A stretch of 64,000 nt of DNA from positions 1,674,001 to 1,738,000 of the forward strand of contig NC_013757.1 in NCBI RefSeq assembly GCF_000025345.1, given 5' to 3'. The position numbers and the translations under genes are program-made. The notes beneath the pieces were generated by a model, which searched no databases, had not been told where the DNA came from, and worked only from the letters and a program-made list of their open reading frames with translations. The stretch comes from Geodermatophilus obscurus DSM 43160 (GTDB lineage: Bacteria > Actinomycetota > Actinomycetes > Mycobacteriales > Geodermatophilaceae). This document shows, piece by piece, positions 1 to 64,000 of this stretch. The first letter of the stretch is position 1. Each line of letters opens with the position of its first letter.

Positions 1-14
1 GACGCGGCCGGGGG

Positions 15-281
15 TCAGCTGGAGAGGTCGGCCAGCCGCTTGGCCATGCCCGACTTGCGGTTCGCCGCCTGGTTCTTGTGGATGACGCCCTTGCTGGCGG
101 CCTTGTCCAGCGCCTTGCTGGCGGTCTGCAGCGCGGTCGTCGCGGCGGCGGCGTCCCCGGAGTCGGCAGCGGTGCGGAAGCGGCGGACGGCCGTCTTCAG
201 GGCGGACTTGACGGCGACGTTGCGCTGGCGCGCCTTTTCGTTGGTCTTGATCCGCTTGAGCTGGGACTTGATGTTCGCCAC
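15..281 (-). CDS. rpsT: 30S ribosomal protein S20
   Basis: The 88-residue protein has the lysine/arginine-rich S20 sequence starting [18 protein letters not shown] and ending [13 protein letters not shown], the normal length for the family. S20 binds 16S rRNA in the small subunit. The start is GTG at 281, because the canonical N-terminus A-N-I-K-S follows it directly. It lies opposite lepA, with a broken phosphotransferase gene between them; rpsT next to lepA is a common actinobacterial arrangement. The gene is intact. Confidence 0.97.
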
Positions 282-412
282 GCGTGAGCCTCGGGTGTCT
301 CTCGGGAGGAGTTCTGGACAGTGCGTCCGGACGGCGTGCGTCAGCGGACCGGTCTGCCAAGATACCAGCGTCGTCCGCCCGGCCCCAACCCGCGGTCGGT
401 CGGCCGAGCCGG

Positions 413-1388
413 TCACCGCGGCCGGGCGAGGCCGCCGTCCACCCGCCGCCGCGCCCAGGCCAGCGCGGCGTCGTGGAACCCGCGCTGGAAGTCCCGCACG
501 GTCGGCAACCCGGGCGGTGGCGGCCGTCGCATCTCCTGCGCCCACGTCCCGGTCAGCGCGAGCAGCAGGTCGGTCACGTCCGCGGGATCGGCGCCCGCCA
601 CGACCGGGGAGTCCGCCACCAGCAGCTCCGGGTCCACGCCTCCGTGCACGGCGGGGTCGAGGGCGAACAGCACGGTGTCCACCCAGGCCGCACCGCGGGC
701 CGCCCGCGGCCAGTCGACGACGAACACGGCGCCGTCCGCGGTGACCAGCAGGTTGTCGGCGCGCACGTCCAGGTGGACCAGCGTCTCCCCGGAGAGCCCG
801 CCCGATGCCGTCAACCGGTCGGGCACGTCGGCCAGCCGGTCCAGGTGCCGGCGCTCCCAGGGGTCGAGATCCGCCGGCGGCTGCTCGGCCAGCGCCCGCC
901 ACGCGGCCAGCCCGCCGGCGAGCCGATCCGGGAGGGTGGGCAGGCCCGGGACCGGGCACGGGGTGCCGGCCCGGGCGAGGTCGGTGAGGACCGGCACGAT
1001 CCGCGCCGCGGCCGCCGGCGTCCACGGCAGGGCCGGCGGCTCCCCGTCCACCGCGTCGAAGAGCAGCGCCACCCAGACGTCGCCACCGACGTCGCGCTCG
1101 GTCCACCACCGCAGCCGCGGTGCGGGGAGGTCCGGCGGCAGTGCGGCGGCGACCCCGGCCTCGGTCCGGTGCAGGTCGGGGGTGTCGGGGTTCAGCGGCG
1201 TGCCGACCGCCGCAGACGTTGGCCCGCGTCCCGTCGGAGCAGGTCAGCACGGCCGCCGTCCCGGGGGAGAAGCCCCCGGTGCAGCCGGTCACGGTGGCCA
1301 CGGGCGAGCCGAGCGCTGCCTCGATGTCCGTGCGCAGCAGTGCGGGCAGGTCCGGGTACGGCAGGCGGGGGCTGCCCGCAGGGGTCAT
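413..1388 (-). pseudogene. Aminoglycoside-phosphotransferase-family kinase, frameshifted
   Basis: The C-terminal part (413-1072 and a little upstream) has the kinase catalytic motif HLDVRADN and the metal-binding VVDWPRA of the APH/choline-kinase fold. The N-lobe, with the glycine loop [11 protein letters not shown], is encoded in another frame starting at ATG 1388 ([14 protein letters not shown]). The two frames meet near 1205-1218. The total length is 3n+1, so there is one extra base or two missing ones. A repaired protein would have about 324 residues, typical for these kinases. The substrate is unknown; many family members are not resistance enzymes. Either the gene is decaying or the base call is wrong. 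Confidence 0.8.
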
Positions 1389-1464
1389 GACAGAACTGTC
1401 GGCGAGCGCCGCTTCGCAGGCAATCGCCTCACCGGCCCGGGTGCCGTGGGACGATGGGGGCACT

Positions 1465-3294
1465 GTGACGACTCCCGCCTCCACCGACCCGGCCCGCATC
1501 CGGAACTTCTGCATCATCGCCCACATCGACCACGGCAAGTCGACGCTGGCCGACCGGATGCTCGAGGTCACCGGGATCATCGAGGCGCGGCAGATGCGTG
1601 CCCAGTACCTCGACCGCATGGACATCGAGCGCGAGCGCGGCATCACCATCAAGGCGCAGAACGTGCGCCTGCCGTGGAAGGTCGGGGACACCGAGTACGT
1701 CCTCGACATGATCGACACCCCGGGGCACGTCGACTTCACCTACGAGGTGTCCCGGTCGCTGGCCGCCTGCGAGGGCGCGGTGCTGCTCGTCGACGCCGCC
1801 CAGGGGATCGAGGCCCAGACGCTGGCCAACCTCTACCTGGCGCTGGAGAACGACCTCACGATCATCCCGGTCCTCAACAAGATCGACCTGCCCGCCGCGC
1901 AGCCGGAGAGGTACGCGGCCGAGATCGCGCACATCATCGGCTGCGACCCTGCCGAGGTCCTGCGGGTCAGCGGCAAGACCGGCGAGGGCGTGCCCGAGCT
2001 GCTCGACCAGATCGTCGCCCAGATCCCCGCCCCGGTCGGCGAGGCCGAGGCCCCGGCGCGAGCGATGATCTTCGACAGCGTCTACGACATCTACCGCGGC
2101 GTCATCACCTACGTGCGGGTCGTCGACGGGCGCATCTCCAGCCGCGAGCGGATCAAGATGATGTCGACCGGCGCCGTCCACGAGCTGCTCGAGATCGGCG
2201 TCATCTCCCCGGAGCCCAAGCCGGTCGACGGCCTCGGCGTCGGCGAGGTCGGCTACTTCATCACCGGCGTCAAGGACGTCCGCCAGTCCCGCGTCGGCGA
2301 CACCGTCACGCTGCAGCACAAGCCGGCCGCCGAGCCGATCGGCGGCTACAGCGACCCCAAGCCGATGGTCTACTCCGGCCTGTACCCGATTGACGGCAGC
2401 GAGTACCCGCTGCTGCGCGAGGCGCTGGACAAGCTGCTGCTCAACGACGCCGCGCTCACCTACGAGCCGGAGACGTCCGCCGCGCTCGGGTTCGGGTTCC
2501 GCGTCGGCTTCCTCGGCCTGCTGCACCTGGAGATCGTCCGCGAGCGGCTCGAGCGCGAGGCCGGCATCAGCCTCATCTCCACCGCGCCGAACGTCGTCTA
2601 CCGGGTGGTCATGGAGGACGGCAGCGAGATCACCGTGACCAACCCCAGCGACTGGCCCGAGGGCAAGATCGACAAGGTCTACGAGCCGATCGTCAACGCG
2701 ACGATCATCGCGCCCAGCGACTACACCGGCGCGATCATGGAGCTCTGCCAGAGCCGGCGCGGTCAGCTCGGCGGCATGGACTACCTGAGCGAGTCCCGGG
2801 TCGAGCTGCGCTACACGTTGCCCCTCGGCGAGATCATCTTCGACTTCTTCGACGCGCTGAAGTCGCGCACCCGCGGCTATGCCAGCCTCGACTACTCCGA
2901 GGCCGGCGAGCAGGAGTCGTCGCTGGTGAAGGTGGACATCCTGCTGCAGGGCGAGGCCGTCGACGCGTTCAGCGCGATCGTGCACAAGGACAAGGCCTAC
3001 AGCTACGGCGTGATGATGGCCGGCAAGCTGCGCGAGCTCATCCCGCGGCAGCAGTTCGAGGTGCCGATCCAGGCCGCCGTCGGCTCCCGGGTCATCGCCC
3101 GCGAGACGGTCCGCGCCATCCGCAAGGACGTCCTCGCCAAGTGCTACGGCGGTGACATTACCCGCAAGCGGAAGCTGCTGGAGAAGCAGAAGGAGGGCAA
3201 GAAGCGGATGAAGATGGTCGGCCGCGTCGAGGTCCCCCAGGAGGCCTTCGTGGCCGCGCTCTCCACCAACGAGTCCACCGCCTCCAAGAAGTGA
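1465..3294 (+). CDS. lepA: Elongation factor 4 (LepA) GTPase
   Basis: LepA is a ribosome-associated translational GTPase that back-translocates or remodels stalled ribosomes. The 609-residue protein shows G1 AHIDHGKST (about residue 19), [10 protein letters not shown]3 DTPGHVDF and G4 NKID. It ends in the LepA-specific C-terminal domain ([20 protein letters not shown]). GTG 1465 is chosen because it gives the usual short N-terminus before [13 protein letters not shown] and has a G-rich stretch about 7 bases upstream. Longer in-frame starts would overlap the divergent phosphotransferase gene. Its stop overlaps the start of the MOSC gene by GTGA. Confidence 0.97.
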
Positions 3295-3947
3295 CCCGCG
3301 GCCGCCTCGACGCGGTCTGCGTCTCCGGCTCCGACCTGCTCCCGCTGCCCGGCCGTCGTCCGAACCGCAGCGGCATCGACAAGCGGCCGGTCGCCGGGCG
3401 GGTCGCCGTCTCCGAGCTCGGCCTGGACGGCGACGTCCAGGTCAACCGGAAGTACCACGGCGGCGAGGGCCAGGCGGTCTACGCCTACGCCCAGGAGGAC
3501 GCCGACTGGTGGGCCGCCGAGCTGGACCGGGAGCTGCCGCCCGGCCGGTTCGGCGAGAACCTGCGGACGACGGGCCTGGACCTCACCGGCGCGGTGCTGG
3601 GCGAGCGCTGGCGGGTCGGGACGGCGCTGTTCGAGGTGACCGCCTGCCGGATCCCGTGTGCCAACTTCGAGCGCTTCTGGGGTGTGCCGCAGCTGGTCAA
3701 GCGGTTCACCGCCCGCGGTGCCAGCGGCGCCTACCTGCGGGTGCTCGAGACCGGGGACGTCGGCGCGGGCGACGCCGTCGAGGTGGTCTCCCGACCCGCC
3801 CACGGCGTCACCGTCGGCCTGCTCTTCCGCGCGACGACGACCCAGCGGCGCCGGCTGCCGGAGATCGCCCCCGCCCTCGAGCACCTCCCGCTCAAGGACC
3901 GGCCGAAGGTCGCGGCCCGGATCGAGCGGCTCGCCGCCCTGGCCTGA
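3291..3947 (+). CDS. MOSC domain protein (YiiM-like)
   Basis: The 218-residue protein resembles YiiM-type MOSC proteins, with the conserved segments [31 protein letters not shown] and a Cys pair in [17 protein letters not shown] domains are related to the molybdenum-cofactor sulfurase C-terminus and handle Moco or sulfur; YiiM proteins reduce N-hydroxylated compounds. It starts at GTG 3291 inside the lepA stop (4-base overlap), so it is probably translationally coupled to lepA. The exact substrate is not predictable. Confidence 0.85.
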
Positions 3948-4117
3948 GCCGGGTCGTCAGACGCCGGCTCGTCCGTCCAGGACCCGGGGCCACTCGGGAG
4001 CCGGTCGCGGTCCGCTCGCGGTGCGGCCTCGGGTCGTGCTGGCTGAACCGCTCCCGCAGGACGCCTCCCTCGTCTACCTTGCCCGCCAAGGAGGAGTGGC
4101 CCGCCGAGGAGGCGGCT

Positions 4118-7100
4118 GTGGACGGCACTGGGCAGCTGCGTGTGGCCCTGCTGGGGAGGCTGACGGCGTCTTCCGGCGGGACACCCCTCGACCTCGGCGG
4201 TCCCCGTCAGCGCGCCGTCCTGGCCCTCCTGCTCCTCGCCCGCGGCGAGGTCGTCCCGGCCGAGCGGCTGGCCGAGTCCCTGTGGCCCGAGGACGCCCCG
4301 GCCGACACCGCCGGCGCGCTGCAGGCCTACGTCTCCCACCTGCGCCGTCGGCTCCAGCCGGGCAGCGCCGCCCGGACCCGCTCGGCGGTCATCGTCAGGG
4401 AGGGCCGGGGCTACGCCGTCCGGCTCCCGGACGACGCGGTCGACGCCTGGCGCTTCGAGCGGCTGCTGGAGGAGGCCGCGGGGGAGGACCGCCCCGCACG
4501 TGCCGCGGAGCTCCTGCGCGAGGCGCTCGCCCTCTGGCGCGGTCCGGCGCTGGCCGACTACGTCGACGCTCCGTGGGCGGAGGCGGAGACGGCCCGGCTG
4601 ACCGAGCTGCGCGCCGTGGCGCGGGAGCGGCTGGCGGCCGCACGGCTCGAGCTGGGGGAGGCGGCGCTGTGCGTCGCCGACCTCGAGGCGATGGTCGCCG
4701 AGGAGCCATTGCGGGAGGAGCGCTGGCGCCTCCTCGTGCTCGCGCTCTGCCGGGCACACCGGCAGGCCGACGCACTGAGCGCTCTGCGCCGAGCCCGCCG
4801 GACCCTCGCCGACGAGCTGGGGGTCGATCCGGGTCCGGCGCTGCGGGCACTGGAGGAACAGGTGCTGGCGCAGTCGCCGGAACTGCGCGTGCCGGCGCCG
4901 CGCGCCCCGGTGTCGTCCCCGGCCCGGCCCGGCCCCGAGCACCCCCCTTCCCCGGCAGGAGCGACGCCGGACGACCTGCTGGACCGGGACCGCGAGCTCA
5001 CCGCCCTGCGGTCCGCGCTCGACGACCTGGCCGCCGGGGAGCCCCGGCTGCTGCTCATCGAAGGGCCACCCGGCATCGGCAAGAGCCGACTGCTCACCGA
5101 GGCCCGGAGGCTGGCGTCCGCACGGTCGGTCCGGGTGCTGACCGCACGCGGCAGCCAGTTGGAGACGGCCTTCGGCTTCGGTGCCGTACGACAGCTGTTC
5201 GAGCCCGGAACTCACCGTCCCGGGGCGGCGGGAGGAGCTGCTGCGTGGGGCCGCGGCCGGTGCACGGAGTGCCTTCGACCTGGCCTCCGGCGAGGCGCCC
5301 GAGGGGTCCTTCGCCGTCCTGCACGGTCTCTACTGGCTCACGGTCGACCTCGCGGCGGCCGGGCCCGTCCTCCTCGCCGTCGACGACCTGCAGTGGTGCG
5401 ACAGCGCCTCACTGCGCTACCTGGCCTACCTCGTGCGACGCCTGGACGCGGTGCCGGTGCTCGTGGTCGGGACCGTGCGCACCGGCGAGGCGCACGACGC
5501 CGAGGAGTTGCTGGCCGAGCTGTCCCTCGAACCGGCGACGGTCGTGATCCGGCCCGCGCCGCTGTCCCCGGAGGCCACGGTCGGCATGGTGGGGCGCCGG
5601 CTCGGGGAGCCGGTGTCCCCCTTGTTCGGCGCAGCCTGCTACCGGACGACGTCGGGGAACCCCCTGCTGCTGCGGCAGCTGCTGCGGGCTCTCGAGGCCG
5701 ACGGCGTGCGGCCCGACGCCGCGCACGCCGACACGGTCGTCGCCGTCGGCTCCCGGGCGGTGTCCAGCATGGTCCTCATGCGGCTGCGCCGGCTCGCCGG
5801 GTCGGTCCCGGCGGTCGCCCGGGCCGCCGCCGTCCTGGGGGATGGCGCGGCCCTGCCGGCCGTGGCCACGCTCGCCGGGCTGCCCGAGGAGGACACCGCC
5901 ACGGCTCTGGCCACCCTCGCCCGCGCCGAGATCGTCAGGGACGAGCAGCCGCTGGCCTTCGTGCACCCGCTGGTCCGGGAGGCGGTGTACCGCGACCTGC
6001 CCGCCGCCGAGCGGGCACTGCGGCACGAGCGCGCGGCGCAGGTGCTGCGGTCGTCGGGCGCGACCGACGAGCAGGTCGCCGCCCACCTGCTGCGGGCGCC
6101 GCTGCGCGGCGACGAGGAGACGGTCGCCGTCCTGCGGCGGGCGGCGCGCACAGCCGCCGATCGCGGCGCCTCCGACAGCGCGGTCACCCTGCTGCGGCGT
6201 GCACTGGACGAGCCGCCGTCGGAGGACCAGCGGCGCGACCTGCTCCTGGAGCTGGGGCTGCTGGAGTCCCTCCTCGACGGCGACGCCAGCGCCCGGCACC
6301 TCCTGCAGGCCTACGCGCTGCAGGACGATCCCCGCACCCGGGCCGACCTCGCTGTGGCGATCGCACGCACGCACGTCTTCGCCAGCGAACCAGGCATCGC
6401 GACCGCCTTCGCACGGGAGGCCCGGCGTGCGGTGCCCGAAGAACTCCCCGACCACCGGCAGGCGCTGCTGGCCATCGAGCGGATCAGCGGCTACATGCAC
6501 GGCCTGGACCCGGCGATCTGGCGGACGGAAGTGCCGCCGGTTCCGGTGGGGGAGGGTGACGGGGCTCGCAGCCTCTCGGCGACCCTGGCCTTCGAGGCGA
6601 TGCTCGAGGGGACCGACCGGCAGCGGGCCGTGGCGCTGGCCCGGTTCGCGCTCCAGGAGGACCGGCTGTGGGTCGTGGACGACGGCCTGACCTGGATCGT
6701 CGCCGCCCTCGTCCGGATGCTGTCCGACGACGACCTGGGGGACTTCTGGAGTCGCGCCCGGGCGGCGGCCTACGCGCGCGGGTCCCTGCTCGCCGTCAAG
6801 TCGACCAGCGTGTGGCAGGGGTTCTGGCACTGGTGGCGCGGCGAGCTCAACGAGGCCCTGGCCTGCTCGGCCGTGGCGCTGGAACAGGACCGCATGTGGG
6901 GCGGCACGAGGATCGGGGAGCCCTACATCCGCTGCGTCGAGATCCACTGCCGGCTCGACCGCGGCGACGTCGCCGGGGCACGGGCGGCAGCCGACGCGGC
7001 GGTGGCCGGTGGGCGGTCCGGTGAGGGCGCCCGGCTGGTCCACCTGGCCCTTGCTCGCCTGCTCGCCGCGGAGGGGCGGCCCGAGGACGCCCTCGCGGCG

Positions 7101-7748
7101 CTGGACTCCGTCCCTGAGCCCGTGCCGGTCCCCAACCCGGTGTGGAACCCGTGGCGGGGCACCGCCGCGACCGCCCTGCACGCGCTGGGCCGGACCGCCG
7201 AGGCGGTGCCGCTCGTCGAGGAGGAGGTGCGGTTGCTGCGGCGCTGGGGAGCGCCGACGTTCCTCGGCGCCTCCCTGCGGCTGCTCGGGGAGCTGCGCGG
7301 CCGGGCCGGTCGGCGACAGCTGCGCGAGGCGGTCGACCTGCTGGAACCGACGCCGGCCTCCGTGGAACTGGCCCGCGCCCAGTGCGCCCTGGGCAGCCTG
7401 CCGGACGTGCCGGACGAGGAGGCCGTCCCGCTCCTGCGGGCCGCCTGCCGGACGGCGACCCGGCGGGGTGCCGTCGAGGTGCGGGACCGGGTCCGCGCGG
7501 AGCTGCAGCGACGCGGGTGCGTCGACGACACCCACCCCCACGGTGGCCGCTGGCTGTCGAACACCGAGCGCCGGATCATCGACCTCGCGGCCACCGGGCT
7601 CGAGGTGCGGGAGATCGCCCAGCAGCTCTTCCTCACCCCCGGGACGGTGCGCGACGTGCTCTGCGCGGCCGGGCCCTCGGCGTCCGGCGACGGTCTCAAG
7701 TCGTTCTCAAGTCCGCCGCCGGATCGTGTCTCCCCGGAGAACAGGTAG
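4118..7748 (+). pseudogene. SARP/BTAD-AAA-LuxR transcriptional regulator, frameshifted
   Basis: The first frame (GTG 4118, preceded by GAGGAGG) encodes a winged-helix DNA-binding domain (LRVALLGRLTASSGG to GYAVRLP), a BTAD domain and a Walker A (IEGPPGIGKSRLL). Near 5207 the reading moves by one base into a second frame, with Walker B (LLAVDDLQWCD), a long helical TPR-like region and a C-terminal LuxR helix-turn-helix (LSNTERRIIDLAATGL). In the text GAGCCCGGAACTC, removing one G restores FEPELTVPGRREELL. The total length is 3n+1, so one base is extra. A repaired product has about 1,209 residues, an AfsR/LuxR-type regulator perhaps controlling the two FAD oxidoreductases just downstream (9 bases away). 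It ends in TAG. Confidence 0.82.
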
Positions 7749-7757
7749 AGGGGTCCC

Positions 7758-9155
7758 GTGACTCAGCAGCAGGTGCCCACGACCCCGCGCAGCCGCGCGG
7801 AGAGCCTCCGCGGCCTGTGCGGGGGCTCGGTCCACCTACCCGGCGACCCGGCCTACGACATGGCCCGCTCACCCTGGAACCTCCAGGTGGTGGACCTGCC
7901 GGCCGCGGTGACCTATCCGGCCTTCCCCGACGAGGTCGCCGAGGTGCTCCGCGCCGCCACCGCGGCCGGTCTGGCCGTCGCTCCGCAGGGCACCGGGCAC
8001 GGCGCCCCCCCGCTGGAGGGCCGGCTCACCGACGCCGTGCTGGTGCGCACCTCGGCGATGACGGAGCTGCACGTCGACGCCGACCGGCGGCTGGCCCGGG
8101 TCGGGGCGGGGGTGCTGTGGGGGGACCTGACCGACGCCGCCGGACGGCACGGGCTCGCCGCACGGCACCCGTCCTCGCCGGACGTCGGCGTCGTCGGCTA
8201 CACCCTCGGCGGCGGCATCGGCTGGTACGCCCGGCGGCTCGGGCTGCAGTGCAACGCCGTCACCGCGATGGAGCTCGTGCTGGCGGACGGCAGCGTCGTC
8301 CGGGCCACCGCCGAGCAGGAGGCGGACCTGTTCTGGGCGCTGCGCGGAGGGGCCGCCCCGCTCGGGGTGGTGACCGCCCTGGAGTTCGAGCTGTTCCCGC
8401 TGGACACCGTGGTCGCCGGGTTCCTGGCCTGGGACGCCACGGCCGTCGAGCGCGTGCTGCCCGCCTGGGTCACCTGGTGCTCGGACGCCCCGGAAGAGGC
8501 GACGACGGCCTTCCGCCTCCTGGACGTGCCCGACATCGAGGAGATGCCGACCGACCTGCGCGGACGGCGGATCGCCATGATCGACGGCGCCGTCCTCGGG
8601 CCGGACGACGCGGCCGCCGACGTCCTCGCGCCGCTGCGGGCGCTGCGCCCCGAGCTCGACACGGTCGGCCGGGTGCCCGCCGCCTCCCTGGTGCGGCTGC
8701 ACCTCGACCCCGAGGGCCCCACCCCGGCCTACACGAGCAGCAGGCTGGTCGAGGAGCTGCCCGACGCCGCGGTCGCGGCGTTCATCGAGGCCGTCGGGCC
8801 GGCGTCGCGGTCCCGGCTGGCCGTCGCCGAGCTGCGCCAGCTGGGCGGTGCGCTGTCCCGTCCCGACCCCGCCGGCGGGGCGCTGTCCTCCCTGGACGGC
8901 CGGTTCCTCGCCCTCGGCCTGGGGCTGGAGGGCGGCATGGGCGACTGGGCGCAACTGCGGGCCGACGCCGCGGCCTTCCTCGCCGCCCTCGAGCCGTGGA
9001 CCAGGGGGCGGCACTACCTGCCGATGCTCGACGACCGCGTGGACACCCGGAAGGCGTTCCCGCCGGGTGTCCACGCACGGCTGTCGGCCATCCGCCGCCG
9101 GGTGGACCCCGGCGAGCTGTTCCTCGACCCGCACCCGGCGCTGCCCCGGACCTGA
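7758..9155 (+). CDS. FAD-binding (PCMH/BBE-type) oxidoreductase
   Basis: The 465-residue protein belongs to the berberine-bridge-like FAD oxidoreductases. It has an N-terminal FAD domain with VAPQGTGHGAPP, the VGVVGYTLGGGIGWYARRLGL flavin loop and LFWALRGG, and a C-terminal BBE-like segment ending RVDPGELFLD. It starts at GTG 7758, with GAGGGG 5-10 bases upstream. It follows the broken LuxR regulator by 9 bases and precedes a paralogue with the same architecture. The oxidised substrate is unknown, and no signal peptide is visible. Confidence 0.88.
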   Translation: MTQQQVPTTPRSRAESLRGLCGGSVHLPGDPAYDMARSPWNLQVVDLPAAVTYPAFPDEVAEVLRAATAAGLAVAPQGTGHGAPPLEGRLTDAVLVRTSAMTELHVDADRRLARVGAGVLWGDLTDAAGRHGLAARHPSSPDVGVVGYTLGGGIGWYARRLGLQCNAVTAMELVLADGSVVRATAEQEADLFWALRGGAAPLGVVTALEFELFPLDTVVAGFLAWDATAVERVLPAWVTWCSDAPEEATTAFRLLDVPDIEEMPTDLRGRRIAMIDGAVLGPDDAAADVLAPLRALRPELDTVGRVPAASLVRLHLDPEGPTPAYTSSRLVEELPDAAVAAFIEAVGPASRSRLAVAELRQLGGALSRPDPAGGALSSLDGRFLALGLGLEGGMGDWAQLRADAAAFLAALEPWTRGRHYLPMLDDRVDTRKAFPPGVHARLSAIRRRVDPGELFLDPHPALPRT

Positions 9156-9253
9156 GACCCACCTGAGACCGGGCCGCAAGGACGCGGCAACCGCCCGTCA
9201 AGGTCCGGGCCGCACGGTTCCTCCATCAGCACCATCGCTCCCTGGAGGTCACC

Positions 9254-10660
9254 GTGACGCTCTCTGTCGACGCCGTCGTCCAATCCCCCGGCCGCGTCTT
9301 CCTCGACTCGTTGCGCCGCCGGCTCACCGGCGCCCTGTACACGCCGGACGAGCCCGGGTACGAGGCGCTCGTCTCCCCTTGGAACCTCGCCGTCCCCATG
9401 CGGCCGGCCGCGGTCGTCGCGGTCCGGACCGCCGAGGACGTCGCCGAGACAGTCCGCTTCGCCGGCGAGCACGGCCTGACCGCCGGCGTCCAGGCCACCG
9501 GCCACGGAGCGGAGGCCTCGCTGGCCGGACACCTGCTCGTCGTGACCCGGGGTCTGGACGAGCTCACCGTGCACGCCGAGGAGCAGTGGGTCCGGATCGG
9601 TGCCGGCGTGAAGTGGAGGAGGGTCGTGGAGGCCGTCGCCCCGCACGGGCTGGCCGCGCTCAACGGCTCCACCACCGACGTCAGCATCGTCGGCTACACG
9701 ACCGGAGGCGGGGTCGGCCCGCTGACCCGCACGTACGGACTGCAGGCGGACCGGGTCCGCGCGATCGAGGTCGTCACCGGCGACGGCGTCCTGCGGCGGG
9801 TGACGCCGACCACGTACCCCGATCTGTTCTTCGCCCTGCGGGGCGGCAAGGGCGCGGCCGGGATCGTCACCGCCCTCGAGTTCGACCTGATCCGCATGCC
9901 GACCTTCTACGGCGGGGCGGTTTACTTCGACGCCGCCGACGCCGCAGCCGTGATCGACCGGTGGCGGGGCTGGGCCGATGCCCTGCCGGAGCAGGGGACG
10001 ACGTCCTTCGCCCTCTTCCAGCTGCCGGCAGCACCCGAGATCCCCCCGGCGCTGGCCGGGCGGATGAGCCTGGGGATCCGGTTCCTCTGGACCGGCGACC
10101 CCGGGGAGGGGGCGCGGCTGCTGGACGAGATCCGCGCGGCGGCGCCGGTGATCCTGGACGACGCCGCGGTCAAGCCGTACACGGCGATCGACTCGGTGCA
10201 CGCGGACCCGGTCGAGCCGATGCCGGTCGTCGATCCGGCCATCCTGCTCGACGGCTTCCCGGCGGAGGCGGCCGATCGGCTGCTGGCGTTCGCCGGCGCC
10301 GGCTCCGGGTCGCCGCAGATCGTGGTGGAGGTGCGTCACCTCGGCGGGGCGTACGCGCGGGAGGGCGTCCACCCGACCGCGTTCTCCCACCGCGCCGCGC
10401 GGTTCAGCGTGCTCACCGTGGGGCTCGCCGCGGACGCTGCCATGGCCGAGGCGAACCTGGCCCACGCGCACCGGCTGTTCGCGGCGCTGGCCGACTGGGA
10501 CACCGGCGGCGTGTGGCCGAACTTCGGTGTCCCGCACGACGCGGCCTCGGCCCGGCGCAGCTACGACGCGCAGACCCTGGCCCGTCTCCGGGAGGTCGTG
10601 CAGACCTACGACCCGCAGGGGGTGCTGCAGGCGGGGGCCTACACACGAGCGGCCGCCTGA
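9254..10660 (+). CDS. FAD-binding (PCMH/BBE-type) oxidoreductase, paralogue
   Basis: The 468-residue protein has the same layout as the gene upstream: VQATGHGAEASLAGHLLVVT, IVGYTTGGGVGPLTRTYGL, LFFALRGGKGAAGIVTALEF, and a BBE-like C-terminus (YDPQGVLQAG). It starts at GTG 9254 with a good GGAGG 6 bases upstream. The two genes probably arose by duplication and have since diverged strongly. A 15-bp perfect hairpin follows the gene. The substrate is unknown. Confidence 0.88.
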   Translation: MTLSVDAVVQSPGRVFLDSLRRRLTGALYTPDEPGYEALVSPWNLAVPMRPAAVVAVRTAEDVAETVRFAGEHGLTAGVQATGHGAEASLAGHLLVVTRGLDELTVHAEEQWVRIGAGVKWRRVVEAVAPHGLAALNGSTTDVSIVGYTTGGGVGPLTRTYGLQADRVRAIEVVTGDGVLRRVTPTTYPDLFFALRGGKGAAGIVTALEFDLIRMPTFYGGAVYFDAADAAAVIDRWRGWADALPEQGTTSFALFQLPAAPEIPPALAGRMSLGIRFLWTGDPGEGARLLDEIRAAAPVILDDAAVKPYTAIDSVHADPVEPMPVVDPAILLDGFPAEAADRLLAFAGAGSGSPQIVVEVRHLGGAYAREGVHPTAFSHRAARFSVLTVGLAADAAMAEANLAHAHRLFAALADWDTGGVWPNFGVPHDAASARRSYDAQTLARLREVVQTYDPQGVLQAGAYTRAAA

Positions 10661-10674
10661 GCGCCGCCGTGGCC

Positions 10675-10713
10675 CGGGCGGACCGGACGTGGGAACCGCG
10701 TCCGGTCCGCCCG
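10675..10713. terminator. Bidirectional terminator hairpin
   Basis: A perfect 15-bp stem (CGGGCGGACCGGACG against its complement) with a 9-base loop lies between the convergent FAD oxidoreductase and Clp-N genes. There is no U tract, as usual for high-GC actinobacteria. Confidence 0.75.
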
Positions 10714-10722
10714 CGTGCGTGG

Positions 10723-11265
10723 TCAGCCGCGCAGCGCCGCGGTGATGTCCTCGCGCAGGACCTGCGGGTCGATGCCGCGGTCGTGCAGCACCTTCGCGGC
10801 CAGCCCCTGCCCCTCGCGGAGCAGGCCGAGCACGATGTGCCCGTCGGCGATGGTCCTCGCGCGCATCGCCAGCGCCTCGCGCAGCGAGAGCTCGAGCACC
10901 TTCTTGGCGCGGGAGCTGAAGGGGATGTGCGCGGGGCTCCTCGGCTGCCGGCCGTGGCGCGGGGCGTCCAGCGCGCCCGGTCCGAAGGTGGCCTCGGCGA
11001 CGTCCCGGACGGCGTCCAGGTCGATGCCCAGGGTCCGCAGCGCCTCGGCGTCCAGGTCTGCACTCCCGAGGTGGGCGGCGACCGCCGCGGCCACCTCGTC
11101 GTGGTCGAGACCGTGCCGGCGCAGGACGGCCGTCGTCGGGGTGTCCAGCCGCAGCTGGGCGAGCAGCAGGTGCTCGGTGCCGATGTGGCCGTGCCGGAGG
11201 GCACGGGCCTCCTCCTGCGCCAGGACGACGACCTCGCGAGCGTCGGACGTGAAGCGTTCGAACAC
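10723..11265 (-). CDS. Clp N-terminal domain protein
   Basis: The 180-residue protein consists of two Clp-N repeats: FERFTSDAREVVVLAQEEARALRHGHIGTEHLLL, then SSRAKKVLELSLREALAMRARTIADGHIVLGLL. It has no AAA+ ATPase domain. In ClpC/ClpA this domain binds adaptors and substrates. Free Clp-N proteins are widespread in actinobacteria, and their function is mostly unproven. It starts at GTG 11265, 2 bases after the stop of the small HTH gene, so the two form an operon probably controlled by the palindromes upstream. Confidence 0.85.
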   Translation of the reverse strand: MFERFTSDAREVVVLAQEEARALRHGHIGTEHLLLAQLRLDTPTTAVLRRHGLDHDEVAAAVAAHLGSADLDAEALRTLGIDLDAVRDVAEATFGPGALDAPRHGRQPRSPAHIPFSSRAKKVLELSLREALAMRARTIADGHIVLGLLREGQGLAAKVLHDRGIDPQVLREDITAALRG

Positions 11266-11267
11266 GG

Positions 11268-11501
11268 TCAGTCCCTCCGCCGGAGCGGCCCGCGGCCGCC
11301 TGCGTGCTTCTTGTGCACCGCCTGCCGCGTGACGCCCAGCAGGTGGGCGATCTGCTCCCAGGTCCAGCCCTGGTCCCGGGCGTTCTCCACCTGCAGGGCC
11401 TCCATCCGCTCGACCAGGGTCCGCAGCGCGCGGACCGCCCTCAGCCCGACCGCGGGGTCGCGGCTGCTGGCGGCGGAGGCCACCTGTGCTGTGTCGGCCA
11501 T
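11268..11501 (-). CDS. Small helix-turn-helix protein
   Basis: The 77-residue protein has a sigma-like or homeodomain-like helix-turn-helix near the C-terminus (ENARDQGWTWEQIAHLLGVTRQAVHKKH) after a leucine-rich helix. ATG 11501 is chosen because a perfect TTGACA lies at 11537-11532 upstream. Starts at 11525, 11531 and TTG 11537 are also in frame but would overlap the promoter-like DNA. It is two bases from the Clp-N gene. Two identical-architecture palindromes directly upstream suggest that it represses its own operon. Confidence 0.75.
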   Translation of the reverse strand: MADTAQVASAASSRDPAVGLRAVRALRTLVERMEALQVENARDQGWTWEQIAHLLGVTRQAVHKKHAGGRGPLRRRD

Positions 11502-11504
11502 GGC

Positions 11505-11520
11505 GTCAACTGTGGTTGAC
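11505..11520. promoter_or_regulatory. Palindromic operator, copy 1
   Basis: GTCAAC-N4-GTTGAC lies 4 bases upstream of the chosen HTH start. It shares both half-sites with copy 2, and their centres are 28 bp apart. It is a probable binding site of the HTH protein. Confidence 0.65.
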
Positions 11521-11532
11521 GACATGGCCATT

Positions 11533-11548
11533 GTCAACCGTCGTTGAC
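11533..11548. promoter_or_regulatory. Palindromic operator, copy 2, over the -35
   Basis: GTCAAC-N4-GTTGAC. On the minus strand its right side forms part of TTGACA (11537-11532), a consensus -35 box for the HTH/Clp-N operon, so a protein bound here would block the promoter. Confidence 0.65.
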
Positions 11549-11555
11549 GCGCGGG

Positions 11556-11628
11556 GCGAGTGTGCAGCTGCTGCCGCCGACACGCGCCGGCGCGTCGTCA
11601 CGGCCGACCGCAACTGCTCGCTCGGCGG
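11556..11628. repeat. 75-bp palindromic repeat, copy C (diverged)
   Basis: The ends CGAGTGTGCAGCTGCTGCCG and CGACCGCAACTGCTCGCTCG are imperfect inverted repeats of each other. They match the ends of the copies at 14161 and 52489. The element sits between the HTH operon promoter and the YbaK 3' end. Confidence 0.55.
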
Positions 11629-11664
11629 GAGAGCGCGGCGCAGTCCCGCGAGGAGGGGCGTCGC

Positions 11665-12186
11665 TCAGGCGACAGCAGCCTCGTCGCCTCCGGTCAGCCG
11701 CAGCAGGTCGGCGTAGCTGAGCGCGACCATCGTGTGGTGGTCGCCGCCGCCTGCCCAGAGCAGCGGGTGCCGGGCGAGGTCGACGTCGACCAGCGCGCGC
11801 AGCGGAGCGGGGTGGCCGGTGGGCGCCACCCCGCCGACCTCCTGGCCGGTCGCGGCGAGGACGAGGTCCGGGGTCGCCCGCCGCACCCGCCGCGCACCGA
11901 CCAGCGCCGCCACCTTCCGCGTGTCCACCCGGTGCGCGCCGCTGGCCAGCACCAGCAGCGGTGTGCCGTCGGCGTCGAAGACGAGGCTGTTGGCGATCGC
12001 GCCCACCTCGCAGCCGAGCGCCTCAGCGGCGGCCGCCGCCGTCGGCACCGGCTGGTCGAAGCGGCGCACCTCGGCGTCCACCCCGGCCTCGCGGAGCGTG
12101 GCGACCACCCGGTCGACCGGGCTCACGGCGCTGCTCTCCGGTCCGCTCCCGCCCGGTGGAGCCGGTGGGGCAGCGGAGTCGCTCAC
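11665..12186 (-). CDS. YbaK/EbsC-family aminoacyl-tRNA deacylase
   Basis: The 173-residue protein has the YbaK/ProX fold: PVPTAAAAAEALGCEVGAIANSLVF, the catalytic-region lysine in RVDTRKVAALVGARRVRRA, and GGVAPTGHPAPLRALVD. The family hydrolyses mischarged aminoacyl-tRNAs such as Cys- or Ala-tRNA-Pro. Its GTG start overlaps the stop of the upstream oxidoreductase by 4 bases, so the two are co-transcribed. Confidence 0.88.
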   Translation of the reverse strand: MSDSAAPPAPPGGSGPESSAVSPVDRVVATLREAGVDAEVRRFDQPVPTAAAAAEALGCEVGAIANSLVFDADGTPLLVLASGAHRVDTRKVAALVGARRVRRATPDLVLAATGQEVGGVAPTGHPAPLRALVDVDLARHPLLWAGGGDHHTMVALSYADLLRLTGGDEAAVA

Positions 12187-13148
12187 AGCGTGAAGACGAT
12201 CTTCCCCGCCGTCCGGCCCTCAAGCATGCGCTCGAAGCCCTCGCGCGCCTGCGTCAGCGGCAGCTCGACGTCGATGACCGGGCGCACGCCGGTGGCCGTG
12301 CACATCCGCATGAGCGCCTCGAGCTCCTCACGGGTGCCCATCGTCGAGCCGATGACCGACAGCTGGGTGAAGAAGACCCGGTTCAGCTCGGCACCGGGGT
12401 TGGGGCCGGTGGTCGCGCCGGAGATGACGATGACGCCGCCGGGCTTGAGCGACTTGACGCTGTGGCTCCAGGTCGCCTCGCCGACGGTCTCCATCACGCC
12501 GTCCACGCGCTCGGGCAGCCGGGCGCCGGTCTCGAACGCCTGGTCCGCACCGAGGTCGAGGGCGCCCTGTCGCTTCTCCTCGCTGCGGCCGGTCACCCAC
12601 ACCCGGAAGCCGGCGGCCTTGCCGAGCACGACCAGCGCGGTGGCGACGCCGCCGCTGGCGCCCTGCACGAGCACGGTCTGCCCCGGCCGCAGCCCGGACT
12701 TCACGAAGAGCATCCGGTAGGCGGTCAGCCAGGCGGTGGGCAGGCACGCGGCCTCGGCGAGGGAGAGCTCGGCCGGCTTGGGCAGCACGTTGCGCCGGGG
12801 GACGGCGACCCGCTCGGCCATCGTGCCCTGGTAGAGCTCCGAGAAGAGCGTGCGCTTGGGGTCGAGCGTCTCGTCCCCGATCCAGCCCGGGCTCGCGACG
12901 ACGCCGTGGACGACGACCTCGTTGCCGTCCTCGTCGAGCCCGGCCGCGTCGGTGCCCAGGATCATCGGCATCCGCTCCTGCGGCAGCCCGACCCCGCGCA
13001 GGCTGAACAGGTCGTGGTGGTTCAGCGAGACGGCCTTGACCTGCACCGTCGTCCAGCCGTCGGGCGCCTCCGGCTCGGGGCGCTCACCGACCTCCAGCAC
13101 GGAGAGCGGGTCCTTCGGGGCGGGCGTGGAGACGAAGGCAGCGAGCAT
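12183..13148 (-). CDS. Zinc-type alcohol dehydrogenase / quinone oxidoreductase family protein
   Basis: The 321-residue MDR-superfamily protein has the GroES-like fold (VKAVSLNHHDLFSLRGVG, PMILGTDAAG) and an NADP-binding Rossmann segment (VLVQGASGGVATALVVLGKAAG). The structural-zinc cysteine cluster is absent, as in quinone oxidoreductase-like members. It heads a two-gene operon with the YbaK protein. The substrate is unknown. Confidence 0.87.
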   Translation of the reverse strand: MLAAFVSTPAPKDPLSVLEVGERPEPEAPDGWTTVQVKAVSLNHHDLFSLRGVGLPQERMPMILGTDAAGLDEDGNEVVVHGVVASPGWIGDETLDPKRTLFSELYQGTMAERVAVPRRNVLPKPAELSLAEAACLPTAWLTAYRMLFVKSGLRPGQTVLVQGASGGVATALVVLGKAAGFRVWVTGRSEEKRQGALDLGADQAFETGARLPERVDGVMETVGEATWSHSVKSLKPGGVIVISGATTGPNPGAELNRVFFTQLSVIGSTMGTREELEALMRMCTATGVRPVIDVELPLTQAREGFERMLEGRTAGKIVFTL

Positions 13149-13267
13149 GGTCGGACGCTAACGGAGGACCCCACCAGGGGCGACGTCAGGCCGTGCCCGC
13201 AGGGGTGGGCAGACCCGTCGCCGTCCGGGACCATGCGAGGTCCAGGCCCCGCCGACCGGAGACGGCG

Positions 13268-14133
13268 ATGACCGTGCCGATGCCACCGCAGCCCCCGCTC
13301 ATCGACGCCCGCAACGCCGAGATGGCCAGCGCCTGGAACGGCGCGGAGGGGAGGACTGGGCGGCGCGGGCGGACCGCTTCGACGCGGCCTCGGCGGCGTT
13401 CGACCCGGCGCTGCTCGAGGCCGCCGGGATCGGCGCGGCCTACCGGGTGCTCGACGTCGGCTGCGGTGCGGGCATCTCGACCCGCGCGGCCGCGCGCGCG
13501 GCACCCGACGGGCACGCGACCGGGATCGACCTGTCGGCCCCGCTGCTGGCCGAGGCCCGCCGGCGCAGCGCGGCCGCGGGGCTGGCCAACACGACGTTCG
13601 TCCAGGGCGACGCCCAGGTGCACCCCTTCGAGCCCGCGGCGTTCGACGTCGCCCTCAGCCGGTTCGGGGCGATGTTCTTCGGCGACCCGGTGGCGGCCTT
13701 CGGCAACGTGGCGCGGGCCCTGCGCTCCGCCGGGCGACTGGCGCTGCTGTCGTGGCAGCCGCTGGCCCGCAACGAGTGGCTGCTCGTGCTCCGCCGGACC
13801 CTCGCGGCCGGCCGCCCGCTGCCCGAGCCGCCGGGTGACGCCCCCGGGCCGTTCGGCCTGTCCGACCCCGACCACGTCCGCCGGGTCCTGGCCGCCGCGG
13901 GGTTCGAGTCGGTCTCCGTCGCCGAGGTGCCGGGGATGGTCCGGCTGGGAGCCGACGCCGAGGACGCGTTCCACTTCGTCAGCGGGCTGGGCCTGACCCG
14001 GGGCCTCCTCGGCGGGCTCGACGACGGCGTCCGGCGGGCCGCGCTCGACGAGCTGCAGGCCACCCTGGCCGAGCACGCGACACCGGACGGGGTCCTGCTG
14101 GGCGCCTTCGCCTGGCTGACCACCGCCCACCGG
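13268..14133 (+). pseudogene. Class I SAM-dependent methyltransferase, frameshifted and without a natural stop
   Basis: ATG 13268 opens MTVPMPPQPPLIDARNAEMA, and the frame breaks near 13349, where GGGAG needs one more G to continue as EDWAARADRFDAASAAF. The second frame has the SAM motif VLDVGCGAGISTRAA and post-motifs FDVALSRFGAMFFGDP and LALLSWQPL of UbiE/Methyltransf_25 enzymes. After AFAWLTTAHR the frame has no stop and runs into the palindromic repeat at 14161, so the 3' end is also damaged. Confidence 0.78.
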
Positions 14134-14160
14134 GGGGAAGCGGTCGGCCGAGTGCCACGT

Positions 14161-14235
14161 CGGCCGAGTGGGCAGTTGCCGTCGGAGACACGCACGCACA
14201 CGCCGGGCGGGACGACCGCAACTGCCCAGTCGGCG
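14161..14235. repeat. 75-bp palindromic repeat, copy A
   Basis: The ends CGGCCGAGTGGGCAGTTGCC and CGCAACTGCCCAGTCGGCG pair as an inverted repeat around a spacer of about 30 bp. The element lies at the 3' end of the broken methyltransferase. The 12-mer GTCGGCCGAGTG occurs twice at its left edge. Confidence 0.7.
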
Positions 14236-14324
14236 GCGTCACCGCACGATGACACGTCCGCTTCCGCGCCTCGGTCCGCTCCTCGCTCGCTGGCGCTCGC
14301 TGCGATGCCCCTCGAGAACGGCTG

Positions 14325-15344
14325 TCAGCGGACGATGACGACGTGCTCCCCGCGCGGGACGAACTCGCCGATCACCGGGGCGCCCGGCACCTCGCCGCCC
14401 AGCAGCAGCCCGCCGGAGGTCTGCGCGTCGGCCAGCAGCAGCGCCTCGTCCTCGGCGACGGCGGACAGGTCGGTGTGCGGGCGGACCCAGTCGAGGTTGC
14501 GCCGGGTGCCGCCGGACACGAAGCCCGCGGCCAGCGCCTCCCGCGCCCCGGTCAGGTACGGGACGGCGGCGGCGTCGACCACCGCGGTCACCCCGCTGGC
14601 CCGGGCCATCTTGTAGAGGTGGCCGAGCAGCCCGAAGCCGGTGACGTCGGTGCCGGCACGGATCCCGGCGGCCACCGCGGCCCGGCCGGCGTCGCGGTTC
14701 AGCGTCGTCATCGCGGCCACCGCCTCCTCCGACACCTCGCCGGTGGCCTTCATCCGGTTGTTCAGCACGCCGATGCCCAGCGGCTTGGTCAGCGACAGCG
14801 GCGTCCCGGCGACCGCGGCGGCGTTGGTGATGACCCGGTCGACGTCGACGACGCCGGTCACCGCCATGCCGTACTTGGGCTCGGGGTCGTCGATGGAGTG
14901 CCCGCCGCCGACGTGGCAGCCGGCCTCCTGCGCGGCCTCGAGCCCGCCCCGCAGCACCTCGGCGGCGAGCTCGGCGGGCAGCACGTCGCGCGGCCAGCCG
15001 AGCAGGTTCACCGCGACGACGGGCGTGCCGCCCATCGCATAGACGTCGGAGAGCGCGTTGGTCGCCGCGATCCGGCCGAAGGTGTGGGCGTCGTCGACGA
15101 CGGGGGTGAAGAAGTCGGTGGTCAGCACGATGCCCTGCCCACCCGCGATCCGGACGACGGCCGCGTCGTCGCCGTCGTCCAGGCCGATGACCAGCTCCGC
15201 GGCCGGGTCGACCGGACCGGTGGCGGTCAGGCCGGCCACCACGGACTCCAGCTCGCCGGGCGGGATCTTGCAGGCGCAGCCACCGCCGTGCGCGAACTGG
15301 GTGAGCCGGGTGCGGGCGGGCGGCGCCTCCTGAGCAATAGCCAC
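14325..15344 (-). CDS. selD: Selenophosphate synthetase
   Basis: SelD makes selenophosphate from selenide and ATP, the selenium donor for Sec-tRNA. The 339-residue protein has the active-site segment GGGCACKIPP (Cys23 and Lys26 correspond to Cys17 and Lys20 of the E. coli enzyme). It also has the glycine-rich GVLNNRMKATGEVSEE and DVTGFGLLGHL motifs. The catalytic position is Cys, not Sec. The start is GTG 15344. It is divergent from selC, whose promoter overlaps its 5' end, so the selenium genes form one divergent locus. Confidence 0.96.
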   Translation of the reverse strand: MAIAQEAPPARTRLTQFAHGGGCACKIPPGELESVVAGLTATGPVDPAAELVIGLDDGDDAAVVRIAGGQGIVLTTDFFTPVVDDAHTFGRIAATNALSDVYAMGGTPVVAVNLLGWPRDVLPAELAAEVLRGGLEAAQEAGCHVGGGHSIDDPEPKYGMAVTGVVDVDRVITNAAAVAGTPLSLTKPLGIGVLNNRMKATGEVSEEAVAAMTTLNRDAGRAAVAAGIRAGTDVTGFGLLGHLYKMARASGVTAVVDAAAVPYLTGAREALAAGFVSGGTRRNLDWVRPHTDLSAVAEDEALLLADAQTSGGLLLGGEVPGAPVIGEFVPRGEHVVIVR

Positions 15345-15354
15345 CAGGCCACCG

Positions 15355-15360
15355 TAGGCT
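15355..15360 (+). promoter_or_regulatory. -10 box of selC
   Basis: TAGGCT ends 7 bases before the first base of the mature tRNA-Sec (15368), so transcription may start at G1 with no 5' leader to process. The -35 is poor (about 15332-15337) and overlaps the selD 5' end. Confidence 0.55.
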
Positions 15361-15367
15361 GCCCGGC

Positions 15368-15463
15368 GGAGGCGTCAGGGTGTCTGGTGGCCCCCGCGGC
15401 CTCTAAAGCCGACGTGGCCGAGCATCTCGGTCAGGCGGGTTCGATTCCCGTCCGCCTCCGCCA
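15368..15463 (+). tRNA. selC: Selenocysteine tRNA with anticodon CUA
   Basis: The 96-nt gene has a 7-bp acceptor GGAGGCG/CGCCTCC (an eighth pair would be U-C), discriminator G and encoded CCA. It has a long variable arm with stem CCGAG-CAT-CTCGG, and a T arm closing on TTCGATT. The anticodon stem CGGC/GCCG holds the 7-base loop CTCTAAA, so positions 34-36 are CUA, not the usual UCA, and the tRNA would read UAG. The large variable arm, the long acceptor/T stack and the position between selD and selA identify it as tRNA-Sec. Suppressor-type tRNA-Sec(CUA) has been reported in Geodermatophilus and Blastococcus. Confidence 0.95.
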
Positions 15464-15476
15464 CCTCCTCCCGCGC

Positions 15477-15509
15477 GCGGGCCGCCGTCCTCCCCGGGCG
15501 GCGGCCCGC
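15477..15509 (+). terminator. Terminator of selC
   Basis: A perfect 11-bp GC stem (GCGGGCCGCCG and its complement) with an 11-base loop starts 13 bases after the tRNA CCA end. Confidence 0.7.
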
Positions 15510-15650
15510 CGCGGTGACCTGCCCGGTCGGACAGTTGCGCACAACCGAGTGGTGGCCTACCGTCTCGACGGGGCATGTGACCCACAGCACACGTCCCCGT
15601 GGCGGTGCCGACCGGTCCGCGGCGCCGCCCCTGAGTCCCGGGAGGCCTGC

Positions 15651-17350
15651 ATGACCGCACCACCGGAACCGGTCGGCACCGTCCACGTCGTCGACCCCTC
15701 GCCGCTGAACTGGCTCTTCATCACCTGGAACACGATGGAGGAGCCGATCCGCATCGACCGGGACGGGCGGGTCGTCCACTCGCTGGCCGAGTCCTCGGAG
15801 TGGCTCGACGACCGCACGCTGGAGCTCGGACTGCGGCGGAACGTGCGGTTCCAGGACGGCGAGCACTTCACCGCCCACAACGTGAAGCAGAACTTCGACG
15901 AGATGCAGCGCTGGGCCGCGCCCCACCCGCCCGGCACCTGGCTGAACTTCCCGGCGCCGCAGTCCACCGCCGAGGTAGTCGACGACCACACCCTGCGGTT
16001 CTCCTTCCCGGGCCCCGACGGGCTGGCCATCGGCAAGTTCCGCGGCTTCCACATCGCCAGCTCGGCCTTCTGGAACGGCAAGGACGCGCCCGGCTTCGGC
16101 TACAAGAAGTTCGGCTCCGGCGAGGGCCACTGGTAGGTGATCGACGAGCCGGGCCCCTGGGGTACCGGTCCGTTCACCCTGGTCCAGGGTGCTTCGTCGA
16201 TCACGACCCGTCCCGCGATCATGAACGTGGAGCCCTTCCGGGCGTCCTCGATCATCGAGAGCGAGCAGCGCGACCCGCAGGTCGTGCTGGAGGCCAACCT
16301 CGACCACTGGAACCGCGCCGCCCGCGGGCCCGCATCGAGCGCGCCGTGTTCCGCAACGACCTGACTCCCGACGAGGCGCTGCGCCTGGTGTGCGACACGG
16401 AGGGGGAGGTCGACATCGTCACCGAGGTGTCCCCGGCCGACGCCCAGCGGGTGCTGGACTCCCAGCACGCCCGGCTGGTGGTGTCCGACGCCAACCGGGT
16501 GCTGGTCGGCATCCTCAACCGCGGCAGCGACGCGCCCCTGCACGACGTCGAGGTGCGCCGGGCCCTCAACGCGGCCATCGACCGCACGGCGGTCGTCGAC
16601 CAGGGCCTGAACGGCTACGCCTCGGTCATCCCGGCCATGACGCCGCCGTGGTGCAGCGGGTTCCCCGCGGGCGTGCAGCCGTACGAGCTCGACGCCGCCA
16701 GGGCGCGGGAGGCGTTCGCGAAGGCCGACTGGCCGGCCCGCCGGCCGCTGCGGATCGCCACCCCCGAGTCCTTCGCGGCCATCGCGCACATGCTGGCCGC
16801 GAGCATCCGCTCCACCCTCGACCTCATGGTCGAGGTGGTCGTGGTGCCGCCCGACCAGGTGCCGGCCGGCTCCCGCGCGCTGATCGAGAAGAAGCTCGAC
16901 CTGCCGTGGGACGTGCTCCTGCACCCGTGGTTCGACCTGTCCTCGGAGGCGCCGCCGGCCGCGGTGCACCGGGAGTTCTTCGGCCTGGACGGCGCCTTCC
17001 GGGCCGGCCCGCCCGACGAGGGCTTCGACGCGCTGTTCGACGAGATGAAGGTGCAGCTCGACGGGGAGGCGCTGGTCGAGGTCGCCGAGCGGATCGACGC
17101 CTACGTGCACGACCGGGCGCTCGCGCTGTTCATCTGCGCACCGCAGGCGCTGTACGCGGTCAACGAGCACGTGACCTTCTCGCCGTACAAGACCACCTTC
17201 GAGCTCGCCGAGGTCACCGTCGACGAGCAGCACTGGTCGGTCAGCGGCGGGCGCTCGGACAGCAGCCGCAGGGACCTCGGCGACCGGACCGCCATCCGGC
17301 CGACGAGCGGCAAGCCCACCTTCTCGCAGGCCTCGGGGAACGCCTGCTGA
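15651..17350 (+). CDS. Solute-binding-protein family 5-like selenoprotein with in-frame UAG (frameshift in this sequence)
   Basis: ATG 15651, with GGGAGG 5-10 bases upstream, opens an SBP_bac_5 (DppA/OppA-like) protein: RNVRFQDGEHFTAHNVKQNF is the family signature. The frame reaches TAG at 16134-16136 (residue 162) in the context FGSGEGHW-TAG-VIDEPGPWGTGPF. Homology to the family continues without interruption across it, so the TAG lies inside a domain and is not a terminus. With tRNA-Sec(CUA) 170 bp upstream and selA/selB following, it is read most simply as selenocysteine. Near 16333 the frame shifts by one missing base (a run of three C where four give ARGPRIERAVFRNDL); the rest runs to TGA 17350. 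Repaired length is about 566 residues. No signal peptide or lipobox is visible, and no permease genes adjoin, so it is probably not an ordinary transporter component. Alternative: a plain pseudogene with a nonsense and a frameshift lesion. Confidence 0.78.
16149..16168 (+). promoter_or_regulatory. Candidate bacterial SECIS hairpin
   Basis: CCGG at 16149-16152 pairs with CCGG at 16165-16168 around inner G/C pairs and a small apical loop 18-25 bases after the UAG, within the spacing used by bacterial SECIS elements. A second stem CACCCT/AGGGTG (about 16175-16191) follows. The folding was done by eye. Confidence 0.5.
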
Positions 17351-17398
17351 ACGCCCTGCCGCGGAGCCGGCACCGTCCGGCTCCGCGCCTGAGCCGCC

Positions 17399-17404
17399 TA
17401 CCCT
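17399..17404 (+). promoter_or_regulatory. -10-like box before selA
   Basis: TACCCT lies 8 bases before the selA ATG with no Shine-Dalgarno between, which fits a leaderless transcript. Confidence 0.45.
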
Positions 17405-17412
17405 CGGCGCCG

Positions 17413-18723
17413 ATGAGTCCCGACCCACGCCGGCGGGTGCCCCGCACCGACGCGCTGCTGGCCGACCCCCGCCTGGTCGCGGCCGCCGGCCGGCTGGGCC
17501 GCGACCTGGTCAAGGCCGCCGTCCAGGGCGTGCAGCAGCGCGTCCGGGACGGCCGGCTGGACCCCGACGACGCCGCCGACGCCGTCCTGGCCGCCCTGCC
17601 GACGACGGCCGGCAGCCTGCGGCCGGTGCTCAACGCCACCGGCGTGCTCGTGCACACCAACCTCGGGCGCGCGCCGCTGTCCCCGGCCGCGGTGGAGGCC
17701 GTGGTCGCCGCCAGCGGGACCACCGACGTCGAGCTCGACCTGGTCACCGGCCGCCGCGGGCCGCGCGGCGAGGCGGCGCTGGCCGCGCTGGTCGACGCCG
17801 TCCCGGCCGCGGAGGCCGCCCTGGTGGTCAACAACTGCGCCGCCGCGCTGGCGCTGGTGGCCACCGCGCTCGGCGGGGAGCTGGTCATCGCCCGCGGCGA
17901 GCTGGTGGAGATCGGCGACGGCTTCCGCATCCCCGAGCTGCTGGAGGCCACCGGCGCGCGGCTGCGCGAGGTGGGGACGACCAACCGCGTCGCGCTCGAG
18001 GACTACCGGCGCGTGCTGGGCCCCGGCACCGGCGCGGTGCTCAAGGTGCACCCGTCGAACTTCGTCGTCCGCGGTTTCACCCGGGCGGTGCCGGTGGCCG
18101 AGCTCGCCGCGGGGCTGGCCGGCAGCGGCGTCCCGCTGGTGGCCGACGTCGGCTCCGGGCTGCTGCGCCCGCACCCCGTGCTGCCCGACGAGCCGGACCT
18201 GCAGACCACCCTCGCCGACGGCGCCGACCTGGTGCTGGCCAGCGGCGACAAACTGCTCGGCGGCCCGCAGGCCGGACTGGTGCTCGGCCGCGCCGACCTG
18301 GTGCAGCGGCTGCGGCGGCACCCGCTGTACCGCGCGTTCCGCGTGGACAAGACGACGCTCGCCGCACTCGAGGCCACGCTGCGCGGCCCCCAGCCGCCGG
18401 TGCAGCGGATGCTCGCCGCCGACGTCGACGGCCTGCGCCGCCGCGCCGCCGCGCTCGCCGCCCGGCTGACGGTCGCCGGGCTGGACGCGGTCGCGGTCGA
18501 CTCGCAGGCCCGCGTCGGCGGGGGAGGCGCGCCGGAGCACCCGCTGCCCAGCGCCGCGGTGTCGCTGCCCGCGCAGTTCGCGGTGCCGCTGCGCGCCGGC
18601 ACGCCCCCGGTGGTCGGGTACCTCGCGGCGGACCGCACCCTGCTCGACCTGCGCAGCCTGCCGCCGGCGCACGACGAGGCGCTGGCCGCCGCGGTGCTGG
18701 AGGTGGCCCGCCGGTGGACGTGA
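17413..18723 (+). CDS. selA: L-seryl-tRNA(Sec) selenium transferase
   Basis: SelA is a PLP enzyme that converts Ser-tRNA-Sec to Sec-tRNA-Sec using selenophosphate. The 436-residue protein has the N-terminal LNATGVLVHTNLGRAPLS, the serine-binding region EVGTTNRVALEDYRRVLGP and the PLP lysine Lys280 in LASGDKLLGGPQAG. Length is normal for the family. ATG 17413 gives the standard N-terminus (PDPRRRVPRTDALLADPRL). It follows the UAG gene by 62 bp and overlaps or abuts selB. Confidence 0.96.
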   Translation: MSPDPRRRVPRTDALLADPRLVAAAGRLGRDLVKAAVQGVQQRVRDGRLDPDDAADAVLAALPTTAGSLRPVLNATGVLVHTNLGRAPLSPAAVEAVVAASGTTDVELDLVTGRRGPRGEAALAALVDAVPAAEAALVVNNCAAALALVATALGGELVIARGELVEIGDGFRIPELLEATGARLREVGTTNRVALEDYRRVLGPGTGAVLKVHPSNFVVRGFTRAVPVAELAAGLAGSGVPLVADVGSGLLRPHPVLPDEPDLQTTLADGADLVLASGDKLLGGPQAGLVLGRADLVQRLRRHPLYRAFRVDKTTLAALEATLRGPQPPVQRMLAADVDGLRRRAAALAARLTVAGLDAVAVDSQARVGGGGAPEHPLPSAAVSLPAQFAVPLRAGTPPVVGYLAADRTLLDLRSLPPAHDEALAAAVLEVARRWT

Positions 18724-18734
18724 CCGCTGCCGGC

Positions 18735-20495
18735 ATGGACGTCATCGCGACTGCCGGTCACGTCGACCACGGCAAGTCCACGCTGGTCCGCGCGCTCACC
18801 GGCATGGAGCCCGACCGGTGGGAGGAGGAGCGCCGCCGCGGCCTGACCATCGACCTCGGCTTCGCCTGGACGACGCTGCCCTCCGGGCGCCGGCTCGCGG
18901 TCGTCGACGTGCCCGGCCACGAGCGCTTCGTCGGCAACATGCTCGCCGGCGTCAGCTCGGTGCCCGCCGCGCTGGTCGTGGTCGCGGCGGACGACGGGTG
19001 GTCGGCGCAGACCGCCGAGCACGTCGCCGTCCTCGACGCGCTCGGTGTGCGGCACGCGCTGCTCGCCGTCACCAAGGCCGACCTTGCCGACCCCGCCCCC
19101 GTGCTCGCCGACGTGCGCGAGCGGCTGGCTGCGACGTCGATGGGCGAGGTCCCGGGGGTCGCGGTCAGCGCCGCCACCGGCGCGGGCGTGCCCGACGTCG
19201 TCGCCGCGCTGGAGTCGCTGCTCACCGGGCTGCCGGCACCGGATCGCGAGGCGCCGGTGCGGCTGTGGATCGACCGCGCCTTCCCGGTCAAGGGCGCCGG
19301 CACGGTGGTCACCGGGACCCTCGCCGCCGGCCGCGTCGCCACCGGGGACCGGCTGCAGCTCGGCGACCGCGAGGTCGGCGTCCGCGGCGTGCACTCCCTG
19401 GGGCAGCCGGTCGAGCGGGCCGAGGCCACCGCGCGGGTGGCGCTGAACCTGCGCGGCACGTCGGTCGAGGAGCTCGCCCGCGGCGACGCGCTGCTCACCC
19501 CCGGGGCGTTCCGCTCGACCACCGAGCTCGACGTCACCCTGGCCCGGGGTGGGTGGGCTGCTGGGGACGACGCCCGGCTGCCCGCCGAGGTGGTCGTGCA
19601 CGTCGGGTCGGCCGCGGTCGGCGCGCGGCTGCGCCCGCTGGAGGGGGCGGCGGTGCGGCTGCGGCTGGCCACGCCGCTGCCACTGCGGATCCGCGACCGG
19701 CTGCTGCTGCGCGACCCCGGCGCCCGGCGGGTGCTGGGTGCCGACGTCCGGGACGTCGACCCGCCGGAGCTGCGCCGCCGCGGTGCGGCCCGCCGCCGCG
19801 CCGAGGAGCTGGCCGCCCAGCCCGCCGGCACGGCCGGGGCAGCCGCCGAGCTGGCCCGCCGCAGGTTCGTGCGGACCGCCGACTTCGCCGCGATGGGGTG
19901 GCCGTTGCCCGAGCAGGCCACCGCCGTCGGGCCCTGGCTGCTCGCGCCGGGCCTGGTCGAGGAGCTGTCCGCCGCCCTCCCGGGGATCGTCGCCCGCTAC
20001 CGGCAGCTGCGCCCGCTGGAGGCCGGTCCGCCGGTGGCCGTCGCCCGGCGGGCCCTGGAGCTGCCCGACGACGAGCTGGTGCCGGCCGTCGTCCGCCCGC
20101 CGCTGGCCCTGCGCGAGGGGCGGGTGGTCGTCGCGACGGCGGGCCTGCCCGCGGAGGTGCAGCAGGCCGTCGACGGCATCCGCGACCGGCTGGCCGCCGA
20201 CCCGTTCGCCGCGCCGGACGCCGAGGAGCTGCGCGCCGCCGGGCTCGGCCCGCGGGAGCTGGCCGCCGCCGTCCGCGACGGGCAGCTGGTGAAGATCGCC
20301 GACGGGGTCCACCTGGCGCCGGGGATCGAGGAGCAGGCGCGGGCGCGGCTGGCCGGCGTCCCCGCGCCCTTCACGCTCAGCCAGGCCCGCGCGGCGTGGG
20401 GGACCAGCCGGCGGGTCGCGGTTCCGCTGATGGAGTGGCTGGACGCGCGTGGTGTCACCGAGCGGCTGCCGGACAACACCCGCCGGCTGCGGTGA
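18735..20495 (+). CDS. selB: Selenocysteine-specific elongation factor
   Basis: SelB is the GTPase that carries Sec-tRNA-Sec to the ribosome and binds the SECIS RNA. The protein (586 residues from ATG 18735) has G1 TAGHVDHGKSTL, the switch region RRGLTIDLGFAW, VDVPGHERFVGNM and TKAD. EF-Tu-like beta domains follow, then C-terminal winged helices (LSQARAAWGTSRRVAVPLMEWLDARG). ATG 18735 gives the family N-terminus MDVIATAGHVDHG; GTG 18714, overlapping selA by 10 bases, is also possible. The winged helices must recognise the SECIS of a UAG-programmed message here. Confidence 0.95.
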   Translation: MDVIATAGHVDHGKSTLVRALTGMEPDRWEEERRRGLTIDLGFAWTTLPSGRRLAVVDVPGHERFVGNMLAGVSSVPAALVVVAADDGWSAQTAEHVAVLDALGVRHALLAVTKADLADPAPVLADVRERLAATSMGEVPGVAVSAATGAGVPDVVAALESLLTGLPAPDREAPVRLWIDRAFPVKGAGTVVTGTLAAGRVATGDRLQLGDREVGVRGVHSLGQPVERAEATARVALNLRGTSVEELARGDALLTPGAFRSTTELDVTLARGGWAAGDDARLPAEVVVHVGSAAVGARLRPLEGAAVRLRLATPLPLRIRDRLLLRDPGARRVLGADVRDVDPPELRRRGAARRRAEELAAQPAGTAGAAAELARRRFVRTADFAAMGWPLPEQATAVGPWLLAPGLVEELSAALPGIVARYRQLRPLEAGPPVAVARRALELPDDELVPAVVRPPLALREGRVVVATAGLPAEVQQAVDGIRDRLAADPFAAPDAEELRAAGLGPRELAAAVRDGQLVKIADGVHLAPGIEEQARARLAGVPAPFTLSQARAAWGTSRRVAVPLMEWLDARGVTERLPDNTRRLR

Positions 20496-20539
20496 CGGCC
20501 CCCCGGCAGGGTCCCGCCGCCGGCCCCGTCCCGGGTCCC

Positions 20540-20610
20540 GCCCCGAGCCTGCGAGGGCTGGGGAGGACGGGGTCCTTCCATGGTGGGGACAGCGGGGTCC
20601 TTGCTCAGCC
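20540..20610. repeat. Terminator-like GGACCCCGTCC repeat, copy 1
   Basis: After selB, GCCTGCGAGGGCTGGGGAGG is followed by ACGGGGTCCTTCC and a second GCGGGGTCCTTGC. It is the weakest-paired member of the family but has the same core words. Confidence 0.5.
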
Positions 20611-20754
20611 GCCGGCCTGGCGCAGGAACACCTCGCGCTCGTCGCTGGCGTCCGCAGCGGGCACAGGGGAGGTGTCGACGCCCTCGACCGTGTCCTCGAG
20701 CCGCACGGGCTCGGGGAGGTGGCGGAACCGCTCGCGCTCGTCGGGCTCGGTCAT
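20605..20754 (-). CDS. Small conserved hypothetical protein (49 aa)
   Basis: The gene encodes a short acidic protein, MTEPDERERFRHLPEPVRLE at its start and EREVFLRQAGG at its end. It is convergent with selB, and its stop lies inside the terminator-like repeat. The charged, disordered composition gives no fold. No function is proposed; the good coding periodicity and ATG start make it a likely gene. Confidence 0.55.
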   Translation of the reverse strand: MTEPDERERFRHLPEPVRLEDTVEGVDTSPVPAADASDEREVFLRQAGG

Positions 20755-20830
20755 GCCCGGAGCGTCCTCCTGCCGGTGGGCCGGGACGAGGGCACACCCG
20801 ACGAGCGCCGTGAGTGCGTGATCGGTGACC

Positions 20831-20836
20831 TACCGT
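20831..20836 (+). promoter_or_regulatory. -10-like box before the PH-domain gene
   Basis: TACCGT is followed by 6 bases and then GTG 20843, with no Shine-Dalgarno; this fits a leaderless start. Confidence 0.45.
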
Positions 20837-20842
20837 GATGCG

Positions 20843-21217
20843 GTGATCGACTTCAGCAACGGTTCCGTCTTCAAGCTCAACCCCGCCTCCCCGCAGGAGC
20901 TCGGCCCCGAGGTCGGGCCGCTGCTCGTCCCGGGCGAGCAGGTCGTCGCCTGCTTCAAGGCGATGCGCGACTTCGTCGTCTTCACCGACAAGCGGCTGAT
21001 CGCCGTCAACGTCCAGGGCATGACCGGGAGCAAGAAGGACTTCACCTCGCTGCCGTACAGCAAGGTGCAGGCCTTCTCGATCGAGACCGCCGGCACGTTC
21101 GACCTCGACGCCGAGCTCGACCTGTGGTTCAGCGGGCTGGGCAAGGTGCGGCTGGAGTTCAAGGGCAACGCCGACATCCGCGGTCTCGGGCAGATGATCG
21201 CGGGCTACGTGCTCTGA
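20843..21217 (+). CDS. Bacterial PH-domain protein
   Basis: The protein of about 124 residues has a bacterial pleckstrin-homology fold: VVACFKAMRDFVVFTDKRLIAVNVQG, a SLPYSKVQAFSIETAG strand pair and a final amphipathic helix (ADIRGLGQMIAGYVL). Such YvbH-like proteins are cytosolic or membrane-associated and have no catalytic residues. GTG 20843 is preferred over the in-frame GTG at 20825 because TACCGT lies exactly 6 bases upstream. Confidence 0.8.
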   Translation: MIDFSNGSVFKLNPASPQELGPEVGPLLVPGEQVVACFKAMRDFVVFTDKRLIAVNVQGMTGSKKDFTSLPYSKVQAFSIETAGTFDLDAELDLWFSGLGKVRLEFKGNADIRGLGQMIAGYVL

Positions 21218-21233
21218 GGTCCGGGGCGCTCGG

Positions 21234-21259
21234 GCTCTGCCCACCACGGTGGGCAGAGC
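21234..21259. terminator. Bidirectional terminator hairpin
   Basis: The inverted repeat GCTCTGCCCACC / GGTGGGCAGAGC with a minimal loop lies between the convergent PH-domain and crotonase genes. Confidence 0.7.
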
Positions 21260-21276
21260 ACGAGCGTCCGGGGAGG

Positions 21277-22047
21277 CTAATCCGCCGCGGGGACCCAGCG
21301 GGCCGGGCGCTTCTCGCGGAACGCTGTGATGCCCTCTTGGCCCTCCTCGCTGGCGAAGAACCGCGCCGAGAGCTCCAGCAGCTCCTCGGCCGAGCCGCGC
21401 AACCCGCCGGCCCGCAGCAGCCGCTTCGTCTCGGCCAGCGCGGCCGGCGCCCCGGCGGCGAGCGCGGTCACCTGCCCGGCCACGGCGGCGTCCACCTCGT
21501 CGTCGGGCACGCAGAGGTCGACCAGCCCGCCCGCGGCGGCCGCCGCCGCGTCGAACACCTCGCCGGTCAGCATCAGCCGGTGCGCGGTGTGCGGCACCAT
21601 CCGCGGCAGGACGACGGCGGAGATGACCGCCGGCACGATGCCCAGCCGCACTTCGGAGAAGGCGAAGGTCGCCGAAGCTGCGGCGACGACGACGTCGCAG
21701 GCGGCCGCCAGCCCCAGTCCACCGGCTCGTGCCGGCCCCCGCAGGACGGCGACCACCGGCTTCGGCGAGCGCCACACCGTCTCCAGCAGCTCCGGCAGCT
21801 CGCGCACCCCCTGGTCACCGGCCGCCCCGCCCACCGCCTCGGTGAGGTCCATCCCGGAGCAGAAGACCCGGCCGGTGTGGGCGAGCACGACCACCCGCAC
21901 CGCGTCATCGGCGAGCGCATCGGCCAGCGCCGTCCGCAGCTGGGCGCGCATCGCGCGGGACAGCGCGTTGCGGTTGGCGGGGGAGTCCAGGGTGAGGGTC
22001 GCGACCCCCCGGGACGTCGAGACCTGCAGCACGGTGTCGTCGCTCAC
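21277..22047 (-). CDS. Enoyl-CoA hydratase/isomerase (crotonase) family protein
   Basis: The 256-residue protein has the crotonase fold: RVFCSGMDLTEAVGG for CoA and the oxyanion hole, and LRGPARAGGLGLAAACDVVVA. The start is GTG 22047 with GAGGAGG just upstream in a repeated leader sequence (22048-22085). It is convergent with the PH gene and divergent from hemW. It ends in TAG. The acyl-CoA substrate is unknown. Confidence 0.9.
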   Translation of the reverse strand: MSDDTVLQVSTSRGVATLTLDSPANRNALSRAMRAQLRTALADALADDAVRVVVLAHTGRVFCSGMDLTEAVGGAAGDQGVRELPELLETVWRSPKPVVAVLRGPARAGGLGLAAACDVVVAAASATFAFSEVRLGIVPAVISAVVLPRMVPHTAHRLMLTGEVFDAAAAAAGGLVDLCVPDDEVDAAVAGQVTALAAGAPAALAETKRLLRAGGLRGSAEELLELSARFFASEEGQEGITAFREKRPARWVPAAD

Positions 22048-22085
22048 GTGTCCTCCTCGCTGGCGCTCGTCGGCCGCGTTCGCGG
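22048..22085 (-). repeat. Repeated leader with Shine-Dalgarno, copy 1
   Basis: On the minus strand GACGAGCGCCAGCGAGGAGG precedes the GTG of the crotonase. Near-identical text precedes rsmE (30158-30197) and the phn permease (34573-34600), so the ribosome binding site is carried by a dispersed repeat. Confidence 0.55.
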
Positions 22086-22162
22086 CGCTGCTGTGCCCAT
22101 GGGTGAGCCCGCTGGCTCGCTCACCACCGGGCATCCTGCCCGGCGCGGCACACTGGGGTCAG

Positions 22163-23383
22163 ATGAACACCGTCCTGCCGCTGCTCGAGGCCCCGCCGCG
22201 GACCCTGCAGCTCCCTGACTCCGCCCGCGAGGGGCTGGCTCGCACCCCCTTCGGGCTCTACGTCCACGTGCCGTTCTGCGCCACCCGCTGCGGCTACTGC
22301 GACTTCAACACCTACACCGCCGACGAGCTGGGGCCCGGCGCCAGCCGCGCCGAGTACGCCGGCACCGCGATCGCCGAGCTGCGGCAGGCCGCCGAGACCC
22401 TGGGCCCGGACCTGCCGACCGTCTCGACCGTCTTCGTGGGCGGCGGCACGCCCACGCTGCTGGCGGCCGACGACCTCGCCGCCGTCCTCGCCGAGGTGCG
22501 CCGGCTGTTCCCGGTCACCCCCGGCGTCGAGGTCACCACCGAGGCCAACCCCGAGACGGTGACCCCGGCGTCCTTGGCCACGCTGCGCGCGGCCGGCTTC
22601 ACCCGGATCAGCCTGGGCATGCAGTCCGCTGCCGAGCACGTGCTCGCCGTCCTCGACCGGCGGCACACGCCGGGCCGCGCCGTCGAGGCGGCCCGCGAGG
22701 CCCGCGCGGCCGGCTTCGAGCACGTCAACCTCGACCTGATCTACGGGACGCCGGGGGAGACCGACGCCGACTGGTCCGCCTCGCTCGACGCCGTCCTCGC
22801 CGCTCCGGTCGACCACGTCAGCGCCTACGCCCTCATCGTCGAGGAGGGCACCCGGCTGGCGCGCCGCATCGACCGCGGCGAGCTGCCCATGCCGGACGAC
22901 GACGTCCTCGCCGACCGCTACGAGCAGGCCGACGCCACCCTGCGCGCCGCCGGCTTCGACTGGTACGAGGTCTCCAACTGGGCCCGCGGCGAGGCGGCCC
23001 GCTGCCGGCACAACGAGTTGTACTGGGCCAACGCCAACTGGTGGGGCGTCGGGCCGGGCGCGCACAGCCACGTCGGCGGGCTGCGCTGGTGGAACGTCAA
23101 GCACCCCGCCGCGTACGCCGGCCGGCTGCTGCGGGGAGAGAGCCCGGTGCAGGACACCGAGCTGCTGGACGACGACGACCGCGCGCTGGAGACGGTGATG
23201 CTCGGCCTGCGGCTGCGCGAGGGGCTGCCGCTGACCGCGCTGTCGGAGGTCGGTCGGGCCCGCGCCGCCCGCGCCGTCGTCCGCGGGCTGCTCGAGCCGG
23301 GTGCGCACGCCGCCGGCCGCGCCGTCCTCACCGACCGCGGCCGCCTGCTCGCCGACGCCCTCGTCCGGGACCTGACCGATTAG
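22163..23383 (+). CDS. hemW: Radical SAM heme chaperone / coproporphyrinogen III oxidase-like protein
   Basis: The 406-residue protein has the radical SAM cluster motif VPFCATRCGYCDFNTY, then VFVGGGTPTLL and RISLGMQS, and the HemN C-terminal domain. It matches HemW, which delivers heme, rather than HemN, because it lacks the HemN-specific N-terminal cysteine. hemW upstream of hrcA-dnaJ is a conserved actinobacterial order. It ends in TAG 23381-23383, in the leading TAGGAGG of a terminator-like repeat. Confidence 0.94.
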   Translation: MNTVLPLLEAPPRTLQLPDSAREGLARTPFGLYVHVPFCATRCGYCDFNTYTADELGPGASRAEYAGTAIAELRQAAETLGPDLPTVSTVFVGGGTPTLLAADDLAAVLAEVRRLFPVTPGVEVTTEANPETVTPASLATLRAAGFTRISLGMQSAAEHVLAVLDRRHTPGRAVEAAREARAAGFEHVNLDLIYGTPGETDADWSASLDAVLAAPVDHVSAYALIVEEGTRLARRIDRGELPMPDDDVLADRYEQADATLRAAGFDWYEVSNWARGEAARCRHNELYWANANWWGVGPGAHSHVGGLRWWNVKHPAAYAGRLLRGESPVQDTELLDDDDRALETVMLGLRLREGLPLTALSEVGRARAARAVVRGLLEPGAHAAGRAVLTDRGRLLADALVRDLTD

Positions 23384-23495
23384 GAGGAGGACCTCCCTGC
23401 CCCCACCGGAGGAGGACCCCGTCCCCCTCACCCCTCGCAGGCTCGGAACGAGCCTCTGGACGGGGCCGGCGGGACCCTGAAGGGAGGCTGTCCTC
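23384..23495. repeat. Terminator-like GGACCCCGTCC repeat, copy 2
   Basis: GGAGGACCCCGTCCCCCTCA, CCTCGCAGGCTCGG and GCCTCTGGACGGGGCCGG form imperfect stems downstream of hemW. The same words recur at 27235, 41357, 57417 and 61212. Confidence 0.6.
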
Positions 23496-23517
23496 AGCGG
23501 GGATGCGCCGTGCCGGG

Positions 23518-23801
23518 TCAGGCCCGGGGCTCCGCCGCGACGTCGGCCAGACGCGGCAGGACCACGTACCGCCAGCCGGGGCCCATGCGGTTGAGCGCGT
23601 CGCGGTCCCGCTTGTGCCGAGGTCGAAGCCGGTGTGCCGCAGCAGGAGCCGTGTCCCACTGCCCTCGGGGACGAGCCGCCACGTGAGCGTCCAGGTCTCG
23701 TTGAACCTGGAGACCAGCCGCTCGGACTCAACTGCCTCGAGCACCTCGCACGGCACCGCGCCGCGAATCGCCGCGCCGCGACCGGACGACGGCTGACAGA
23801 T
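23518..23801 (-). pseudogene. SRPBCC/AHSA1-family protein remnant, frameshifted and 5'-truncated
   Basis: The minus strand encodes PCEVLEAVESERLVSRF, TWTLTWRLVPEGSGTRLLL and HTGFDLG, the second half of an AHSA1/START-like fold. A missing base near 23620 then shifts the frame to HKRDRDALNRMGPGWRYVV and LPRLADVAAEPRA-stop (23518). No N-terminal half or start codon is present before the neighbouring ABC gene. It is a non-functional relic. Confidence 0.7.
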
Positions 23802-23865
23802 GTCAGGTGCAGGTCGCGACGTCCCGCACTACTGCGGACACCGCGCCGAGCAGCAGGCTCCTGGC

Positions 23866-24765
23866 GTGCCCCTCGACGCCCTCGACGCCACCGGCCTGAC
23901 CGTCCGCCACGGCGACGTCCTCGCCGTCGACGACCTCGACCTGCGCATCGGCAGAGGCGAGACGGTCGCGCTGCTCGGCCCCAACGGGGCGGGCAAGTCC
24001 ACCACCGTCAGCGCGGTCCTCGGCCTGCTCCGCCCGGCGGCCGGCAGCGTCCGCGTGCTCGGCCGGGCCCCGGCCGACGCCGTCCGCGCCGGCTGCGTCG
24101 GCGCGATGCTGCAGCACGGCGGCCTGCCCGGTGAGGCGCGCGTCGGTGAGGTGCTGCACCTGGTCCGGCGCAGCTACGGGCGGGCCGGGCTAGCGGGTGC
24201 ATGGCCGCTCGACGACCTGGTCGCCACCACCGGGATCGGCGGGCTGCTCGGCCGCGACGTCGACGCGCTGTCCGGCGGCCAGCGGCAGCGGGTCCTGCTG
24301 GCCCTCGCGCTGGCCGGTCAGCCGCCGCTGCTGCTGCTCGACGAGCCGACCTCGGCCATGGACGTCGAGGGCCGTCGCGCCTTCTGGGCGACGATGCGCG
24401 ACCTCGCCGCCCGCGGCACCACCGTCGTCTTCGCCACCCACCACCTGGAGGAGGCCGACGCCGTCGCCGACCGGGTCGTGGTGATGGCCGGCGGCCGGGT
24501 CGTCGCCGACGGGCCGTCCGCAGGGCTCCGGTCGGCCGTCGCCGGGCGCACCGTCCGCTTCTCCGCCCCCGACGGCGCGACCTTCGACCGTGTGCCCGGC
24601 GTGACCGGCGCCAGCCGGCTGGGCGGCACGGTCGCGCTCGCCACCACCGACGTCGAGGCCACCCTGCGCGGCCTGCTCGCCGACGGCGTCCCGCTCGCCG
24701 ACCTCGAGGTCCGCGGCGCCAGCCTCGAGGACGCCGTCCTGTCGCTGGTGGGAGGCGTGCGGTGA
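23866..24765 (+). CDS. ABC transporter ATP-binding protein (ABC-2 exporter)
   Basis: The roughly 299-residue ATPase has Walker A LLGPNGAGKSTT, the Q-loop region MLQHGGLP, signature LSGGQRQR, Walker B LLLLDEPTSAMD and H-loop ATHHLEEAD. GTG 23866 gives a compact N-terminus (PLDALDATGLTVRHGDV); an in-frame GTG/ATG at 23800 would add 22 residues. It is first in an operon with the permease, histidine kinase and response regulator (4-base overlaps), a layout typical of self-regulated exporters such as DesK/DesR-type or bacteriocin/antibiotic efflux sets. Confidence 0.9.
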   Translation: MPLDALDATGLTVRHGDVLAVDDLDLRIGRGETVALLGPNGAGKSTTVSAVLGLLRPAAGSVRVLGRAPADAVRAGCVGAMLQHGGLPGEARVGEVLHLVRRSYGRAGLAGAWPLDDLVATTGIGGLLGRDVDALSGGQRQRVLLALALAGQPPLLLLDEPTSAMDVEGRRAFWATMRDLAARGTTVVFATHHLEEADAVADRVVVMAGGRVVADGPSAGLRSAVAGRTVRFSAPDGATFDRVPGVTGASRLGGTVALATTDVEATLRGLLADGVPLADLEVRGASLEDAVLSLVGGVR

Positions 24766-25502
24766 GCCCGCTGTTCGCCTTCCAGCTGCGCCGGGTGGCG
24801 CGCAACCGGCAGTTCCTCTTCTTCACCGTGCTGCTGCCGGCGCTGTTCACCGTCTTCTTCACCAGGGTCTTCGCCGGGACGGCGGGCGGCGTCAACCCCG
24901 AGCAGGCCGCGGCCACCATGGTCTCGATGATGGCCTACGGCGCGGTCGGGGCGGCCCTCGGCGCGACCGTCCGGCTCTCCTTCGACCGGGCGTCGGGCTG
25001 GCTGCGCCAGCTGCGGGTCACCCCGGTGCCGCAGACGTCCGTGGTCGCCGTCGACGTCGCCGTCGGGATGCTGCTGACCCTGCCGCCGCTGGTCGTCGTC
25101 GCGCTCACCGGCCGGTTCGTCAACGGCGTGCACCTCGTACCCGGCGAGTGGGCCGGCCTGATCGGCGTCCTGTGGCTCGGGTCTGCGGTGTTCGTCGCAC
25201 TCGGCCTGCTGCTCGGCTGGGCGCTGGAGGAGAAGGCCGCCGGCGGCGCGGTCGGCATCGTCGGGACCGTGCTGGCGGCTCTCGGCGGGCTGTGGGTGCC
25301 GGTCGAGCTCTTCCCCGCCGGTCTGCGCGCGGTGGCGCACGGCCTGCCGTCGTACTGGTACGCCGAGACCGGGCGCGCCGCTGCGGCCGGGGAGCTGCCG
25401 CCGGTGCTCGCCGTCGGGGCGCTGGTCGGGTTCACCGCGGTGTTCGCCGCCCTGGCGGTCCTCGTGGCGCGGCGTCGTCCGTTGACCGCCGTCGCGGGCT
25501 GA
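24762..25502 (+). CDS. ABC-2 type transporter permease
   Basis: The 246-residue membrane protein has about six hydrophobic helices, for example FLFFTVLLPALFTVFF, LLTLPPLVVVALTG and WLGSAVFVALGLLLG. The ABC-2 motif VELFPAGLRAVAHGLPSYWYAE lies near the end. GTG 24762 overlaps the ATPase stop by 4 bases. It forms the export channel with the preceding ATPase; the cargo is unknown. Confidence 0.88.
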   Translation: MSPLFAFQLRRVARNRQFLFFTVLLPALFTVFFTRVFAGTAGGVNPEQAAATMVSMMAYGAVGAALGATVRLSFDRASGWLRQLRVTPVPQTSVVAVDVAVGMLLTLPPLVVVALTGRFVNGVHLVPGEWAGLIGVLWLGSAVFVALGLLLGWALEEKAAGGAVGIVGTVLAALGGLWVPVELFPAGLRAVAHGLPSYWYAETGRAAAAGELPPVLAVGALVGFTAVFAALAVLVARRRPLTAVAG

Positions 25503-25508
25503 CCGGGC

Positions 25509-25514
25509 TACGGT
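25509..25514 (+). promoter_or_regulatory. -10-like box before the histidine kinase
   Basis: TACGGT lies 8 bases before GTG 25523 without a Shine-Dalgarno, suggesting an internal leaderless promoter for the two-component pair. Confidence 0.35.
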
Positions 25515-25522
25515 CGGGCGCC

Positions 25523-26632
25523 GTGGACCCCCGCCCCCGCTGGTACCGCGTCGGCTGGGCGCTGCCCTGGCTGCTGTTCCAGTTCTTCCCGGTCGCCGAC
25601 CTGGTCACCACCGACCGCCCGCTCGTCGTCCGGCTGGTCGCCGGCGCCGGTCTGCTCGTCTTCACCGTCGTCTACCTCGACGTCTTCCACCGGGCCTTCG
25701 GCAGCTGCTGGACCGGGTCCCTGCTGGGCCGGCTGGCCGTGGTCGCCGCGCTCGGCGTCGCGCTGGCCGTCTGGATGGGCCCGTCCTGGGCCGGGCTGCT
25801 CATCTACGTGTCCGCGGCCTCGGCGGCCGCGCTGCCGACGCGGTGGGTGTGGCCGGCCGTGGTCGCGGCGGCCGCCGTGTGCGCGGCGGTGCTCGTCCTC
25901 CACGGCGAACGGGGGCTGCTCATCCTGCCGGTGCTGTGCCTGCTCACCGCGTTCGCGCTTCGCGGCACCCGGCACCTGATCTCGGTCAACGCGGAGCTCG
26001 CCGAGGCCCGCGAGGAGCTCGCCCGCAACGCCGTCGCCGAGGAGCGGCTGCGGTTCGCCCGCGACCTGCACGACCTGCTCGGGCACAGCCTGTCGCTCAT
26101 CGCGCTCAAGAGCGAGCTGGCCGGCCGGCTGGCCGAGGCCGACCCGGCGCGGGCGCGGGCCGAGATGGCCGACGTCGAGGCCGCCGCCCGCCGCGCGCTG
26201 GCCGAGGTCCGCGACGCGGTCAGCGGCTACCGCCAGGTCAGCTGCGCCCAGGCGCTGGCCGAGGCGCGCTCGGCGCTGTCCGGCGCCGGGATCGCCGTCC
26301 GGCTGCCCGCCCGGGTGCCGGCGCTGCCCGGCCCGGTCGACGCGGCGCTGGGCTGGGTGGTCCGCGAGGCGACGACGAACGTGCTGCGGCACAGCGGCGC
26401 CCGCTCGGTGACCGTCTCGCTCACCGAGGACGGCGGGGAGGCCGTGCTGACCGTCTCCGACGACGGCCGCGGCCCGGCCGACGACACCACGCCCGGCTCC
26501 GGCCTCACCGGACTGGCCGAGCGGGTGGGCGCGCTGGGTGGGGCGCTCACCGGCGGCGCCGGCCGGGACGGCGGCTACGAGCTGCGCGCCGTCCTGCCCC
26601 TGGCGCCGGTGCCCGCCGGGGTGGCCCGGTGA
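25523..26632 (+). CDS. Sensor histidine kinase, DesK/NarL-partner type
   Basis: The 369-residue protein has four to five N-terminal membrane helices (residues about 10-150), then a HisKA_3 domain with the phospho-histidine in RFARDLHDLLGHSLSLIALK. A HATPase_c domain follows (REATTNVLRHSGA, SDDGRGPADD, GLTGLAERV). It senses through its membrane helices, with no periplasmic loop of note. It overlaps the response regulator by 4 bases and is tied to the ABC exporter upstream. Confidence 0.92.
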   Translation: MDPRPRWYRVGWALPWLLFQFFPVADLVTTDRPLVVRLVAGAGLLVFTVVYLDVFHRAFGSCWTGSLLGRLAVVAALGVALAVWMGPSWAGLLIYVSAASAAALPTRWVWPAVVAAAAVCAAVLVLHGERGLLILPVLCLLTAFALRGTRHLISVNAELAEAREELARNAVAEERLRFARDLHDLLGHSLSLIALKSELAGRLAEADPARARAEMADVEAAARRALAEVRDAVSGYRQVSCAQALAEARSALSGAGIAVRLPARVPALPGPVDAALGWVVREATTNVLRHSGARSVTVSLTEDGGEAVLTVSDDGRGPADDTTPGSGLTGLAERVGALGGALTGGAGRDGGYELRAVLPLAPVPAGVAR

Positions 26633-27234
26633 TCCGCGTGCTCGTCGCCGAGGACCAGTCGATGGTGCGCGGCGCGCTGCGGGCGCTGCTGGAACTGGAG
26701 GCGGACATCACCGTCGTCGCCGAGGTCGGCCGCGGCGACGAGGTGCTCGCCGCCGCCCGGGAGCACACCCCCGACGTCGCGCTGCTCGACATCGAGATGC
26801 CCGGCCAGGACGGCATCGACGCGGCGCGGGAGCTGGCCGCCGAGCTGCCGGGCGTGCGCGCCGTCGTCCTCACCACGTTCGGCCGGCCGGGCTTCCTGCG
26901 CCGCGCCATGGAGGTCGGCGCGGCGGGGTTCCTGGTGAAGGACGCGCCCGTCGCCGAGCTCGCGAAGGCGATCCGCGCCGTCGTCGCCGGCGAGCGGGTG
27001 ATCGACCGTGACCTCGCGGCCGCGGCGCTGGCCATCGGCGCCACACCGCTGTCGACCCGCGAGGCCGACGTGCTGCGGGAGGCGGCTGACGGCGCGACCG
27101 TCGCCGACATCGCCCGCCGGCTGTTCCTCTCCGAGGGGACGGTGCGCAACTACCTGTCCTCGGCAATCGGCAAGACCGGCGCGCGCACCCGCGTCGAGGC
27201 CGCCCGCGTGGCGGCCGACAAGGGCTGGCTGTAG
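26629..27234 (+). CDS. NarL/LuxR-family response regulator
   Basis: The 201-residue regulator has a receiver domain (VLVAEDQSMVRGALRALL, phospho-Asp in ALLDIEMPGQDG, TTFGRPG, LVKDAP) and a LuxR-type HTH (LSTREADVLREAADGATVADIARRLFLSEGTVRNYLSSAI). It is the DesR-like partner of the preceding kinase and probably controls the exporter operon. It ends in TAG, after which a terminator-like repeat begins. Confidence 0.93.
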   Translation: MIRVLVAEDQSMVRGALRALLELEADITVVAEVGRGDEVLAAAREHTPDVALLDIEMPGQDGIDAARELAAELPGVRAVVLTTFGRPGFLRRAMEVGAAGFLVKDAPVAELAKAIRAVVAGERVIDRDLAAAALAIGATPLSTREADVLREAADGATVADIARRLFLSEGTVRNYLSSAIGKTGARTRVEAARVAADKGWL

Positions 27235-27366
27235 CAGGAGGACCCCCGTGCTCGACGGCCCCGTCCAGAGGCTCGCCGCGAGCCCGACCGGCCCCGTCCA
27301 GAGGCTCGCCGCGAGCCTGCGAGCGGTGAGGAGGACGGGGTCCTTCCCGAGGAGGACGGGGTCCTC
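27235..27366. repeat. Terminator-like GGACCCCGTCC repeat, copy 3, with internal tandem duplication
   Basis: The segment GGCCCCGTCCAGAGGCTCGC plus CGCGAGCC occurs twice in a row (about 27260-27320). It is followed by two copies of GAGGACGGGGTCC. The element separates the convergent response regulator and hypothetical gene, and its ends supply the TAG stop of both neighbours. Confidence 0.65.
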
Positions 27367-27774
27367 CTACTGCTGGAGGTCGGGCAGCGGCCGCTGGACG
27401 GGGATCGCCCCCGTCGTGGAGCCCGTCTGCTCGGCCGGGATCAGCGCGTCGAGGTCGAGCACCCGCACGTGGATCACGTTGCGCTGCTGCAGCGCGGCCC
27501 GCAGCGCGCGGTGCAGGCCGTCCTCGAGGTAGAGCTCGCCCTTCCACTGGACGGCGTGCGGGAACAGGTCGCCGTAGAAGGTGGAGTCGTCGGCGAGCAG
27601 GGTGTCCAGGGCCAGCTCGCGCTTGGTGGTGGTCAGCGTGTCCAGCCGGATCTGGCGCGGCGGGATCATCGCCCAGTCCCGCGTCGCCAGCCCGTGGTCG
27701 GGATAGGGCCGGCCGTTCCGGACCGCCTTGAAGATCAGGGGACCGACCTCCGCTCTGCGCCGCCCGGTGGGCAC
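27367..27774 (-). CDS. Conserved actinobacterial hypothetical protein beside hrcA
   Basis: The protein of about 135 residues contains [40 protein letters not shown] and [20 protein letters not shown]. The DG-HR-A-A segment resembles the ParB/sulfiredoxin-like nuclease fold, but no activity can be assigned. A homologue in this position beside hrcA is common in actinobacteria. The start is uncertain: GTG 27774 is the only standard start near the conserved region. It is divergent from hrcA and ends in TAG. Confidence 0.7.
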
Positions 27775-27869
27775 TGGACCGTCGTCGAGCCTATCGGCCG
27801 TCCCCTCCGGACGGTGCCGTACGCCCCCGTGAGAGCCGCGACGGCACCGCCGGACCGACGTATGCTGCA

Positions 27870-27896
27870 CTGGCACTCTGTCCGCGCGAGTGCCAG
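27870..27896. promoter_or_regulatory. CIRCE operator
   Basis: CTGGCACTC-N9-GAGTGCCAG is a perfect inverted repeat with the 9-base spacer of CIRCE (consensus TTAGCACTC-N9-GAGTGCTAA). It lies 83 bp before hrcA. HrcA binds CIRCE and so represses its own operon. A TATGCT box at 27861 adjoins it. Confidence 0.92.
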
Positions 27897-27978
27897 CGCC
27901 CACGACCTCGCCGTCCGGGCGCCGGGGCCCCGGGAGGGGTGCCGCCCGACGCGTCGACCGGTACGGGGAGGTGTCACC

Positions 27979-29001
27979 GTGGCGCACGACGAGCGCCGCC
28001 TGCAGGTCCTGCGGGCCATCGTCCAGGACTACGTCTCGACCAACGACCCGGTGGGCAGCAAGGCCCTCGCCGAGCGGCACGACCTCGGCGTCTCACCGGC
28101 CACCATCCGCAACGACATGGCCGTGCTCGAGGAGCAGGGCTACATCACCCAGCCGCACACCAGCGCCGGCCGGGTGCCCACCGACAAGGGCTACCGGCTC
28201 TTCGTCGACCGGCTCTCGGCGCTCAAGCCGCTGTCGGTTGCGGAGAAGCGGGCGATCGAGCGGTTCCTCGACGGTGCGCTCGACCTGCACGACATCCTCA
28301 GCCGGACCGTGCGGCTGCTGGCCCAGCTGACCCACCAGGTCGCCGTCGTCCAGTACCCGACCCTCTCGCGCAGCGCGGTCCGCCACCTCGAGGTGGTGCA
28401 GGTGGCCACCGCCCGGCTGCTGCTGGTCCTCATCACCGACACCGGTCGGGTCGAGCAGCGGCTGCTGGACTGCCCGGTCGACGTCGACCGCGACGACGTC
28501 GCCGACCTGCGCGCGCTGCTCAACCAGACCTTCGCCGGGGCCAAGCTCGCCGACGCCGCGGGCCTGGTGCCCGACCTGCTGGAGACCGCGCCGCCGCACC
28601 TGCGCCGGCTGGTCGCCGCCGTGAGCGCCGCCCTCGTGGAGACGCTGGTGGAGCCGGGGGAGGACCGCCTGGTCATCGGCGGGACGGCGAACCTCGCGCG
28701 GGTCGCCGTCGACTTCCCCGGCAGCCTGCGCCCGCTGCTGGAGGCGCTGGAGGAGCAGGTCGTCGTCCTGCGCCTGATCAGCGAGGTGGACACCGGGGGT
28801 GCCGTCCTCGTGCGGATCGGCGAGGAGAACGCCCACGAGGCGCTCTCCGGTGCATCGGTCGTCTCCGTGGGGTACGGCTCGGGGGACCGCGCCCTCGGTG
28901 GGCTGGGCATCGTCGGCCCCACCCGCATGGACTACCCGACCAACATGGCCGCGGTGCGTGCCGTGGCCCGCTACGTCGGCCAGATCCTGGCCGAGAGCTG
29001 A
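27979..29001 (+). CDS. hrcA: Heat-inducible transcription repressor HrcA
   Basis: The 340-residue protein has the winged helix ([55 protein letters not shown]) and the C-terminal GAF-like domain ([24 protein letters not shown]). It represses heat-shock genes through CIRCE, which is present just upstream. The start is GTG 27979. The dnaJ gene follows after 16 bp. Confidence 0.97.
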
Positions 29002-29017
29002 GGTAAGAGACTTCTCG

Positions 29018-30142
29018 ATGGCAACCGACTACTACGGCGTGCTGGGCCTGGCCCGCGGAGCCTCCGACAACGAGATCAAGAAGGCCTACCGTCGGCTGGC
29101 CCGGGACCTGCACCCGGACGTCAACCCCGACCCCGGGGCCAAGGAGCGCTTCCAGGAGGTCAGCCGCGCCTACCAGGCGCTGACCGACCCGGAGAAGCGC
29201 CGCATCGTCGACCTCGGCGGCGACCCGTTCGACAACGGCGCGGGCGCCGGGGCCGGCGGCTTCGGCGGGGCCGGCTTCGGCGGGCTCGGCGACATCATGG
29301 ACGCCTTTTTCGGCGGCGGGGCGACCACGCGTGGCCCGCGCAGCCGGGTGCGCGCCGGCGGTGACGCCCTCATCCGTCTCGACCTCGACCTCGACGAGAC
29401 GGTGTTCGGCACGACCAAGGACATCACCGTCGACACCGCCGTCCTGTGCGACGCGTGCACCGGTGCGGGCACCGCGCCCGGCACCCACCCGACCACCTGC
29501 GTCACCTGCTCGGGCCGCGGCGAGGTGCAGAGCGTGCAGCGCTCCTTCCTCGGTCAGGTCGTGGCCACCCGCCCCTGCCCGACCTGCGCCGGCACCGGCC
29601 AGGTCATCCCCGAGCCGTGCCCGAAGTGCGGCGGCGACGGGCGCGTGCGGGCCCGGCGCACCATCCCGGTCAAGGTGCCGGCCGGCGTCGAGGACGGCAT
29701 GCGGATCCGGCTGACCGGCCACGGCGAGGTCGGTCCCGGCGGCGGGCCCGCCGGTGACCTGTACGTGGAGATCGCCGAGCGGCCGCACGACGTCTTCACC
29801 CGGGACGGCGAGGACCTGCACTGCCGGGTCACCCTGCCGATGACCGCCGCCGCGCTGGGCACCACCCTCACCCTCGAGACCCTCGACGGGCAGGAGGAGG
29901 TCGACATCCGGCCGGGCACCCAGTCCGGCAGCGTGCTCACCCTGCGCGCCAAGGGCGCCCCGCGGCTGCGTGCCACCGGCCGGGGCAACCTGATGGTGCA
30001 CGTGGAGGTCGAGACGCCGACCCGCCTGGACGCCGAGCAGGAGAAGCTGCTGCGCGAGCTGGCCGCGTTGCGCGGCGAGGACCGTCCGGCCGCCGCCGGT
30101 GCCGACGGCCACGGCGGGCTCTTCTCCCGGCTGTTCAAGTGA
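29018..30142 (+). CDS. dnaJ: Chaperone protein DnaJ (second type, with HrcA)
   Basis: The 374-residue co-chaperone has a J-domain with HPD in [11 protein letters not shown] and a Gly-rich linker ([16 protein letters not shown]). It has four zinc-binding repeats ([36 protein letters not shown]) and C-terminal substrate domains. It stimulates DnaK ATPase activity. Its place after hrcA makes it DnaJ2, regulated by CIRCE. Confidence 0.96.
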
Positions 30143-30157
30143 GCTCACCCACGGGCG

Positions 30158-30197
30158 GAGCAGCGCCGCAGCCGACGAGCGCCGGCGAGGAGGGTGC
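30158..30197 (+). repeat. Repeated leader with Shine-Dalgarno, copy 2
   Basis: GACGAGCGCCGGCGAGGAGG directly precedes the rsmE GTG. The sequence CACCCACGGGCGGAGCAGCG before it also parallels the reverse strand upstream of the crotonase at 22047. Confidence 0.55.
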
Positions 30198-30965
30198 GTG
30201 AGCGCCGTCCCCACCGACGACCGGGTGCCCGAGCTCGACGGCGCGCCGCTGTTCCTGCTCGACGAGCTGCCCGACACCGCCGACCTGCTGGTCGACGGTG
30301 CCGAGGGCCGGCACGCCGTCGACGTGCTGCGGCTGACCCCCGGGGAGCGGGTGCGCGTCGGCGACGGCCGCGGCACCGTCGCCGCGGGCGAGGTCACCGC
30401 CGCCGGGCCGCAGGGCCTGCGGGTGCAGGTCTCCGCCCGCCACGAGGTGCCGCCGCCGGCGTTGGAGCTGGTGCTGGTGCAGGCGCTGCCGAAGGGTGAG
30501 CGCGGTCCGCTGGCGGTGGAGCTCGCGACGGAGCTCGGCGTCGACCGGATCGTGCCGTGGGCGGCCTCGCGCTGCGTGACCCGCTGGCGGGAGGACCGTG
30601 CGGCCAAGGGCGTCGCGAAGTGGCGCGCTGCGGCCCGGGCGGCCAGCAAGCAGTCCCGCCGTCCCCGCGTGCCCGAGGTCACCGACGTGCTGACCACCCG
30701 CCAGGTGTGCGGCGCGCTGGCCGACGTCGACGTGGCCCTGGTCCTGCACGAGCAGGCCCGCCACCCGCTGGCCCGCATCGAGCTGCCGACGTCCGGCTCG
30801 ATCGCGGTGATCGTGGGCCCGGAGGGCGGGCTCAGCGACGGCGAGGTGGTGGCGCTGAACGCCGCCGGCGCCCGCCCGGTGCGGCTCGGCCCGGAGGTGC
30901 TGCGCACCTCGACCGCCGGCGCCGCCGCCCTCGCTGCGCTCTCCGTCCGCACCCGCTGGGCGTGA
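30198..30965 (+). CDS. rsmE: 16S rRNA (uracil-1498-N3)-methyltransferase
   Basis: The 255-residue SPOUT methyltransferase has an N-terminal PUA-like domain (HAVDVLRLTPGERVRVGDGR) and the C-terminal knot motifs VQALPKGERGPLAVELATEL, IVGPEGGLSDGEV and VRLGPEVLRTSTAGAAAL. It methylates U1498 of 16S rRNA. The start is GTG 30198, 6 bases after GAGGAGG. hrcA-dnaJ-rsmE is a conserved operon, closed here by two strong hairpins. Confidence 0.95.
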   Translation: MSAVPTDDRVPELDGAPLFLLDELPDTADLLVDGAEGRHAVDVLRLTPGERVRVGDGRGTVAAGEVTAAGPQGLRVQVSARHEVPPPALELVLVQALPKGERGPLAVELATELGVDRIVPWAASRCVTRWREDRAAKGVAKWRAAARAASKQSRRPRVPEVTDVLTTRQVCGALADVDVALVLHEQARHPLARIELPTSGSIAVIVGPEGGLSDGEVVALNAAGARPVRLGPEVLRTSTAGAAALAALSVRTRWA

Positions 30966-30971
30966 CGCTGA

Positions 30972-31002
30972 CCGCGATGATCAGGTGACCTGATCATCGC
31001 GG
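30972..31002 (+). terminator. rsmE terminator hairpin 1
   Basis: A perfect 14-bp inverted repeat (CCGCGATGATCAGG and its complement) around TGA lies 7 bases after the rsmE stop. Confidence 0.8.
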
Positions 31003-31036
31003 CTCCTCCCTCACCACCCGTCGTGAGGGAGGAGCC
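31001..31036. terminator. rsmE terminator hairpin 2
   Basis: A second perfect 14-bp stem (GGCTCCTCCCTCAC and its complement, 8-base loop) abuts the first. The pair could stop transcription from both sides, since the DUF418 gene converges from the right. Confidence 0.75.
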
Positions 31037-31129
31037 GGAACGGTGAGGGAGGACGGCACCGACCTCACCCCGCGGTCGCCGTCCCCCGCGGTGTGCGGTG
31101 CGGACGCCGACCGCAGGTGAGGACGGCGA

Positions 31130-32314
31130 TCAGCGGCCGCGCGTCAGCGCCCGGTACGAGGCGTTCCACAGCCACTCCACCGGGCCGCGGGCGAAGCGGC
31201 GCAGCCACAGGTGCGCGGAGACCACGACCACCGCGGCGACCAGTGCGTACAGCGCGACGGTCGCCGGCACCCGGGCGGCGGGGTCCAGCCGCGACGCCAG
31301 GCCGAGACCCCAGCCGTAGCAGAGTGCCGACGCGACGACGTTCTGCAGCACGTAGCTGCTCAGCGCCATCCGCCCCACCTCGGCCAGTCGCCGTCCTCCC
31401 GCGCCGAGCCGCTCGCGGCGGCCGACCCCCTCGACCACGAGGGCGAGCAGGCCGAGGGCGACCAGCGGGGCGGTGCCGTACCGGGCGAGGACGAGCCCGG
31501 CCGTGCCGCCGAACACGCCGAGCGCGAGGTCCACCGGCAGCGCCACGGCACCGACGACGAGCAGCCGGCGGCGCAGCGCGACCCCGTCCGGATCGAGCGC
31601 GCCGGCCCGCAGCAGCCAGGCGCCCAGGAGGAACAGGGCCACCGACGAGGCCTGGATGAACACCGGCTCGAAGCGGAACAGCAGGGCGTTGTCCACCCGC
31701 AGCAGCACGAGGTCCCACCACGACCCGTCGGCGTAGGGGTTCGGCTGGATCACCCCGGGGGCCGGTCGTGTCGGGGCGGCGGTCAGCGCGGCCGTGACCA
31801 GGCCGAGCAGCAGCACGTGCACGGCCGCGGCCGCGACCATCCAGGTGCGCTGGGCGCGCTCGCTCGTGGCGAGGAGGTAGGCCACCACCGCTCCTGTGAC
31901 GGCGTAGCCCATCAGGACGTCGAACTCCACGACCAGCAGGTAGTGCACGACGCCGTCGAGGAACAGCAGGGCCGCGCGGACCGGGTACCGCCCGGGCCAC
32001 CGCCGTGCCGAGCGCAGGGCCGACCGCCGCTGGATCTCCAGGCCGGTGCCGAACATCAACGTGAGCAGCCCGAGGAACTTGCCCTGGGACAGCTGCTGCA
32101 GCACCGCCTCGATCCCGGCCCACCCGGCCGGGGTGGCCGAGGCGGTGTCCTCGGCGAGGTACCCGAGGAACCCGCCCGGGTCGGTGAAGATCCAGATGTT
32201 GGTGGCGAGCGTGCCCAAAATGGCCACGCCGCGCAGCACGTCGAGCGACGCGATGCGCGCGGGCGGCGCCGCGGCGGGCTGGGGGGTCGTGCGCGGTGTC
32301 GCACCCACGGACAT
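31130..32314 (-). CDS. DUF418 multi-pass membrane protein
   Basis: The 394-residue protein has about ten hydrophobic helices. It has the N-terminal RIASLDVLRGVAILGTLATN typical of DUF418/acyltransferase-3-like proteins, and later the DUF418 region GRMALSSYVLQNVVASALCY. The function of the family is not established; members are often envelope-related. ATG 32314 lies 16 bp from a perfect palindrome shared with the divergent TetR gene, which is probably its repressor. Confidence 0.85.
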   Translation of the reverse strand: MSVGATPRTTPQPAAAPPARIASLDVLRGVAILGTLATNIWIFTDPGGFLGYLAEDTASATPAGWAGIEAVLQQLSQGKFLGLLTLMFGTGLEIQRRSALRSARRWPGRYPVRAALLFLDGVVHYLLVVEFDVLMGYAVTGAVVAYLLATSERAQRTWMVAAAAVHVLLLGLVTAALTAAPTRPAPGVIQPNPYADGSWWDLVLLRVDNALLFRFEPVFIQASSVALFLLGAWLLRAGALDPDGVALRRRLLVVGAVALPVDLALGVFGGTAGLVLARYGTAPLVALGLLALVVEGVGRRERLGAGGRRLAEVGRMALSSYVLQNVVASALCYGWGLGLASRLDPAARVPATVALYALVAAVVVVSAHLWLRRFARGPVEWLWNASYRALTRGR

Positions 32315-32329
32315 GGTGGAGGAGGATAG

Positions 32330-32345
32330 CCATACGATCGTATGG
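32330..32345. promoter_or_regulatory. TetR operator
   Basis: CCATACGATCGTATGG is a perfect 16-bp palindrome between the divergent DUF418 and TetR genes. It is the likely binding site for the TetR protein and would control both promoters. Confidence 0.8.
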
Positions 32346-32362
32346 TCGTCCAGGGTGCGAGC

Positions 32363-32956
32363 ATGCCGGACGTGACCGAGCCCGCCGACCGCCTCCTCGA
32401 CTGCGTGCTCGACCTGCTGGTGGCCGAGGGGTACGAGGGCATCAGCATCCGGCGGGTCGCCACGGCGGCCGGGGTGTCGATCGGGGCGGTGCAGCACCAC
32501 TTCGCCACCAAGGACGCCCTGCTGGCCGCGGCGATGGACCGGGTGTCCCAGCAGTTCCAGGAACGACTGGAGCGGCGCATCGCGCCGGGAGCCGGGCCGG
32601 GCGAGTGGCTGCGCGCGGTCGGCGACGAGCTGGTGAGCACCGGGGAGGAGCGCCGGCCGGCGAGCGTGATCTGGCTGGTGCGCATGGCGCGCGCCGCCGT
32701 CCACGAGCCGACCGCCGAGGTGCACCGGCGGGAGTGGCAGCAGGTGGAGGACCTGCTCGCCCAGCTGGTCGCCGCCGCGCGTCCCGATCTGGCGGAGGAG
32801 GCGGTCCGGGACGAGGCGACGGTGCTGCTGGCGCTGCTCGACGGGCTGGCCGGCGCGGTCGCCGTCGAGCCCGGCCGGGTGCCGGCGGAGCGGGCGGAGG
32901 CGCTGGTGGCCCGGCACCTGGACGCGCTCCTGGACCCCACCCGGCCCCCGGCGTGA
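32363..32956 (+). CDS. TetR-family transcriptional regulator
   Basis: The 197-residue regulator has the N-terminal HTH (YEGISIRRVATAAGVSIGAVQHHFATKDALLAAAM) and a ligand-binding helical C-terminus. ATG 32363 is preferred; ATG 32342 is in frame but overlaps the operator. Divergent placement and the shared palindrome point to DUF418 as its target. The inducer is unknown. Confidence 0.9.
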   Translation: MPDVTEPADRLLDCVLDLLVAEGYEGISIRRVATAAGVSIGAVQHHFATKDALLAAAMDRVSQQFQERLERRIAPGAGPGEWLRAVGDELVSTGEERRPASVIWLVRMARAAVHEPTAEVHRREWQQVEDLLAQLVAAARPDLAEEAVRDEATVLLALLDGLAGAVAVEPGRVPAERAEALVARHLDALLDPTRPPA

Positions 32957-32962
32957 CGGTGT

Positions 32963-34570
32963 TCAGCGCAGGGCGGCGCGGGCGCGGGCGCTGACCAGGT
33001 CGACCAGCCAGGTCAGGACGACGACCGCCGCGAGCACCGTCGTCGCCGCGGCCCAGTCGAAGGTCGCCAGCTCCGAGGCGAGCAGCGCACCGAGCCCACC
33101 GGCGCCCAGCAGCCCGACGAGCACGGTGTCGCGGATGGCGACCTCCCACCGGTACAGCGCGTAGGCCAGCACCGGCCCGGCCGCGAGGGGCAGCACCCCG
33201 TACAGCCACGCCCCAGCCGGCCGGGCGCCCAGCGCGGTGAGCGCAGCCCGCGGACGCGGGTCGAGCTCCTCGGTGGCCTCCGCGGCCAGCCGGCCCAGCA
33301 CCCCCAGCGTGTAGACGCCCAGCGCCAGCGCGCCCGGCAGCACCCCGGGCAGCAGCACGAAGAGCAGCACCAGGGCCCACACCGGCGGCGGCACGGCACG
33401 CAGCAGGAGCAGCCCGCCGCGCACCAGCACCCCCACGACCCGCCGTCCCGGCCCCGGCCGCCCGCCCGCGCGCGCCGCCGGACCGGCCAGCAGTATCGCG
33501 CCCAGCAGCGCGACGGCGATCGCGACCACCGACATCTGCACCGTGTCCACGGCCAGCACGCCGATCGTGCGCAGCAGGTCGCCGTCGGTCGCCGGCGGCC
33601 AGGCCGCGCCCAGCACGTGCGCCAGCTGCGCGGCGGTGCGCTCGGACACCAGCGTCGCCGGCGACAGCGCCAGGTACCAGCACGACCACCCGACCAGCAC
33701 GACGGTGCCGGCGACGGTCCCGGTCAGCACCGGGTCGCGGCGGTCGGACGGCGGGGGCGCGGCCAGTCGCCGGCGCACCGCCCGCCCCGCCACGTCGGCG
33801 ACCAGGCAGAGCAGCGACAGCGCGTAGACCGCGCTCCAGACCTGTTCCCAGCGCAGCGACGCGAACGACAGCGCCAGCTGGTAGCCCAGCCCGCCGGCGC
33901 CGACCATCCCGAGGACGACGGCGGAGCGGACCGCGCACTCCAGCCGGTAGAGCGCGTAGGACAGCAGCCCGCCCGCGGCCGGCGGCAGCAGCCCGTAGAG
34001 CGCCGCGGCCGGGCGCCCGGCTCCCGCGGCCCGCAGCGCCCGGTACGCCCCGCGGGGCACCTCGTCGACCAGGTCGGCGAAGACCTTGGCGGTTCCGGCA
34101 CCGTAGGGCAGCCCGATGGCCAGCACGCCCACCCACGGGTCCAGGCCGAGCACGTTGACCAGCAGCAGCCCCCACACCGCCTCGTGCAGCCCCCGCGGGA
34201 CGGCGAGCACGCCCCGGGCGGCCAACCAGCCGGCTCGGCGCCTTCCCCACGTGGTGCGCGAGACCAGCACCGCACCCCCCGCGCCCAGCACGAGCGCCAG
34301 GGCGGTGCCCGCCGCGGCGTAGGCGACCGTGACCAGCGCGGACCGCGCCAGGACGCCGAGGAACTGCGCGTCCAGCGCCGGGACGAGGGCAGCGGAGGCG
34401 AAGCGGCCGAACTGCGCCGTCCCGCCCGGGTTCACCACGTCCCCGCTGAACAGACCCGCGCCGGCCAGCGACCAGAGCAGCACCGCCGCTGCGCCTCCAC
34501 CCCACGCCCAGCGGCGCCGGTCCCGCCGCAGCACCGGCGGGGCCACCGCGCGGTCGAGCAGCGCCGTCAC
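32963..34570 (-). CDS. phnE: PhnE-type ABC permease, two permease domains in one chain
   Basis: The 535-residue protein carries two copies of the binding-protein-dependent permease domain. The first is around DLVDEVPRGAYRALRAAGAG; the second is around EATEELDPRPRAALTALGAR and LGAGGLGALLASELATFDW. Single PhnE proteins are about 270 residues, so this is a tandem fusion that could form the whole channel alone. The start is GTG 34570, with GAGGCGG upstream in a repeated leader. It is last in a phnD-phnC-phnE operon for phosphonate, phosphite or a related oxyanion. Confidence 0.85.
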   Translation of the reverse strand: MTALLDRAVAPPVLRRDRRRWAWGGGAAAVLLWSLAGAGLFSGDVVNPGGTAQFGRFASAALVPALDAQFLGVLARSALVTVAYAAAGTALALVLGAGGAVLVSRTTWGRRRAGWLAARGVLAVPRGLHEAVWGLLLVNVLGLDPWVGVLAIGLPYGAGTAKVFADLVDEVPRGAYRALRAAGAGRPAAALYGLLPPAAGGLLSYALYRLECAVRSAVVLGMVGAGGLGYQLALSFASLRWEQVWSAVYALSLLCLVADVAGRAVRRRLAAPPPSDRRDPVLTGTVAGTVVLVGWSCWYLALSPATLVSERTAAQLAHVLGAAWPPATDGDLLRTIGVLAVDTVQMSVVAIAVALLGAILLAGPAARAGGRPGPGRRVVGVLVRGGLLLLRAVPPPVWALVLLFVLLPGVLPGALALGVYTLGVLGRLAAEATEELDPRPRAALTALGARPAGAWLYGVLPLAAGPVLAYALYRWEVAIRDTVLVGLLGAGGLGALLASELATFDWAAATTVLAAVVVLTWLVDLVSARARAALR

Positions 34571-34572
34571 GA

Positions 34573-34600
34573 CGCCGCCTCGCCGGCGCTCGTCAGCGCC
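34573..34600 (-). repeat. Repeated leader with Shine-Dalgarno, copy 3
   Basis: On the minus strand GACGAGCGCCGGCGAGGCGG precedes the phnE GTG start; it differs from copy 2 at one base. Confidence 0.5.
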
Positions 34601-34643
34601 GTGCCGCCAGGTGCTCTGCCCTCGCGTGACCTCGCGGGCTCGG

Positions 34644-35390
34644 TCACGTCGCCGCTCCGTAGAACTCCGCCAGGTCGGTCGCCGACAGCGCGGCCACCGG
34701 GCGGTCGAGCACGACCCGGCCCTCGGCCAGCCCCACCACCCGGTCGCAGTGCCGCCGCACCAGCCCGGGGTCGTGCAGCGCCGCCACCAGCGCGCCGCCG
34801 CGGGCCAGGGCCGGCTCGCCGAGCAGCGTCAGCACCCGGTCGGCGAGCACCGGGTCCAGCGCGGACGCCGGCTCGTCGGCCAGCACCAGGTCCGGCTGCT
34901 GCACCAGCAGGCGGGCGATCGCCACCCGCTGCCGCTGACCGCCGGAGAGCCGCTCGGTGCGCTCGAACGCGCGGTCGGCGAGGCCCACCTGCTCCAGCGC
35001 CGCGAGCACCTCGGGCAGGCCCTGCGGGCGCACCAGCGACCAGGCCGCCCGGGCTGCCGACCACTGCGCCAGCCGGCCGGCGTTGACGTCGTGCACCACG
35101 CGCAGGCGGCCGACCAGCTCCAGCGCCTGGTGCACGGTGCCGACCCGAGCCCGCAGCCGGCGGCGCTCCCGCCCGGACAGCGCGGCCGGGTCGGCGCCGA
35201 GCACCCGCACCGTCCCGGCGGTGGGCGGCACCGCCCCGTTCGCCACTGCGAGCAGCGTGGACTTGCCGGCTCCCGAGGCGCCGACGACGGCGACCCGCTC
35301 GCCGGGCCCGACCGCCAGGTCGACCCCGGCCAGCGCCGTCGTCCCGCCGAACCGGACCGTGACGCCGTCCAGCCGCAGGACGGCGGTCAG
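34644..35390 (-). CDS. phnC: PhnC-type phosphonate/phosphite ABC ATPase
   Basis: The 248-residue ATPase has Walker A VVGASGAGKSTLL, signature RLSGGQRQRVAIARLL, Walker B DLVLADEPASALD and H-loop AALHDPGLVRRHCDR, matching the PhnC subfamily. No ATG, GTG or TTG exists near the conserved start (LTAVLRLDGVTVRFGG). The best candidate is CTG 35390, which overlaps the phnD stop as CTGA and would be translationally coupled. It powers the importer with PhnD and PhnE. Confidence 0.85.
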   Translation of the reverse strand: MTAVLRLDGVTVRFGGTTALAGVDLAVGPGERVAVVGASGAGKSTLLAVANGAVPPTAGTVRVLGADPAALSGRERRRLRARVGTVHQALELVGRLRVVHDVNAGRLAQWSAARAAWSLVRPQGLPEVLAALEQVGLADRAFERTERLSGGQRQRVAIARLLVQQPDLVLADEPASALDPVLADRVLTLLGEPALARGGALVAALHDPGLVRRHCDRVVGLAEGRVVLDRPVAALSATDLAEFYGAAT

Positions 35391-36319
35391 CTGACCAGCC
35401 CCAGGTCGCGGCCGATCTCCTCGATCCGGTCGTGGTCGGAGGCCCGCACGGGGACGAAGGCCCCCGCCCCGAAGAGCTCCAGCACGGGTGAGCCGGCGGG
35501 CAGGCCGGTGAAGAAGTCCAGCAGCCGGTTCCTCAGGCCGGGGACGCCGGTCCGCTCGGCGGCCCGCGGGCCGAGCAGCCAGTGGTAGTCGGAGTACGGC
35601 GGGGTCTCGGCGTAGCGCACGACCGCCGGGTCGACCGCGCCCTCCGCGGTGCGCGACCGCCAGACCTGGGCGTTGAGCACCCCGGCCTGGTAGCTGCCGG
35701 AGGCAACCAGCGCGAGCGTGGCGTCGTGCGAGCCGGAGAAGCCGGGCCCGCCGGGGAAGCCCTGCGGGTCCACGCCGGCCTCGCGCAGGAACCACGCGGG
35801 CATCAGCCGCCCCGACGTCGAGGTCTCGCTGCCGTAGGTGAACCGCAGCGGGGCCAGCGCGGTGAGGTCGTCGGACGGCGCGAGCCCGGTGCCGGCGTTG
35901 ACGACGAACACCGAGGTGAACGCCCGGTCGATGTCGCGCTGGGCGACCGGCTCGGCTCCCGGGGTCTGCAGCCGGGCCTGGACGCCGGTGAGCCCGCCGA
36001 ACCACACGAGGTCGAGGTCGCCGGTGCGGAAGAGGGAGACGGCGGCGGCGTAGTCGGTGACCGGGGTGTACTCCACCTCGAGGTCGAGCGCTCGCGACAT
36101 CGCGTCGGAGACGGTGCCGTGCAGGCGTTGGAGGACCTCGGGGTCCTGGTCGGGGATGGCGCCGACGCGCAGCGGGCCGGGGGAGGTCGAGGCGGCGGAG
36201 CGGCCGCAGCCGGTCACCGCGGCGGCGAGGGCGACGCCGGCGCCGGCCAGCAGGGTGCGGCGGGGGAGCAGGGACTGGGCTTCGGGGCCACCCGACCGGG
36301 CGACGCGGCGGGCGCCCAC
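35387..36319 (-). CDS. phnD: PhnD-family phosphonate/phosphite-binding lipoprotein
   Basis: The roughly 310-residue protein has an N-terminal signal (RRTLLAGAGVALAAAVTGCG) with lipobox VTGC. The PhnD fold follows: LRVGAIPDQDPEVLQRLHG, DYAAAVSLFRTGDLDLVWFG, FTYGSETSTSGRLMPAWFL, SHDATLALVASGSYQAGVLN. It captures the substrate outside the membrane and is first in the operon. GTG 36319 has AGGA 7 bases upstream; longer in-frame starts exist but give an implausible N-terminus. Confidence 0.86.
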   Translation of the reverse strand: MGARRVARSGGPEAQSLLPRRTLLAGAGVALAAAVTGCGRSAASTSPGPLRVGAIPDQDPEVLQRLHGTVSDAMSRALDLEVEYTPVTDYAAAVSLFRTGDLDLVWFGGLTGVQARLQTPGAEPVAQRDIDRAFTSVFVVNAGTGLAPSDDLTALAPLRFTYGSETSTSGRLMPAWFLREAGVDPQGFPGGPGFSGSHDATLALVASGSYQAGVLNAQVWRSRTAEGAVDPAVVRYAETPPYSDYHWLLGPRAAERTGVPGLRNRLLDFFTGLPAGSPVLELFGAGAFVPVRASDHDRIEEIGRDLGLVS

Positions 36320-36640
36320 TACGTCCTGGCGCGGGGGGAAGGTGCGGACACGGGAGACCTCCGGGGAACGGGAACGAGGCCTCCATCCTGTACCGCGCGT
36401 GGCCCTGCCGCGCCGGACGGTCCCGGCCGCGATCACCCAGGTCACGTTCTGGGCACGGTGGTCCGGCCCCGCGGCGGACCACCGCCCGCGGGTGCTTACT
36501 GTGTCGGCTGCCACGGGTCGCCCGGACACCGGCCGGCCGCACGACGTCCGCGCGGAGGGGCCCGGTCCCCGGCCGGTCGTCAGGCCGCGACGCGGCCCCG
36601 CCGGGCCGGCGCGGCCGCCGTGCACGACCAGGGGAGAGAC
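36320..36640. other. Divergent intergenic region, no gene seen
   Basis: The 321 bp between phnD (-) and the Liv-type binding protein (+) holds no convincing reading frame. It must carry both promoters. No strong palindrome or conserved -10 was found, only GC-rich self-complementary stretches near 36570-36620. Confidence 0.5.
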
Positions 36641-37819
36641 ATGCGCGTTTCATTCAGCACCGCCGCCGCGGCCACCGCGGCGGTCCTCGTCCTCGCCTCC
36701 TGCGGCTCCGGCGACGGAGGCGGCGGCGGTACGGCTGCCTCGGGCGAGCTCGCCGGCGAGGGGACCGGGGACTCCTGCACCATCGGGGGCGAGGTGCCCA
36801 TCGGCGCCGTGCTCAGCCTGACCGGCGCCGCGGCCAGCTATGGCGAGTCCCAGCAGCGCGGGCTGGAGCTGGCTGCCGCGCAGCTGGCCGAGAAGGGCGG
36901 CGTCACCTACGACCTGCGGATCGAGGACGACCAGACCGACCCGCGGCAGGGCATCACCCTGTTCGACCAGTTCGTGAACGACGGCGTGAGCCTCATCATC
37001 GGTCCGACCCTGTCCAACGCCGCGGTGCAGGCCGACCCGATCGCCCAGGAGGCGGGGGTCCCGGTGCTCGGCATCTCCAACACCGCCGCCGGAGTCACGG
37101 AGATCGGCGACTACATCTTCCGGAACTCGCTCACGGAACAGGCGGTGATCCCGCAGACCATCGCCACGGCCACCGAGGAGTTCGGGCTGCAGGACGTGGT
37201 CGTGATGTACAGCAACGACGACGCGTTCACCGAGTCCGGCTACCAGGCCTTCGCGGCCGCGCTGGAGGAGCAGGGCGTCACGGTGAGCGAGACGATCACC
37301 TTCTCCAAGGCTGACACCGACTTCCGCGCCCTGCTCACCCAGGCCCAGCAGAGCGACCCCGACGCGATCGTCGTCTCGGCGCTGATCGAGGCCGCCATCC
37401 CGCTGGTGACCCAGGCCCGCGAGCTGGGCATCGACGTGCCGATCATCGGGGGCAACGGGTTCAACAACCCCCGCCTGATGGCCGACGCGGGCCAGGCGGC
37501 CGAGGGTGTCGTCGTCGGTGCGGCGTGGAACTCCGCCTCCGACAACCCCGAGAACACCGCCTTCCTGGCGGACTTCGAGGCCGAGTACGGCGCCCAGCCC
37601 GACCAGTTCGCCGCCCAGGCCTACGCCGGCCTGATGCTCGTCGACCAGGCCGTCCGCGCCAACTGCGCCGCCGACCGCGAGAGCCTCAAGCAGGCGCTCG
37701 GCGAGCTGGAGAACGTCCCGACCGTGCTCGGCGAGTTCTCCATCGACGAGAACCGGGACGCCGTCCACCCGGCCGTCGTGCAGGTCGTCCGCGACGGGAC
37801 GTTCGCCGTCCTGGAGTGA
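36641..37819 (+). CDS. Branched-chain amino acid-type ABC substrate-binding lipoprotein
   Basis: The 392-residue protein has a signal peptide with lipobox LASC (residues about 18-21) and a Gly-rich linker. A Peripla_BP_6 fold follows: IGAVLSLTGAAASYGESQQRG, DDQTDPRQGITLFDQFVNDG, IIGPTLSNAAVQADPIAQEAGVPV. ATG 36641 follows GGGGAGAG. It heads a Liv-type operon with three more genes; the ligand could be branched-chain amino acids, amides or urea. Confidence 0.92.
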   Translation: MRVSFSTAAAATAAVLVLASCGSGDGGGGGTAASGELAGEGTGDSCTIGGEVPIGAVLSLTGAAASYGESQQRGLELAAAQLAEKGGVTYDLRIEDDQTDPRQGITLFDQFVNDGVSLIIGPTLSNAAVQADPIAQEAGVPVLGISNTAAGVTEIGDYIFRNSLTEQAVIPQTIATATEEFGLQDVVVMYSNDDAFTESGYQAFAAALEEQGVTVSETITFSKADTDFRALLTQAQQSDPDAIVVSALIEAAIPLVTQARELGIDVPIIGGNGFNNPRLMADAGQAAEGVVVGAAWNSASDNPENTAFLADFEAEYGAQPDQFAAQAYAGLMLVDQAVRANCAADRESLKQALGELENVPTVLGEFSIDENRDAVHPAVVQVVRDGTFAVLE

Positions 37820-37920
37820 CCCGGCAGCCCCTCCGGCCGGTCCACCCGGCCGGAGGGGGCTCCCGCCGCCTCCCGCGCCGGTGGGCCGGTACCCGCACAC
37901 ACCACCAGACAGGAACGGCT

Positions 37921-38796
37921 GTGCAGCAGCTCCTCAACGGCATCTTCATCGGTTCGATCTACGCGTTGTTCGCCATCGGTTTCACCCTGGTCTTCGGGAT
38001 CCTGGACCGGCTGAACCTGGCTCACCCCGCGGTGTTCGCCGCCTCGGCCTTCGTGGGCATCGAGCTGGTCGAGCGGGGCGGGCTGTCGCTGTGGGCGGCA
38101 CTGCCCGTCGTGTTCGTCTTCGGCGCCGTGCTCGGCCTGGTGATCGAGCGGCTGGCCTTCCGGCCGCTGAAGGGCCGCGCCGACGCCCACTTCGCCGGGC
38201 TGATCTCCTCGATCGCCCTGGCCGGGATGCTGATCGCCCTGCTGCAGTGGCGCTACGGCCCGGACACCCGCCGGTTCCCGCCCGGGTCCTTCCCCGAGAC
38301 CCGGTTCGACGTGGCCGGCGCGCAGGTGACCCTGGCGCAGGTGGTCATCCTGGCCGTCTCCCTCGCCCTCATGGTCGGGCTGACGTACATGGTCACCCGG
38401 ACCCGCCTGGGCCGTGGCATGCGCGCCGTCGCGGAGAACCCGACCGCCGCCCGGGTGCTCGGTGTGGACGTCGACCGGATCACCGCCGTCACCTTCGCCA
38501 TCTCCTCGGCGCTGGGCGCGGTCGCCGGCGTGCTGTTCGCGATCAACGTGAACACCGCCCAGCTCGGCATGGGCTCGGCGATCGAGCTCAAGGGGCTGGC
38601 CGTCATCATCGTCGGCGGCATGGGCTCGCTGCCCGGAGCGCTCATCGGCGGCCTCGTGCTGGGGCTGGCCGAGGTGTTCGCCGTCCAGTACATCGGGTCG
38701 TCCTGGCGTGACGTGATCGCCTTCGGGCTGCTGTTCCTGATCCTGCTGGTGCGCCCGCAGGGCCTGCTCGGCGCCCGGAAGGTCCGCGAGGTCTGA
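37921..38796 (+). CDS. livH: Branched-chain amino acid ABC permease (LivH type)
   Basis: The 291-residue permease has about eight helices and the LivH segments NGIFIGSIYALFAIGFTLVF, MRAVAENPTAARVLGVDVDR and GGMGSLPGALIGGLVLGL. The start is GTG 37921, about 100 bp after the binding protein gene. It overlaps the next gene by one base (TGATG). Confidence 0.92.
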   Translation: MQQLLNGIFIGSIYALFAIGFTLVFGILDRLNLAHPAVFAASAFVGIELVERGGLSLWAALPVVFVFGAVLGLVIERLAFRPLKGRADAHFAGLISSIALAGMLIALLQWRYGPDTRRFPPGSFPETRFDVAGAQVTLAQVVILAVSLALMVGLTYMVTRTRLGRGMRAVAENPTAARVLGVDVDRITAVTFAISSALGAVAGVLFAINVNTAQLGMGSAIELKGLAVIIVGGMGSLPGALIGGLVLGLAEVFAVQYIGSSWRDVIAFGLLFLILLVRPQGLLGARKVREV

Positions 38797-40628
38797 TGCT
38801 CGCCCAGTACGCCACCACGCTGACCTTCATCGCCCTCGGGGCGATCTTCGCCTACTCGTTCTACGCCGTCCTGATCGCCGGGCAGTTGAGTCTCGGTCAG
38901 GCCGGGTTCGCCTCCGTGGCGGCCTTCTCGGCCGCCACCCTCGCGCCCAGCGGGGACGACGTCGGCGACGTGCCCGCCCTGCTGACCGCCGTCGTCATCG
39001 GCATGGCCGTCGGCGCCGTCGCCTCCGTGGTGCTGGGCCTGCCGACGATGCACCTGCGGGGGGTCTTCCTCGCCATCGCCACGCTCGGGTTCGCCGAGGC
39101 GGTGCGGGTCGTGCTGCTCAACCAGGAGTGGACCGGCGGCGCGCAGGGGCTCGCGGTGCCACGCATCCTCACCGTCGGGATGGCCTGGACGGCGCTGGCC
39201 GTCGTCGCGTACTGGTTCTGGCGGATGGGCCGCTCCCGGTACGGCCGGGCGCTCGAGGCCATCCGGGAGGACGAGCTCGCCGCCCGGTCCATGGGCATCG
39301 ACGTGGGCCGCCACCGGCTCGCCGCCTTCGTCACCTCCGGCGCCGTGGCCGGGCTGTACGGCGTGCTGTTCGCCTACTACGTCCGGCTCATCGCACCCAG
39401 CGACTTCGACTTCACCGCGGCCGTGGACGGCCTGGTCACCGCCGTGGTCGGCGGCTCCACCATGTTCCTCGGCCCGATCCTGGGCAGCGGGTTCCAGACG
39501 ATGATCCCCGAGATCCAGCGGGCGGTCGGGGTGGAGGCGGGCTGGATCCGCCCCTTCCTCGCCGGCCTGCTGCTGCTCGTGGTGATCCTCTTCCTGCCGG
39601 GCGGGCTGACCAGCCTGATCCCGCGGCGCACCCGCGTCCCGTCCTCGTCGGGGGGCCCGGGCAGTGCCGCCGACCCCGCGCCGCGGCTGGCCGCTCGCGC
39701 GCACCCGGCCGCCGGGGAGACGGTGGTCAGCCTGACCGGCCTGGCCAAGGAGTACGGCGGGGTGCACGCCGTCCGGGGCGTCGACCTGGAGATCCGCAGC
39801 GGCGAGGTCGTGGGTCTGATCGGTCCGAACGGTGCGGGCAAGACCACCCTGGTGAACATGATCAGCGGCCTGGTGCCGCCCAGCTCGGGCAGCGCCACGG
39901 TGCTCGGGACGACGATCGGGCGGACCCCGGTGCACCGCGTGGCGGCGGCCGGGGTGAGCCGGACCTTCCAGCACTCCAAGCTGTTCAACCGGCTGTCGGC
40001 GCTGGAGAACGTGCTCGTGGGCGCACACCTGGTCAGCCGACCGACCTTCCTGCGCCGCCTGCTGTGGCTGCCCTCGGCCCGGCGCGACGAGCGGGCGGCC
40101 CTCGAGCACGCGGCCCGCTGCCTCCGGCGGGTGGGGCTCGGCGACCTGGCGGGCAACCGGGCGTCGTCGCTGTCCTACGGCGACCAGCGCCGGCTGGAGA
40201 TCGCCCGCGCGCTCGCCGCGGAACCCTCGCTGCTCATCCTCGACGAGCCGGCGGCCGGCATGAACCACGTCGAGGCCGCGCAGCTGTCCGAGCTCATCCG
40301 GTCGCTGGCGCAGGGCGGGCTGACGATCCTGTTCATCGAGCACAACGTCGGCATGGTCCTGGAGACCTGCACCCGGGTCGTCGTCCTCGACTTCGGCGAG
40401 GTCATCGCCAGCGGGACGCCGGCGGAGATCGCCGCCGACCCGGCCGTGATCGAGGCCTACCTTGGCACGGCGGACGACGACCCGGGCGGGAGCTCGGTCG
40501 CCGACGGGACCCTGGCCGACCCGACCGGGGGCAGCGGCGCCCCCACGCCCGACGCCGTCACCAACGTGGACCCGAGCGCGGCCGGCACGCTCGACATCCC
40601 GGACACCACCCCGAGGAACGCGACGTGA
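38796..40628 (+). CDS. Fused LivM permease - LivG ATPase
   Basis: The 610-residue chain joins a LivM permease (residues about 1-275: AGQLSLGQAGFASVAAFSAA, EDELAARSMGIDVGRHRLAA) to a LivG ATPase. The two are linked by a Pro/Ala/Ser-rich stretch. The ATPase (about 310-560) has LIGPNGAGKTTLVNMISG, TFQHSKLFNRLSALENV, LSYGDQRRLEIARALA and LLILDEPAAGMN. A disordered acidic tail of about 50 residues ends it. LivM and LivG are separate proteins in the classic system. It overlaps livF by 4 bases. Confidence 0.92.
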   Translation: MLAQYATTLTFIALGAIFAYSFYAVLIAGQLSLGQAGFASVAAFSAATLAPSGDDVGDVPALLTAVVIGMAVGAVASVVLGLPTMHLRGVFLAIATLGFAEAVRVVLLNQEWTGGAQGLAVPRILTVGMAWTALAVVAYWFWRMGRSRYGRALEAIREDELAARSMGIDVGRHRLAAFVTSGAVAGLYGVLFAYYVRLIAPSDFDFTAAVDGLVTAVVGGSTMFLGPILGSGFQTMIPEIQRAVGVEAGWIRPFLAGLLLLVVILFLPGGLTSLIPRRTRVPSSSGGPGSAADPAPRLAARAHPAAGETVVSLTGLAKEYGGVHAVRGVDLEIRSGEVVGLIGPNGAGKTTLVNMISGLVPPSSGSATVLGTTIGRTPVHRVAAAGVSRTFQHSKLFNRLSALENVLVGAHLVSRPTFLRRLLWLPSARRDERAALEHAARCLRRVGLGDLAGNRASSLSYGDQRRLEIARALAAEPSLLILDEPAAGMNHVEAAQLSELIRSLAQGGLTILFIEHNVGMVLETCTRVVVLDFGEVIASGTPAEIAADPAVIEAYLGTADDDPGGSSVADGTLADPTGGSGAPTPDAVTNVDPSAAGTLDIPDTTPRNAT

Positions 40629-41356
40629 GCACCCCCATCCTGAGCGTGGAGGACCTGCGGGTCAGCTACGGCCGGGTCGAGGCTGTCCGCGGGGTCTCCT
40701 TCGCCGTCGAGCAGGGCTCCCTGGTGACCCTGGTCGGGGCCAACGGCGCCGGAAAGTCCTCGGTCATCAACGCCGTCTCGGGGCTGCTGCGCCCGGCGGG
40801 CGGGCGGATCACCTTCCAGGGACGGGACGTGACCCGGACCCCCGCCCACAAACTGGTGGGCCGCGGGCTCGTGCAGGTCCCCGAGGGGCGGCAGATCCTG
40901 GCCACGCTCACCATCGAGGAGAACCTCCAGATGGGCGCGTGGCACACCCGCGGGACCGCCCAGCGGTCCATCGACGCGGTGTACGACCGCTTCCCGGTGC
41001 TGGCCGAGCGCCGGGCGCTGCCCGCCGGTGCGCTCTCCGGCGGCGAGCAGCAGATGCTCGCCATCGCCCGCGCCCTGGTGGCCGCGCCGGCGGTCGTGCT
41101 CATGGACGAGCCGTCCATGGGGCTCGCGCCCAAGATCGTCGACGAGGTCTTCCGGGTGATCGAGGAGATCCGGGCGTCGGGGACCACCGTGGTGCTCGTC
41201 GAGCAGAACGCCCGCCGGGCGCTCCGCGCGGCCGATCACGGCTACGTGCTGCAGAGCGGCGAGGTCGTGCACTCCGGCCCGGCGGCCGGGCTGCTCGCCG
41301 ACGAGCGCATCGTGCAGGCCTACCTGGGGATCGAGGGCACGCCCGGCCAGCGGTGA
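40625..41356 (+). CDS. livF: Branched-chain amino acid ABC ATPase (LivF type)
   Basis: The 243-residue ATPase has Walker A LVGANGAGKSSVI, the LivF segment GRGLVQVPEGRQILATLTIEENL in pieces, signature LSGGEQQMLAIARAL, Walker B VVLMDEPSMGLAP and H-region VLVEQNARRAL. GTG 40625 overlaps the fusion gene stop. It completes the importer operon (binding protein, LivH, LivM-G, LivF). Confidence 0.93.
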   Translation: MSTPILSVEDLRVSYGRVEAVRGVSFAVEQGSLVTLVGANGAGKSSVINAVSGLLRPAGGRITFQGRDVTRTPAHKLVGRGLVQVPEGRQILATLTIEENLQMGAWHTRGTAQRSIDAVYDRFPVLAERRALPAGALSGGEQQMLAIARALVAAPAVVLMDEPSMGLAPKIVDEVFRVIEEIRASGTTVVLVEQNARRALRAADHGYVLQSGEVVHSGPAAGLLADERIVQAYLGIEGTPGQR

Positions 41357-41524
41357 CGCTCCGGCCCCGTCCCGGGCACCGCCGCGAGCCCTGACGGCCC
41401 ACGTGCAGGTCCCGCCGCGAGCCTGCGAGTGGCGGGGGCACGAGGGTCCTCCGAGGGGAGGACGGGCGGCCCCCTCCAGGGCACCGCCCCGAGCTTGCGA
41501 GGGGCGGGGAGGAGGGGGTCCTCT
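41357..41524. repeat. Terminator-like GGACCCCGTCC repeat, copy 4 (tandem blocks)
   Basis: The 168 bp after livF holds three degenerate blocks: GGCCCCGTCCCGGGCACCGC, GTCCCGCCGCGAGCCTGCGA and GGGCACCGCCCCGAGCTTGC. Each is followed by GGGGTCCT-like words. It ends just before the HIT promoter. Confidence 0.55.
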
Positions 41525-41530
41525 TAGGGT
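41525..41530 (+). promoter_or_regulatory. -10-like box before the HIT gene
   Basis: TAGGGT, then 6 bases, then GTG 41537, with no Shine-Dalgarno; this fits leaderless transcription. Confidence 0.5.
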
Positions 41531-41536
41531 CGGCGC

Positions 41537-41896
41537 GTGACCGACTGCCTGTTCTGCCGCATGGTCGCGGGCGAGATCCCGGCCGACGTCGTGCACGAGA
41601 CCGACCGGACGCTGGCCTTCCGGGACATCAACCCGCAGGCGCCCACCCACGTGCTGGTCGTGCCCAAGGAGCACCACCCGACGGTGGCCGCGCTGGCGCA
41701 CGCCGACCCCGACCTGCTGGGCGCCGTCGTCCGTGCGGCCTCGGCCGTGGCCGTCCAGGAGGGCCTGGCTACCGAGGACGGCGTCGAGCCGGGCTACCGC
41801 GTCGTCACCAACACCGGCCCCGCGGCCGGGCAGACCGTGCTCCACCTCCACCTGCACGTCCTCGGCGGGCGCGACCTGCGCTGGCCGCCCGGCTGA
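41537..41896 (+). CDS. HIT-family nucleotide-binding protein (HINT type)
   Basis: The 119-residue protein has CLFCRMVAGEIPADVVHE, VLVVPKEHHPTVAAL and the histidine triad HLHLHVLGG near the C-terminus. HINT proteins hydrolyse adenosine phosphoramidates. GTG 41537 follows a -10-like box by 6 bases. In many actinobacteria a HIT gene lies shortly before phoH, as here. Confidence 0.92.
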   Translation: MTDCLFCRMVAGEIPADVVHETDRTLAFRDINPQAPTHVLVVPKEHHPTVAALAHADPDLLGAVVRAASAVAVQEGLATEDGVEPGYRVVTNTGPAAGQTVLHLHLHVLGGRDLRWPPG

Positions 41897-41908
41897 GCGA
41901 CCGGACGG

Positions 41909-42366
41909 TCAGCGCGGGTTGCGGCGGGCGATCGCCGCGGTCAGGGCGGCTGCGAACGCCGTCCACGCCACGTAGGGCACCAGCGCGGCCCCGGCCCGGC
42001 GGTCCAGCACCCAGGAGCGGCGCGCGAGGTCGGCCGTCGACGCCGCCAGCAGCACGGCCTCGGCCGTCGCGAGCGCCGGCCGCCGGGCGCGGGAGAACAG
42101 CCACGTCCAGCCGGCGTTGAGCGCCAGGTCGGCGAGGTGGGCCCGCAGGTAGCGGCGCCGCGCCCCTCCCCGCCGACGGTGAGCGCCCGGCCGCCCGCGA
42201 CGGCGAGCAGTCCGTGGAGCACCGTCCACGCCGGGCCGAACGCCCACCTCGGCGGCTGCCACGGCGGCTCGTCCAGCCCGCGGTACCAGCGGGTGCCGAC
42301 GCCACCGACGACGGCGGTCGCGGTCACGGCGGCCGAGGTGAGGGTGTAGGGAGAGCGGTCGGTCAC
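41909..42366 (-). pseudogene. TspO/MBR-family membrane protein, frameshifted
   Basis: The first frame (GTG 42366) gives VTDRSPYTLTSAAVTATAVV and WYRGLDEPPWQPPRWAFGPAWTVLHGLL in consecutive parts, the TspO signature. Near 42163 one base is missing (GGGCG-CGGCGC), and the second frame continues RRRYLRAHLADLALNAGWTW to RRNPR. The length is 3n+2; a repaired protein has about 152 residues, normal for TspO. TspO binds tetrapyrroles in the membrane. The 3' end is convergent with the HIT gene. Confidence 0.78.
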
Positions 42367-42409
42367 GGTCGCCCGGTACCCGGATCCGTCGTCTGCCAGG
42401 CTGCCGACC

Positions 42410-43243
42410 ATGACCGACACCCCGACCGGCGATCCGGCGCCCGTGCGCATCGAACGGGACGGCGACGTGGCCGTCGTCGTCCTGGACTCCCCGCCGCTGA
42501 ACCTCTTCGACGCCGCGGTGTTCGACGCGGTCGAGGCGGTCGCCGACGAGCTCGTCCGGCTCACCGACCCGGCCGACCCCGCGCGGGCCCGGGCGGTGCT
42601 GGTCGAGGCGCGGGGCAGGGTCGTCTCCGGCGGCGTCGACGTCACGGTGTTCCGCGACATCGCCGAGGGTCCCGGGCCCGCCGAGCAGGGTGCCGAGCTG
42701 TGGCGGCGGCTGCTGCGGGTGGCGCAGACGTTCGAGGACCTCCCGGTGCCCACCGTCTTCGCCGCCCACGGGCTGACCCTCACCGCCGCGTTCGAGCTGG
42801 CGCTGGCCTGCGACGTCCTGCTGGCCGCCGAGAAGGCGTCGTTCGGGCTGGTCGAGATCGTCGTCGGGCTGACCCCGTCGATGGGCGGGCCGCAGCGGCT
42901 GGCCGAGCGGGCCGGGTCCGCGCGGGCCAAGGAGTTCGTCTTCACCGGCGAGCGCTACCCGGCCGCCGTCCTGGAGCGGTGGAACGTGGTCAACCGGGTC
43001 CTCCCCGACGACGGCTTCGCCGAGGCCGCCCGCGCCTACGCCCACCAGGTGGCCGCCGGCCCGACCGTCGCGCACGCCGCGACCAAGCAGCTGGTCACCA
43101 CCGCGGTCCGCCAGGGCGCGCGGGCCGCCGACGACCTGGTCCCCGAGGTGTCCGGCGCGCTGTTCGCCACCGAGGACCTGCGTGGCGCGGTGGCGTCCTT
43201 CCTCGCCGACGGACCGGGGAAGGCCACCTACGCAGGGCGCTGA
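42410..43243 (+). CDS. Enoyl-CoA hydratase/isomerase family protein
   Basis: The 277-residue crotonase-fold protein has VAVVVLDSPPLNLFDAAVF, RVVSGGVDVTVF (oxyanion-hole region) and AAHGLTLTAAFELALACDVLLA. Position and sequence differ from the crotonase at 21277. ATG 42410 is divergent from tspO. The last codons are duplicated 40 bp downstream. The substrate is unknown. Confidence 0.9.
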   Translation: MTDTPTGDPAPVRIERDGDVAVVVLDSPPLNLFDAAVFDAVEAVADELVRLTDPADPARARAVLVEARGRVVSGGVDVTVFRDIAEGPGPAEQGAELWRRLLRVAQTFEDLPVPTVFAAHGLTLTAAFELALACDVLLAAEKASFGLVEIVVGLTPSMGGPQRLAERAGSARAKEFVFTGERYPAAVLERWNVVNRVLPDDGFAEAARAYAHQVAAGPTVAHAATKQLVTTAVRQGARAADDLVPEVSGALFATEDLRGAVASFLADGPGKATYAGR

Positions 43244-43271
43244 CCTGCCGCGGTGGTCCGGGGCTCCTGCT

Positions 43272-43307
43272 GACGGACCGGGGAAGGCCACCTACCCGGG
43301 TCGGTGA
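43272..43307 (+). repeat. Duplicated 3' end of the crotonase gene
   Basis: The 24 bp at 43208-43231 recurs exactly at 43272-43295. In the same register the second copy encodes DGPGKATYPGR and its own TGA (43305), against DGPGKATYAGR in the intact gene. It is either a partial tandem duplication or the scar of a lost second gene. Confidence 0.7.
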
Positions 43308-43400
43308 GCGACGGTCGCCGGCGGCGGTTCCGTGCCTCCGGGCGCGGGTAGACTCGACGAGTCCGCACCTCCTCTCGCAGGAAGGCAGGGTCGAGGGTTC

Positions 43401-44558
43401 TTGCCCGACTCCTCCTCGAACGTCTCGGTGCCCGGAGCGCCCACCTCGCGTGAGGCCTCCGCACAGGCTGCAGCGGCGGACGGCCATCTCGGCACGCCCG
43501 CCCAGTCCGGAACCGGTCTGGGGGACTCCGCCCCCACCGCCGTCCGGACCACGATCACCGTCCCCGACTCCGTGTCGATGGTCGCCCTGCTCGGCTCCGG
43601 CGACGAGCTGTTGCGCCTCGTGGAGAACGAGGTCGACACCGACGTCCACGTGCGCGGCAACGAGATCGCGGTGACCGGCCAGCCGGCCGACAACGCCTTC
43701 GCCGTCGCGGTGTTCGACGAGCTGATCGCCCTGCTGGGCACCGGCCAGGCACTGCGCCCGGACTCGGTGCGCCGGGTCATCGGGATGCTGCGCGCCGGCG
43801 GCTCCGAGCGGCCGGCCGACGTGCTGAGCCTGGACATCATCAGTCGCCGCGGGCGCACGATCCGGCCCAAGACGCTGAACCAGAAGCGCTACGTCGACGC
43901 CATCGACACGCACACCATCGTCTTCGGCATCGGCCCGGCCGGTACCGGCAAGACCTACCTGGCGATGGCCAAGGCCGTGCAGGCGCTGCAGACCAAGCAG
44001 GTCAACCGGATCATCCTCACCCGCCCGGCCGTCGAGGCCGGCGAGCGGCTCGGCTACCTGCCCGGCACGCTGAGCGAGAAGATCGACCCCTACCTGCGGC
44101 CGCTGTACGACGCGCTGCACGACATGGTCGACCCGGAGTCCATCCCGCGACTGATGCAGTCGGGGACCATCGAGGTGGCGCCGCTGGCCTACATGCGCGG
44201 GCGCACGCTCAACGACGCGTTCGTCATCCTCGACGAGGCGCAGAACACCACCGCCGAGCAGATGAAGATGTTCCTGACCCGGCTCGGCTTCGGTTCCAAG
44301 ATCGTGGTCACCGGCGACGTCACCCAGGTCGACCTGCCCGGTGGGGCACAGAGCGGGCTGCGGATCGTGCGCGAGATCCTCGACGGCATCGAGGACGTGC
44401 ACTTCTCCAACCTGACCAGCGCCGACGTCGTCCGCCACCGGCTGGTCGGGGACATCGTCGACGCCTACGAGCGCTGGGACACCGCCAACAACCAGGGCCG
44501 TCCGGCGGCCGCCCAGCCGCCGGCCCGGCCCTCGCGGCCGCGCCGCCAGGGGAGCTGA
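43401..44558 (+). CDS. phoH: PhoH-family ATPase
   Basis: The roughly 385-residue protein has a KH-like N-terminal half and a P-loop NTPase half: Walker [17 protein letters not shown], then [18 protein letters not shown], and Walker [12 protein letters not shown]. It acts in RNA metabolism and ribosome assembly with YbeY, the next gene. TTG 43401 ([12 protein letters not shown]) with GAGG 4 bases upstream is preferred to an in-frame GTG at 43332, which would lie in poorly conserved DNA. Confidence 0.92.
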
Positions 44559-44563
44559 GCACC

Positions 44564-45067
44564 GTGCCCGTCGAGGTCGCCAACGAGTCCGAGATCGCCG
44601 TCGACGAGTCCTCCCTCGCCGCCATCTGCACGTACGTGCTGGCCGAGATGGGCGTCAACCCGATGGCCGAGCTGTCGGTGCTCTGCGTCGACGCGGACTA
44701 CATGAGCACGCTGCACGAGCGCTGGATGGGGGAGAAGGGGCCGACCGACGTCCTCGCCTTCCCGATGGACGAGCTGGACACCGGCCGTCCCGACGAGCCC
44801 GATCCGGGCCCGGCCCTGCTCGGGGACGTCGTCCTGTGCCCCTCGGTGGCCATCCGCCAGGCCCGCGCGGCCGGGCACACGATGGACGACGAGCTGATCC
44901 TGCTGGCCACCCACGGCGTGCTGCACCTCCTGGGCTACGACCACATGGAGCCCGACGAGGAGAAGGAGATGTTCGGCCTGCAGTCCAAGCTGCTCGACGG
45001 CTGGCGCGCCGCCCCGCGGGCGCCGATGACCGGTGAGGCCGTCGACCGGGGGCCGGTCCCACGATGA
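44564..45067 (+). CDS. ybeY: Endoribonuclease YbeY
   Basis: The 167-residue zinc metalloprotein has the signature [11 protein letters not shown] (three metal-binding histidines) after DVLAFPMDE. YbeY processes the 3' end of 16S rRNA. The start is GTG 44564, 5 bases after the phoH stop; it overlaps the CBS gene by 4 bases. phoH-ybeY-CBS-era is a conserved operon. Confidence 0.96.
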
Positions 45068-46449
45068 CCTCCGGCGAGATCACCCTGCTGGTGATCGCCG
45101 TCTGCCTGATCCCGCTCGCCGGCCTGTTCGGCGCGATGGACGCCGCGCTGCAGCGGGTGTCCAAGGCGCGCGTCGACGAGATGCGGCGGGACGGCGTCAA
45201 GCGGGCCGGCGTGCTCTCCGACGTCGTCGCCGAGCGGGCCCGGCACGTGGCGCTGCTGCTCCTGCTGCGGATCGCCTGCGAGATGGTGGCCGCCACCCTG
45301 GTCGCGGTCATCCTCTACCGGATCTGGGGCGGGGGCTGGCAGGCGGTGCTGGTCGCGGCCGGGGTGATGACCGTCGTCAGCTACGTGCTGGTCGGCGTCG
45401 GACCGCGCACGCTCGGCCGCCAGCACGCCTACGCCACCGCGCTGGCCGGCGCCGGCGTCGTCCGGCTGCTGGGCCGGGTGCTCGGGCCCATCGCCACGCT
45501 GCTCATCCTGATCGGCAACATGATCACGCCCGGCCGCGGCTTCCGCGACGGACCGTTCTCCTCCGAGGTCGAGCTGCGCGAGCTGGTCGACATGGCCGAG
45601 GAGCGCGGCGTCGTCGAGTCCGGCGAGCGCAACATGATTCACTCGGTGTTCGAGCTGGGTGACACCATCGCCCGCGAGGTCATGGTGCCGCGCACCGACG
45701 TCGTCTGGATCGAGCGGAACAAGTCCCTCCGGCAGGCGCTGGCGCTGGCCCTGCGCAGCGGCTTCAGCCGCATCCCCGTCATCGGCGAGAACGTCGACGA
45801 CGTCGTCGGGGTCATCTACCTCAAGGACCTCATCCGCCGGACCCAGGCCGGCCAGGACGTCCGTAACGACGTGCGGGTCGAGGAGCTGATGCGCACGCCG
45901 ACGTTCGTGCCGGAGTCCAAGCCGGTCGACGAGCTGCTGCGGGACATGCAGGCCCAGCGCATCCACATCGCGATCGTCGTCGACGAGTACGGCGGCTTCG
46001 CGGGGCTGGTGACGATCGAGGACATCCTCGAGGAGATCGTCGGCGAGATCGCCGACGAGCACGACCGGTTCCAGCGACCCCCGGTGGAGGAGCTGTCCGA
46101 CGGCTCGGTGCGGATCACCGCCCGGCTGCCGGTCGAGGACCTCGCCGAGCTCTTCGACGTCGAGCTGCCGAAGGACGACGACGTCGAGACCGTCGGCGGC
46201 CTGCTGGCCCGCGAGCTCGGCGTGGTGCCGATCGAGGGCTCGCAGGCCGAGGTCGCCGGGCTGCGGCTGGTCGCCGAGAGCACCGGCGGACGGCGGAACC
46301 GGATCGACACCCTCCTGGTCTGCCGGGTGCCCGAGGAGGCCGAGCCCGCCGACGGCGAGGAGCCGCAGGCCTCCGGAGCGACCGCCTCGGGGGCTCCGGC
46401 CTCCGGCGCCACCCGTGTCGAGGAGCCCGCCGGCGCCGTGGAAGGGTGA
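45064..46449 (+). CDS. CNNM/CorC-type CBS-domain transporter protein (hemolysin family)
   Basis: The 461-residue protein has an N-terminal CNNM membrane domain with about four helices (residues 1-150). A CBS pair follows ([61 protein letters not shown]), then a CorC/HlyC transporter-associated domain and an Ala/Glu-rich tail. Relatives export or sense Mg2+/Co2+. ATG 45064 overlaps ybeY by 4 bases. Confidence 0.93.
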
Positions 46450-46455
46450 CCTCCC

Positions 46456-46788
46456 GTGAGTGACCTGCAGCCCGAGGACGCCAAGCTCGTCACCCTGGCC
46501 CGCTCCGCGCGTGGCCGCACCGGTGCTCCGGAGGGTGCGGCGGTCCGCGACACCGACGGCCGCACCTACCTCGCCGCCACGGTGACCCTGCCCTCGCTGC
46601 AGCTCTCCGCGCTGCAGGCGGCCGTCGCCGCCGCCGTCTCCAGCGGGGTCGAGGGCCTGGAGGCCGCGGCCGTCGTCTCGGCCGCCGACGCCGTCGAGGA
46701 GGCCGGGCTGGCCGCCGTCCACGACCTGACGCCGTCCGCGCCGGTCGTCCTCGCCGGCCCGGACGGGGCCGTCCGCGCCACCGTCTGA
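46456..46788 (+). CDS. Cytidine deaminase-like protein without catalytic residues
   Basis: The 110-residue protein lies at the position of the cytidine-deaminase-like gene that actinobacteria carry between the CBS protein and era. It keeps the general layout ([40 protein letters not shown]) but lacks the zinc ligands H/C-A-E and P-C-x-x-C. It cannot be an active deaminase. The start is GTG 46456, with a 6-base gap from the CBS gene. Confidence 0.72.
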
Positions 46789-46860
46789 GCCCCTGGCGGT
46801 TTCTGCGGAGACCGCCGGGAGGTGACGGAGGGTGTCGGCGGTGGGTGGGAGGATGGACAC

Positions 46861-47778
46861 GTGACCCCGCCGGACCAGCCGCCGTACCGCAGCGGTTTCG
46901 CCTGTCTGGTGGGCCGCCCCAACGCCGGCAAGACCACGCTGACCAATGCGCTGGTCGGCGAGAAGGTCGGCATCGTCAGCAACCGCCCGCAGACCACGCG
47001 GCACGCCATCCGCGGCGTCGTCCACCGGCCCGGCGGTCAGCTCGTGCTCGTCGACACCCCCGGGCTGCACAAGCCCAGGAGCCTGCTCGGCCGCCGGCTC
47101 AACGACGTCGTCCGCGACACCCTGTCCGAGGTGGACGTCGTCGTCTTCTGCGTGCCGGCCGACCAGCCCGTCGGCACCGGGGACCGGTTCATCGCCCGCC
47201 AGCTGCGCGAGGTCAAGGCGCCGGTCGTCGTCGTGGTGACCAAGACCGACGCCGCGTCGAAGAAGCAGGTCGCCGAGCAGCTGCTGGCCGCCAGCCAGCT
47301 GGTCGAGGCCGCCGAGGTCGTGCCGGTCAGCGCGGTGCGGGGCGACCAGGTCGAGCTGCTCGAGGACCTGCTGGTCGGCCTGCTGCCGGAGGGCCCGCCG
47401 CTCTACCCGGAGGAGCAGACCACCGACGAGGACGTCGAGCGGCAGATCGCCGAGCTGGTCCGCGAGGCCGCCCTGGAGAAGGTGTTCCAGGAGGTGCCGC
47501 ACTCCCTCGCCGTCACGATCGAGGAGATGACCCGACGTCCCGACCCCAAGCGGGACGGCGGCGAGCTGGTCGAGGTCCACGCCCTGCTGCACTGCGAGCG
47601 CCCCAGCCAGAAGCCGATGCTGCTCGGCAAGGGCGGGCAGGTCATCAAGGCGATCGGCAGCGAGGCCCGACCCGGCATCGAGGCGCTGCTCGGCGCCCGG
47701 GTGCACCTGGACCTGCACGTCACGGTGCTCGGCGAGTGGCAGGACGACCCGAAGAAGCTGAACAGGCTCGGCTACTGA
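46861..47778 (+). CDS. era: GTPase Era
   Basis: The 305-residue protein has G1 [11 protein letters not shown]2 [12 protein letters not shown]3 DTPGLHKP and G4 TKTDA. A C-terminal KH domain ([22 protein letters not shown]) binds the 3' end of 16S rRNA. GTG 46861 has GGAGG 9 bases upstream. Its stop overlaps the recO start by one base. Confidence 0.96.
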
Positions 47779-48569
47779 TGAGCACCACACCGAAGTCCCT
47801 GTACCGGGACGAGGGCATCGTCCTGCGCACCCAGAAGCTGGGCGAGGCCGACCGGATCGTCACGGTGCTCACCCGCCGGCACGGCAAGGTGCGCGCGGTG
47901 GCCAAGGGCGTGCGCCGCACCAAGAGCAAGTTCGGCGCCCGGCTGGAGCCGTTCAGCCACGTCGACCTGCAGTTCTACACCGGCCGCACCCTCGACATCG
48001 TCAGCCAGGCCGAGTCGATCCGCGCCTACGGCCAGTCGATCGTCACCGACTACCCGGCCTACACCGCCGGCACCGCGGTGCTGGAGACCGCCGACCGGCT
48101 CACCGCCGAGGAGAAGGAGCCCTCGCTGCGGCTGTTCCTCCTGGTCATCGGGGCGCTGCGGGCGCTGTCCGAGCGCACCCACCCGGCCGGCCTGGTGCTG
48201 GACGCCTTCCTGCTGCGCGCGATGTCGGTCGCCGGGTGGGAGCCGGCGCTCGGCGGCTGCGCCCGCTGCGGCGAGGAGGGTCCGCACCGGCACTTCTCGG
48301 TGCCCGCCGGCGGCATGGTCTGCCCGCCCTGCCGCCCGACCGGCTCGGCGATGCCCAACCCGGCCACCGTCGAGCTGCTCGACGCGCTGCTGACGGGCGA
48401 CTGGGACGCCGCCGAGGCCAGCCAGAACGCCAACCGCCGTGAGGGCAGCGGGCTGGTCGCCGCGCTGCTGCAGTGGCACCTGGAGCGCGGGCTGCGCTCG
48501 CTGCCGCTGGTCGACCGGTCCGATCCGACGGCGCCGCGCCGGGGAGCAGGTCTGCTGAGTGAGGCGTGA
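47778..48569 (+). CDS. recO: DNA repair protein RecO
   Basis: The 263-residue protein has the OB-fold N-terminus ([24 protein letters not shown]) and a zinc site with CARCGEEGP and CPPCRP. RecO loads RecA onto SSB-covered DNA with RecR. ATG 47778 overlaps era (TGATG) and its end overlaps uppS. era-recO-uppS is standard in actinobacteria. Confidence 0.96.
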
Positions 48570-49323
48570 GGTGAAGGCCCCGAACCCGCACCCGTCGGGG
48601 GCCCGCCCGCCGCAGCTGCCGCCGGACAGGGTGCCCGGCCACGTCGCGATCGTGATGGACGGCAACGGTCGCTGGGCCAAGCAGCGCGGACTGCCGCGCA
48701 CCGCCGGGCACGAGGCGGGGGAGTCCTCGCTGTTCGACTGCGTCGAGGGCGCCATCGAGCTCGGGGTCACGGCGATCAGCGCCTACGCCTTCTCCACCGA
48801 GAACTGGCGGCGCAGCCCCGACGAGGTCCGCTTCCTCATGGGGTTCAACCGCGACGTCATCCGCCGCCGCCGCGACGAGATGCACGAGCTCGGGGTGCGG
48901 GTGCGCTGGGCCGGCCGCCGTCCGCGGCTGTGGCGCAGCGTCATCAAGGAGCTCGAGGTCGCCGAGGAGCTCACGAAGGACAACGACGTCCTGACGCTGA
49001 CCATGTGCGTCAACTACGGCGGCCGGGCCGAGATCGCCGACGCCGCCGCGGCCATCGCCCGCGAGGTCGCGGCGGGCCGGCTCGACCCGGCCAAGGTCGA
49101 CGAGGGCACCGTCGCCCGCTTCCTCGACGAGCCCGACATGCCCGACGTCGACCTGTTCGTGCGCAGCTCCGGGGAGAACCGCACCAGCAACTTCCTGCTG
49201 TGGCAGTCGGCCTACGCCGAGTTCGTCTTCCTCGACACGCTCTGGCCGGACTTCGACCGCCGGCACCTGTGGGCCGCGTGCGAGGAGTACGCCTCGCGGC
49301 AGCGCCGCTTCGGCAGCGCCTGA
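48559..49323 (+). CDS. uppS: Isoprenyl (undecaprenyl/decaprenyl) diphosphate synthase
   Basis: The 254-residue cis-prenyltransferase has [20 protein letters not shown] (catalytic Asp), [15 protein letters not shown] and the C-terminal region [20 protein letters not shown]. It builds the lipid carrier for cell-wall synthesis. GTG 48559 overlaps recO by 11 bases; GTG 48571 is an alternative. The usual RTSGEQR is RSSGENR here, a conservative change near the substrate diphosphate. Confidence 0.95.
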
Positions 49324-49388
49324 GCAGGGACCCGTCCGCCCCACGCTCCGCAGGCCCGGGACGAGGCCGCACCGACAGGAGGCTGATC

Positions 49389-49682
49389 GTGTTCGTGGTG
49401 ACCCGGCTGCGGGTGCCCGAGGCCGACGCGGCCGGCTTCGCCGCCGCCGTCGACGTCCTGCTGAGCGCGCTCGCCGCTCGCCCCGGGTACCGGGACGGCG
49501 AGCTCGGCCGCTGCACCGACGACGCCGGCCTGTGGGCGCTGGTCACCCGGTGGGACGGCGTCGGCGCCTACCGCCGGGCGCTGTCGGCCGCGGAGGTGAA
49601 GCTCGCCGGCGCGCCGGTGTGGCTGTACGCCCTCGACGAGCCGGGCGCCTACCTGCCGGGCGAGCAGGCCCTCGAGGGGTGA
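49389..49682 (+). CDS. Antibiotic-biosynthesis-monooxygenase-like (ABM) small protein
   Basis: The 97-residue protein has the dimeric alpha-beta barrel pattern VVTRLRVPEADAAGFAAAVD, YRDGELGRCTDDAGLWALVT and RWDGVGAYRRALSAAEVKL. Such proteins are heme-degrading or quinone-forming monooxygenases, or have no known activity. The start is GTG 49389 with AGGAGG 7 bases upstream. The typical catalytic Asn/Trp/His set is not evident. Confidence 0.8.
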   Translation: MFVVTRLRVPEADAAGFAAAVDVLLSALAARPGYRDGELGRCTDDAGLWALVTRWDGVGAYRRALSAAEVKLAGAPVWLYALDEPGAYLPGEQALEG

Positions 49683-49744
49683 TCACCCCCTCCGTGGGCA
49701 TCCCCAGGGCTGAGACACCCGGTGTCGAGCACGGAGGACGCGCG

Positions 49745-50176
49745 ATGAGCGAGCCCAGGCGGGACGACGGAACACCCCCCACGTCCGCAGACCCCACCGT
49801 GCAGGTCGGCCCCCCTCCGGTGCCCGGTCGTGCCGTGCGGAACCAGCTGGCGCGCGGCGAGCTGACGACGCCCCCGGTCCGCCAGGACGACCCGACCGTG
49901 CAACTCGACCGCCCGTCGCGGGGAGATCCGGACCGCACGCTGGAGCTCGGCGGTCCGCCGCCGGCCGGGGTCACCGTCGGGCCGAAGCCCCGACGACGCC
50001 GGCGCACCTGGCCGTGGATCCTCGCCGTCGTGCTCGCGCTCGTCGTGCTCGGCGCGGTCCTGCTGGTCATGCTGTGGCGCGGCGCCACGATCGAGGGCGG
50101 CGTCCGGTTCCTCGACGCGCACCTGCGGGCGGGCGGCGACCTCGTGGGGTGGTCCGGCGGCACGGTCCCCCGCTGA
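49745..50176 (+). CDS. Single-pass membrane protein with proline-rich cytosolic N-terminus
   Basis: The 143-residue protein has a charged, Pro-rich N-terminal half with DPTVQ twice (DPTVQVGPP and DPTVQLDRP). An RRRRR stop-transfer segment and one helix ([19 protein letters not shown]) follow, with a short outer tail. The threonines in DPTVQ and DRTLE contexts resemble FHA-recognised phospho-sites, but that is only inference. No family was recognised. It lies directly before glyS. Confidence 0.68.
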
Positions 50177-50340
50177 CCTCTCCTGCTGCCCCGCAGCGTG
50201 GGCGGTGGGTGAGCCACCGCAGGGCAGCGCCGACAGCGCGCGCCGGGACGCCCGGCCGGGCGGCGGGGGAGCGGACCGCCAGCGGCAACTACCGTGGACG
50301 GGTCAACCCGCCGACCGCCAGCCGGATGGAGCCCCTCGCC

Positions 50341-51744
<1,404 letters not shown>

Positions 51745-51752
51745 ACCGTCGA

Positions 51753-51795
51753 CCTCCGCGGGTGGAGGGGACCGCGTCCCGTCCACCCGCGGAGG
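51753..51795 (+). terminator. glyS terminator
   Basis: A perfect 14-bp stem (CCTCCGCGGGTGGA and its complement) extends, after one mismatch, by GGGAC/GTCCC around a CGC loop. It begins 9 bases after the glyS stop. Confidence 0.8.
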
Positions 51796-51801
51796 TGTAT
51801 C

Positions 51802-51823
51802 CCATACACATCGATGTGTATGG
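51802..51823. promoter_or_regulatory. VapB operator
   Basis: A 22-bp perfect palindrome (centre ACACATCGATGTGT) lies 8 bp before the vapB GTG. VapBC complexes normally bind such sites to repress their own operon. Confidence 0.75.
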
Positions 51824-51830
51824 TCGGTGC

Positions 51831-52061
51831 GTGAGCCGGACGAACATCGACATCGACGACGACCTCATCGCCGGTGTCATGCGCCGCTACGGGTTGGCGA
51901 CGAAGAAGGACGCCGTCGACTTCGCCCTCCGCCAGGTGTCCGTCGTGCCGATGACGGCGCGCGAGATGCACGCGATGCGCGGCAGCGGCTGGGGAGCGGA
52001 CCTTGAGGACCTCCGGACCCGTGAGGGTGCGGAGGTCAGCGCTCAGTGGGGCGAGGGGTGA
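51831..52061 (+). CDS. vapB: VapB-family antitoxin
   Basis: The 76-residue protein has the VapB2-like ribbon/HTH N-terminus SRTNIDIDDDLIAGVMRRYG and TKKDAVDFALRQ. A C-terminal toxin-binding tail (REMHAMRGSGWGADLEDLR) follows. GTG 51831 directly follows the palindrome. It overlaps vapC by 4 bases, the usual toxin-antitoxin coupling. Confidence 0.92.
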   Translation: MSRTNIDIDDDLIAGVMRRYGLATKKDAVDFALRQVSVVPMTAREMHAMRGSGWGADLEDLRTREGAEVSAQWGEG

Positions 52062-52462
52062 CCGTCCTCGTCGACTCCTCCGTGTGGATCGCCTTCCTCC
52101 GGGACTCCGGTGGCCCTGAGGTCGACCTGCTGGAACAGCTCATCGACGAGCGGCGAGCGGCAACCACGGATGTCGTGCTGCTCGAGGTGCTCGCCGGTAC
52201 CACCGACGAGGAGCGCGCAGCGCGCCTGCGGCGCTTCCTCGCAGGCGCGGAACTGCTCCGCCAGGAGTCGCCCGTGGACGCCGAGCAAGCGGCCGCCCTC
52301 CACCGGGCGTGCCGGCGAGCAGGTGAGACGCCCCGGTCGCTCAACGACTGCCTCATCGCCGCGGTCGCACTGCGGCACGACGTGCCCGTGCTCCACCGGG
52401 ACCGGGACTTCACCGTGCTGGCACAGCACACGGACCTGCGGCTGGTGGGGTCGGCGGCCTGA
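52058..52462 (+). CDS. vapC: VapC-family PIN-domain ribonuclease toxin
   Basis: The 134-residue PIN-domain protein has the acidic Mg2+ residues in VLVDSSVWIAFLRDS, DVVLLEVLAG (Glu) and SLNDCLIAAVALRHDVPVLHRDRDF. VapC toxins cleave tRNA or rRNA. The RDRDF end and intact acidic residues indicate an active toxin, so the pair is probably functional. Confidence 0.92.
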   Translation: MTVLVDSSVWIAFLRDSGGPEVDLLEQLIDERRAATTDVVLLEVLAGTTDEERAARLRRFLAGAELLRQESPVDAEQAAALHRACRRAGETPRSLNDCLIAAVALRHDVPVLHRDRDFTVLAQHTDLRLVGSAA

Positions 52463-52488
52463 CGTCACCGCGGCGGCTGCGGGCTCGG

Positions 52489-52563
52489 CGCCGACTGGGC
52501 AGTTGCGGTCGCCGACACGGCCGGACGCGCCGACCGGGACGGCCGTAACTGCTCACCCGGCGG
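52489..52563. repeat. 75-bp palindromic repeat, copy B
   Basis: CCGACTGGGCAGTTGCGGTC and CGGCCGTAACTGCTCACCCG are imperfect inverted repeats around a spacer. It matches copy A (14161) at the ends. It abuts a truncated methyltransferase relic. Confidence 0.65.
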
Positions 52564-52740
52564 CGGGCCGGCGCGTCGACGGAGCTGACCCGGGAGGCGA
52601 GCCGGCGGGCCAGCGCCCCGGCGCCATACCCGACGTCCAGCACCCGGGTGGCGTCCCGGGGGACCTGGGCGGGGAGCAGCCGGTGCTACCAGCCGTTGTG
52701 GTCCCCGTCGGTCCACCGCACCGGGCGCCTCCCCTCTCAC
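52564..52740 (-). pseudogene. Methyltransferase N-terminal fragment
   Basis: The minus strand encodes WTDGDHNGW, an in-frame TAG at 52688-52686, then HRLLPAQVPRDATRVLDVGY and GAGALARRLASRVSSVDAPA, the SAM-binding motif of a class I methyltransferase. It is cut off at the palindromic repeat. The TAG replaces the usual Tyr of the W-Y-H motif (TAC). No C-terminal domain exists, so it is a relic. Confidence 0.65.
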
Positions 52741-52764
52741 GGCCGGGTGACCCACCTCGCCACC

Positions 52765-52770
52765 TACCCT
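52765..52770 (+). promoter_or_regulatory. -10-like box before dusB
   Basis: TACCCT, 6 bases, then GTG 52777, with no Shine-Dalgarno; this fits a leaderless start. Confidence 0.5.
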
Positions 52771-52776
52771 GGGACC

Positions 52777-53949
52777 GTGAGCAGCAGCGTCCTCGAGCGG
52801 CCGTCGTCCCCCGCGACCGGCCCCGCTGCGCTGCGCCTGGGCGCGCTGACCGTCGACCCCGCCGTGGTGCTCGCGCCGATGGCCGGCATCACCAACCCGG
52901 CCTTCCGCACGCTGTGCCGCGAGTTCGGGGCCGGCCTCTACGTCTGCGAGATGATCACCACGCGGGCGCTGGTCGAGCGCACCGAGAAGACGCTGTCGAT
53001 GGTCCGCGCGACGCCCGACGAGGAGGACGCCTTCTCGGTCCAGCTCTACGGCGTCGACCCGGCCACGGTCGGACGGGCGGTGGAGATGCTCGTGGACGAG
53101 GGTGTCGCCGGCACCCGCCCCGCGCATGTCGACCTGAACTTCGGCTGCCCGGTGCCCAAGGTGACCCGCAAGGGCGGCGGCTCCGCGCTGCCGTGGCGGC
53201 GGGTGCTGTTCCGCGACATCGTGCGGGCCGCGGTGCGTGCGGCGAGGGACGTCCCGGTCACCGTGAAGACCCGCATCGGCATCGACGCCGACCACGTCAC
53301 CTACCTCGACGCCGGCCGGATCGCGCAGGACGAGGGGGCCGCGGCGATCACCCTGCACGGGCGCACCGCCGACCAGCTCTACAGCGGCACCGCCGACTGG
53401 GCACCCATCGCCCGGCTGGTCGAGGCCGTCGACATCCCGGTGCTGGGCAACGGCGACATCTGGGAGGCCGACGACGCGCTGCGGATGGTCGCCGAGACCG
53501 GGTGCGCCGGTGTCGTCATCGGGCGGGGCTGCCTGGGCCGGCCGTGGCTGTTCGGCGACCTCGCCGCCGCCTTCGCCGGGGGGACCCGCCGCGCCCTGCC
53601 GACGCTGCGCGAGGTCGCCGCGGTCATGCACCGGCACGCCACGCTGCTGAGCGAGGAGCAGGGCGAGCGGCACGGCTGCACCGACTTCCGCAAGCACGTC
53701 GCCTGGTACCTCAAGGGGTTCTCCGTGGGCTCCGACGTCCGCCGCGCGCTGGCGATGGTGAGCGCCCTCGACGAGCTGGCCGAGCTGCTGGCCGGCATCC
53801 CCGACCAGCCCTACCCGACGTCGGTGCTCGGCGGACCGCGCGGGCGGACCAGCCCGCCGCGGCCCGTGGCGCTGCCCGAGGGCTGGCTGGCCGACCGCGA
53901 CGACCCCCGGCCGCCGGCCGGGGCCGAACTGCTCGTGAGCGGCGGGTGA
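52777..53949 (+). CDS. dusB: tRNA-dihydrouridine synthase
   Basis: The 390-residue flavoenzyme has LAPMAGITNPAFRTLCREFG, the catalytic Cys in NFGCPVPKVTRKGGG, VKTRIGID and LHGRTADQLYSG. Nucleotide-binding IPVLGNGDI and IGRGCLGRPW follow. It reduces uridine in tRNA D-loops. The start is GTG 52777. Adjacent ppdK and dnaG match the conserved actinobacterial neighbourhood. Confidence 0.95.
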   Translation: MSSSVLERPSSPATGPAALRLGALTVDPAVVLAPMAGITNPAFRTLCREFGAGLYVCEMITTRALVERTEKTLSMVRATPDEEDAFSVQLYGVDPATVGRAVEMLVDEGVAGTRPAHVDLNFGCPVPKVTRKGGGSALPWRRVLFRDIVRAAVRAARDVPVTVKTRIGIDADHVTYLDAGRIAQDEGAAAITLHGRTADQLYSGTADWAPIARLVEAVDIPVLGNGDIWEADDALRMVAETGCAGVVIGRGCLGRPWLFGDLAAAFAGGTRRALPTLREVAAVMHRHATLLSEEQGERHGCTDFRKHVAWYLKGFSVGSDVRRALAMVSALDELAELLAGIPDQPYPTSVLGGPRGRTSPPRPVALPEGWLADRDDPRPPAGAELLVSGG

Positions 53950-53954
53950 GTGCC

Positions 53955-54401
53955 ATGACGCAGGGCCCCTACCTCTACGACGACGACCCGGCTCCGCTGC
54001 ACACCGGCACCCCGCGCCCGGCGCGCGCCCTGATCCTCGCGGTCATCGGCGGGACCGTCGCCGTCGCCGTCGGCATGGCCGTCGGCCTGCCGCTGGTGAA
54101 GGGCAGCCCGGAGGAGCAGGCCCGCGAGGTCACCGGCGTCTTCCTCGCCGCGCTGGCCCAGGACGACGTCGAGACCGCCCACGGCCTGCTCTGCGCCGAG
54201 GAGCGGGCCCGGGTGACGCCCGAGGCGCTGTCCACCGAGTACGCCCCCGGCGGCACCGGCGAGATCAGGAGCACCATCGCCGACGAGGCGGACGGCGCAC
54301 CGGTGCAGCGCGTCGAGGTGGCCTGGAGCGACGGCAGCACCTCCACCCTCACCGTCGTCAGCGAGCAGGGTGCCCGCGTCTGCGGGACCTCGGCCGGCTG
54401 A
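53955..54401 (+). CDS. Single-pass membrane-anchored hypothetical protein
   Basis: The 148-residue protein has a short cytosolic N-terminus (TQGPYLYDDDPAPLH), one helix (ALILAVIGGTVAVAVGMAVG) and an outer domain that looks like the small DUF4878/lumazine-binding-like fold (EVTGVFLAALAQDDVETAHG, LLCAEERARVTPEALSTEY). The function is unknown. ATG 53955 follows the dusB stop by 5 bases; GTG 53946 would overlap it. Confidence 0.72.
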   Translation: MTQGPYLYDDDPAPLHTGTPRPARALILAVIGGTVAVAVGMAVGLPLVKGSPEEQAREVTGVFLAALAQDDVETAHGLLCAEERARVTPEALSTEYAPGGTGEIRSTIADEADGAPVQRVEVAWSDGSTSTLTVVSEQGARVCGTSAG

Positions 54402-54707
54402 CGGGGGATCCCCCCCGCTGTCGCTCGTAGGAGGACCGTCTCCCGCCCGACGGCCTCGTTCCGGGTCCCGCCGCGAGCTCGCGCGGGGTGGGGGCGGGGT
54501 AATCCCACCTGCAGGGGGACCGCCGCCCGGGAGGCTGGCGCGTCTCCGCCCCGTGGGCCACGATCGCTGTCTGGCCCCGAGCGGACGTATGAGACGTCTA
54601 CCTGCGACCGCACTCCGGGGCCGTGCTCGCCGGGGCGGCGGACGGGGGACCCGGGGCGCCGTCCCCGGCAGGCGAGGGCAGCCGGCGGACGAGCGCGGAG
54701 GTGCACG
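54402..54707. repeat. Terminator-like repeat, copy 5, and ppdK leader
   Basis: No gene is seen in these 306 bp. The first 120 bp has degenerate words of the GGACCCCGTCC family (GTCCCGCCGCGAGCTCGCGC, GGGGTAATCCCAC). The last part, GACGAGCGCGGAGGTGCAC, resembles the repeated leader and gives ppdK its GGAGG. Confidence 0.45.
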
Positions 54708-57419
54708 GTGGGCAGTGGTACCGGGACGGCCACCTGGGTCTACGACTTCAGCGAGGGCAACAAGGACCAGAAGGACCTGCTGGGCGGCAAGGGCGCCAAC
54801 CTGGCCGAGATGACCAACCTGGGGCTGCCGGTGCCGCCGGGGTTCACCATCACCACCGACGCGTGCCGGTACTACCTCGAGCACGGCAGCACCCCGCCGG
54901 ACCTCACCGACCAGGTGACCGAGCACCTGACCGCGCTGGAGAAGGCGATGGGCAAGACCCTCGGCGACCCCTCGGACCCGCTGCTGGTGTCCGTGCGCTC
55001 CGGTGCGGCCGCGTCGATGCCCGGGATGATGGAGACGGTCCTCAACGTGGGCCTCAACGACGAGTCGGTCCGCGGGCTGGCCGCCCAGTCCGGCAGCGAG
55101 CGCTTCGCGTGGGACTCCTACCGCCGGCTGATCCAGATGTTCGGCAAGACCGTCCTCGACCTCGACGGCGAGCTGTTCGAGCACGCCCTCGACGAGGTCA
55201 AGCGGGAGCAGGGCACCGAGTCCGACCTCGACCTCGACGCCGGGCACCTCGAGGACGTCGTCGGCCGGTTCAAGGCCATCGTCCGCGAGCAGTGCGGCCG
55301 CGACTTCCCGCAGGACCCGCGCGAGCAGCTGGACCTGGCGATCAACGCCGTCTTCGACTCGTGGAACTCCGACCGGGCGATCATCTACCGCCGCCGCGAG
55401 CGCATCCCCAGCGACGCCGGCACCGCGGTCAACGTCTGCTCGATGGTGTTCGGCAACCTCGGCATGGACTCCGGCACCGGCGTCGCCTTCACCCGCGACC
55501 CGGGCAGCGGGGAGCAGGGCGTGTACGGCGACTACCTACAGAACGCGCAGGGCGAGGACGTCGTCGCTGGCATCCGCAACACCGTGCCGCTGCCCGAGCT
55601 CGAGCGCATCGACGAGGGCGCCTACGGCGAGTTGCTGTCGATCATGAGCACCCTCGAGTCCCACTACCGCGACCTGTGCGACATCGAGTTCACCGTCGAG
55701 CGCAACAAGCTCTGGATGCTGCAGACCCGAGTCGGCAAGCGGACGGCGGGGGCGGCCTTCCGGATCGCCACCCAGCTGGTCGACGAGGGCCTCATCGACA
55801 TGGACGAGGCGGTCCGGCGGGTGAGCGGCGAACAGCTCGCCCAGCTGATGTTCCCGCGGTTCGTCTCCGGCGGGGATGCCACCCAGCTCACCCAGGGCAT
55901 GAACGCCTCGCCCGGCGCCGCCGTCGGCAAGGCGGTGTTCTCCTCGGAGACCGCCGTCCAGTGGGCCGACCGCGGCGAGAAGGTGGTGCTCGTCCGGCGG
56001 GAGACCAACCCCGACGACCTCTCCGGCATGATCGCCGCCGAGGGCGTGCTCACCAGCCGCGGCGGCAAGACCTCGCACGCCGCCGTCGTGGCCCGGGGCA
56101 TGGGCAAGACCTGCGTCTGCGGCGCCGAGGAGCTGCGGGTGGACACGAAGAACCGCCACTTCACCGCCCCCGGCGGGACGGTCGTCGAGGAGGGCGACGT
56201 CATCTCGATCGACGGCTCCACCGGCAAGGTGTGGCTCGGCGAGGTGCCGGTCGAGGCGCCCGCCGTCGTCCGCTACTTCGAGGGTGAGATCGACCCGGAC
56301 TCCGCGGAGGCCGACGATCTGGTGCGCAGCGTGCACCGCATCCTCGCCCACGCCGACGAGGTCCGGCGGCTGGACGTGCGCACCAACGCCGACACCCCCG
56401 AGGACACCGCTCGCGCGCGGCGGTTCGGCGCCCAGGGGATCGGCCTGTGCCGGACCGAGCACATGTTCCTCGGCGAGCGGCGGCAGATGGTCGAGAAGCT
56501 GATCCTCGCCGAGGACGACGAGGGCAAGCAGACCGCACTCGACGCGCTCGCGCCGCTGCAGAAGCAGGACTTCCTGGAGATCTTCGAGGTCATGGACGGC
56601 CTGCCGGTGACCGTGCGGCTGCTCGACCCGCCGCTGCACGAGTTCCTGCCCGACCTCACCGACCTCTCGGTGCGGGTGGCGGTCGCGGAGGCCGAGGGGC
56701 ACCCGGACGAGGCCAACCTGCGGCTGCTGGCCGCCGTGCGGCGGATGCACGAGGAGAACCCGATGCTCGGCCTGCGCGGCGTGCGCCTCGGGCTCGTCCA
56801 GCCGGGGCTGTTCGCGATGCAGGTGCGGGCGATCGCCGAGGCGGCCTCGGAGCGCAAGCGGGCCGGCGGCGACCCGCGCCCGGAGATCATGATCCCGCTG
56901 GTCGGGGCGGTGCAGGAGCTCGAGGCGATCCGCGAGGAGTCCGAGCAGGTGCTCGCGGCGGTGTTCGAGGAGTGCGGCGTCGAGCTCGACGTCCTCATCG
57001 GCACGATGATCGAGGTGCCCCGCGCGGCGCTCACCGCCGCCGAGATCGCCCGGTCGGCCGAGTTCTTCTCCTTCGGCACCAACGACCTCACCCAGATGAC
57101 CTGGGGCTTCTCCCGGGACGACGTCGAGGCCGCGTTCTTCCACGCCTACCTGGACAAGGGCATCTTCGGCGTCTCGCCGTTCGAGGAGCTGGACCGGCCG
57201 GGTGTCGGCCGGCTGGTGGAGGTCGCGGTCCAGGAGGGCCGCTCGGCGCGGCCGGAGCTCAAGCTCGGCGTCTGCGGCGAGCACGGCGGCGACCCGGACT
57301 CGGTGCACTTCTTCCACGAGGTGGGGCTGGACTACGTGTCCTGCTCGCCGTTCCGGGTGCCGGTGGCCCGGCTCGAGGCCGGCCGTGCCGCGCTGGGAGC
57401 GGACCGCGCCGGGTCCTGA
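54708..57419 (+). CDS. ppdK: Pyruvate, phosphate dikinase
   Basis: The 903-residue enzyme interconverts pyruvate, ATP and phosphate with PEP, AMP and pyrophosphate. It has an N-terminal ATP-grasp region (LLGGKGANLAEMTNLGLPVPPGF, VSVRSGAAASMPGMMETVL), the phospho-His domain GGKTSHAAVVARGMGKTC, and the C-terminal PEP/pyruvate barrel with GTNDLTQMTWGFSRDD and Cys in GVCGEHGGD. GTG 54708 has GGAGG 7-11 bases upstream. Confidence 0.97.
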   Translation: MGSGTGTATWVYDFSEGNKDQKDLLGGKGANLAEMTNLGLPVPPGFTITTDACRYYLEHGSTPPDLTDQVTEHLTALEKAMGKTLGDPSDPLLVSVRSGAAASMPGMMETVLNVGLNDESVRGLAAQSGSERFAWDSYRRLIQMFGKTVLDLDGELFEHALDEVKREQGTESDLDLDAGHLEDVVGRFKAIVREQCGRDFPQDPREQLDLAINAVFDSWNSDRAIIYRRRERIPSDAGTAVNVCSMVFGNLGMDSGTGVAFTRDPGSGEQGVYGDYLQNAQGEDVVAGIRNTVPLPELERIDEGAYGELLSIMSTLESHYRDLCDIEFTVERNKLWMLQTRVGKRTAGAAFRIATQLVDEGLIDMDEAVRRVSGEQLAQLMFPRFVSGGDATQLTQGMNASPGAAVGKAVFSSETAVQWADRGEKVVLVRRETNPDDLSGMIAAEGVLTSRGGKTSHAAVVARGMGKTCVCGAEELRVDTKNRHFTAPGGTVVEEGDVISIDGSTGKVWLGEVPVEAPAVVRYFEGEIDPDSAEADDLVRSVHRILAHADEVRRLDVRTNADTPEDTARARRFGAQGIGLCRTEHMFLGERRQMVEKLILAEDDEGKQTALDALAPLQKQDFLEIFEVMDGLPVTVRLLDPPLHEFLPDLTDLSVRVAVAEAEGHPDEANLRLLAAVRRMHEENPMLGLRGVRLGLVQPGLFAMQVRAIAEAASERKRAGGDPRPEIMIPLVGAVQELEAIREESEQVLAAVFEECGVELDVLIGTMIEVPRAALTAAEIARSAEFFSFGTNDLTQMTWGFSRDDVEAAFFHAYLDKGIFGVSPFEELDRPGVGRLVEVAVQEGRSARPELKLGVCGEHGGDPDSVHFFHEVGLDYVSCSPFRVPVARLEAGRAALGADRAGS

Positions 57420-57560
57420 GAAAGGACCCCTGCTCCGGCCTCCCCGCAGGGGCCCGCCGCGAGCCTGCGAGCGGTGGGGGGCGGGGGGTCCTTTCTCTCG
57501 CAGGCTCGGCGCGGGCCCCTGCACCGGGGCCGGGGTGGCCCGGCACACCCGTCGCACCGG
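57420..57560. repeat. Terminator-like GGACCCCGTCC repeat, copy 6
   Basis: GAAAGGACCCCTGCTCCGGC and GGGGGGTCCTTTC form outer inverted arms enclosing CCGCGAGCCTGCGAGCGG. A second arm, CTCGCAGGCTCGGCGCGGGC, follows. It lies between ppdK and the YdcF gene. Confidence 0.65.
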
Positions 57561-57584
57561 CTCGGAACCGAGGGCCCCGCGTGG

Positions 57585-57590
57585 TACCCA
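57585..57590 (+). promoter_or_regulatory. -10-like box before the YdcF-like gene
   Basis: TACCCA, 6 bases, then GTG 57597, in the same spacing as the other probable leaderless genes. Confidence 0.35.
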
Positions 57591-57596
57591 TGACGC

Positions 57597-58226
57597 GTGG
57601 GCGTGCGCGCGGGGAGCCTGGTGGGCCGGGTGGTCGGCGCTCTGGTGCTCGCCGTCGTCCTGCTCGTCGTCTCCACCGCGACGGCGATCTGGTGGACGGC
57701 GCGGCAGGACGCGCAGCCGGCCTCCGATGCGATCGTGGTGCTCGGGTCGGCGCAGTACAACGGCGTTCCGTCGTCGATCTTCGAGGCGCGCCTGGAGCAC
57801 GCCCTCGCGTTGTACGAGGAGGGCGTCGCGCCGGTGGTCGTGACCGTCGGCGGCAAGGCCGACGGCGACCAGTTCACCGAGGCGGAGTCCGGCCGCGCCT
57901 ACCTAACCGAGGCCGGGATCCCCGAGGACGCCCTGCTGGCGGTCGAGGAGGGCGTGGACACGCTGGAGAGCATGCGGGCCGTGGGGGCCGCGTTCGACGA
58001 GCGCGGCTGGTCCTCGGCCGTCCTGGTCACCGACCCGTGGCACGCCATGCGCGCCGAGCGGATGGCCGAGGACGCCGGCATCACCGCCGACAGCTCGCCG
58101 ACCCGGCAGGGCCCGGCGGTGCAGACGCGCGCCACGCAGTTCCGCTACATCCTCCGCGAGACGGCTGCCTACCTGCTCTACCGCGCGACCGGTGAGAGCA
58201 TCGCGGGCGCTCCGGGGATCGGGTGA
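57597..58226 (+). CDS. YdcF/DUF218-family membrane-anchored protein
   Basis: The 209-residue protein has one N-terminal helix ([22 protein letters not shown]) and the DUF218 fold: [77 protein letters not shown]. Relatives include SanA and ElyC, linked to envelope-carrier metabolism; the enzymatic role is uncertain. It overlaps the next gene by 4 bases. Confidence 0.87.
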
Positions 58227-58747
58227 GGAACGTGGCTCTCGAGCTGGGCAAGGCAGGCACCGCCGGCACCGAGAAGGGTGTGCGGCCCGTGCTGCGCGAC
58301 GGTGTCGTCGTCGCCACGCTGCGGGCGTCGATCTGGAAGGAGGCGGCCACGGCCGTCGTCGAGGACCGCGAGTGGGTGCTCGCCAAGGACGGCCGGGAGC
58401 TCGTCGGCCGGTGGCCGGCGGACCCGGCGGGGACGGCGCGGCTGCGCGCCCGGCAGACCTCGTGGTGGCGCGGCACGTGGGACGTCGACCTCGAGGGCCT
58501 GGTGCTGCAGGCGGCGCGCGCGTCGCTGTGGCGCAGCGCGCTGCGGTACACCGACGGCGACCGGCAGGTGGCGCTCGGTGGGACGACGGGGGGCTGGTCG
58601 CCGCGGCCGACCCTGACCGCCGACGTCCCGCTGCCGCTGCACCAGCAGGTCTTCCTGCTGTGGGTGGAGTCCGTCCTGGCCCGCCGGGACGCCGCCGGCG
58701 CCGGGGGAGCCGGCGGCGACGGCGACGGTGGCGGAGGCGGGGGCTGA
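58223..58747 (+). CDS. Conserved hypothetical protein before dnaG
   Basis: The 174-residue protein has no recognised family. Repeated W-containing strands ([40 protein letters not shown]) suggest a beta-rich scramblase/LURP-like fold, but this is only a guess. It ends in a Gly-rich tail ([16 protein letters not shown]). GTG 58223 overlaps the YdcF gene and its stop overlaps the dnaG ATG by one base. Confidence 0.65.
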
Positions 58748-60633
58748 TGGCCGGGAAGGGACGCATCCGGGCCGCCGACATCGCGCTGGTCCGCGAGCGG
58801 TCGAAGATCGACGAGATCGTCGGCGAGCACCTGCAGCTGAAGCGTGCGGGGGGCGGCAGCCTCAAGGGGCTGTGCCCCTTCCACGACGAGAAGTCGCCGT
58901 CCTTCCACGTCACTCCGTCGAGGAACCTCTTCCACTGCTTCGGTTGCGGAGTGGGTGGAGACGTCATCTCCTTCATTCAGCAGATCGACCACCTCTCGTT
59001 CACGGAGGCGGTCGAGCTGCTGGCCGGGCGGGCCAACCTCGAGCTGCACTACGAGGACGACGGCGGCCGGCCCACCGGCGCCCCGGACCGCTCGCAGGCC
59101 GGTCAGCGGGCCCGGCTGGTCGCGGCCAACACCGCGGCGGCGGCGTTCTACGCCGAGCAGCTGGGCAGCCCGGAGGCCGCACCGGCCCGGCAGTTCCTCG
59201 CCGACCGCGGCTTCGACCGGCAGGTGGCGCTGGACTTCGGCTGCGGCTTCGCTCCCGGCGGCTGGGACGGCCTGACCCGCCACCTGCGCGGCAGCGGCTT
59301 CACCCAGCAGGAGCTGGTGACCGCGGGCCTGGCCAAGGAGTCCAGCCGCGGCACGCTCATCGACCGCTTCCACCGCCGGCTGGTCTGGCCGATCCGCGAC
59401 ATCACCGGCGACGTCATCGGCTTCGGCGCCCGCAAGCTGATGGACGACGACCCCGGCCCGAAGTACCTCAACACCCCGGAGACGCCGCTCTACAAGAAGA
59501 GCAGCGTGCTCTACGGCATAGACCGGGCCAAGCGGGACATCGCCCGCCGTTCCCAGGCCGTCGTCGTCGAGGGCTACACCGACGTCATGGCCTGCCACCT
59601 GGCCGGCGTCACCACCGCCGTGGCCTCATGCGGCACCGCGTTCGGCCCCGAGCACATCGGCGTGCTGCGCCGGCTGCTCATGGACCAGGACGAGTTCCGC
59701 GGCGAGGTCATCTACACCTTCGACGGCGACGCCGCCGGGCAGGCCGCGGCGATGAAGACCTTCGCCGAGGACCAGCGCTTCGTCGGCCAGACCTTCGTCG
59801 CCGTCGAGCCCGATGGCCGTGACCCCTGCGAGCTGCGGCAAGCGCACGGCGACGCCGCCGTCCGTGACCTGGTGGGCCGCCGGACGCCGCTGATCGCGTT
59901 CGTCCTCAGGACCACGCTGGCCAGCTACGACCTCGACACCGTCGAGGGCCGGGTGGCCGCGCTGGAGAAGACCGCGCCGCTTGTCGCGCAGATCAAGGAC
60001 CACGCGCTCCGCCCGGCCTACGCCCGCCAGCTGGCCGGGATGATCGGCAACACCGACGAGTCCGAGGTGCTCGAGCGGGTCCGCCGCACCACCGGGGACA
60101 CCGGTGGGCCGCCGCAGCGCGGCCGGCCGCGGACGCCGCAGAAGAGCCCCGACGAGGTCGCCGTCGAGGTCGAGCGGGAGGCGCTCAAGGTGGCGCTGCA
60201 GAGCCCGGAGCTCGCCGGGCCGTCGTTCGACGCGATCCCGGTCGAGGCGTACACCGACCCCGACTACGCGGCCGTGGCCGCCGCCGTCGCTGCGGCCGGG
60301 GGAGCGGCCGCCACCCGGGTCACCGGCCCGGCCTGGCTCGACGAGGTGGCCGCGCACTGCACCCGGGAGAGCGCGACGGCGCTGCTGACCGCGCTGGCCG
60401 TCGAGCCGGTGCGCTCGGTCGGCGAGGCCGACGCCGGGTACGTCAACGCGGTGCTGGCCCGGCTGGAGGAGATGCACACCGTCCGCCGGGTGGCCGCGCT
60501 CAAGGGGCGGCTGCAGCGGATGAACCCGGTCGAGGCAGGTGACGAGTACATGAAGGCGTTCGGCCAGCTGATGGCGCTCGAGCAGCAGGCGATCTCGCTG
60601 CGCAAGCGGGCGATGGGCGGGCTGGGCGGATGA
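58747..60633 (+). CDS. dnaG: DNA primase
   Basis: The 628-residue primase has the N-terminal zinc ribbon ([21 protein letters not shown]) and the RNA-polymerase core with TOPRIM motifs ([19 protein letters not shown]). The C-terminal helicase-binding region is Ala-rich ([20 protein letters not shown]). It makes RNA primers for replication. ATG 58747 overlaps the upstream stop by one base; the next gene overlaps it by 4 bases. Confidence 0.97.
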
Positions 60634-61211
60634 CCCTGGTCGACCGGGTGCGGCGGCGGTTCACCCGGCCACCGGAGCTCGTGCGCGCCGTGGTGCTGGC
60701 CTCGGCCGACCCCGACGAGCGGGTGCTGGCCTGGGGCGCGCTCGTGCGCGACGAGGGCTGGCTGGTCGCGACCTCCCGCGGGCTGCGCCGGGTGCCCGCG
60801 GACCTCCCGCTGCCGCAGGCGGGCGAGGTGGGCGTGCTGCCCTGGCACGAGGTCGGCACCGCGCGGTGGACGGCGACCGGCGACGGCGGTGGCCGGTTCG
60901 AGGTGACCCCGCTGACCGAGGTGGAACCCGGGGTGCAGGCGCGGTTGCCGGTGGAGCGGCACGCGCTGGCCGACGCGGGGGGCCTGCCGCCCGTCGTCCG
61001 CCGGCGGGTCGACGAGACCGTCGTCGACAGCCGGCGCGCGCCGCTGCCCGGCGGGGGAGGGGCGCTGCTGGTCGCCCGGCGGCTGCCCGGTCAGGCCGAG
61101 CGCGAGTGGACCGTCGTCTTCGACGACGACACCGACCGCGCCGATCCCGCCGCGCGGGAGGCCGCGCGGCGGAAGCTGGCCGAGGCGGTCGCGGCCGACC
61201 AGCCGAGCTGA
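60630..61211 (+). CDS. Conserved hypothetical protein after dnaG
   Basis: The 193-residue protein starts [20 protein letters not shown] and contains DERVLAWGALVRDEGWLVAT, SRGLRRVP and LPWHEVGTARW, a PH-like beta pattern of unknown function. A homologue downstream of dnaG is common in actinobacteria. No catalytic motif or membrane helix is seen. Confidence 0.75.
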   Translation: MTLVDRVRRRFTRPPELVRAVVLASADPDERVLAWGALVRDEGWLVATSRGLRRVPADLPLPQAGEVGVLPWHEVGTARWTATGDGGGRFEVTPLTEVEPGVQARLPVERHALADAGGLPPVVRRRVDETVVDSRRAPLPGGGGALLVARRLPGQAEREWTVVFDDDTDRADPAAREAARRKLAEAVAADQPS

Positions 61212-61318
61212 CCGGCCGCGACCGGTCCCCTGCAGGCAGAAGGACCCCGTCCTCCCCACCCCTCGCGAGCTCGGGGCGGTGCCCTGGACGGGGCCGGGTG
61301 GGGGCAGGGGGTCCTTGC
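61212..61318. repeat. Terminator-like GGACCCCGTCC repeat, copy 7
   Basis: AGAAGGACCCCGTCCTCCCC and GGGGGTCCTTGCTC form outer arms enclosing ACCCCTCGCGAGCTCGGGGC and CTGGACGGGGCC. It lies between convergent genes and is the clearest copy of the family. Confidence 0.7.
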
Positions 61319-61642
61319 TCAGACCCCGCCGGAGGTGTCCGGCGGCGGCAGCGGGGTGTTCGACGCCGAGGTGGTGGTGCCGGAGGCGGATCGGGCACGC
61401 GGGACGGAGCCCGCACCGGACCTCGTCGAGCGGTCCCCGGAGCTGCCGAGACCGACCCGGGCCTTGGCCGAGTTCAACACGCCGTCGGCGCGGGCCTGCG
61501 CCATGCCGGCCAGGCCCTGCAGCTGCGGGTTGTCCTTGGCCTGCTCCCAGGCGCGGCGGATCTGGTCGTAACGCTCCGTACCCGCCTTCGCGCCGAGGAC
61601 GTAGCCGGCACCGAAGCCGACGAGGAAGGACAGCTTCGCCAT
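61319..61642 (-). CDS. YtxH-like small protein
   Basis: The 107-residue protein starts MAKLSFLVGFGAGYVLGAKA, a short membrane-anchoring glycine-rich helix. GTERYDQIRRAWEQAKDNPQ and a disordered Ser/Thr-rich tail follow, as in YtxH-type actinobacterial proteins. The function is unknown. The stop lies in the repeat. Confidence 0.78.
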   Translation of the reverse strand: MAKLSFLVGFGAGYVLGAKAGTERYDQIRRAWEQAKDNPQLQGLAGMAQARADGVLNSAKARVGLGSSGDRSTRSGAGSVPRARSASGTTTSASNTPLPPPDTSGGV

Positions 61643-61781
61643 GGCGAACCTCCAGGTGAGACGCAGGAGCCGAAGCGATCACGGTAACCGTGGGGCGGGT
61701 GGCGCGCGACGCGGCGAGCCGCCTGCAGCGCGCGCGACGGCGTGGGGTAGCCTCTTCCCTGCGCGCCGGCACGCCCGCCGA

Positions 61782-61854
61782 TCCCCCGTAGCTCAATTGG
61801 CAGAGCATGCGACTGTTAATCGCAGGGTTATTGGTTCGAGTCCAATCGGGGGAG
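61782..61854 (+). tRNA. tRNA-Asn (anticodon GUU)
   Basis: Acceptor TCCCCCG/CGGGGGA, D arm GCTCAATTGGCAGAGC, anticodon loop CTGTTAA (GTT), T arm ATTGGTTCGAGTCCAAT and discriminator G. CCA is not encoded. A -10-like TAGCCT lies at 61747. Confidence 0.96.
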
Positions 61855-62329
61855 CAACACTGCAGGTCAGCGGCTCGTGAACGGCTCCAGGTCGCTACCG
61901 ATATTCGCCGGGGCCGCAAGAAACCTGTGACTTCGGGACGCGCGACGGCGCCGGGTGAGCCCTCGCGCGGGGCCACTTGGCTTCACGGGCCGCTACCGGA
62001 GAGCTCGCCCGGGGAGTGGCTGCCGTCCTCGTGGAGGCCCAGCAGCGATGGATGGCGCGAGGAGCGCTCGCGAGTTGGGCCGTTACAGGCCTCGCCGGAT
62101 GACCACGGCAGTTCTGGGGCTGCGGTGCCGGGGCCGAGGTGGACGTCCTGGGTCAGGCCGGGCCGGCTGTGGCCGAGGTGGTCGGCGATCTGCCGACCCG
62201 CTCGATCGCGGTGGCGATCGACACCGAGCGGCCTTCACTGACACGATGCCCTCCGGAGCCCAGCGTCGTGTCGCCGGCAATGAATACATGTGTCGACGGC
62301 CGAAGTCGGTCCTCCCAGGCGAGGTGGTC
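61855..62329. other. Intergenic region downstream of tRNA-Asn, no gene seen
   Basis: The 475 bp between tRNA-Asn and the LuxR gene shows no convincing coding frame. It is slightly less GC-rich in places than its neighbours. tRNA 3' ends are frequent integration sites, but no integrase or duplicated tRNA end is present in this window. Confidence 0.5.
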
Positions 62330-64000
62330 ATGGCAGGTCCGCTGCTCGAGACCAAGCTTCGCGTCCCCGGAGGGCGACGCCGCCTGGTGGCGCGTCCCAG
62401 GTTGGACGAGTGCCTGGCCCGCGGAACGGAGTCGGCGCTGACGCTGGTGTCCGCTCCGGCCGGGTTCGGCAAGACGACGCTGCTGACGGAGTGGCTGGCG
62501 ACCGCCCCCGCCGACGGACGGTCCGTGGCGTGGCTGTCGCTCGACCCGCGCGACAACGATCCGGCGGTGTTCTGGACGTACCTCGTCGCCGCCCTCCAGG
62601 CCGTTGAACCGGCCGTAGGTGCCGGCGCTCGCTCGCTCCTGCAGTCGCCCCAGTCGCCGGCGGAGGCGATCCTGTCGAGCCTCCTCAACGACCTGTCCGG
62701 CGTCTCGAACGACGTCGTCCTGGTGCTCGACGACTACCACGTCATCGAGGCGCCGGACGTGCAGGAGGGGATGGCCTTCCTGCTCGACCACCTGCCCCCT
62801 CAGTTCCATCTGGTCATCGCCACCCGCGCCGATCCGTCACTGCCGCTGGCCCGGTTGCGCGCGCGTGGCGAGCTGGTCGAGGTCCGGGTCGCCGACCTTC
62901 GCTTCACAGCTGACGAGGCGGCGGCCTACCTGTCCGGGGTGATGGGGCTCGACCTGACGGCGGAGGACGTCGAGGCGCTGGAGGGGCGCACCGAAGGCTG
63001 GATAGCGGCGCTCCAGTTGGCGGCTCTGTCGCTGCAGGGGCGGGAGGACGTCGCCGGCTTCATCGCAGGCTTCGCCGGGGACGACCGCTACATCGTCGAC
63101 TACCTGGTGGAAGAGGTCCTGCAACGTCAGCCGGAGTCCGTCCGGAGTTTCTTGCTGCAGACCTCGGTCCTTGGCCGGCTGAGCGGTGGCCTGTGCGACG
63201 CCGTCACGGGTCAGAACGGCGGCAAGGCGATGCTCGAAGCGCTCGACCGGGCCAACCTGTTCCTCGTCCCGCTCGACGACCGCCGACAGTGGTACCGCTA
63301 CCACCACCTGTTCGCCGACGTGCTGCGCGCGCGTCTGCTGAACGAGCAGCCCGAGCGCGTCCGGGACCTGCATCTGCGGGCCAGCGTCTGGTGCGAGCGG
63401 AACGGCGCACGGTCGGAGGCGATCGAGCACGCGCTGGACGGCGGAGACTTCGAGCGAGCCGCGGCTCTGGTCGAGCTCGCCATACCCGCGCTGCGGCGGG
63501 CGAGGCAGGAGGCCACCCTGCGCCGGTGGCTCGAGGCGCTTCCCGACGAGCTGTTCCGGTCCAGGCCCGTGCTGACCATCGGATACGTCGGGTCGCTGAT
63601 GTCCAGGGGTGAGCTCGAAGGCGTCGAGGAGCGGCTGGAGGACGCCGAGCGATGGCTGGACACCGCGGAGCAGGTGCCAGGCTCGGCGGGCGGGATGGTC
63701 GTCGAGGACCCAGCGGGCTACCGCGCGCTGCCGAGCTCGATCGCCATGTACCGGGCCGGACGGGCCCTGATGCTTGGCGACGTGTGTGGCACCATGACGC
63801 ACGCCCGCCGTGCACTGGACCTCGCCGCCGCGGACGACCATCTCGCGCGCGGCGCCCCGGCAGCGCTCCTCGGGCTCGCGTACTGGACCGGGGGCCACCT
63901 GGACACGGCGCGCCAGTGGTACGCCGATGCCATGTCGAGCCTGGCCACCGCCGGGTACCACTCCGATGTCCTCGGGGGCTCCCTCGTCCTGGCCGACATC
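62330..64000 (+). CDS. MalT-type LuxR-family regulator, 5' part (runs off the window)
   Basis: ATG 62330, with GAGGTGG 4-10 bases upstream, opens 557 codons without a stop. The N-terminal STAND ATPase has Walker A VSAPAGFGKTTLLTEWLA, Walker B VVLVLDDYHVIEAPD, the sensor ATRADPSLPLARLRARGELVEVR in parts, and winged-helix DRANLFLVPLDDRRQWYRYHHLFADVL. TPR-like helices follow. Family members end in a LuxR HTH at about 850-900 residues, which lies beyond 64000. The inducer is unknown. Confidence 0.88.
   Translation, partial: MAGPLLETKLRVPGGRRRLVARPRLDECLARGTESALTLVSAPAGFGKTTLLTEWLATAPADGRSVAWLSLDPRDNDPAVFWTYLVAALQAVEPAVGAGARSLLQSPQSPAEAILSSLLNDLSGVSNDVVLVLDDYHVIEAPDVQEGMAFLLDHLPPQFHLVIATRADPSLPLARLRARGELVEVRVADLRFTADEAAAYLSGVMGLDLTAEDVEALEGRTEGWIAALQLAALSLQGREDVAGFIAGFAGDDRYIVDYLVEEVLQRQPESVRSFLLQTSVLGRLSGGLCDAVTGQNGGKAMLEALDRANLFLVPLDDRRQWYRYHHLFADVLRARLLNEQPERVRDLHLRASVWCERNGARSEAIEHALDGGDFERAAALVELAIPALRRARQEATLRRWLEALPDELFRSRPVLTIGYVGSLMSRGELEGVEERLEDAERWLDTAEQVPGSAGGMVVEDPAGYRALPSSIAMYRAGRALMLGDVCGTMTHARRALDLAAADDHLARGAPAALLGLAYWTGGHLDTARQWYADAMSSLATAGYHSDVLGGSLVLADI

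Follow-up and report, generated by a model that had tools for sequence, protein, structure and literature searches.

In Geodermatophilus obscurus DSM 43160, as comparison of its genes with those of its relatives makes very probable, certain UAG codons are recoded as selenocysteine (Sec) in a manner that depends on SelB and a SECIS hairpin; the CUA anticodon of its tRNA-Sec would have arisen once, the Sec codons would have moved from UGA to UAG, and four genes would be targets (a solute-binding-like protein, here a frameshifted copy, one FDH-N-type formate dehydrogenase, and two UGSC proteins). The genes, the codons and the conservation on which this model is built are read directly from the genomes. 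UAG-programmed Sec in the Geodermatophilaceae was reportedly described by Mukai et al. in 2016. Section 17 of PMC5330540 covers UAG-Sec in this family, with three genomes and with formate dehydrogenase (FDH), UGSC and one AhpC as targets, in agreement with the initial annotation, which had considered the tRNA not to be new. The system described there and the present one share the CUA tRNA-Sec and the FDH and UGSC targets with UAG, and these parts are already known; compared with that section, the present analysis differs in its 101 genomes, in a further target family and in the place of the switch. The new parts, all of them computational, are the predicted selenoprotein family that neighbours the tRNA, the mapped single switch and a putative two-tRNA genome.

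The window, that is, the whole stretch of 64,000 nucleotides analysed, contains the following features:

14325..15344, minus strand: selD, selenide water dikinase (TIGR00476, 381.7 bits, cut-off 125; Pfam AIRS and AIRS_C)
15368..15463, plus strand: tRNA-Sec with a CUA anticodon at 15403-15405 (Rfam RF01852, 65.1 bits; ARAGORN, cta)
15651..17350, plus strand: solute-binding-like (PF00496) predicted selenoprotein gene (PF00496 on its first part; similarity to the G062 copy)
16134..16136, plus strand: in-frame TAG, predicted Sec codon (GEGHW-U-VID; a stop at the same site in 63/63 alignable relatives)
16149..16168, plus strand: predicted core of the SECIS hairpin (folding the window copy gives 8 pairs, one bulged base and a 3-base loop)
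17413..18723, plus strand: selA, L-seryl-tRNA(Sec) selenium transferase (TIGR00474, 405.4 bits, cut-off 267.9)
18714..20495, plus strand: selB, Sec-specific elongation factor (TIGR00475, 277.4 bits, cut-off 242.25; PF09107)

The Rfam tRNA-Sec model RF01852 (gathering score 47 bits) spans 15368-15459 at its full length (model positions 1-91 of 91; 65.1 bits, E 5.5e-11), and no Rfam family besides tRNA-Sec was reported there. In this covariance fit, CUA at 15403-15405 occupies the spot where the model has UCA, which supports two earlier claims: the gene is for a tRNA-Sec whose anticodon is CUA, and this tRNA would decode UAG. A misread anticodon base is excluded by conservation: of the 108 genomes of the family in which a tRNA-Sec was found, 101 have CUA. 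ARAGORN, which also reads cta at 15368-15463, labels the gene tRNA-Pyl; the label and the anticodon would suit a pyrrolysine tRNA, a reading made extremely improbable by the end-to-end fit of the tRNA-Sec model at 65.1 bits, by ARAGORN's own assignment of the UCA relatives of the same tRNA sequence to tRNA-Sec, and by the adjacent selD, selA and selB. An RF01852 search of the whole genome (one contig of 5,322,497 bases, E <= 0.001) gave seven places, among which the tRNA at 15368-15463 scores best; the remaining six are, according to ARAGORN, three tRNA-Ser, a tRNA-Leu, a tRNA-Gly and a tRNA-Met, with one tRNA-Ser narrowly exceeding the gathering score (48.2 bits). No second tRNA-Sec, with UCA or otherwise, was found in these 5,322,497 bases.

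The order of the locus is selD (minus), tRNA-Sec (plus), the family-5 solute-binding-like gene (plus), selA (plus) and selB (plus). The three sel genes are each above their NCBIfam cut-offs, so the initial annotation was right to place them beside the tRNA; it overlooked the gene with an in-frame TAG between the tRNA and selA. The active site of SelD, as read off the translation, has the Cys form, and the C-terminus of SelB matches the SelB winged-helix domain PF09107. Related arrangements exist with the other codon: in G073, a Geodermatophilaceae metagenome-assembled genome (MAG), a solute-binding-like gene with TGA sits between a UCA tRNA-Sec and selA, and in Pseudonocardia acidicola such a gene, again with TGA, sits between selD and selA-selB. 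ARAGORN found no tRNA in the latter stretch, and the UCA tRNA-Sec of P. acidicola was found elsewhere in a genome search. Arthrobacter sp. YA7-1 and Tsukamurella tyrosinosolvens have plasmids with the same order of selD, tRNA-Sec, selA and selB; these plasmids differ in having a UCA anticodon (canonical UGA-Sec loci), in lacking a solute-binding gene between the tRNA and selA, and in having FDH genes adjacent.

The delivery of Sec-tRNA requires SelB and a SECIS element. By analogy with the known bacterial pathway, the tRNA-Sec would be charged with serine, after which SelA would make Sec-tRNA using selenophosphate from SelD, and SelB would bring this Sec-tRNA only to UAG codons trailed by a SECIS hairpin, with insertion of Sec there and termination at other UAG codons. 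The initial annotation had spoken of UAG as reassigned to Sec, which is too strong. Among the 34 confident open reading frames (ORFs) of the window, as defined by our own ORF filter, 31 end in TGA and three in TAG; since TAG still ends these three, UAG would remain a stop for ordinary genes, and its recoding would be confined to a special context (SECIS, SelB). That every UAG is read as Sec would fit with a tRNA that reads UAG and with the rarity of UAG as a stop in the window; the three ORFs ending in TAG, the dependence of delivery on SelB and SECIS, and the presence of selB make it very improbable. As for the benefit of context-dependent recoding at UAG, this codon is the rarer stop and UGA the main one, so that fewer terminations would compete with Sec; moving Sec off the main stop is likely to have been an advantage.

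The target beside the tRNA is one of two types found in the family; the other, a paralogue, is about 48% identical. The first 224 residues of the window copy are 94% identical to the unbroken G062 copy (Geodermatophilus sp. DSM 45219), and past the TAG at 16134-16136 the frame continues with conserved sequence up to a one-base frameshift at around 16328 (16320-16335), located by comparison with the same unbroken copy. This frameshift may be either a sequencing error or the mark of a decaying gene. The type beside the tRNA, which this genome and others have, ends in a conserved GNAC (L111-L114 and L116) that is lacking from the paralogues; the Cys of this motif is a possible resolving Cys for the Sec.

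In the family, 14 of the 108 genomes hold the gene, in 17 places, with TAG in 15, TGA in one and TAA in one, all at the same site; the single TGA copy is in G073 and the single TAA copy in G074, both of which have a UCA tRNA-Sec. A wider collection of species genomes gave 65 loci, two of which could not be aligned at the Sec site and were left out; the other 63 comprise 50 TGA, 12 TAG, one TAA and no Cys. The peptide patterns used for retrieval are N-terminal and away from the site, so there was no selection for a stop, and distant forms may be missed. Going by their titles, the 12 TAG loci are from Geodermatophilus, Modestobacter or Blastococcus (all Geodermatophilaceae); among the hosts with TGA are Rubrobacter, Solirubrobacterales, Pseudonocardia, Bacillaceae and Dormibacterota. 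When 30 non-TAG host genomes were checked (29 TGA and the TAA one), 29 had a tRNA-Sec, the Beijerinckiaceae MAG of L256 being the one in which none was found; all 30 tRNA loci fetched have UCA, four weaker matches having been left unfetched. An alignment of 22 proteins shows no variation in the GHW that precedes the site or in the D, PG and W that follow it.

These observations bear on whether the TAG might be a regulated stop or have arisen by nonsense mutation. Such an explanation would agree with the frameshift in the window copy and with the G057 copy, whose C-terminal part is off frame. It is improbable in view of a stop at the same site in 63/63 alignable loci from several phyla, with both flanks conserved, and of a codon that fits the anticodon of the host tRNA-Sec at every locus with a known tRNA, except in G074. 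The TAA of G074 lies at the Sec site of a paralogue (G074:C70, L253 / L122); the tRNA-Sec of that genome is UCA, and both ends of the frame look broken. A Sec codon is thus the preferred reading of the TAG, and the solute-binding-like protein would constitute an apparently undescribed Sec-containing family.

PF00496 (SBP_bac_5) scores 108-150 bits in four full-length relatives. In a search of NCBIfam, no selenoprotein model matched the protein, and the only matches were to general models of nickel, peptide and similar binding proteins, far below their cut-offs. A crude hydropathy scan, made with neither a signal-peptide program nor a positive control, placed one of 56 N-termini above 1.6 in a 12-residue window. 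Because no permease or ATPase gene was found among the 10 neighbouring proteins scanned, at five loci, the protein is not classed as part of a transporter. In this it differs from SaoB (NF040727) and SaoX (NF040735), which a 2026 review (PMC13188914) lists as selenoprotein ABC binding proteins and which are likewise predicted binding proteins with Sec. Moreover, no match to NF040727 or NF040735 was obtained at E <= 0.001, and the motif is HW-U rather than the CUxxT and UxP given there for SaoB and SaoX. No matching protein was found by a limited search in parts of PMC13188914, PMC12013277 (deep-Sep) and PMC1794560, which does not prove it unpublished. Elsewhere among the hosts, in Bacillus sp. 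CECT 9360, a manganese catalase gene (L237, 2990-3880) directly precedes the gene for the predicted solute-binding selenoprotein, and Bacillus pinisoli (the genome of L244; L333 and L347) has a pair of UCA tRNA-Sec genes separated by about 5.5 kb.

The predicted SECIS hairpin begins 13 bases past the TAG codon. Its conservation was counted over 12 pairs (the hairpin and its lower stem) in 60 sequences, 52 of them distinct; these are 60 of the 61 extracted (L268 is out), four of the 65 loci not having been extracted. Pairing holds in 92.8% of cells across the 12 pairs, changes on both sides occur in 14 cells versus 5.0 in shuffles, and the covariation score is 0.107 versus 0.070 in shuffles and at most 0.050 in slid controls. 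Two of the five measures (the number of pairs with double changes and the number of pair types) are not above the shuffles, two of the 12 pairs fail (in 13/52 and 21/52 sequences), and RNAalifold retains only four pairs. Folding energies are at the level of shuffles in all four sequences folded (z from -0.04 to -1.12). At third codon positions, G or C is more frequent within the hairpin than in the rest of the gene at all nine of the Bacillus-group loci that were compared. Of nine UGSC sequences, seven give an eight-pair hairpin with a 3-base loop if a length of 45 bases is used; one of these adopts a different fold at 60 bases.

Across the family, a tRNA-Sec was found in 108 of 112 genomes (E <= 1e-9), with CUA in 101 and only UCA in seven, which belong to genera g5, g6 and g7; a second tRNA-Sec in G037 is also CUA. 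A SelA tree was built from 54 chosen rows (44 CUA, five UCA and five from outside the family), and in it the CUA rows form one clade (100/100), which argues for one anticodon switch; this would have occurred in the ancestor of most Geodermatophilaceae. In a tree of the solute-binding gene, which comprises 59 of the 63 loci since those under 350 residues were left out, TAG arises twice, each clade having 100/100; the shift of Sec codons from UGA to UAG would be directly visible in these two lineages. A UAA-reading intermediate was rejected: an exact pattern open to either CUA or UUA matched nothing but CUA, which occurred in 76 of 397 genomes from the order. A CUA tRNA-Sec from outside the family (G230:C194, L187; a MAG from a different family in the order) was judged to be on a Geodermatophilaceae contaminant contig because its SelD is 88% identical to that of the window and because another SelA and SelB are present elsewhere in that genome.

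The initial annotation named no targets. One is in the window beside the tRNA, and three more are predicted elsewhere in the genome:

C1:364696-367845: FDH-N-type formate dehydrogenase (TAG in ARI-U-HS; found with PF00384)
C1:2512118-2512546: UGSC gene 1 (137.1 bits; one TAG)
C1:3951134-3951547: UGSC gene 2 (102.8 bits, below the 125-bit cut-off; one TAG)

FDH-N is present in 98 of the 108 family genomes; 116 of the 124 matched stretches span the Sec site and all 116 hold a TAG, the site itself having been read in seven sequences. UGSC is present in 53 of the 108 genomes with 93 copies, of which 72 have one TAG, 21 have no stop and none has TGA. FDH-N was not found in the UCA genera (0/9 genomes of g5-g7), and both UGSC copies of UCA genomes are without a stop; within the family, the same-gene codon move is therefore seen only in the solute-binding protein. 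A different FDH, with TGA, is present in G072, G073 and G074 (UCA) and in G071 (no tRNA found), and the Sec-FDH of the UCA genomes, used as a query, gave TGA copies in G071-G074 only. Apparent double-Sec formate dehydrogenases (five matches, each with one TGA and one TAG) were rejected, the TGA being the natural terminator 902-905 codons past the UAG. Two FDH-N fragments in G079 (L315 and L316; C12 and C4), both starting after the Sec site, hold two TGA in one case and one TAG in the other, and are possibly pseudogenes. Codon statistics, applied across the window in search of read-through frames, did not discriminate: they gave 243 candidates, with the known site outside the best 12.

Among the 108 genomes, both anticodons occur together in a single one, Geodermatophilus G058. 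Its native CUA tRNA-Sec is in the sel locus on contig C11, and a second tRNA-Sec, with UCA (81.8 bits), sits within a mobile-element-rich island on contig C17, at a distance of 1.2 kb from the contig end:

G058:C17 (L038), 1169-2157: UCA tRNA-Sec next to a peroxidase-related gene with TGA (contig end low in GC, with transposase genes)

The peroxidase-related gene, 0.3 kb from this tRNA, matches TIGR01926 (112.6 bits, cut-off 81.8) and has its TGA at a Cys present in nine of nine fetched homologues (11 were found). A 7-pair hairpin follows the TGA, with an energy at the level of shuffles. The gene, which has a CFYU motif, also matches NF041238 (AhpD-related selenoproteins), far below the cut-off (51.7 of 175 bits). 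Unlike the NF041238 and TIGR01926 families, it has a UCA tRNA-Sec of its own next to it, within a UAG-Sec genome. Only one SelB in G058 is above the cut-off, and two weaker matches, with counterparts in the G. obscurus genome and in another one, are probably other GTPases. Unless the island is an assembly error, G058 may thus insert Sec at UGA as well as at UAG, using the same machinery for the two codons.

Contamination or misassembly, in which case the cell would read UAG only, is rather unlikely. The assembly is a draft, the tRNA is close to a contig end, the first 7.5 kb of C17 have 61-68% GC versus 75-77% beyond 20 kb, no second SelB was found, and the state is present in just one of 108 genomes. 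Against this, the remaining 49 kb of the contig have the tetranucleotide composition of the genome (correlation of 0.985-0.991 with another G058 contig), the transposase genes near the tRNA are as expected of a mobile element, and the reported contamination is 1%. The chances seem about even for a two-part proposal: that G058 inserts Sec at two codons, using its native CUA tRNA-Sec together with a UCA one gained by horizontal transfer, both served by one SelA and one SelB, such a state being a possible route from UGA to UAG without the loss of selenoproteins; and that the HW-U protein is an undescribed, Cys-less selenoprotein family whose codon records the switch.

Codon changes are usually visible only before or after the event, and this family holds both states. 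With a gene whose codon tracks the switch in two lineages and one genome that seemingly has two tRNAs, the route of a code change would be testable in culturable soil bacteria. A selenoprotein family with no known Cys form would, moreover, indicate a chemistry that requires selenium.
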